Shown: positions 1 to 24,858 of the stretch, piece after piece
Position numbering within the stretch: position 1 is the first letter of the stretch
Layout: each line of letters opens with the position of its first letter
Origin: Anaerolineae bacterium
GTDB taxonomy: Bacteria; Chloroflexota; Anaerolineae; JAAYZQ01
DNA length: 24,858 nucleotides
Assembly: GCA_016926595.1 (NCBI GenBank)
Contig: JAFGOG010000160.1
Location: forward strand, 1-24,858
Direction: 5' to 3'
Translations under genes and position numbers: made by a program
Notes under the pieces: model-generated
What the model saw: the letters and a program-made list of their open reading frames with translations, nothing else
Databases searched by the model: none
Told to the model about the DNA's origin: nothing

Positions 1-641
1 GCCCACGACCCAGCCGGTGTGGGATACATCAACCCGTTGATCACCCACGCAAGTCCAAGCACAAAATAGATCCACATGTAGTTGCGCCGGTAACGCCGGC
101 CTAACGCCTCTAGCATCGAGATTTGGAACTGGGGGTGGAGCAGGTTGTCTGCCAGACTCTCAGCCCAGTCCGACGCCGGGTGGAAGGGCGGGACCAACAT
201 CGTGGCAAAAAAGTCGGTCTCCATGAGTCGGACGCGGTAACTCCACAGCTCATAGTAGCGGTAGCGGCGCGCCTCAATGTACAGGAACAGAGTGACCAAC
301 ACTGTGTTGAGGATGATGACGCTCTGCTCGGTTTCGCCCCGGCCAAAGGCGATGGTGATGGCCGCGCCGGTGGTGATCACCGCCCAATTGGTGGTCGCGT
401 CCAGGCGCTGGCGCCACATGTTGGCCCGCTGCACCTCAGCTCGAAAGAAATGGACCATGGCTGTGGTGAACTCACTGGCCCGTAAATGGTAGCCGCGATA
501 AGTCCACACCGGTTCGGGGTCAGTCCCTGGGGCTGAGCAGCGACCACTGGGAGGGGTGCCGGGATTCTCCCCCGCGCCCGACCACGGCCACGACCCAGTC
601 TGGGACTGACCTGAAAGGTTCTGATCTTGATCTTCTGGCAT
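1..641 (-). CDS. DUF2270 family membrane protein (3' end outside window)
   Basis: The reading frame starts at ATG 639-641 and is still open at base 1, so the C-terminus is missing (about 213 codons present). A good ribosome binding site (AAGGAA) lies just upstream. After a Gln/Gly/Pro-rich, probably disordered N-terminus of about 45 residues comes a conserved block: a helix with HFFRAEVQRAN and WRQRLDATTNWAV, then hydrophobic segments separated by EARRYRYYELWSYRVRLME, then MLVPPF and YRRNYMWIYFVLGLAW. I recognise this pattern as DUF2270, a predicted multi-pass inner-membrane family without a known biochemical role. It sits 52 bases after the acylase gene on the same strand and is probably the last or a late gene of the GH127-acylase operon. 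Family call is from memory of the motif pattern; function unknown. Confidence 0.8.
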   Translation of the reverse strand, partial: MPEDQDQNLSGQSQTGSWPWSGAGENPGTPPSGRCSAPGTDPEPVWTYRGYHLRASEFTTAMVHFFRAEVQRANMWRQRLDATTNWAVITTGAAITIAFGRGETEQSVIILNTVLVTLFLYIEARRYRYYELWSYRVRLMETDFFATMLVPPFHPASDWAESLADNLLHPQFQISMLEALGRRYRRNYMWIYFVLGLAWVINGLMYPTPAGSW

Positions 642-693
642 TTTGTTCCTTCCCCGTGTCGGATGCTTGTATGCTTCCGCCGACCGCCTGGGG

Positions 694-3231
694 TTACACA
701 GGCGCCAGATCCAGGCGATGGCGCGCCGCGCGTTCCACCTGGGCGCGGGCGAACGGCATCGGCTGGTAACGGCCCTCCAGCCACAGGGGGACCAGATCGG
801 CATAGTGGCGGCTGGCTACGTGGCCTGACTGTCCACCTGGGATGACAATGCGGCACTTTTCCCAGTCATCCAGGTCGGCAATAAAGCACAGCGCAGCCAC
901 GACGCTGGCTGGCGGGAATGGAAAGCGAGGCACACTTCTGGCGCGCAGCAGCGTGTCTTGGTCGCCGCCCAACGGGTAGGGCCCCCGATTAAATATCAGG
1001 TTGAGCGGTTTGACCGACCCCACCGGGTGGGCAAAATGGACCTTATTGAGCCGGCTCCACTGCCAGCGGGCCATATCAGGACCAAGCTCTTGCTGCAATA
1101 GAGCTATCGCCTCACACAACGCCTGGCTTAACAGTGCCTGACGCGAGCGCACCATCCCAGTGGCCGGATCGCAAAGCCAGGTGTCTTCCCCTATGGCGGA
1201 TGCCCCTGCCGATCCATGTCCGTCAAGCAAGTCGAGCAACCGGACAAAGCTGCGGGCGTGGTATGGGCTGACGTCGCCCATCGGCGTCAGGCCCAAGCCG
1301 ATGTACTGGCCGGCCAGATCGCCTAGATGAGGCTCGAAAAAAAGGTACAATGCCCGCAGGCGTGAGACCTGGTACAGACTGGCGGCGACGCTGTCCGGCT
1401 CCAGGCGGCCGTCCCACTGCTTGAGCAAGTCAAGAGCGCGGCGTTCCAGCTCACTCCCCGGTTCGACAGTCAGCAGGTGCCTGACAAACCGCTCCGCCTG
1501 GACGCTGTAGGTGTCATGCTGGAAGCGGGCGAAATCGTCAGCGGTAAAGATCCGCTGCGAGGCCAACAGGTCAGCCACTCGGCGGGCGCGACAGGGATTT
1601 TCCAGGTCGGCGCTCAGATAGTAGGGATAACCGGCATCGACCACCAGGTTGTTGGCCGTGGCCAGCCAGCCATCCTCCGGGTTATAGGCCTGCGGCAGCT
1701 CGTCGAGCGGCAGGTAGAACTGCCACTCATTCTCGCCCGTCCAGCCTGGCACCGGCGCAAGTCCTCCTGACATGTGGTCGCCCGCTTCTCCGGGTACAGA
1801 AGGGAAGCTGCTGCCGCGCACCGGCATCCAGCCTGCTTGCAGAAAGCCGATGTTGCCATCGACGTCGGCGTAGACAAAATTGTGGGCCGGGGCCGACCAA
1901 TCGGCCAAGGCAGCGCGAAACTCGCTCCAGTTGCGGGCGCGGTTGTAGCTGAGCGCGCTGCGCAGCAGGTTACTCGGTTCGAGGGCCACCCAGCGCAGGG
2001 CGAGCGGGGTCGGCTCGCCGATCAGGCCGCTGATGATCGGCCCGTGGCGGGTAATCACCACCTCCTGGATCACCGATGCAGTCCGACCCTTGACCCGGAT
2101 TTCCTCACTGATCACCTCGGCGTCGAGCCAGGCGCCTTGGAATTCGTACTGGTGCGGGTTGGCGGGGTTCAACCGCTCGACGTACAGATCCTGGGCATCT
2201 TGCCAGGCAGTGGTCATACCCCAGGCACAGCGCTCATTGTGGCCGACGACGACGCCGGGCAAGCCCGGCAACGACACCCCGGTGACGTGATAATCACCGC
2301 CATCCAGGTGCACCTGGTACCAAATGGCCGGGATCTGGAGGACCATGTGCGTGTCGTTGGCCAGCAGTGGCTTGCCACTACCAGTCCGGCTGCCGGCGAC
2401 AACCCACTGATTGCTGCCGCCACCCCTGGCGCCAACATGTAGAGGCCCAGGCAGCGGCTCTTCCAAGCCAAGATCCATCGAGTTGGGCTGGAACAGCTCT
2501 TCCACCAGGTGCAGCGCCTCGCGCAGCGCCTCGCTACGCCAACCGTTGGGCGGGGGCGCGGCGCCCGCAGCCAGGCTCTGGCCTTGGACGATCGCCGGGT
2601 TGTCGGCAGGAAAGAGCGGCTCCAGGTCAGCAGTCCGGTCGGCGCCCAGCCTAACGGCCAGTCGGGCGCGGATCAGCTCGCTATCCCAGTTACAGCCGAG
2701 ATTCCAGGCCATGACCTTGGCCCAATACAAACTGTCGACCGGCTGCCACGGTTCAGGGTCAAAGCGCAGCAGCTTGAACTCGACTGGCTTGCGGCGATGG
2801 TAGGAAGCCAGATAAGCGTTGATGCCCGCGGCATACGCCTCCAGGGCGCCGCGCGTGCCAGCGTCGAGCGTTTCAAACTCGGCTTCGGCGGCGCGGTTGA
2901 GGCCCACGGTGCGGAAAAAGCGATCCACCCCCAGCGTGACCTCGCCCAACACCTCCGACAAGCGACCGCTCCCCGCCCGGCGCTGCAGCTCCATCTGCCA
3001 CAACCGGTCCTGGGCGTGGATATAGCCTTGGGCAAGGAAAAGGTCGTGGGCCGAACCGGCGTAGATGTGAGGCACACCCCACTCGTCGCGCAGGATCTCA
3101 ACCCGCCCTTCCAGGCCAGCCAGGCAAAGCATGCCTTCGACCTTGGGCAGGGGCCGGAGAAAAAAGAGAAACAGTGCAGCGATCGTAGCGGCCGCTAGGA
3201 CGACGACGACCAGGATAACAATGCCAATCAT
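694..3231 (-). CDS. Penicillin acylase family Ntn-hydrolase (membrane-anchored)
   Basis: This 845-residue protein matches the penicillin G/V acylase and acyl-homoserine-lactone acylase superfamily (peptidase S45), which cleaves amide bonds of N-acylated substrates. These enzymes are made as a precursor that cuts itself to expose a catalytic serine. Residues 3-25 form a transmembrane anchor or uncleaved signal. The alpha-chain motifs DEWGVPHIYA (49-58) and AQDRLWQMELQRR (73-85) follow. The autocatalytic site is G-G-S-N-Q-W, with Ser273 as predicted nucleophile and new beta-chain N-terminus, followed by LLANDTH. I chose ATG 3231 because GAGAGGGAT precedes it and the anchor starts there; an upstream extension of 78 codons looks spurious. 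It lies 68 bases downstream of the GH127 gene on the same strand. The substrate (beta-lactam, AHL, lipopeptide) cannot be told from sequence. Confidence 0.88.
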   Translation of the reverse strand: MIGIVILVVVVLAAATIAALFLFFLRPLPKVEGMLCLAGLEGRVEILRDEWGVPHIYAGSAHDLFLAQGYIHAQDRLWQMELQRRAGSGRLSEVLGEVTLGVDRFFRTVGLNRAAEAEFETLDAGTRGALEAYAAGINAYLASYHRRKPVEFKLLRFDPEPWQPVDSLYWAKVMAWNLGCNWDSELIRARLAVRLGADRTADLEPLFPADNPAIVQGQSLAAGAAPPPNGWRSEALREALHLVEELFQPNSMDLGLEEPLPGPLHVGARGGGSNQWVVAGSRTGSGKPLLANDTHMVLQIPAIWYQVHLDGGDYHVTGVSLPGLPGVVVGHNERCAWGMTTAWQDAQDLYVERLNPANPHQYEFQGAWLDAEVISEEIRVKGRTASVIQEVVITRHGPIISGLIGEPTPLALRWVALEPSNLLRSALSYNRARNWSEFRAALADWSAPAHNFVYADVDGNIGFLQAGWMPVRGSSFPSVPGEAGDHMSGGLAPVPGWTGENEWQFYLPLDELPQAYNPEDGWLATANNLVVDAGYPYYLSADLENPCRARRVADLLASQRIFTADDFARFQHDTYSVQAERFVRHLLTVEPGSELERRALDLLKQWDGRLEPDSVAASLYQVSRLRALYLFFEPHLGDLAGQYIGLGLTPMGDVSPYHARSFVRLLDLLDGHGSAGASAIGEDTWLCDPATGMVRSRQALLSQALCEAIALLQQELGPDMARWQWSRLNKVHFAHPVGSVKPLNLIFNRGPYPLGGDQDTLLRARSVPRFPFPPASVVAALCFIADLDDWEKCRIVIPGGQSGHVASRHYADLVPLWLEGRYQPMPFARAQVERAARHRLDLAPV

Positions 3232-3299
3232 CCCATCCCTCTCTAAACAGTAGGGCACGCCCCTCGGCTCCTTCCTGGGGGCAAGCCTTCTCTCTGTAG

Positions 3300-5255
3300 T
3301 TACCCCCGCACGGGTTCTGCGCGCAGCCACACCTGCATCGGGCCGGGCTGGCGGTTGGCCCAGGCATAGTAGGGGATTGCGGCCAGATCGACACGATCCG
3401 ACCCGGCCGGGTCGACCAGTGCGCGCCCGCCTGGATGAACGGCGCAGTACAGGCAGCCCTCCCAATGGTCGGCTGGTGAGACAACGGCCGCCGGGCCGCG
3501 CAGGGTCACCACCCCGCCCAGCAGGTCGGGCCGAAAGGTCACAGAAAACTCGCCGCCAGCGGGCAAAACCAGGTCGCGCGGGTCCAGACCGGGGTTATCG
3601 ACCCCCTCGACACAGTACAGAAGCGGCCCGCGCAGCAGGGCCACCTGGCCGACATTGTCGGCGACGTAGAGATGGCACTCGACGCGCCGGACCGGCATCG
3701 GCAGGCTGAGGCGGACCTGGTCGCCCGGCTGCCAGGGGCGTCGGACCTCGGCGTAAGAGCCGGCAACGAGCGTTCCGGCAAACGGCCGGCCGTTGACCTC
3801 AAGCGCTGCGTCTGCGTCACACCAGGCCGGGATACGCACAAACAGCCTGAACGAGCCTTCTGCTTGAACCTCGACAACAACCTCGCCGTCCCACGGGTAA
3901 CGGGTGTGCTGGGCCAGTGTAATGGTTTGGCCGCCGGCCAGCTGTAGCCGGGCAGTGCCCTCGGCGTAGAGGTGCAGCCACACCCCCTCGGCCGACAGGC
4001 TGTAGAACAGACTGGGTAGGTAGGCCAGCAGGCGGGCGATGTTCGGCGGGCAGCAGGCGCAGTCGAACCACGGCTGGCGGCGGCCGTAAGTGGGGCCATA
4101 GTCGGCCAGCGGATTCACGTAGAAATATGCCAGCCCGTCAAGCGACAGGCCGGGCAGCACCGCGTTGTACAGCACCGTCTCCATTAGGTCGGCATAGCGG
4201 GCATCGCTGGTAGGCATAGGGTAGCCCTGCCCATCCAAAGCTAGCATCCGCCAGCTCCACATCACGCTGGCGATGGCAGCGCAGGTCTCGGCGTAGGCGC
4301 GGGCGTTGGGCAACTCGTAAACGTCGCCAAAGGCCTCGCCGTCGTGACGCGCGCCGAGGCCGCCGCTGACATAGATCTGACGGGCGACCATGCGGCTCCA
4401 CAGCCGGTCGAGCGCCGTTCGCAGGGCAGCTTCGCCACTCTCAGCACACAAGTCGGCCGCGCCAGCGCACAGGTACAGGGCGCGCACGGCGTGGCCGGCC
4501 AGAAGGTCCATCTCTCGCAGCGGCTGGTGGTCGACGTGATAGGCGTGGCCGCCGATCAGGCCCCGGCCACGATTGTCGACAAAGAACTGGGCCAAGCGGC
4601 GATACTTTGGCTCACCAGTTGTGCGGGCCAGCTCGACGAGAGCCATCTCCACCTCGGGATGACCAGGCGCCGTCGGGCGCTTGCCTGCCTCCGGCGAGCC
4701 AAAAACAGCGTCGATGTGATCAGCCAGGCGGCGGGCTATGCCGAGCAGGCAATTGCTGCCGGTAGCGCGGTGATGGGCTACGGCAGCCTGGATCAGGTGC
4801 CCAGCGCAGTAGAGCTCGTGCATGTCGCGAATGTTGATCCAGCGCTCGGCTGCCCGCTCGAACATGAAATAGGTGTTAAGGTAGCCATCTGGCTGCTGAG
4901 CGGCGGAGACGAGATCGACGACCGTATCGGTCATGGTAGTCAGGCCAGGATCTCTGTCAGTTGACAGGGTCCAAGAAGCAGCTTCTAGCCATTTATAGAC
5001 ATCGCTGTCATTGAAGAAACGCCCCTCGAACGGGATCGCATTTTGGCCGGCAGCCCGGCGAAAGTTGTCGAGGCGGCCGGTCTCTTCCAGGAGGCGATAC
5101 TGGCTTGGGATCGTCACTTCCCGGTTAATACGACGGCGGGGCGCCCAGAACTCGTCGGCGAGGGTGACGGCGGTCAGGGGTACTGGCTTTAGGCGAGCAG
5201 CAGGGCTCACAGAAGTGTCTACTACTATTGGCAACACATCACAGCGACCAGGCAC
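3300..5255 (-). CDS. GH127 family glycosidase (beta-L-arabinofuranosidase type, DUF1680)
   Basis: The protein (about 651 aa) is a glycoside hydrolase of family 127, whose characterised members remove beta-L-arabinofuranose from arabinosides using a zinc-bound cysteine nucleophile. In the numbering from GTG 5255, the expected residues are present: Glu307 in GEAFGDVYELPN (acid/base candidate), E323-T-C325, and the cysteine cluster C399-A-C401-C402-PPN, where C401 corresponds to the nucleophile of HypBA1. The (alpha/alpha)6 barrel comes first, then beta-sandwich segments. No signal peptide is seen, so a cytoplasmic enzyme acting on imported sugars is likely. The start is uncertain: GTG 5255 has GGGAG eight bases upstream, while TTG 5270 and GTG 5237 are in frame but lack a clear ribosome binding site. 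It is the first gene of a minus-strand operon with the acylase and DUF2270 genes. Confidence 0.88.
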   Translation of the reverse strand: MPGRCDVLPIVVDTSVSPAARLKPVPLTAVTLADEFWAPRRRINREVTIPSQYRLLEETGRLDNFRRAAGQNAIPFEGRFFNDSDVYKWLEAASWTLSTDRDPGLTTMTDTVVDLVSAAQQPDGYLNTYFMFERAAERWINIRDMHELYCAGHLIQAAVAHHRATGSNCLLGIARRLADHIDAVFGSPEAGKRPTAPGHPEVEMALVELARTTGEPKYRRLAQFFVDNRGRGLIGGHAYHVDHQPLREMDLLAGHAVRALYLCAGAADLCAESGEAALRTALDRLWSRMVARQIYVSGGLGARHDGEAFGDVYELPNARAYAETCAAIASVMWSWRMLALDGQGYPMPTSDARYADLMETVLYNAVLPGLSLDGLAYFYVNPLADYGPTYGRRQPWFDCACCPPNIARLLAYLPSLFYSLSAEGVWLHLYAEGTARLQLAGGQTITLAQHTRYPWDGEVVVEVQAEGSFRLFVRIPAWCDADAALEVNGRPFAGTLVAGSYAEVRRPWQPGDQVRLSLPMPVRRVECHLYVADNVGQVALLRGPLLYCVEGVDNPGLDPRDLVLPAGGEFSVTFRPDLLGGVVTLRGPAAVVSPADHWEGCLYCAVHPGGRALVDPAGSDRVDLAAIPYYAWANRQPGPMQVWLRAEPVRG

Positions 5256-5291
5256 GAACCAAGCTCCCAAAGGCGATTTTAGCTGCGTCCA

Positions 5292-5320
5292 ATTCTACCA
5301 CGCTCTGCCTGCTTGCGCAA
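5292..5320 (-). promoter_or_regulatory. Sigma70-type promoter for the GH127 operon
   Basis: On the minus strand TTGCGC (5315-5320) is followed after 17 bases by TAGAAT (5292-5297). It lies about 40 bases upstream of the GH127 start. Match is by eye only. Confidence 0.55.
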
Positions 5321-5393
5321 GTCCAGGGCGCGGCCCATGGTATATGGCATCTGCGATGTTGACCCGTAGCAACACCCTTTGAACACCAAAACC

Positions 5394-5422
5394 TCGACAA
5401 ATAACCGGCAATGTGCTATGAT
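5394..5422 (+). promoter_or_regulatory. Sigma70-type promoter for Sec-redoxin 1
   Basis: TCGACA (5394-5399), a 17-base spacer and TATGAT (5417-5422). The predicted transcript starts near 5429 and leaves a leader of roughly 19 bases that contains the ribosome binding site AGGGAGG. Confidence 0.6.
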
Positions 5423-5447
5423 TAGGGCATAGAGAGAGGGAGGCAAG

Positions 5448-5918
5448 ATGGGAAATAGACTCGAAACGACAACAGCACCCGATTTCACGCTGGTGGACAC
5501 ACAGGGGAAAAGCGTGAGCCTGTCGGACTATCGGGGCCAAAAACACATAGTCTTGGTCTTTAACCGGGGGTTTATGTGACCATTCTGCCGCGCGCACATG
5601 GCGCAGTTGCGCCAAGATTATCAGCAATTCGTGGCCCGCGACGCCGAAGTAGTAGTGATCGGGCCGGAGGATCAAAAAGCGTTTCAGGACTATTGGCAGA
5701 AAGAGAGCCTGCCGTTCGTGGGGCTGGCCGATCCGGCACACACGGTGAGCAGCCGCTACGGCCAGGAAGTCAGCTTGCTCAAGCTGGGCCGCATGCCGGC
5801 GTTGATGGTCATCGACAAGGCGGGTGAGGTCCGCTTCCAGCACTATGCCGGGGCTATGTTCGACATTCCGCCCAACCGCCAGGTTCTGGCCGTGTTGGAT
5901 GGGCTGGCGGATTCTTGA
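5448..5918 (+). CDS. Selenocysteine-containing AhpC/TSA-like redoxin (UGA at 5577-5579)
   Basis: Read through one in-frame UGA, this gene encodes a 156-residue thioredoxin-fold peroxiredoxin-like protein. It starts at ATG 5448 behind AGGGAGG. N-terminal TAPDFTLVD and SLSDYRGQ are typical of AhpC/TSA proteins. The active site reads F-N-R-G-F-M-U44-P-F-C47-R-A-H-M; in the homologues I remember, the U position is cysteine (RGFACPYCRRHM). The rest ([37 protein letters not shown]) continues the family pattern in the same frame to TGA 5916-5918. U44 would be the redox-active residue and C47 its partner. UGA is a normal stop for other genes here, so selenocysteine fits better than tryptophan. A hairpin at 5599-5614 can act as SECIS. 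A conventional gene finder would report only fragments. A tocopherol-cyclase-like gene follows 50 bases later. Confidence 0.9.
5599..5614 (+). promoter_or_regulatory. Putative bacterial SECIS hairpin of Sec-redoxin 1
   Basis: UGGCGC (5599-5604) pairs perfectly with GCGCCA (5609-5614) around the loop AGUU. The loop begins 25 bases after the UGA and has G as its second base. As I recall the bacterial SECIS rules, these ask for a small apical loop with a G in the first two positions roughly 16-37 bases after the UGA, and the hairpin fits. It lies inside the coding region, as bacterial SECIS elements do. Confidence 0.65.
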
Positions 5919-5968
5919 CACGCAGGCCAGGCAACAGCTAGAATGGGCCAAAAGCTGGGTCGAATAGG

Positions 5969-7144
5969 ATGCGCCGATTTGTCAGGACAACACTGAACCC
6001 GGCTGCCTATCATGGGCATGGCCAAAAACCGCCCTTCTTCGAAGGCTGGTATTACAAGGCCATCGACGCCAGCGAGCAGCACCGCTACGCCATCATCCCC
6101 GGCATCTTTTTGAGCGACGACCCGGACAAACAGCACGCCTTTGTGCAGGTGCTGGACGGCCGGACCGGCCAGGCCACCTATCACCGCTACCCGGCCAGCG
6201 AGTTCTGGGCGGCGGAAGGGGTGCTCGACCTGCGCATCGGCCCCAACCGGTTCACGCCCGATGGGCTGTCGGTGCAGATCGACACGCCAGAGCTGGCGAT
6301 GAGCGGCAAGCTGCACTTTGGCCCGGTCAGGCCCTGGCCGGTCACACTGGGTTCGCCGGGGATCATGGGCTGGTACGCCTGGATGCCGTTCATGGAGTGC
6401 TACCACGGTGTGGTCAGCCTGGATCACGGCATCGAGGGCAGGCTGACGGTGAACGGCCAGGCAGTCGATTTTGGCGGCGGCCGCGGGTATACCGAGAAGG
6501 ATTGGGGGCAGGCTTTTCCGCAGGCGTGGATATGGTACCAGACGAACCACTTTGAAGAGCCGGGGATCAGCCTGACCAGCTCGGTGGCGATCATCCCCTG
6601 GATCAGGCGCTCGTTTCCGGGCTTTATCACCGGGCTGTGGCATGGTGGAGTGCTGCACCGGTTCTCTACCTACACCGGGGCGTCGATCGAGCGGCTGGAG
6701 ATCACCGACCGGCAGGTGAGTCTGGCTGTGCGCGATAAGCACCATCGCCTAGAGATGGCAGCGACGCGGGCCGAAGGTGGGCTGCTGCACGCCCCCACAA
6801 CGGTCGATATGGGCCGGAGGATTGCCGAGACGCTGACGGCGACGGTCGAGGTCAGGCTGACAGAGGTCCCCCACAAAGGCGAACCCAACGGCCGCACCCT
6901 GTTTCAGGGTACCGGCCGGTACGCCGGCATGGAAGCTGCCGGCGACCTCGACCGGATGATCGAGATGGTGCGGATCCCGCCAAAAGTCCCCACGCCGTCG
7001 CGTTCCTCGCCCCGAGGCTCGGACTCGAGGAAAGGACGGGCGAGTAGGACGTCGAGGAGCAAGCGCCTCGATCTGCTCAGGATCGCAGCTTTCCCCTGGT
7101 CAAAGAGGCGAAAATCCCCCCCACGCAGAAAACGGTCAAGATAG
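5969..7144 (+). CDS. Tocopherol cyclase-like protein (PF14249 family), with odd C-terminal tail
   Basis: The 391-residue product resembles the tocopherol cyclase-like family (VTE1-related beta-barrel proteins), found in many non-photosynthetic bacteria where the role is unknown. Characteristic pieces are N-P-A-A-Y-H-G near residue 10, PPFFEGWYYKAID, RYAIIPGIFL, GIMGWYAWMPFMECYHGVVSLDH, GGGRGYTEKDWGQAFPQAWIWYQTNHF and GFLHGG-like GLWHGGVLHRF. No signal peptide is evident. The recognisable family sequence ends at about residue 335 (near 6980). The remaining 55 residues are Arg/Ser/Pro-rich, contain two DNA palindromes, and overlap the 3' end of the opposite-strand MFS gene by 68 bases, so the true stop may have been lost. 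The ribosome binding site is weak (AGG next to ATG). It probably shares the transcript of Sec-redoxin 1, 50 bases upstream. Confidence 0.8.
   Translation: MRRFVRTTLNPAAYHGHGQKPPFFEGWYYKAIDASEQHRYAIIPGIFLSDDPDKQHAFVQVLDGRTGQATYHRYPASEFWAAEGVLDLRIGPNRFTPDGLSVQIDTPELAMSGKLHFGPVRPWPVTLGSPGIMGWYAWMPFMECYHGVVSLDHGIEGRLTVNGQAVDFGGGRGYTEKDWGQAFPQAWIWYQTNHFEEPGISLTSSVAIIPWIRRSFPGFITGLWHGGVLHRFSTYTGASIERLEITDRQVSLAVRDKHHRLEMAATRAEGGLLHAPTTVDMGRRIAETLTATVEVRLTEVPHKGEPNGRTLFQGTGRYAGMEAAGDLDRMIEMVRIPPKVPTPSRSSPRGSDSRKGRASRTSRSKRLDLLRIAAFPWSKRRKSPPRRKRSR
7003..7032. repeat. Palindromic hairpin in the tail of the tocopherol-cyclase-like gene
   Basis: TTCCTCG (7003-7009) is the exact inverted copy of CGAGGAA (7026-7032). 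An inner inverted repeat (CCGA 7012-7015 with TCGG 7019-7022) extends the foldback. It sits between convergent genes, but there is no T-run, so an intrinsic terminator is not supported. Confidence 0.6.
7052..7071. repeat. Second palindromic hairpin, just beyond the MFS stop
   Basis: TCGAGG (7052-7057) pairs with CCTCGA (7066-7071) around an 8-base loop. It uses the same TCGAGG core as the neighbouring palindrome and lies five bases past the MFS gene on the minus strand. Confidence 0.55.
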
Positions 7145-8450
7145 CGAACGCCATTTTGGCGCTGGCCAGGAACTGGGGGTAGTAGAGCGGCTCGATCTTG
7201 ACGTTGCCGATATAAAGGGCAAAGAGGAGCGCTGCCACGCCCGCGCTGAAGGTCTGGCCGACCGTGCGCATCGTCGCCAAGGTGCCCGACGCCACACCGT
7301 ACAACCGCCTTTCAACAGAGCCCATGATGGCGTTCATGTTGGGCGACGAAAAGAGGGCAAAGCCAAAGCCGAGCAGCATCAAGCAAAAGACGATCCAGGC
7401 CAGGGGGGTTGTGTCGCCGAGCCAGATGAGCAGGAAAAGGCCGGCGGCGCTGATGGCCATGCCGGTCGAGGCGACGACGCGAGGCTCGATCCTGTCGGAC
7501 AACCGCCCGGCCAGGGGCGAAAAGAGGGCCTGTATGGCCGGCTGGGCGATCAGGACCAGGCCGGCCTGCAGCGGCGTCAGCCCTTTGATATACTGAAGAT
7601 ACTGGCTCAGCAGAAAACCAACAGCCGCTGTAGCGCTGTAGTTGATCAGGGCGGCCAGGTTGGAGAAGGCGAACACGCGGTTGCGGGAAAATAGGGCTAC
7701 GTCGAGCACCGGGCTGCGGACCCTCATCTCCCAGGCGGCAAACAGGCCAATGCCGATCAGCCCGGCCAGGATCAGGCCGCCCCCCAGTAGCCCGGGCAGC
7801 CGCGAAAAGCCGAGCATGACGGCAACCAGAGCCACGGAATAGATGGCTGAGCCGGCCAGGTCGAACGACTCACCCTTGGCCTCGGCCCACTCCCCCTTCA
7901 AGCCCCAGACAACATAGGCAAGCGCCGCCAGCCCAAAGGGCACGGTCACCAGGAAGATGCTCCGCCAGCCCAACTGCTGGGTCAACAGCCCGCCGAGCGT
8001 CGGGCCGAGAGACAGGCCCAGGTAAACGGCAGCCACGTTGAGGCCCAGCACCCGGCCTCGCTCGCCGGGCTGGTAGACCGAGGTCAAGATGGCCACACCG
8101 GTGCCAAAGATCATGGCGCTGCCAATACCCTGCACCGCGCGAAAAGCGAGTAGCATGGCAGCAGAGCTGGAGATGCCGACCAGGAAGGTCGAAACGGTGA
8201 AGAGCAGCGTGCCGTAGGCAAAGACCCGCTTGCGGCCGTGGATATCGGCTAGCTTGCCAAACGGCACCAGAAAGACAGCAGCGGCCAGGCTGAAGGAAAG
8301 CATGACCCACGCCTGCGAGACAGCATCGAGGTCAAACCGTCTGCCGATAGTGGGGAGGGCGATGTTGACGGCCGAGCCCATGAACGGGGTCAAGAAGGAG
8401 GTCAGGGTGGCCGCGATCAGGGCCGGCGTCTTGTTCGAGTCAGCGGTCAA
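7077..8450 (-). CDS. MFS transporter, DHA2-type drug/solute exporter
   Basis: A 457-residue multi-pass membrane protein of the major facilitator superfamily, probably a proton-driven exporter of the drug:H+ antiporter-2 group. Motif A is clear at about residues 65-75 (GKLADIHGRKR), and the first helix carries SFLTPFMGSAVNIALPTIG, a DHA2-like pattern. The antiporter-like stretch VYLGLSLGPTLGGLLTQQLGWRSIF (written in two parts: VYLGLSLGPTLGG then LLTQQLGWRSIF) fits motif C. Twelve or more hydrophobic helices follow. I place the start at TTG 8448-8450 because GGAGAG lies six bases before it and the first helix begins soon after; upstream codons overlap the preceding gene. It starts 26 bases after the CorA stop, so the two are probably co-transcribed. 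Substrate unknown. Confidence 0.88.
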   Translation of the reverse strand: MTADSNKTPALIAATLTSFLTPFMGSAVNIALPTIGRRFDLDAVSQAWVMLSFSLAAAVFLVPFGKLADIHGRKRVFAYGTLLFTVSTFLVGISSSAAMLLAFRAVQGIGSAMIFGTGVAILTSVYQPGERGRVLGLNVAAVYLGLSLGPTLGGLLTQQLGWRSIFLVTVPFGLAALAYVVWGLKGEWAEAKGESFDLAGSAIYSVALVAVMLGFSRLPGLLGGGLILAGLIGIGLFAAWEMRVRSPVLDVALFSRNRVFAFSNLAALINYSATAAVGFLLSQYLQYIKGLTPLQAGLVLIAQPAIQALFSPLAGRLSDRIEPRVVASTGMAISAAGLFLLIWLGDTTPLAWIVFCLMLLGFGFALFSSPNMNAIMGSVERRLYGVASGTLATMRTVGQTFSAGVAALLFALYIGNVKIEPLYYPQFLASAKMAFAILTVFCVGGIFASLTRGKLRS

Positions 8451-8476
8451 TCGATTCTCTCCACATTGAGTTATGT

Positions 8477-9466
8477 CTACATCCAACCTCTGCGCCGGAT
8501 CCAGAGGTACATCGACAAGGGCAGAGCGATCATGACGATCAACGCCAGGACGAACCACGGGACGCCGGTCCAAGCCATCAACGGATCAGCAACCGGCTGG
8601 AAAAAGTTCTGCCCAAAAAAGCCGACGACGAAGGAGATTGGCATGAACAACGTGGTGATGACCGTCAGTGTCTTCATGATGTCGTTCATGCGGTTGTTGA
8701 CGACCGAAAGGTAGGTGCTCAGCGCATCGCTCACCAGGTCGCGCATGCTCTCGTTGATGTCGTAGAGGCGCACCAGGTGGTCGTACACGTCACGGAAGAA
8801 CATCCGGTCGTCCGCATCGATGACCGCATAGTCGCCACGGGCCAGCTTGTTGAGAACCTCTCGCTGTGGGGCGATGACGCGGCGCAGGTGATGCAGCCCA
8901 CGCTTGAGCGCCAGGATCTGCTCAAGGTTGCTGGAGGTCGGCTCTTCGAGGATGCGATCCTCGAGCTTGTCAATTGTGTCGTCCATCTGGTCGGCCAGCG
9001 GCATATACCCGGCCACCAGCTCATCGACCAAGCGATAGAGCAGGTGATCAGGGCCATGGGCCAGGTAGCGCCCGTCGCGTTGGGCCAGGTTCCACACGCG
9101 ATCTACGGCGTCGATGGCCGGCTCGTGGTAGGTGACGACATAATTCCGCCCGAAAAAAACGTCCAGTTCTAGCGTGTCCACCGGATCGCCATCCCGCTGG
9201 CAAAGAACGACGGCGTGCAGCACCAAGTAGAGGTATTCACCCCAATCATCCACCTTGGGCACATGCGACTCACGCAGCGCATCGTCAATCGCGAGAGGAT
9301 GGAACTCAAAGGTCTGGCGCAAGATCGGCTCACACGTCTCCGGCGGTTCGGCCTGCATATCCACCCACAGCAACCCACTTTCATCCGTTATCGCCAAGGC
9401 AAAATCGTCCGGCTTTAGATCGAACCGGCATTGCCCATCTTCACTGCGATGTATGGAACGGATCAT
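8477..9466 (-). CDS. corA: CorA-family divalent cation channel with GQN signature
   Basis: The 329-residue protein has the CorA layout: a soluble N-terminal domain (LLWVDMQAEPPE, HPLAIDDALRESHVPKVDDWGEYLYLVLH), a long helix (LEDRILE through ALKRGLHHLRRVIAPQRE, and YDINESMRDLVSDALSTYLS), and two C-terminal membrane helices ending in basic residues (RRRGWM). Members carry Mg2+, Co2+ or other divalent ions across the inner membrane as pentamers. The usual G-M-N selectivity motif is G285-Q286-N287 here (GFFGQNFF). I have seen this variant in related bacterial CorA proteins, but transport specificity is then less sure. The start ATG 9466 follows an excellent ribosome binding site (GGGAGGTGAT). It leads a two-gene operon with the MFS gene. 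Confidence 0.88.
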   Translation of the reverse strand: MIRSIHRSEDGQCRFDLKPDDFALAITDESGLLWVDMQAEPPETCEPILRQTFEFHPLAIDDALRESHVPKVDDWGEYLYLVLHAVVLCQRDGDPVDTLELDVFFGRNYVVTYHEPAIDAVDRVWNLAQRDGRYLAHGPDHLLYRLVDELVAGYMPLADQMDDTIDKLEDRILEEPTSSNLEQILALKRGLHHLRRVIAPQREVLNKLARGDYAVIDADDRMFFRDVYDHLVRLYDINESMRDLVSDALSTYLSVVNNRMNDIMKTLTVITTLFMPISFVVGFFGQNFFQPVADPLMAWTGVPWFVLALIVMIALPLSMYLWIRRRGWM

Positions 9467-9506
9467 ATCACCTCCCGGCACCTAATCCAGAGCCCCCAAA
9501 AAAGCG

Positions 9507-9535
9507 ATTCTACATCTCCCGATCTTTCTTGTCAA
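9507..9535 (-). promoter_or_regulatory. Sigma70-type promoter for the corA-MFS operon
   Basis: On the minus strand TTGACA (9530-9535), a 17-base spacer and TAGAAT (9507-9512), some 40 bases before the corA start codon. Confidence 0.65.
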
Positions 9536-9576
9536 ATTGCAGACACCGTATCATGGTAAACAAGCAAAGCGCTTCG

Positions 9577-9605
9577 TTGACAGCGCCTGGCGAGCATGCT
9601 ATAAT
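9577..9605 (+). promoter_or_regulatory. Perfect-consensus sigma70 promoter
   Basis: TTGACA (9577-9582), exactly 17 bases, then TATAAT (9600-9605). Both hexamers match the consensus fully. It drives the small membrane protein and the ParB-like gene. Confidence 0.8.
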
Positions 9606-9626
9606 CAGGGAAACAGGAGTTGGACA

Positions 9627-9752
9627 GTGCGAGTTCTACTAGACGCGATTCTAAAGTTGCCGTTGTGGCAAAAAGCGGCCATCGTTATCCTGGCAGTCGT
9701 AATCGTACTGACTTGGCTGGTCGTCTGTCTGATATTGACCAGTTATCTCTAG
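9627..9752 (+). CDS. 41-residue single-pass membrane protein
   Basis: The frame starts at GTG 9627 with AGGAG seven bases upstream and lies directly after a perfect promoter, so translation is likely. The peptide has a short amphipathic start (VRVLLDAILKLPLWQK, first residue Met in practice) and one transmembrane helix (AAIVILAVVIVLTWLVV, about residues 17-35), ending LTSYL. An in-frame upstream ATG at 9537 lies before the promoter and is not usable. It ends 15 bases before the ParB-like gene, implying an operon. I do not recognise a family; it could be an accessory or anchor peptide. Confidence 0.6.
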   Translation: MRVLLDAILKLPLWQKAAIVILAVVIVLTWLVVCLILTSYL

Positions 9753-9767
9753 TTAAGGAAAACGGGC

Positions 9768-10697
9768 GTGTCAAACGTTGACCCGGACGCCCCACAGGCG
9801 ACAACACTCAGAATATTCAACGAGGCCCGGCGCCGAGCTTTTGTCCAGGACATGCTGGCCGAAGTGGGAGGGCGCCCCGACAGCCTGCTGTCATTCGACG
9901 AGGTGCGCCGCCAGTTCCGCCTGGGCGTGCCCAACCAGGAGCCGGTTACCAAAGAGGTTCCCCTGGACAAGATCGTGGGCAGCGTGGGACGCTACCACGA
10001 TTTCAACCGTGCCTTTCTGCCCCGCGCCCAGGTCGATCCGCACCGTTGGACGCGCATCGCTCGTTTGCAGCGCCAGTCCCAGCTACCGCCGATCGACCTT
10101 TTCCAGGTCGGCGACGTTTACTTTGTGCGGGATGGCCACCACCGCGTGTCGGTGGCGCGAACGCTCAAACACCGTACTATCCGGGCCCATGTCGTCGAAA
10201 TCCCGCTCCGGGTGCCGCTTGACACTACAACATCGCCCGGCGACCTGATCCGCAAAGCAGAGTATGCTGACTTTTTGGAGAAAACGTCCCTCGATCGCAC
10301 TCATCCCGAACAGCGGGTTGAGCTGACTCTGCCAGGGAGGTATATCAGTCTGTTACAGCACATCGAGGTGCACCAGTTTTACATGGGTCTACGGTCACGC
10401 AAGTACCCTACCCTGCCCGAGGCAGCCAATAACTGGTACTGCTCGGTATACCTGCCAGTGGTAGAGCGGATTAGGGCTTCCGGAGTGTTAGCCAACTTTC
10501 CAGGGCGAACAGAGGCGGATCTATACCTGTGGATATCCGAGAACCGCGCCCGGTTACAGATGCGTTACGGAGACAACACGCAGGTCAGCGAGGCTGTCCA
10601 GGACTTTAGCAAAGAACACCATGTCCCCAGCGTGCGGCGCGCTTTCCGCCGGTGGCTCTATCGTCTTTTCCCTCGGCGGCGTCCCTACAATTCCTAG
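9768..10697 (+). CDS. ParB/sulfiredoxin-fold domain protein
   Basis: This 309-residue protein contains the ParB/Srx-type nucleotide-binding core: PLDKIVGSVGRYHDFNRAFLP (two pieces: PLDKIVGSVG, RYHDFNRAFLP) and then PPIDLFQVGDVYFVRDGHHR, in which D122-G-H-H-R126 corresponds to the conserved ParB box II-type motif (split as VGDVYFV and RDGHHRVSVAR). In this fold the motif usually binds a nucleotide phosphate. No ParB helix-turn-helix or dimer domain is visible. The C-terminal half (residues 170-309) is helical, rich in Arg and Trp/Tyr, and unassigned; it ends in a very basic tail. GTG 9768 follows AAGGAA. Gene neighbours give no hint of chromosome partitioning, so a regulatory or kinase-like role of the fold is possible. 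Function unknown. Confidence 0.7.
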   Translation: MSNVDPDAPQATTLRIFNEARRRAFVQDMLAEVGGRPDSLLSFDEVRRQFRLGVPNQEPVTKEVPLDKIVGSVGRYHDFNRAFLPRAQVDPHRWTRIARLQRQSQLPPIDLFQVGDVYFVRDGHHRVSVARTLKHRTIRAHVVEIPLRVPLDTTTSPGDLIRKAEYADFLEKTSLDRTHPEQRVELTLPGRYISLLQHIEVHQFYMGLRSRKYPTLPEAANNWYCSVYLPVVERIRASGVLANFPGRTEADLYLWISENRARLQMRYGDNTQVSEAVQDFSKEHHVPSVRRAFRRWLYRLFPRRRPYNS

Positions 10698-10767
10698 GGC
10701 CGGCTGTCTCATGCGCCGCATGCGATTACACGAGCAATCGTGGTGACCCGCCGGCCCAAGCCGCCAT

Positions 10768-11229
10768 CTATTCTTTTCTGACCACTTTCGGACGCGGCCC
10801 GCGCCGGCTGCCATCAGTCACCGGCTTGATCCCGCTGTAAACTTGCAGGCCGCCGATTGTGCGCAGGATCAGAGCAGGTAAGCGTTGCAGGCGAGCCCCC
10901 AACTCGACTGCCGATAGGGGCTCATTGCCATTAGCTAGAAAAGTGCGGAAAACAGCCGTCGTCAACGGCGTGGTAGTGTCTACGTAATCCGGCTTGAGGC
11001 TACAGCATGTTCTTAGTGAGTGCCACAGCCCATCTACTTGGGTGACCTCAGCAGTATGGGGATCGATCCAGTCGATCAGGTCGGTTTCCTGATAATCCCG
11101 ATAGCGCTGCTGGCATTCCTTGCACAGATTGCTGAACAGATGAACGCGAAAGTTGTGCCCTTTTTCTTCCCACCAATCGAAATCTATGTGGAATTTGGTA
11201 TCAATCGTTGGTTTTGTCCACTTGGCCAT
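10768..11229 (-). CDS. Conserved hypothetical protein, partner of the 531-residue gene
   Basis: A 153-residue soluble protein starting at ATG 11229 behind GGAGGA. It opens with KWTKPTIDTKFHIDFDWWE, then a Cys pair in NLCKECQQRY (C-x-x-C) and a second cysteine-rich site, RTCCSLKPDYV, which together could bind a metal, followed by TPLTTAVFRTFLANGNEPLS, which resembles the start of a winged-helix-like domain (LSAVELGARL...LILRTIGG). I do not know a named family. It follows the larger gene by 35 bases on the same strand, so both are very likely one transcript and may act together. Zinc binding and DNA or nucleic-acid contact are only inferences from the Cys pattern and the small helical domain. 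Confidence 0.65.
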   Translation of the reverse strand: MAKWTKPTIDTKFHIDFDWWEEKGHNFRVHLFSNLCKECQQRYRDYQETDLIDWIDPHTAEVTQVDGLWHSLRTCCSLKPDYVDTTTPLTTAVFRTFLANGNEPLSAVELGARLQRLPALILRTIGGLQVYSGIKPVTDGSRRGPRPKVVRKE

Positions 11230-11264
11230 ATACTAGCTTCCTCCGAGCCGCCTCGCCAGACATT

Positions 11265-12860
11265 TCAGGATCTGACAAGTGTCGCGTCAAACGTCCAATA
11301 GCCTCCCCCCATTGGGATGAAGCACGGTTTAACCGAAAGCAAGGCAAAAATGGGGCCGGGCGCAGTCCGTCTCAAAATATTCACGCCACTGTAGATCGCC
11401 TTGGCATGAACTGTGCCCTGTGGGCTGAGCTTGATCAATTCCGGCATGATCTGCACCATCAACTGGAACAGGCTGTCGTCTCGAGCCTCCATCCTGGCCC
11501 GCAACCTATCGACTGCTGCCGGATCCTCCTCGCCGATGGCCATCTGCTCATCATATTCACAGCTAACCGGCAGCTTGCTCATCTGAAAGACCAGCTTTCC
11601 TTCCTGGACTGAGGCGACCTTTAGCCACAGGCGTTTTAGACGCCGTGCTTCAAAGTCTATAGTTATGATGCGCGGGTCTCTCGTCCGTTCTAGTTTGATA
11701 AGAGCACCAGACGGCAACTCATAGCGTTGATACCACTCCTTTAGCCCGTATACATACTGCTCTTTGTGAACAACCCATCCCTGCATCTTGTCGCCGCTCT
11801 GGCCGTCGATCAGCACAACAGGCGTGTGGTGCGTGGTCGCTTGGGGAAAAAGTCCTCGAGTACGGACTGTCAAAGGCAAGCTGCCGATCCGCCAGTGAGG
11901 ATAGATCAGCGTGATACTAGTCTTGTAGATCGGCCTGCTTGGCCCCATCACCTCTTCGCCACTCCCCTCATCATCGATCTCGCGCTCGATCAGTAACAGC
12001 TCCTGATCAATCTCTTGCCGTTCAAATGGCACAGGCTTGATGACTAGGCGGGCAGGTGGATTGACAACCGGTTCCGGTGTCAATCGGCGGAGATACCAGA
12101 TGTCTCGGCCGGTGTCACCGACATTATCAAAGCGCTCGTCGCCCTCTAGAGCGCAATTGAGAGACAAGATCTGGATGTCAGACGTGATCTCACCTGGTAA
12201 GCCGAGTTCCGTCAGCAGATCGGCGGTGGGCAACGGAGCGCCCTTGACCTCAATCAGAGCCTCGACTATGTTCAAATGCCCCATATGGATCTCGGCCAAC
12301 ATATCACGCAAGAACCATTGGTCCTTGTAACAGATAAAACCGTCTTGTTCCTTTAGCGCCGCAACTAGTTTGCGCTCGACAAACGTTCCATGCCGTTCAT
12401 ATAGCTCGGTTGCGGGGATCAAAGCACCGGCCACCAGCAACTCGCCGTCTCCCTCCTTACGGTTGAGAGGGTGCTCACCATGAAGATCAGTTGCAAACTC
12501 ACGGATCTCCGACTGGTTCCCAAACTGAACCTGGATCACAGTAAAATCGCCATACTCGGGGTTGCGGCCAGATCGCGTGCCGACGATGGTGCCCAGCACA
12601 TAGTCGAGTGCCGGGAAAATAAGCTGCGCTCCAACCTCATAGTGGTCTTTGGGCTGATAGGCAGGGCCCTTGCTCAACTCAGCCTGGATCATCTCTTCTT
12701 CCCGGCGGCAGTGCCGATCGATCAGCAACTGAACTAGAACCGCAGTCGGAATCGGTTTAGCAGCATCCAAGATCCGGTCGTACAGATAGTCCAGATCTTG
12801 GCGACTGACCGCCATCTGTTCCTGCCAATAGCTTGCTGTCTGTGTCTTCCGCTGAATCAC
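11265..12860 (-). CDS. Large conserved hypothetical protein with winged-helix-like segments
   Basis: This gene gives about 531 residues from GTG 12860, chosen because GAGGAG lies six bases before it; the upstream codons run into the promoter. No signal peptide or membrane helix is visible. Residues 10-45 (SYWQEQM, DLDYLYDRILDAAKPIPTAV) and 180-230 (VERKLVAALKEQDGFICYKD, HMGHLNIVEALIEV) look like alpha-helical units with short strands, resembling HARE or winged-helix folds. Between them lies YEVGAQLIFPALDYVLGTIVG, probably a beta domain. Further on come DNVGDTGRDIWYLRRL and a C-terminal beta-rich half with several Trp and Tyr residues (IYPHWRIGSLPLTVRTRGLF, GWVVHKEQYVYGLKEWYQRY). The codon use matches neighbours. 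I recall similar hypothetical proteins in Chloroflexota, always without assigned function. A transcription- or repair-related role would be speculation. Confidence 0.65.
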   Translation of the reverse strand: MIQRKTQTASYWQEQMAVSRQDLDYLYDRILDAAKPIPTAVLVQLLIDRHCRREEEMIQAELSKGPAYQPKDHYEVGAQLIFPALDYVLGTIVGTRSGRNPEYGDFTVIQVQFGNQSEIREFATDLHGEHPLNRKEGDGELLVAGALIPATELYERHGTFVERKLVAALKEQDGFICYKDQWFLRDMLAEIHMGHLNIVEALIEVKGAPLPTADLLTELGLPGEITSDIQILSLNCALEGDERFDNVGDTGRDIWYLRRLTPEPVVNPPARLVIKPVPFERQEIDQELLLIEREIDDEGSGEEVMGPSRPIYKTSITLIYPHWRIGSLPLTVRTRGLFPQATTHHTPVVLIDGQSGDKMQGWVVHKEQYVYGLKEWYQRYELPSGALIKLERTRDPRIITIDFEARRLKRLWLKVASVQEGKLVFQMSKLPVSCEYDEQMAIGEEDPAAVDRLRARMEARDDSLFQLMVQIMPELIKLSPQGTVHAKAIYSGVNILRRTAPGPIFALLSVKPCFIPMGGGYWTFDATLVRS

Positions 12861-12918
12861 GGGGCTCTCCTCATGGTGCTCAGACGTGAGGCCAGGGTTG
12901 GCCCACTCGCAGTCAGCG

Positions 12919-12947
12919 ATTATAGCAGATTTCTTTAATGTTGACAA
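12919..12947 (-). promoter_or_regulatory. Sigma70-type promoter for the two-gene hypothetical module
   Basis: On the minus strand TTGTCA (12942-12947), a 17-base spacer and TATAAT (12919-12924), about 60 bases before GTG 12860. Confidence 0.7.
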
Positions 12948-12962
12948 CTATACGAGGTCACC

Positions 12963-12991
12963 TTGTCGTTTCGACAGTTCTGAGTTACAAT
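12963..12991 (+). promoter_or_regulatory. Sigma70-type promoter for tgt
   Basis: TTGTCG (12963-12968), a 17-base spacer and TACAAT (12986-12991). The tgt start codon lies 25 bases further, giving a leader of under 20 bases. Confidence 0.55.
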
Positions 12992-13016
12992 TGCCCCCAT
13001 TCGAGAGCAAGCATCC

Positions 13017-14198
13017 ATGCATTTCCGGTTCTCACTGCTTCACACAGATGCTACCAGCCACGCTCGCTTGGGGCGGATCGCCACGCCTCACGGTGAGATC
13101 GCCACGCCGGCTTTTGCTCCGGTCGGCACCCAGGCAACCGTCAAGGCGCTCGATCCACGCGATCTGCACGAACTGGGCGCCGAGTTGATCCTGAGCAACA
13201 CCTATCATCTATACCTGCGGCCTGGCGCAGATATAGTAGCCAGGTTGGGCGGCCTGCACCAGTTCATGGGTTGGGATGGCCCCATCCTGACCGACTCGGG
13301 CGGCTTCCAGGTGTTCAGTCTGGCTGGACGCCGCACCTTCGGCGACAATGGAGTCCTGTTCCGTTCGCACATCGACGGCTCACAGCACCTGTTCACCCCA
13401 GAGATGGTGGTCCGCGTGCAGGAGCAGTTGGGCGCCGACATCATCATGTGCCTGGACGAGTGCGCCGAACCTCACGATCGGGCCTACAACGAGCAAGCAC
13501 TGGCTCGCACCCATGCCTGGGCCGAACGCTGCCTGGCGGCCCACTCCCACCCCAGCCAGGCCCTGTTCGGCATCGTGCAGGGCGGGATCTGGGCCGATCT
13601 CAGGCAGCAGAGCGCCGAATACCTCACCGGTCTGGACTTTCCTGGCTATGCCATCGGGGGGCTGAGTGTCGGCGAGTCCAAGGCGCAGATGTACGCCATA
13701 CTGGATGTGACGGCACCGCTGTTGCCGGCCAGCAAGCCGCGCTACCTGATGGGCGTGGGCGCCCCGGAGGATCTGTTGGAAGGCGTGGCGCGAGGCATCG
13801 ACCTGTTCGACTGTGTGCTGCCCACCCGTCTAGCGCGTAACGCCGCGCTGTTTACCCGGCAGGGCCGGATCAACCTGCGCAACGCCCGCTTCGAACAGGA
13901 ACCAACTCCGGTCGAGAAGGGGTGCTGCTGCTACACTTGCCGCCGCTTCTCACTGGCTTACCTCCACCACCTGTTCAAGGCTGAGGAGCTGCTCGCCTAC
14001 CGGCTGGCGACGATTCACAACGTTCATTTCCTACTGCAACTAATGCGCGACATCCGCGCCGCAATCGCCCAAGGCAGTTTCCCGATCTTGAAAGAAAAGT
14101 TTCTGGCCAGCTATCGGGTGATCCCAGAGAAGACGCGGGCTGTCAGCCGGGAAAGGCGCGGGGCCATGCTCAAAACACACACAGATGAGGCAAGATGA
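13017..14198 (+). CDS. tgt: Queuine/preQ1 tRNA-guanine transglycosylase
   Basis: The 393-residue enzyme exchanges guanine 34 in the anticodon of tRNAs for Asp, Asn, His and Tyr with preQ1 in queuosine synthesis. The bacterial TGT pattern is complete: ILTDSGGFQVFSL with catalytic Asp93, CLDECAEPHD, FGIVQGG, AIGGLSVGE, MGVGAPEDLLEGV, and FDCVLPTR with Asp265 aligning to the nucleophile Asp280 of the Zymomonas enzyme. The zinc site is C303-x-C305-x-x-C308 with His334 at the expected spacing. Length is normal. Its stop overlaps the uppP start by four bases (ATGA), so translational coupling is likely. No queuosine biosynthesis gene (queC, D, E, F or G) lies in the window. The product acts in the cytoplasm. 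Confidence 0.96.
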   Translation: MHFRFSLLHTDATSHARLGRIATPHGEIATPAFAPVGTQATVKALDPRDLHELGAELILSNTYHLYLRPGADIVARLGGLHQFMGWDGPILTDSGGFQVFSLAGRRTFGDNGVLFRSHIDGSQHLFTPEMVVRVQEQLGADIIMCLDECAEPHDRAYNEQALARTHAWAERCLAAHSHPSQALFGIVQGGIWADLRQQSAEYLTGLDFPGYAIGGLSVGESKAQMYAILDVTAPLLPASKPRYLMGVGAPEDLLEGVARGIDLFDCVLPTRLARNAALFTRQGRINLRNARFEQEPTPVEKGCCCYTCRRFSLAYLHHLFKAEELLAYRLATIHNVHFLLQLMRDIRAAIAQGSFPILKEKFLASYRVIPEKTRAVSRERRGAMLKTHTDEAR

Positions 14199-15010
14199 GC
14201 ATTTTTCAAGCGATTATACTGGGTTTGGTGCAAGGCGCGACCGAGTTTATCCCGGTGTCGAGCTCTGGGCACCTTGTTCTGGTGCCGTGGCTGCTCGGCT
14301 GGCCCGCGCCAGGATTGGTATTCGACACGATGGTCCACTGGGGCACACTCGTGGCAATCCTCGCCTACTTCTGGCGCGATTGGTGGGTCCTGATCACCGC
14401 CTGGCTGCGTGGTCTAGTCCGCTGGGACTGGCACGACTCCAATGCCCGGCTGGCCTGGCTGCTGGTCATCGGCAGCATTCCAGCTGCAATCCTGGGGTTG
14501 CTGTTCGAAGACTGGTTCGAGTCGCTATTTGGCGAGCCAGCCTGGGTCAGCTTTTTCCTCCTGGTGACGGCCGCCATCCTGCTGCTGAGCGAGCGGCTAA
14601 GCCACTCCAGGAAGACCCGAACTCTGGCAAATCTGCGCTGGCCCGACGCGTTGATCATCGGCTTGGCGCAGGCGGCGGCCATTGCGCCCGGTATCTCCCG
14701 CTCAGGGGCGACGATGTCGGCCGGCCTGGTGCGCGGCCTGGATCGGCCAACGGCGGCCCGCTTTAGCTTTTTGCTCGCCACACCAGCCATCCTGGGAGCA
14801 GGCCTGCTGCAGCTTGTCGAGTTGTCGTCCACACCCAACCCGCTGGCCCAGCTTCCCCTCCTGGTCGCCGGTTTCCTGGCTGCGCTGATCAGCGGTTATG
14901 CCTGCATCTGGGGCCTGCTCCGATATCTACAACGGGGCAAGCTGATCGCCTTTGCAATCTACTGTGCCCTGGTGGGAACACTATGCCTCGCCGTGGCCTG
15001 GCTGCGCTAG
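14195..15010 (+). CDS. uppP: Undecaprenyl-diphosphatase UppP (BacA)
   Basis: A 271-residue integral membrane enzyme that dephosphorylates undecaprenyl diphosphate to recycle the lipid carrier of cell-wall synthesis, and which can raise bacitracin tolerance. The family motifs are intact: Q13-G-A-T-E17-F-I-P-V-S-S-S-G-H (residues 13-26) and PGISRSGATM with Arg169. About eight hydrophobic helices fill the rest. It overlaps tgt by four bases at the start and the PstS-like gene by 28 bases at the end, so the three are probably one transcript. The link to the other two is positional; no functional connection is obvious. Confidence 0.95.
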   Translation: MSIFQAIILGLVQGATEFIPVSSSGHLVLVPWLLGWPAPGLVFDTMVHWGTLVAILAYFWRDWWVLITAWLRGLVRWDWHDSNARLAWLLVIGSIPAAILGLLFEDWFESLFGEPAWVSFFLLVTAAILLLSERLSHSRKTRTLANLRWPDALIIGLAQAAAIAPGISRSGATMSAGLVRGLDRPTAARFSFLLATPAILGAGLLQLVELSSTPNPLAQLPLLVAGFLAALISGYACIWGLLRYLQRGKLIAFAIYCALVGTLCLAVAWLR

Positions 15011-15798
15011 CAGGCGCATTACTTGGCCTGCTTGTGGCCTGCGGCCAGCCGGTCGTCACGGTCGACCCGGTTTATCACAGGATCCAAGCCACAGGCTCCA
15101 CGACACTCAGCCCGCTGATCACTGAACTCGCGACCGCCTTTCACGAACTGGCGCCGTCCGTCAGCCTGACAGTGGATGGGGCAGGCACGGGATATGGGCT
15201 GGAAGCGTTGCGAATCGGTGAGGCCGACTTGGCGCTGGCATCGTGGCTGCCTGCCGACCTGGATCCTTCCTGGCAAGCGACGCCCATCGCCCGCGATGGG
15301 ATCGCCGTCATTGTGCATCCGGACAACCCGATCGAGGGGTTGGGGCTGCTGCAACTGCAGGACCTGTTCAGCGGGCGGGTCTACGAATGGGAGGCCGTTG
15401 GCGCGCCGGCGGCGCAGGGGATCGTGCAGCCTGTCAGTCGCGAAGAGGGGTCGGGCACGCGGGCTGCCTTTGAGACATTGGCCATGGACGGCCACAGTGT
15501 AACACTGCGGGCAGTAGTGGCAACCTCCAGCCAGGCGGTGGTGGATTACGTGGCCGATCACCGGCAAGCCATCGGCTATGTGTCGATCGGCTACTTGTCA
15601 ACAGCGGTGAAGGCCTTGACGGTTGAAGGGGAATCGCCCACTCCGGAGGCGGCACAGCAGGGCAGCTATCCACTCAGCCGTGAGCTGTGGCTGGTCACAC
15701 TCGATCCCCCACCGCCGGCTGTGCAGCAGTTTCTCGACTTTGCTCAAAGCCCGGCCGGGCAGGCGATCGTCAGCAAGCGTTACGCGCGCACCAACTGA
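14983..15798 (+). CDS. PstS-like phosphate-binding lipoprotein
   Basis: A 271-residue periplasmic solute-binding protein of the PstS (phosphate ABC transporter) family. Residues 1-20 are a lipoprotein signal with the lipobox LLVAC (Cys20). Phosphate-site motifs follow: [11 protein letters not shown] near 36, [11 protein letters not shown] near 66, and [13 protein letters not shown] near 152. The protein is shorter than classical PstS and belongs to the compact PBP-like group. The start ATG 14983 lies inside the uppP 3' end and follows GGTGGGAAC. No pstC, pstA or pstB gene is nearby, so it either serves a transporter elsewhere or acts as a stand-alone sensor or binder. Its 3' end overlaps the opposite-strand adenosine deaminase gene by 19 bases. 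Confidence 0.88.
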
Positions 15799-16790
15799 TC
15801 GGCTTGCCGTTGGATGGCTGCCGCTTCGTCGGAGGATACAAAAGCCACCGCCAAGGCGTTGCGCTGAGCCTGGCGGATCTGCTCTGACGTCAGGCCGGCT
15901 GCAGGAGCCGCCACGTTGTACTCATACGCCAGGTCAATGCCGCTGATGCCCGGATCGTCGGTGTTGATCGTTGCCAGCAGGCCGCGCTCCAGAAATAGGT
16001 GGAGTGGGTGGCTGGCGTAATCGGGCACGGTGCTGGTCTGCACATTGCTGGTCAGGTTCGACTCGACGCCGATCCGATGCTCAGCCATATAGTCCAGCAG
16101 AGCCGCGTCCTGGGCTGCGCTGACTGCATGGCCGATCCGCATCGCCCCCAACTCGCGGATCGCCTGCCACACGCTCTCCGGCCCGGCCAGCTCACCGGCG
16201 TGGACCGTAATCTGCCAGCCTACTTCCCGCGCCCGGCGGAAATGGCCGACAAACAGATTGCCCGGCCAGTGCTTCTCATCCCCAGCCAGGTCCAGCGCCG
16301 CCAGCTCATCCCGGTGCTGTAACAGCGCATCCAGCTCCTTCCAACCTGTCTCCGGTCCGTATGTTCTGCTGATAATGCCGATCAGCTTGGCCTTGATGAC
16401 AAAATCCCGCATTCCGGCCTGCACACCGTCCACCACCGCCTCGACCACGCCAGCCGGGTCCAGGCCATGTGGCTCGGCCATGAACCAGGGGCTGAATCGC
16501 AGCTCCACGTAATGGAGCCCTTCACGCCAAGCATCCTCGACGTTCTCGTAGGCTACCCGGCGGCAGGCATCGTAATCGACCAACACGCCGATCATCAGGG
16601 CAAACTTGCCAATAAAGGCCATGACACCCGGTTGGGGCTGGGTGACCTGGACGTGAGGGCGCAGCCCCTCAAGGTCCCAGGCAGGCAGCGGCAGGTTGTG
16701 CTGCCGGCTGAGGTCCAGGATCGTTTGGAGGCGGACATTGCCGTCCAGGTGGCGGTGGAGGTCGATCAGAGGCAAGGCCGGGTCGATCAT
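15780..16790 (-). CDS. add: Adenosine deaminase family protein
   Basis: The 336-residue enzyme matches the adenosine/adenine deaminase TIM-barrel family, which hydrolyses adenosine to inosine with a metal-bound water. Metal and catalytic motifs are present: H12-x-H14 in DLHRHLDG, H197-A-G-E200 in TVHAGE, IGHA near 219, SNLTSN near 244 and TDDP near 277. The start is ATG 16790, which overlaps the Rrf2 stop (TGATG), with GAGGTGAT inside the end of the upstream gene as ribosome binding site. That one-base overlap implies translational coupling with Rrf2. Substrate preference (adenosine, adenine or a related purine) cannot be settled by eye. Its 3' end overlaps the PstS-like gene on the other strand by 19 bases. 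Confidence 0.88.
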
Positions 16791-17206
16791 CAAATCACCT
16801 CTTTGACTGGGCGAGCCAGGACTTCAAAGTTGGTATTGCCCAACCGGTCAACCAAGTCGGCCTGGGCCTGGCACCAGATATGGTGGACGGGGCAATACGA
16901 GTTTCGAGGGCAGTCGTCGGGCCTGATTACACACCGGTTCAGGCGGACAGGGCCTTCCAGGACTTCGACGACCTCGAGCAAAGTGATCTCCGCAGCAGGC
17001 TTGGCCAGGGCGACGCCACCACCAGCGCCTCGATAGGTTGTCAATAGTCCAGCCAGGCACAACTGGGAGATGATCTTAGCCAGGAATGGGCGAGGGATCT
17101 TTTGCCGGTCGGCGATATCATGAGCTGCCGCCCTTTCATCCCGTGGCAGGGCAGCCAGGTCAAGGACAATCCTAACACCATAGTCTGTACGCCTGCTGAT
17201 TACCAC
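16790..17206 (-). CDS. Rrf2-family transcriptional regulator with cysteine cluster
   Basis: A 138-residue winged-helix regulator of the Rrf2 (IscR/NsrR/CymR) family. The N-terminal [18 protein letters not shown], recognition helix region ([20 protein letters not shown]) and the wing with [15 protein letters not shown] are typical. Four cysteines (C92, C99, C105, C112) follow in the region where IscR and NsrR bind an iron-sulfur cluster; spacing is close to but not identical with IscR (92, 98, 104 plus His). It may therefore sense iron-sulfur status, oxidants or nitric oxide. GTG 17206 is the start, behind GAAGGGAAT. It is divergent from OsmC through a shared promoter region and translationally coupled to adenosine deaminase. 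Direct targets cannot be read from the sequence. Confidence 0.88.
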
Positions 17207-17273
17207 GATCGATATTCCCTTCTACGCAGTGCAGCCAGAGGTCTAGCTCGACAAGTTTGACCTGATTTATGTC

Positions 17274-17302
17274 ATTATAGCCTGCTGTTACGATCTTGTC
17301 AA
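17274..17302 (-). promoter_or_regulatory. Perfect-consensus sigma70 promoter for rrf2-add
   Basis: On the minus strand TTGACA (17297-17302), 17 bases, then TATAAT (17274-17279). Its -35 box overlaps the -35 box of the divergent osmC promoter by five bases. Confidence 0.8.
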
Positions 17303-17324
17303 ACCGGTCTTTTGAGGTTATAAT
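17296..17324 (+). promoter_or_regulatory. Sigma70 promoter for osmC-birA
   Basis: TTGTCA (17296-17301), 17 bases, then TATAAT (17319-17324). The start codon of the OsmC gene follows 45 bases later. Confidence 0.75.
17299..17315. promoter_or_regulatory. Candidate operator (inverted repeat) between divergent promoters
   Basis: TCAAA (17299-17303), seven bases, then TTTGA (17311-17315). It covers part of both -35 boxes and the osmC spacer. A protein bound here would affect both promoters; Rrf2 is the obvious candidate. This is inference. Confidence 0.4.
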
Positions 17325-17369
17325 GGGCAAAAATGTTCCACCTGCATCAAAGCAAGAGGAGTACAAACC

Positions 17370-17777
17370 ATGACTGTCAAAGCCAGAGTGACCTGGGTCG
17401 AGGATAGGCGGTTTGTGGGCCACGCCTCGTCGGGCCACGCCATCGTCATAGACGGCAGCACAGACAAGCTCGGACCAGCCCCTATGGAGCTGGTGCTGCT
17501 TGGCCTGCTTGGCTGCTCAGCCTTTGACGTCGTCGATATTCTGGCAAAAAAGAAACAGGCAGTCGCCAGTCTAGAGGTGAGCGCGCAGGCCGAACGGGCC
17601 ACAGACCACCCCCGCGTTTACACGGCCATCAGCGTCGAGTTTCTAGTGCGTGGGCAGGCGATCAAGACCAAGGCGGTAGAAGACGCGATCCGACTCTCAA
17701 TGGACAAATACTGCTCCGTGACCGCGATGTTGAACAAGACAGCACAGATCACGACGAGCTATCGGATCGAGGAATAG
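17370..17777 (+). CDS. OsmC/Ohr-family protein (YhfA-like)
   Basis: The 135-residue protein belongs to the OsmC/Ohr superfamily, cysteine-based peroxidases or related stress proteins of the cytoplasm. The two conserved cysteines are Cys49 in LLGLLGCSAFDVV and Cys115 in MDKYCSVTAML, the pair that forms the redox centre in characterised members. GPAPMELVLLGL precedes the first. The layout is closer to the YhfA-type subgroup than to Ohr, so the substrate may not be organic hydroperoxides. ATG 17370 follows AGAGGAG. It is divergent from the Rrf2 regulator and 48 bases before birA, likely in one transcript with it. Confidence 0.88.
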   Translation: MTVKARVTWVEDRRFVGHASSGHAIVIDGSTDKLGPAPMELVLLGLLGCSAFDVVDILAKKKQAVASLEVSAQAERATDHPRVYTAISVEFLVRGQAIKTKAVEDAIRLSMDKYCSVTAMLNKTAQITTSYRIEE

Positions 17778-17825
17778 CTCGGTGAGGCCCGTTGCCAGCC
17801 AGTAGTAGCTGGTAGCCGACTGCTC

Positions 17826-18617
17826 ATGGCAAAAGACGCGCTCTCTGCTGAGGGGATCCTGGCCGGCCTAAAAACCAGGCTCGTGGCACAAAACCTGATC
17901 TACTTGCCCGTGGTCGATTCCACTATGGACGAGGCCCGCCGCCTGGCCGAGCAGGGCGCCCCAGACGGCACGTTAGTCCTCACCGATTACCAAACTGCTG
18001 GCCGAGGACGGCTTGACCGTCGCTGGCAAGCGCCGCCCACCAGCAGCCTGCTTCTGTCATTCATCTTTCGCCCGGCGATTGCCCCCCACCAAGTGCAGCA
18101 GTTGACTATGCTGTGCGGGCTGGCTGTAGCCGAGAGCGTGGAAGCCCAAACCAGCCTGCCGGTCGGCCTGAAATGGCCCAACGACCTGGAAACCGGCGGC
18201 GCAAAGGTAGGCGGCATCCTGACCGAGATCGAACTGAGCGGTGTCCGGGTCAGTTACGCAATAGTTGGCATTGGCCTCAACGTCAACCTGGACCCGCAGC
18301 AATTGAACGAGCCTGTCCTGGCACGGGCTACCAGTCTGTCAACCGAGCTCGGCAGGCCTGTGGCCCGCCTGCCTCTGCTTTGGGCCGTGCTGCGCGCCGT
18401 GGAGGCCCGCTACCTGGTACTTGGCGCTGGCGCACCAAGGCTGCACGCCGAATGGGCCAAGCGACTGGTCACCCTGGGTCGGATGGTGACCGTCTCGACC
18501 GGCGATGCAACCTGGGAAGGGGTAGCCGAGGGCGTGGACGCCGACGGGGCGCTGCTGGTGCGACGAATAGACGGGAGCCTCGAACGGATCATAGCCGGCG
18601 ACGTAACCGTACGATGA
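17826..18617 (+). CDS. birA: Biotin-[acetyl-CoA-carboxylase] ligase
   Basis: The 263-residue enzyme attaches biotin to the lysine of carboxylase carrier proteins through biotinyl-AMP. Key motifs are DSTMDEAR (31-38), GRGRLDRRW (59-67, biotinyl-AMP loop), LKWPNDL (115-121) and AKVGGILTE (126-134, with Lys127). The C-terminal beta-sandwich domain is present (LVTLGRMVTV, GVAEGVDADGALLVR). There is no N-terminal helix-turn-helix, so this is the monofunctional class and not a repressor of biotin genes. It starts at ATG 17826 without a strong ribosome binding site and may rely on read-through translation from the OsmC transcript. Confidence 0.94.
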   Translation: MAKDALSAEGILAGLKTRLVAQNLIYLPVVDSTMDEARRLAEQGAPDGTLVLTDYQTAGRGRLDRRWQAPPTSSLLLSFIFRPAIAPHQVQQLTMLCGLAVAESVEAQTSLPVGLKWPNDLETGGAKVGGILTEIELSGVRVSYAIVGIGLNVNLDPQQLNEPVLARATSLSTELGRPVARLPLLWAVLRAVEARYLVLGAGAPRLHAEWAKRLVTLGRMVTVSTGDATWEGVAEGVDADGALLVRRIDGSLERIIAGDVTVR

Positions 18618-18635
18618 GAAGTGGATCGAGCAGGC

Positions 18636-18664
18636 TTGACATTTCTCCCATTTGCGGTTATCCT
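18636..18664 (+). promoter_or_regulatory. Sigma70-type promoter for the small membrane protein gene
   Basis: TTGACA (18636-18641), 17 bases, then TATCCT (18659-18664). It lies shortly after birA and about 84 bases before ATG 18748. Confidence 0.6.
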
Positions 18665-18747
18665 AGTACTCAGCGTGAAACTCGGCGGAGGCGGTTGCCA
18701 TGCCGCCGGCTCTCTGCGTTGTTGATGCCTAAACAGGAGATGAGACG

Positions 18748-18864
18748 ATGCTTCAATCACTTGACATCCGACATTGGCTGATCATCGCTTTCCTGATCTT
18801 GATCAACGTCATCGTTTTCGGCTGCCTGCTTCTCGTTTTGACGGGCAAGGTAGCGCTCTTTTAA
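18748..18864 (+). CDS. 38-residue single-pass membrane protein
   Basis: A tiny frame from ATG 18748 (ribosome binding site GGAG eight bases upstream) to TAA 18862-18864. The peptide opens MLQSLDIRHW, then one hydrophobic helix (LIIAFLILINVIVFGCLLLVL, given here in two pieces: LIIAFLILIN, VIVFGCLLLVL), ending TGKVALF. The promoter and ribosome binding site argue for expression. The next gene starts 28 bases later. No family recognised. Confidence 0.55.
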   Translation: MLQSLDIRHWLIIAFLILINVIVFGCLLLVLTGKVALF

Positions 18865-18892
18865 CGCCGGTTGGTGCGCAGCGTAAGAGAAA

Positions 18893-19495
18893 ATGATGAC
18901 TGGATCGATCAACCTTTTGCAGGCGGCGAAACCGGGATCTCGAAAAGCCAGAACCCCGCTGGCGCTGTTTCTGCTGCTGGCATTCTGGCTTCTACTTGCC
19001 ACTCTGTTGCTGGCCGTGGGAGCGGCAGTGCATAGTGAAGAGGCATCGGCTTACGCGCTGTTCCAATCCGGGACGGCAAGCCCTACAACCAGACCGATTA
19101 CCGTCACTGCCAGCATTACCGAAACGCCTTTCTTACCGCCGCTCATAACCCCCACGGCCACCATCGCGCCAACTGACACACCTAAGCCGGCAGCTACGCC
19201 CACCCAGCCACCACCGACGCCTGAACCCACCGCTTCGTGGACCACCACACCTTTGCCGGCGGCCTCACCACAGCCGGTCGATACCGCACAAACCGGGGAC
19301 CCGTCCAACACCCGCCGGCATTACATTCGGGGCGATTCCAACGTCGTAATCCAGTGGGGCATGCTCATCGACTCGCTGGCGCTCGGCATATCTTATGCCT
19401 GGTTGGTTATCGGCATTTTGGTCGGAGTGGGCCTCCCTATCCTCTTTGTGGTTTTGTGGGTCAGAACCAGGCGCCGCCGGCCGGCGCAGGAGTAG
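18893..19495 (+). CDS. Two-helix membrane protein with Pro/Thr-rich external linker
   Basis: The 200-residue protein has one hydrophobic helix at about 22-45, a Pro/Thr/Ala-rich low-complexity stretch at about 60-130 (many T-P and P-T pairs), and a second helix at about 164-190, followed by a basic end (RTRRRRPAQE). The basic residues on both ends suggest that N- and C-termini are cytoplasmic and the linker is outside. Such linkers are often glycosylated or cross the cell wall. No catalytic motif is visible. It is 20 bases before the GT39-type glycosyltransferase gene, which might be related to modification of the linker; that is speculation. Confidence 0.65.
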   Translation: MMTGSINLLQAAKPGSRKARTPLALFLLLAFWLLLATLLLAVGAAVHSEEASAYALFQSGTASPTTRPITVTASITETPFLPPLITPTATIAPTDTPKPAATPTQPPPTPEPTASWTTTPLPAASPQPVDTAQTGDPSNTRRHYIRGDSNVVIQWGMLIDSLALGISYAWLVIGILVGVGLPILFVVLWVRTRRRRPAQE

Positions 19496-19515
19496 CTGAC
19501 AGCACGACTGCTGTC

Positions 19516-21048
19516 ATGAATACAAGTGGGCGTCGTTGGGCGCTCGTCGCCGTGATCGGGCTGGCCTTTGCCCTACGGATGATCGGGCTCGACGGGCAGA
19601 GCCTGTGGCGGGATGAAGTCGACGCCATCCGCTTTGCCCAGTTTCCCCTGCCAGATCTGCTGCGCACCTTTGTGACCCCAGGCCAAAACGGCCCACTCTA
19701 TTTCCTCCTGTTGCGCCCTTGGCTCGCTCTGGCCGGCCAGAGCGAGTTCGCCCTCCGCTTCCTATCACTCTTCTTCGGCGTCCTTGCGGTACCGCTCACC
19801 TATCGCCTGGCTCGTGCGCTATTCTCGCCTCTGAACCAGGCGGAACGGAATTGGACATCTCTACTGGCCGCACTCCTGGCTACCACTTCTCCTTACCTGG
19901 TTTGGTACGGCCAGGAAGGCAAGATGTACAGCCTAGTTGTAACGCTGGCCTTGATCTCCATCCACTGCTACCTGGCCGCCCTGAGGCAAGGCCGATGGCG
20001 CCACTGGCTGGCATACGTTGCCGCCACCACAGCCGCATTCTACGTCCACCTGATCGCCGCACTGCTCATCCCGGCCCAGATGCTGATCTTTGCTCTAGGC
20101 TCCTGGAACTACCGCGCTCGGTGGAAGCCGTGGGTTGCAAGCCTGGCCGCCCTGACCCTGCCCTATCTGCCGCTGCTTGCCTGGCAACTGCCAGCGCTGC
20201 TTCAGGTCGTCGACACCGGATACCGTTTTTTCCCCTTGAACGAGATGCTCCTGTCTTTGTTGGCGGACTATAGCCTGGGCGTAGCGCCAGCAGCGACTGT
20301 ATGGGCCATCGCCTTTTTCGTGGCCCTACTGGCAGCAGGGCTGTTCCTGTTCGTCTGGATCCCCAAAACCAGCCAGTGCCGCATTGCTTTGTGGGTCCTG
20401 CTCTGCTGGCTATTCGTTCCCCCACTTGCCTTCTTTCTCATTACACTCCGCCGGCCGATGTTCACTACCCGCTACTTGATCTTTGTCCTGCCGGCCTACC
20501 TCTTGCTGCTGGCCGCCGGGGTGGTAGCCGTGAGTCGCCGATCGCGCCCTCTAGCAGCATTGTCGCTAGCGGCGCTGCTTGCATTGAACGGCTGGGGCCT
20601 TTGGGGTCAAAGCCACACGCCGCTCAAGGCCGATTTCCGGTCAGCCACCTATCATGTCATCGATCGTCTGGCGCCGGGGGACCTGATCCTGTTCCAGATC
20701 CCCTACGGCCGGCACTCATTTGATTATTACGTCGGCCGTTGGTCTGCCCTACACCAGGATATCCTGCCGTCCGCCCTCTCCTCCGCTGAGATCGGGCCAG
20801 GCGACGGCGGTTCCTATCGCTGGGCAGAAGGGTTGTATACCAACGCCGGCATGACGCCAGACGAGGCAGCGCAGCAGATGATTAGCATCACCTCCGGCAG
20901 CGCGGTGGTGTGGTTGGTGGCAACAGAAACGTCGATGTGGGATAGGCGCGGCCTCGTTCAGAGCTGGCTGGATGAGCACGCTACCTTGATCGACCAAGTC
21001 GAGTTCACGCGAGTGGCAGTGTATCGCTACACCATACCAAGCCGCTAA
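19516..21048 (+). CDS. GT39-type membrane glycosyltransferase (PMT/ArnT-like)
   Basis: A 510-residue multi-pass membrane protein of the ArnT/PMT-like GT-C superfamily, which moves sugars from lipid-linked donors to external acceptors. The first external loop holds the acidic pair D33-E34 in SLWRDEVDAI, the usual catalytic site. Further family features are GQNGPLYFLLLRPWLAL, SEFALRFLSLFFGVLAVPL, and YGQEGKMYSLVV, the family's RPYS/GKMY-like loop. Ten or more helices follow, then a soluble C-terminal domain from about residue 370 (GDLILFQIPYGRHSFDYYVG). ATG 19516 is chosen because hydrophobic sequence begins there; the frame runs upstream but there overlaps the preceding gene. No strong ribosome binding site is seen, so coupling to the upstream gene is possible. 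Acceptor unknown. Confidence 0.82.
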   Translation: MNTSGRRWALVAVIGLAFALRMIGLDGQSLWRDEVDAIRFAQFPLPDLLRTFVTPGQNGPLYFLLLRPWLALAGQSEFALRFLSLFFGVLAVPLTYRLARALFSPLNQAERNWTSLLAALLATTSPYLVWYGQEGKMYSLVVTLALISIHCYLAALRQGRWRHWLAYVAATTAAFYVHLIAALLIPAQMLIFALGSWNYRARWKPWVASLAALTLPYLPLLAWQLPALLQVVDTGYRFFPLNEMLLSLLADYSLGVAPAATVWAIAFFVALLAAGLFLFVWIPKTSQCRIALWVLLCWLFVPPLAFFLITLRRPMFTTRYLIFVLPAYLLLLAAGVVAVSRRSRPLAALSLAALLALNGWGLWGQSHTPLKADFRSATYHVIDRLAPGDLILFQIPYGRHSFDYYVGRWSALHQDILPSALSSAEIGPGDGGSYRWAEGLYTNAGMTPDEAAQQMISITSGSAVVWLVATETSMWDRRGLVQSWLDEHATLIDQVEFTRVAVYRYTIPSR

Positions 21049-21093
21049 CGATCAGCCAGCAGCGACCGCCCCTCTTCGGCTTTCCCCACCAGT

Positions 21094-21122
21094 TTGACAA
21101 GGTCACCAACTCGTGCTAACAT
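21094..21122 (+). promoter_or_regulatory. Sigma70-type promoter for Sec-Prx-Grx
   Basis: TTGACA (21094-21099), 17 bases, then TAACAT (21117-21122). The ribosome binding site AAGGAG and ATG 21154 follow, so the selenoprotein has its own transcript start. Confidence 0.65.
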
Positions 21123-21153
21123 CTCTACCCAAATTTGCCCGAAGGAGATGCCC

Positions 21154-21942
21154 ATGAAGCCTCAGGTTGGAATGCTAGCCCCAGATTTCACGCTCAAGAG
21201 CCATCAGGATGACACCGTGCAGCTCAGCGAGTACCGGGGCCGACACAATGTCTTGATTGCCTTTTTCCCCCTGGCCTGGACTCCAGTCTGAACGAACCAG
21301 ATGCCTTCTTACGAGCAGGATCTACGCAAGTTTGAAGGCTACAATACCCAGGTGCTGGGTATCAGCGTCGATCATGTTCCATGTCTAAAAGCGTGGGCCG
21401 AGAGTCTGGGCGACATCAGCTACCCACTCCTCAGCGACTTTTGGCCGCACGGTGCCGTCGCCCAACAATACGGTGCCTTTCGACAAGAGGCTGGCCATAG
21501 CGAGCGCGCCCTGTTTGTCATCGACAAAGAGGGCATCATCCGCTACATCGACATACACGAAATCAGCCAACAGCCGGACAACGAGCATGTCTTCCAGGCC
21601 CTGCGTGAGATCGAGCCACAGGCCACCATCGTAGAAGACTCGGAACCGCGCAAGATTCCGGTCCAAGTAGTCCGGCCCGGCCCAACTGCCCAGCCAGCTC
21701 GACCGCGGTCGGTGGTCATGTATTGCCGTCCAGGCTGCATCGACTGCCGGATGGCCAGGAATTTTCTCGACCAAAGAGGTGTGGCTTATACCGAGATCGA
21801 CATCCGGGCCGACCCCCAGGCCGAAGCCCGCCTCCGCAAGTGGACCGGCGGCCCGCTCATTACGCCAGTGTTTGATATCGACGGCAAGATCATCATCGAT
21901 TTCAAGCGCGCTGAACTTGAGCAAACGTTGAGCCTGAAATAG
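21154..21942 (+). CDS. Selenocysteine peroxiredoxin-glutaredoxin fusion (UGA at 21289-21291)
   Basis: Read through one in-frame UGA, the gene encodes 262 residues. The N-terminal part (1-160) is an AhpE/BCP-like peroxiredoxin: APDFTLKSH, LSEYRG, then the active site FFPLAWTPVU46TNQMPSYE, which is the peroxiredoxin signature P-x-x-x-T-x-x-C with selenocysteine as the peroxidatic residue. Cys77 (DHVPCLKAW) might resolve it. After a Pro-rich linker (about 161-186) comes a glutaredoxin/NrdH-like domain: YCRPGC195-I-D-C198 and the cis-Pro segment ITPVF (Pro238). A fused glutaredoxin would let the enzyme be reduced in cis by glutathione or a related thiol. ATG 21154 has AAGGAG six bases upstream; the frame is unbroken apart from the UGA up to TAG 21940-21942. 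It has its own promoter, a SECIS-like hairpin and a terminator. Prx-Grx fusions are known in some bacteria with cysteine. Confidence 0.93.
21303..21339 (+). promoter_or_regulatory. Putative bacterial SECIS hairpin of Sec-Prx-Grx
   Basis: GCCUUC (21303-21308) pairs perfectly with GAAGGC (21334-21339), starting 11 bases after the UGA, as in E. coli fdhF. Within, UU-A-CG (21309-21313) can pair with CG-C-AA (21325-21329) around an 11-base loop that starts A-G and contains GG (21318-21319). The bulge at 21330-21333 is unpaired. Fold drawn by hand. Confidence 0.6.
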
Positions 21943-21971
21943 AGACCTGTCTCAACAGAAACCCGGTTTCT

Positions 21972-22001
21972 AACCTTGGAAAGAAAGCCAGGTTCCTTTT
22001 T
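21972..22001 (+). terminator. Rho-independent terminator after Sec-Prx-Grx
   Basis: AACCTTGG (21972-21979) pairs with CCAGGTT (21988-21994) with one bulged T and an 8-base A-rich loop; a run of five T follows at 21997-22001. Two further short palindromes (GAGAC/GTCTC and GAAAC/GTTTC) lie just upstream. Confidence 0.7.
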
Positions 22002-22019
22002 ATCGACAGGCTCGCCAGT

Positions 22020-22048
22020 TTGCATAATTCTGCATTTGTGGTTATAAT
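22020..22048 (+). promoter_or_regulatory. Sigma70-type promoter for the parvulin lipoprotein
   Basis: TTGCAT (22020-22025), 17 bases, then TATAAT (22043-22048), directly after the terminator. Confidence 0.65.
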
Positions 22049-22095
22049 GAGTAGGTGCTGCGAGTGCACAAGCACTATATATTGTAGGTTTGTCG

Positions 22096-23136
22096 GTGCA
22101 GAATACAAAATGTGGGGTCTCCAGCCCCAAAAAGAACAGCCAAGTTAGCGCCAGGTGGTCCGGGCAGCCTGCTCGGCAACCCAGGATAGCAAGCGGCTGG
22201 ATACTGCTGTCGCTGCTACTGCTGCTCATCCTGGCTGCATGTGGTGGGGCACAGAGCGCAACCGGCACAGCGCCAGCCTCCCCGGCGGTCACAAGCCTGC
22301 CCACAGCCACAGTGCAGCCGGCTACGCCCACCGCTACCTCGCCGCCGGTTCCCTTGGCCGCGATCGTCAACGGCCAGCCGATCCTCCTCGCCGATTATGA
22401 GCGGCGAGTAGCTCAATACGAGCAATCGATGCTGGCCCAGGGATTTGATCCCGGCACAGTGGAAGGCCAGGCGCGCCTAACTGAGATCCAGCAGGAAGTG
22501 CTGGACAATATGATCGACTCTGCCCTCGTCGAACAGGGAGCAGTCGGCCTGGGAGCAAGCATCAGCGATGCAGACCTGGAAGCCCAGATCATGGCCGACA
22601 TCGAGGCCGGTGGAGGGCAGGCAGCTTTCGACGAATGGCTGCAAGCCACAGGTCTGGCCCGTGAAGACTATAAACAAATGCTGCACGAGGCGTTACTGGC
22701 CCAGCGAGTGATGGACGCCGTCACCGCCAGCTTGCCCCAGGCAGCCGAACAGGTACACGCCCGCCAGATCGTCGTTGACAGCAAGGAGGTAGCCGAGCAG
22801 GTGTTGGCAGAGCTTCAGGTCGGAACCGATTTTGCGGCCGTAGCCCGGGAAAGGTCGACGGATCTGGCTACCAAAGACAACGGCGGCGATTTGGGTTGGT
22901 TTCCGCGCGGCCTGATTCCGCTGGAGCTGGAGAATCTGGCTTTTTCGTTACAGCCCGGCGAGATCGGCGGCCCGCTTCAACTGGGCGACGGCTATCACTT
23001 TGTGCAGGTGGTAGAACGCGACCCAGGCCGCGAGCTTTCGCCCGAGATGCAGGGCCAGTTGAGGCTTGTCCTCTTTGAGCGGTGGTTGGAAGAACAGCGC
23101 GCCCAGGCGATTATTGAGCGGTTGGTAGCAGAGTAG
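22096..23136 (+). CDS. SurA/PpiC-type peptidyl-prolyl isomerase lipoprotein
   Basis: The product (346 aa) is a foldase-like lipoprotein. A hydrophobic signal of about 15 residues ends in the lipobox LAAC (Cys49), after a positively charged N-terminus of about 33 residues. A short Thr/Pro/Ala-rich linker leads to a SurA-like N-domain (VNGQPILLADYERRV, then QEVLDNMIDSALVEQGA) and a parvulin domain at about 220-310 (VHARQIVVDSKEVAEQVL, GGDLGWFPRGLIPLELENLAF, GYHFVQVVER). The family helps proteins fold after export. GTG 22096 is the likelier start (AGG seven bases before); TTG 22090 is in frame but too close to it. The start remains uncertain. Confidence 0.85.
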   Translation: MQNTKCGVSSPKKNSQVSARWSGQPARQPRIASGWILLSLLLLLILAACGGAQSATGTAPASPAVTSLPTATVQPATPTATSPPVPLAAIVNGQPILLADYERRVAQYEQSMLAQGFDPGTVEGQARLTEIQQEVLDNMIDSALVEQGAVGLGASISDADLEAQIMADIEAGGGQAAFDEWLQATGLAREDYKQMLHEALLAQRVMDAVTASLPQAAEQVHARQIVVDSKEVAEQVLAELQVGTDFAAVARERSTDLATKDNGGDLGWFPRGLIPLELENLAFSLQPGEIGGPLQLGDGYHFVQVVERDPGRELSPEMQGQLRLVLFERWLEEQRAQAIIERLVAE

Positions 23137-23162
23137 ACAAGCAAACCACAATGTGGTATACT
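23134..23162 (+). promoter_or_regulatory. Sigma70-type promoter inside the parvulin gene stop
   Basis: TAGACA (23134-23139, the first three bases being the stop codon of the parvulin gene), 17 bases, then TATACT (23157-23162). Confidence 0.55.
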
Positions 23163-23182
23163 ACACTGGCGCGGGAGGCTCA

Positions 23183-24514
23183 ATGCCGTCAGATCGAAGA
23201 GGATTGATTTGGATACTGCTGGCTACAGCAGCACTCTTGCTGCTGATAGCCATCGGTGCCGTGTTGGCCTTCCTGGTGCTTCGCCAACGCCCGGTCACGG
23301 CCGCCAAGGGCTGGCAGGATCCAATCGCCGCTATCGCTCCCGACAAGATCGCTCCCGATCTGGCACTCTACCCCCTGGCCGGGGCTTTGGAATCGGAGAC
23401 GATTGACGCTGCCCTCGACAACGACGAGCTCCATACAGCATATGCAGCGCTCACGCTTGCATTCGACCTGCGCGACGAACAGCGCAGCGGCCGGCTGCTC
23501 CAGCTTGGCAGTCGATTTTCTGCTGCACAAGAGCCCGACATGGCCCGGCTGGCCTATCAGCAAGTATACGACTTGGCGATCCTCAGCCCGGAGATGAACG
23601 ACCCGCTCCGCACCGATGCCCTGTTGGCCGACGGCAAGAACTGGGCAGAGTTGGGCCATGAAGAAGAGGCAGGCAGAGCCTATGATCAGGTTTACACCAT
23701 CGCTGTCAAGAGCCCTTATCTTCAGGTCGCTTATCGCCGCGACCTGCTCACCAGGCTCGCCACAGTCTATGCCGACCTGGGCCAGACCGATAGGGCCGAC
23801 CTATGCCGCCAGCAGATAGCTACGCTGACCCAGGGATCCCAGCCCCAACTCTCCGGCCCGGTCGGCCAGGCCATGGAGCTGCTGGCAAACCCCCTGACGC
23901 AGGTCTCCTCGGCCGAGATTGGGGCATTGGAGGAGAACAGGCGCCAAGCAGCCTACAGTGTGCTGCAGGCGGCAGCCGGCGGGGCTGCGCCGCCATCCGA
24001 TCTGATAAACAACCTGGCCCAGGCTTTGAAAGCTGAAGACCAGGCTAAACTCGCCTTCTACCAGCAGGAGCGGGAGGCCACGACCCAACCCAGTCGACGG
24101 GTGAATGTGGACTGGTCCTTGATCGACTGGCTGATGCTCAAGTACAAAGTGGCCCTGCGTGGTTTTGGCCTGTCCATCGTGCCTGAATGGGAACAACAGG
24201 CCGCTGCGGTCCAGTCCGAGCTGAGCAAGGCATACGAGTCTTTGCGTTTCGATTATGAAGACCTGGTCACGTCACTGCCAGACGCCGCGTTGATGGAACC
24301 AGGCCGGTACGGGGTGCGGCGGATGTTGATCCTGGCCGGGCGATTGGGACAATACCCGAACTATGCTGAGCAACAATTAGCCGACAAGCTGCAAGAGGCC
24401 GCCAGGAACATGATCATTGCCGGTATGGTCGAGCCGTTGTACGTGGACATCCAGTCCGACAAGACAGGACTGTGGTTTCTTCTCAGCCCTGCGGATCAGT
24501 ATGGGTCACAGTGA
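23183..24514 (+). CDS. Membrane-anchored helical-repeat (TPR-like) protein
   Basis: The product (443 aa from ATG 23183, ribosome binding site GGGAGG four bases before) has an N-terminal membrane helix at about 8-35, so the rest is probably external. From about 70 to 220 it is built of helix pairs resembling tetratricopeptide repeats (SGRLLQLGSRFSAAQEPDMARLAYQQ-like units, in short: LQLGSRFSAAQ, ARLAYQQVYDLAI, AELGHEEEAGRAYDQVYTIA, ATVYADLGQTDRADLCRQQ). The C-terminal 220 residues are helical and unassigned, ending with a short beta-like stretch (VEPLYVDIQSDKTGLWFLL). No enzyme motif is visible. A role in protein-protein contact at the envelope is inferred. An upstream in-frame start at 23153 overlaps the promoter and is unlikely. 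Confidence 0.7.
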   Translation: MPSDRRGLIWILLATAALLLLIAIGAVLAFLVLRQRPVTAAKGWQDPIAAIAPDKIAPDLALYPLAGALESETIDAALDNDELHTAYAALTLAFDLRDEQRSGRLLQLGSRFSAAQEPDMARLAYQQVYDLAILSPEMNDPLRTDALLADGKNWAELGHEEEAGRAYDQVYTIAVKSPYLQVAYRRDLLTRLATVYADLGQTDRADLCRQQIATLTQGSQPQLSGPVGQAMELLANPLTQVSSAEIGALEENRRQAAYSVLQAAAGGAAPPSDLINNLAQALKAEDQAKLAFYQQEREATTQPSRRVNVDWSLIDWLMLKYKVALRGFGLSIVPEWEQQAAAVQSELSKAYESLRFDYEDLVTSLPDAALMEPGRYGVRRMLILAGRLGQYPNYAEQQLADKLQEAARNMIIAGMVEPLYVDIQSDKTGLWFLLSPADQYGSQ

Positions 24515-24561
24515 TGGGGTGCGTGACGTGCGAGCATCCCATAGGGTAAAGGAGCTGTGCG

Positions 24562-24858
24562 ATGCTGGATCGGTTTGACGATCGAACACTCGAAATTGCC
24601 ACCGTCGTCGTGGTAGTCCTGATTGCGCTGGTCCTGTTGTGCTACCTGGCGATCTTTATCAACCCCTGGGTCCCGTTTAACTTGTTTCAGCCACCTACGC
24701 GGACCCCGGTCGCCGTCGTGACGTCGGCCTTACTGCCAACCTGGACGCCTTCGCCGACGCCGACAGCGACCAGTACTGCCACGCCGACGCCCACCTGGAC
24801 CCCTTCGCCGACGCCGACGAATACGGCCCTGCCAACTGCGACCAATACCCCTACTCCC
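24562..24858 (+). CDS. Membrane-anchored Pro/Thr-rich protein (3' end outside window)
   Basis: The frame starts at ATG 24562 (AAGGAG seven bases upstream) and is open at the window end (99 codons). A short N-terminus (MLDRFDDRTLEIA) is followed by one transmembrane helix (about 13-34), and then a Thr/Pro-rich linker with repeated T-W-T-P-S-P-T-P-T units. This architecture (cytoplasmic stub, anchor, external linker) recurs in the window. Whatever domain follows is not visible, so no function is offered. Confidence 0.7.
   Translation, partial: MLDRFDDRTLEIATVVVVVLIALVLLCYLAIFINPWVPFNLFQPPTRTPVAVVTSALLPTWTPSPTPTATSTATPTPTWTPSPTPTNTALPTATNTPTP
24739..24818 (+). repeat. Two 26-base direct copies 54 bases apart
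   Basis: The segments 24739-24764 and 24793-24818 are identical except for one base. Both encode a T-W-T-P-S-P-T-P-T-type unit of the linker. More copies may follow past the window. Confidence 0.75.

Follow-up and report, generated by a model that had tools for sequence, protein, structure and literature searches.

A likely selenocysteine peroxiredoxin fused to a redoxin domain in Anaerolineae, with a candidate two-hairpin RNA element behind its UGA codon

The window, by which we mean the whole stretch of 24,858 nucleotides analysed here (contig JAFGOG010000160.1 of an Anaerolineae bacterium), holds a gene that joins a peroxiredoxin (Prx) to a redoxin domain in a single reading frame (Table 1). 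With its TGA read as selenocysteine (Sec), U46 is the sole recoded codon of the 262-residue translation, and its context, FFPLAWTPVU, fits P-x-x-x-T-x-x-U. The original prediction had set the UGA at the peroxidatic position of a P-x-x-x-T-x-x-C motif, for which translation gives both the coordinates and the motif as right, and had let the frame run on through the peroxiredoxin into a complete CxxC domain. Pfam agrees, with AhpC-TSA over residues 5-132 (126 bits, above the curated cut-off) and Glutaredoxin (PF00462) over residues 187-247 (49.8 bits against a cut-off of 22.9), the latter containing CIDC at 195-198. The first domain is assigned to the AhpE type on its AhpC/TSA domain, its PxxxTxxC/U motif and its AhpE fold, but it carries the fusion-associated Cys77, whereas the 1-Cys mechanism expects no resolving cysteine.

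Table 1 Features of the fusion locus and other genes of the window
Feature	Position in window	Strand	Basis or remark
Tocopherol-cyclase-like protein (PF14249)	5969-7144
AAGGAG, Shine-Dalgarno-like	21142..21147	+	6 nt ahead of ATG; read in the sequence
Sec-peroxiredoxin/redoxin fusion gene (Sec predicted)	21154..21942	+	262 codons and TAG stop, single in-frame TGA; homologous fusions in other genomes
AhpE-type peroxiredoxin domain	21166..21549	+	Pfam match over residues 5-132; fold covers 1-155
TGA codon, residue 46, peroxidatic position, likely Sec	21289..21291	+	translation and comparison with homologues
Hairpin 1 (H1), stem GCCUUC/GAAGGC with inner pairs	21303..21339	+	apical loop 21319-21324 starts 27 nt after UGA
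Hairpin 2 (H2), AUACCCAG-GUG-CUGGGUAU, 8 bp	21344..21362	+	GGU at 21351-21353; triloop starts 60 nt after UGA
Cys77 codon, candidate resolving cysteine	21382..21384	+	within helix 75-84 of structure model; fusion-associated
Flexible linker, residues 163-181	21640..21696	+	pLDDT < 50
Glutaredoxin-fold redoxin domain, residues 187-247	21712..21894	+	nearest PDB sequences of thioredoxin/NrdH-redoxin type
CIDC motif, residues 195-198	21736..21747	+	both Cys invariant in 56 aligned sequences
PPIC-type isomerase gene and unnamed 453-aa protein	22090-24514		downstream of fusion; syntenic in G025

Both downstream genes also adjoin the fusion in G025, the genome of the window's nearest relative, at 50% identity each; neither the PPIC-type isomerase nor the 453-residue protein has an evident redox link. 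Upstream of the fusion, the one G025 open reading frame compared is unrelated. Elsewhere in the window, the strand opposite the tocopherol-cyclase-like gene carries, upstream of it, a GH127 arabinofuranosidase gene and one of the penicillin amidase family.

A database search for further fusions of this kind, which the original prediction had called for, uncovered a family. In a sample of 396 genomes from the class of Ornatilinea apprima P3M-1, 87 have a match, and 32 of these 87 contain full-length fusions; in every one of the 32 (all 32 positions read) there is one internal stop, it is TGA, and it falls on the peroxidatic codon. From named genome records 80 loci were kept out of a larger number of matches, and at least 12 cover the whole fusion. 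Codon 46 in these 12 is TGA in seven (L001, L002, L003, L008, L009, L011 and L004, from O. apprima P3M-1) and TGC or TGT in five (L005, L006, L007, L010 and L012), and the in-frame UGA therefore aligns with Cys in homologues, the pattern that marks a selenoprotein. Duplicates were dropped (L102, equal to L002; L111, equal to L004; L153, equal to L045), and 36 distinct fusion loci share TGA at codon 46. Among the best 120 of 7915 database relatives, 114 start with MPSY right after the UGA, the window's own piece included. Hence these database entries are pieces, and many of the best-listed ones bear the name glutaredoxin.

A tree of 45 proteins groups the window sequence with L093 and L094. The Cys rows require two changes and are nested inside TGA branches, four of the five Cys fusion loci forming a single clade. 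Because the outgroup, four solo (unfused) proteins, was hand-picked from TGA rows, a Sec-to-Cys direction rests mainly on the L005/L006/L007/L010 clade, which is nested beside the TGA row L009.

The Sec machinery goes with the TGA allele in the named records, where SelB exceeds its cut-off in seven of seven TGA fusion genomes versus one of five Cys fusion genomes (Fisher p 0.010), though four of those Cys genomes belong to a single clade. Within the class, SelB is found in 30 of the 32 genomes with fusions and in 313 of all 396, so that its presence there says little. tRNA-Sec passes its cut-off in six of the 12 named-record genomes, namely five TGA genomes and the one Cys genome that has SelB, with scores of 68-75 bits against a cut-off of 47, a level that 5 of 14 control genomes, Caulobacter among them, reach as well; in the TGA fusion genomes G009 and G011 it stays below the cut-off. 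G025 has selA, selB and tRNA-Sec. The two fusion genomes without SelB over the cut-off, G061 and G262, carry selA and tRNA-Sec; G061 has a piece of SelB, and G262 (TGA fusion; L106, L211, L212) yielded no SelB at 1e-30, nor any near its selA or tRNA-Sec. Those two G262 genes sit on a contig of 5.35 Mb. In G303, whose TGA match covers residues 5-205, searches for SelB, selA and tRNA-Sec gave no hit.

Behind the UGA, the mRNA can fold into two hairpins, H1 and H2, which we evaluated in 58 Sec-Prx genes (57 distinct), whose coding alignment 3' of the UGA is gapless. H2 is paired in 96.5% of cells, with a covariation score of 0.355 versus 0.144 when shuffled, a value reached by none of 500 shuffles. 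All eight H2 pairs form in 49 of the 58 genes. Pooled synonymous resampling leads one to expect 4.6 such genes on average (maximum 13 in 2000), and permuting codons among sequences that share the residue leads to 33.5 (maximum 41 in 2000). The codons at 19 and 23 after the UGA are coupled, as ACC-GGT in 29 genes, GCC-GGC in 14, AGC-GCT in eight and other combinations in seven; AGC-GCT changes both amino acids, so H2 pairing holds even then. GGU is present in H2 in 54 of 58 genes. H1 pairs in 71-74% of cells in either of two registers; both were counted and neither pairs all sequences. The RNAalifold consensus drew H2 only, as the lower H1 stem shifts from one of these registers to the other. 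At the H1 consensus loop position G occurs in 42 of 58 genes and G[G/U] in 2 of 58. For the whole two-hairpin structure, the number of pairs with both sides changed, one of five measures, is unexceptional in two of the counts (53 and 36 of 500 shuffles).

The folds belong to the TGA alleles. Against a synonymous-codon null of 60 resamplings per gene, the 36 TGA fusions give mean z values of -2.80 for H1, -2.77 for H2 and -3.33 for both, versus -0.58 for control segments of the same genes, and four solo Sec-Prx genes give -2.35, -2.28 and -2.85. The five Cys fusions give +0.29, -0.32 and +0.21, with no two-hairpin signal above shuffles. Single genes scatter in this test: L004 has no signal, and in a few control segments z is -3 or lower. 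Counted outward from the loop, at least five contiguous H2 pairs form in 39 of 43 TGA loci (two duplicates included) versus three or fewer in all 67 Cys loci. Among 40 further regions from the class, eight TGA loci have eight or nine H2 pairs and 20 Cys loci at most four; the other 12 were read separately, and eight of them are TGA loci with eight H2 pairs. In total, H2 is absent from its fixed place in 87 of 87 Cys homologues. Elsewhere near the site, three of the last 20 Cys loci (L161, L168, L169) form different hairpins, of 8-10 pairs, which indicates that the fixed place counts and that hairpins as such are not rare. H2 fails in L004, L071 and L075, and in L104 its top pair is missing. 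O. apprima P3M-1 is a case of its own: it has SelB, tRNA-Sec and a TGA fusion, yet L004 5133-5210 contains no H2 and a weak H1; perhaps this gene relies on another kind of SECIS or is on the way to losing its element. From these sequence comparisons, the fusions are a real selenoprotein family, in which Sec insertion and catalysis are predicted, and UGA46 of the fusion gene is likely read as Sec.

H2 extends beyond the fusion and beyond the phylum, being found at the same offset in Tumebacillus (L060, Bacillota) and in the Sec-Prx of a distant deltaproteobacterium MAG (L040 8184-8261). Some 3 kb separate the latter gene (L040 8025-8600) from an AhpE-like gene of the Cys type. A covariance model built on the two hairpins matches 58 places in 53 of the 396 class genomes, among them those of L137 and L174, and all bar two coincide with known peroxiredoxin matches; the two, in G378 and G196, are broken and truncated peroxiredoxin frames. 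The one in G378 (L205) is a peroxiredoxin frame with a TGA that breaks soon after the H2 place. As the model holds coding signal, it cannot show that the element is absent from other selenoprotein families. Further variants were seen among the solo proteins. L209 and L210 (G351 and G023) are divergent solo Sec-Prx, with FTDTU and FTGGU, that have an H2-like helix, in L210 with one inner C-G pair that by eye reads U-A. A second solo Sec-Prx subfamily (L136, L143, L144 and L148-L152), with FAFTAxUDKQ or similar, has an H2 stem of other sequence, mostly AUAGCCAG/CUGGCUAU. L075, on a MAG contig labelled Bordetella parapertussis, is a TGA AhpE-like gene without H2, and we suspect the label to be wrong.

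How do these hairpins compare with known Sec signals? The bacterial SECIS model, as given in the Fig 2 legend of PMC13188914, sets the loop 16-37 nt after the UGA, with G in its first two positions, in most cases G[G/U], and a minimum free energy of -7.5 kcal/mol or below; according to the accessible part of that 2026 review, the putative SECIS of certain genes do not fit these rules and suggest separate classes. By the spacing rule H1 falls within the range at 27 nt and H2 fails at 60 nt. Energies in the window are -14.1 kcal/mol for H1 and -10.2 kcal/mol for H2, both below -7.5, and H1 by itself thus satisfies the spacing rule and, in the window, the energy rule. Rfam returned no SECIS family, either for the whole window at gathering score or for 21250-21420 at E values up to 10.

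As a comparison from the same hosts, we used FdhA in 24 genomes, of which 23 carry a TGA fusion and G012 carries a Cys fusion. The open-frame search gave 22 matches, of which six are spurious frames and 16 are sites with the CAR-L/T-U motif. GGUCU lies 18 nt after the UGA in 15 of the 16 and is drawn as a loop in 11 of 16 folds. The SECIS region of FdhA gives a z of only -0.58, and the synonymous test can therefore miss a SECIS. No helix of five or more pairs occurs at the H2 register in the 16 sites. In three of them (L214, L215, L235) a hairpin of 8 bp, with five bases in its loop and without GGU, lies 52-72 nt after the UGA and nearly at H2's place. In these hosts peroxiredoxins are hence not alone in having a downstream hairpin, so that FdhA is a weaker control, and 8-bp hairpins of this sort are perhaps a wider feature of their selenoprotein mRNAs.

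Two readings of the RNA follow. In the one that would be new, which we put forward tentatively and at less than even odds, the element is a bipartite SECIS of a new class. With the 37 nt of H1 left out, about 22 nt separate the UGA from H2's GGU, versus 18 nt in FdhA, which suggests a SECIS in two parts. H1 would act as a spacer: by taking up the stretch of mRNA that parts H2 from the UGA, it would let the covarying H2, 60 nt off in sequence, present its SelB-type GGU loop to SelB at about the usual bacterial SECIS distance. Such an element would be kept in the Sec-Prx of Chloroflexota, Bacillota and a deltaproteobacterium, would go together with the choice of amino acids (Thr/Ala...Gly or Ser...Ala), and in Anaerolineae would drive a selenoenzyme with its own reductase domain. 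In the other reading, which is plausible without reaching an even chance, H1 alone is the SECIS and is read by SelB as usual, with H2 an accessory, for example an obstacle that delays the ribosome and tips the balance from release towards Sec insertion. The H1 loop lies within 16-37 nt of the UGA, its window fold is below -7.5 kcal/mol, its stability in TGA fusions exceeds that of the synonymous null, and the three FdhA hairpins without GGU have the look of accessories. Against this, G[G/U] stands at the H1 loop position in so few genes (2 of 58, versus 54 of 58 with GGU in H2), and H2 is the better kept helix (96.5% versus 72.9% of cells paired).

On the protein side, Cys77 is the residue that sets the fusions apart. 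It is present in 42 of 43 full-length fusions versus 10 of 99 solo peroxiredoxins (67 in a first set, brought to 99 by a second), solo rows of differing spacing in the first set having been read at a shifted column with a few residues possibly misplaced. In solo Prx of the Sec type it occurs in 1 of 16. The L008 fusion has Gly at position 77. Three loci (L137, L158, L174) without a readable residue 77 were left out of the count, and L172 and L173, TGA matches that aligned below full length, were left out of the 43 fusions. Cys77 tracks the fusions, and a Sec46-Cys77 bond reduced by the fused redoxin domain is therefore likely.

The original prediction had this chain combine a Sec centre with its own glutaredoxin reductant. 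The Sec-Prx/redoxin fusion stands, on TGA conservation, Sec/Cys exchange, co-occurrence with SelB and RNA structure; a glutathione-type glutaredoxin is unlikely, the best PDB sequence matches of the redoxin domain being thioredoxin-like proteins and NrdH-type redoxins, with glutaredoxins further down (the structure-match lists were filled by the first, Prx domain). Gamma-glutamate-cysteine ligase was not found in 18 of 20 fusion genomes (GCS2 in 2 of 20, Glu_cys_ligase in 0 of 20; relatives, of unstated genome completeness). Glutathione is an unlikely donor, and as a general donor we reject it. From both lines of evidence, the glutathione assay proposed earlier probably uses the wrong reductant.

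The interpretation we favour, and consider probable, is that of an AhpE-type Prx fused to an NrdH-like CxxC redoxin, its UGA likely read as Sec with the help of two conserved hairpins and its redoxin predicted to recycle the oxidised selenium. SelB and tRNA-Sec of the host would insert Sec at UGA46; Sec46 would reduce peroxide and turn into a selenenic acid, which Cys77 would attack to form a selenenylsulfide; and the tethered CIDC redoxin, in its own or a neighbouring chain, would reduce this bond. NrdH is recharged by thioredoxin reductase. The CIDC redoxin, too, would be recharged by an enzyme of the thioredoxin-reductase type, and not by glutathione.

The selenoprotein might be real and its redoxin nevertheless serve mainly other proteins or work via a small thiol, with free thioredoxin or a small thiol as the reductant of Sec46, in the manner of 1-Cys peroxiredoxins. 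Mycobacterium tuberculosis AhpE, the nearest relative with a solved structure, is called a 1-Cys peroxiredoxin in its title, the linker is flexible in the structure model, and ten of the 99 solo proteins have Cys77 too, but the tracking of Cys77 with the redoxin domain in 42 of 43 fusions and the invariance of both CxxC cysteines in 56 aligned sequences make this unlikely. Far less probable is a halt of the ribosome at UGA46 followed by a restart at the ATG at 21301, four codons after the UGA and with the frame open to 21942, as the start of a purposeful 213-residue redoxin-bearing protein. Of the 36 TGA fusions, only 6 have ATG at the codon of 21301 and the other 30 have an Ile codon there, and the restart piece would miss the peroxidatic residue as well as the beginning of the fold; we therefore reject it. 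That UGA46 is a true stop, by pseudogenization or sequencing error, leaving a fragment and a separate redoxin piece, accords with annotation pipelines calling the second half as its own protein among the best-listed database relatives, but is barely credible and was rejected in view of the same TGA in 36 distinct fusion loci, of Cys substituting for UGA46, and of an RNA structure kept in TGA and not Cys alleles.

The Prx-Grx hybrid peroxidase PGdx of Haemophilus influenzae is Cys-type, Prx5-class and glutathione-dependent, and PrxU is a single-domain protein. The fusion is like PGdx in having a peroxiredoxin and then a glutaredoxin-fold domain in one chain; by PGdx's description it is set apart by its predicted Sec, its AhpE class and its NrdH-like redoxin. 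AhpE of M. tuberculosis (PDB 4x0x, 1xxu) is a one-domain Cys protein with Thr aligned at the place of Cys77, whereas the fusion has two domains and, as predicted, Sec. PrxU of Eubacterium acidaminophilum, which the accessible part of PMC13188914 gives as a Sec-containing peroxiredoxin, has Sec in PxxxTxxU as the fusion would, but the fusion scores 67.2 bits against the PrxU model NF040737, below its cut-off of 270. NrdH-redoxin (PDB 1r7h) and the thioredoxin-like chains 3zit/3zij, the best PDB sequence matches of the C-terminal domain, are of 75-78 residues and without a peroxiredoxin. The HUGP/GUXX-star fusion selenoprotein (NF045501) has other partners and matches residues 181-250 only (42 bits against a cut-off of 325). 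The Prx-PP2C fusion from GOS is a selenoprotein fusion too, but its Prx partner is a phosphatase-like domain (accessible part of PMC2398784). With ordinary bacterial SECIS, such as that of FdhA, the Sec-Prx genes share a hairpin just 3' of the Sec UGA and a G in the loop (consensus in the accessible part of PMC13188914), but GGUCU lies 18 nt after the UGA in FdhA and the GGU of Sec-Prx in a second hairpin about 60 nt off.

The original prediction's view that the architecture is not commonly described fits what we found in print. Sec-Prx, Sec-Grx and selenoprotein fusions such as Prx-PP2C appear in selenoprotein surveys (PMC13188914, PMC1794560, PMC2398784, PMC1088965), whose accessible parts contain no Prx-Grx fusion. 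The literature searched, made up of titles and abstract openings with subscription journals mostly outside it, held neither a Sec-Prx-Grx fusion nor a second SECIS hairpin. As far as this search reaches, Sec-Prx/redoxin is a new domain architecture, and the two-hairpin element is a candidate for a new SECIS variant. We regard the bipartite RNA element, overlooked in the original prediction, as the stronger novelty of the two.

The Sec-Prx family provides a covarying candidate for a SECIS class outside the present model, and its Cys alleles are natural knock-outs, which together make the question of distinct SECIS classes testable. In the fusion, a selenium peroxidase and its predicted reductant would come in one chain. 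It is frequent, in 32 of 396 genomes of the class, and its best database entries are pieces, so that a probable peroxide-defence enzyme goes unnoticed.
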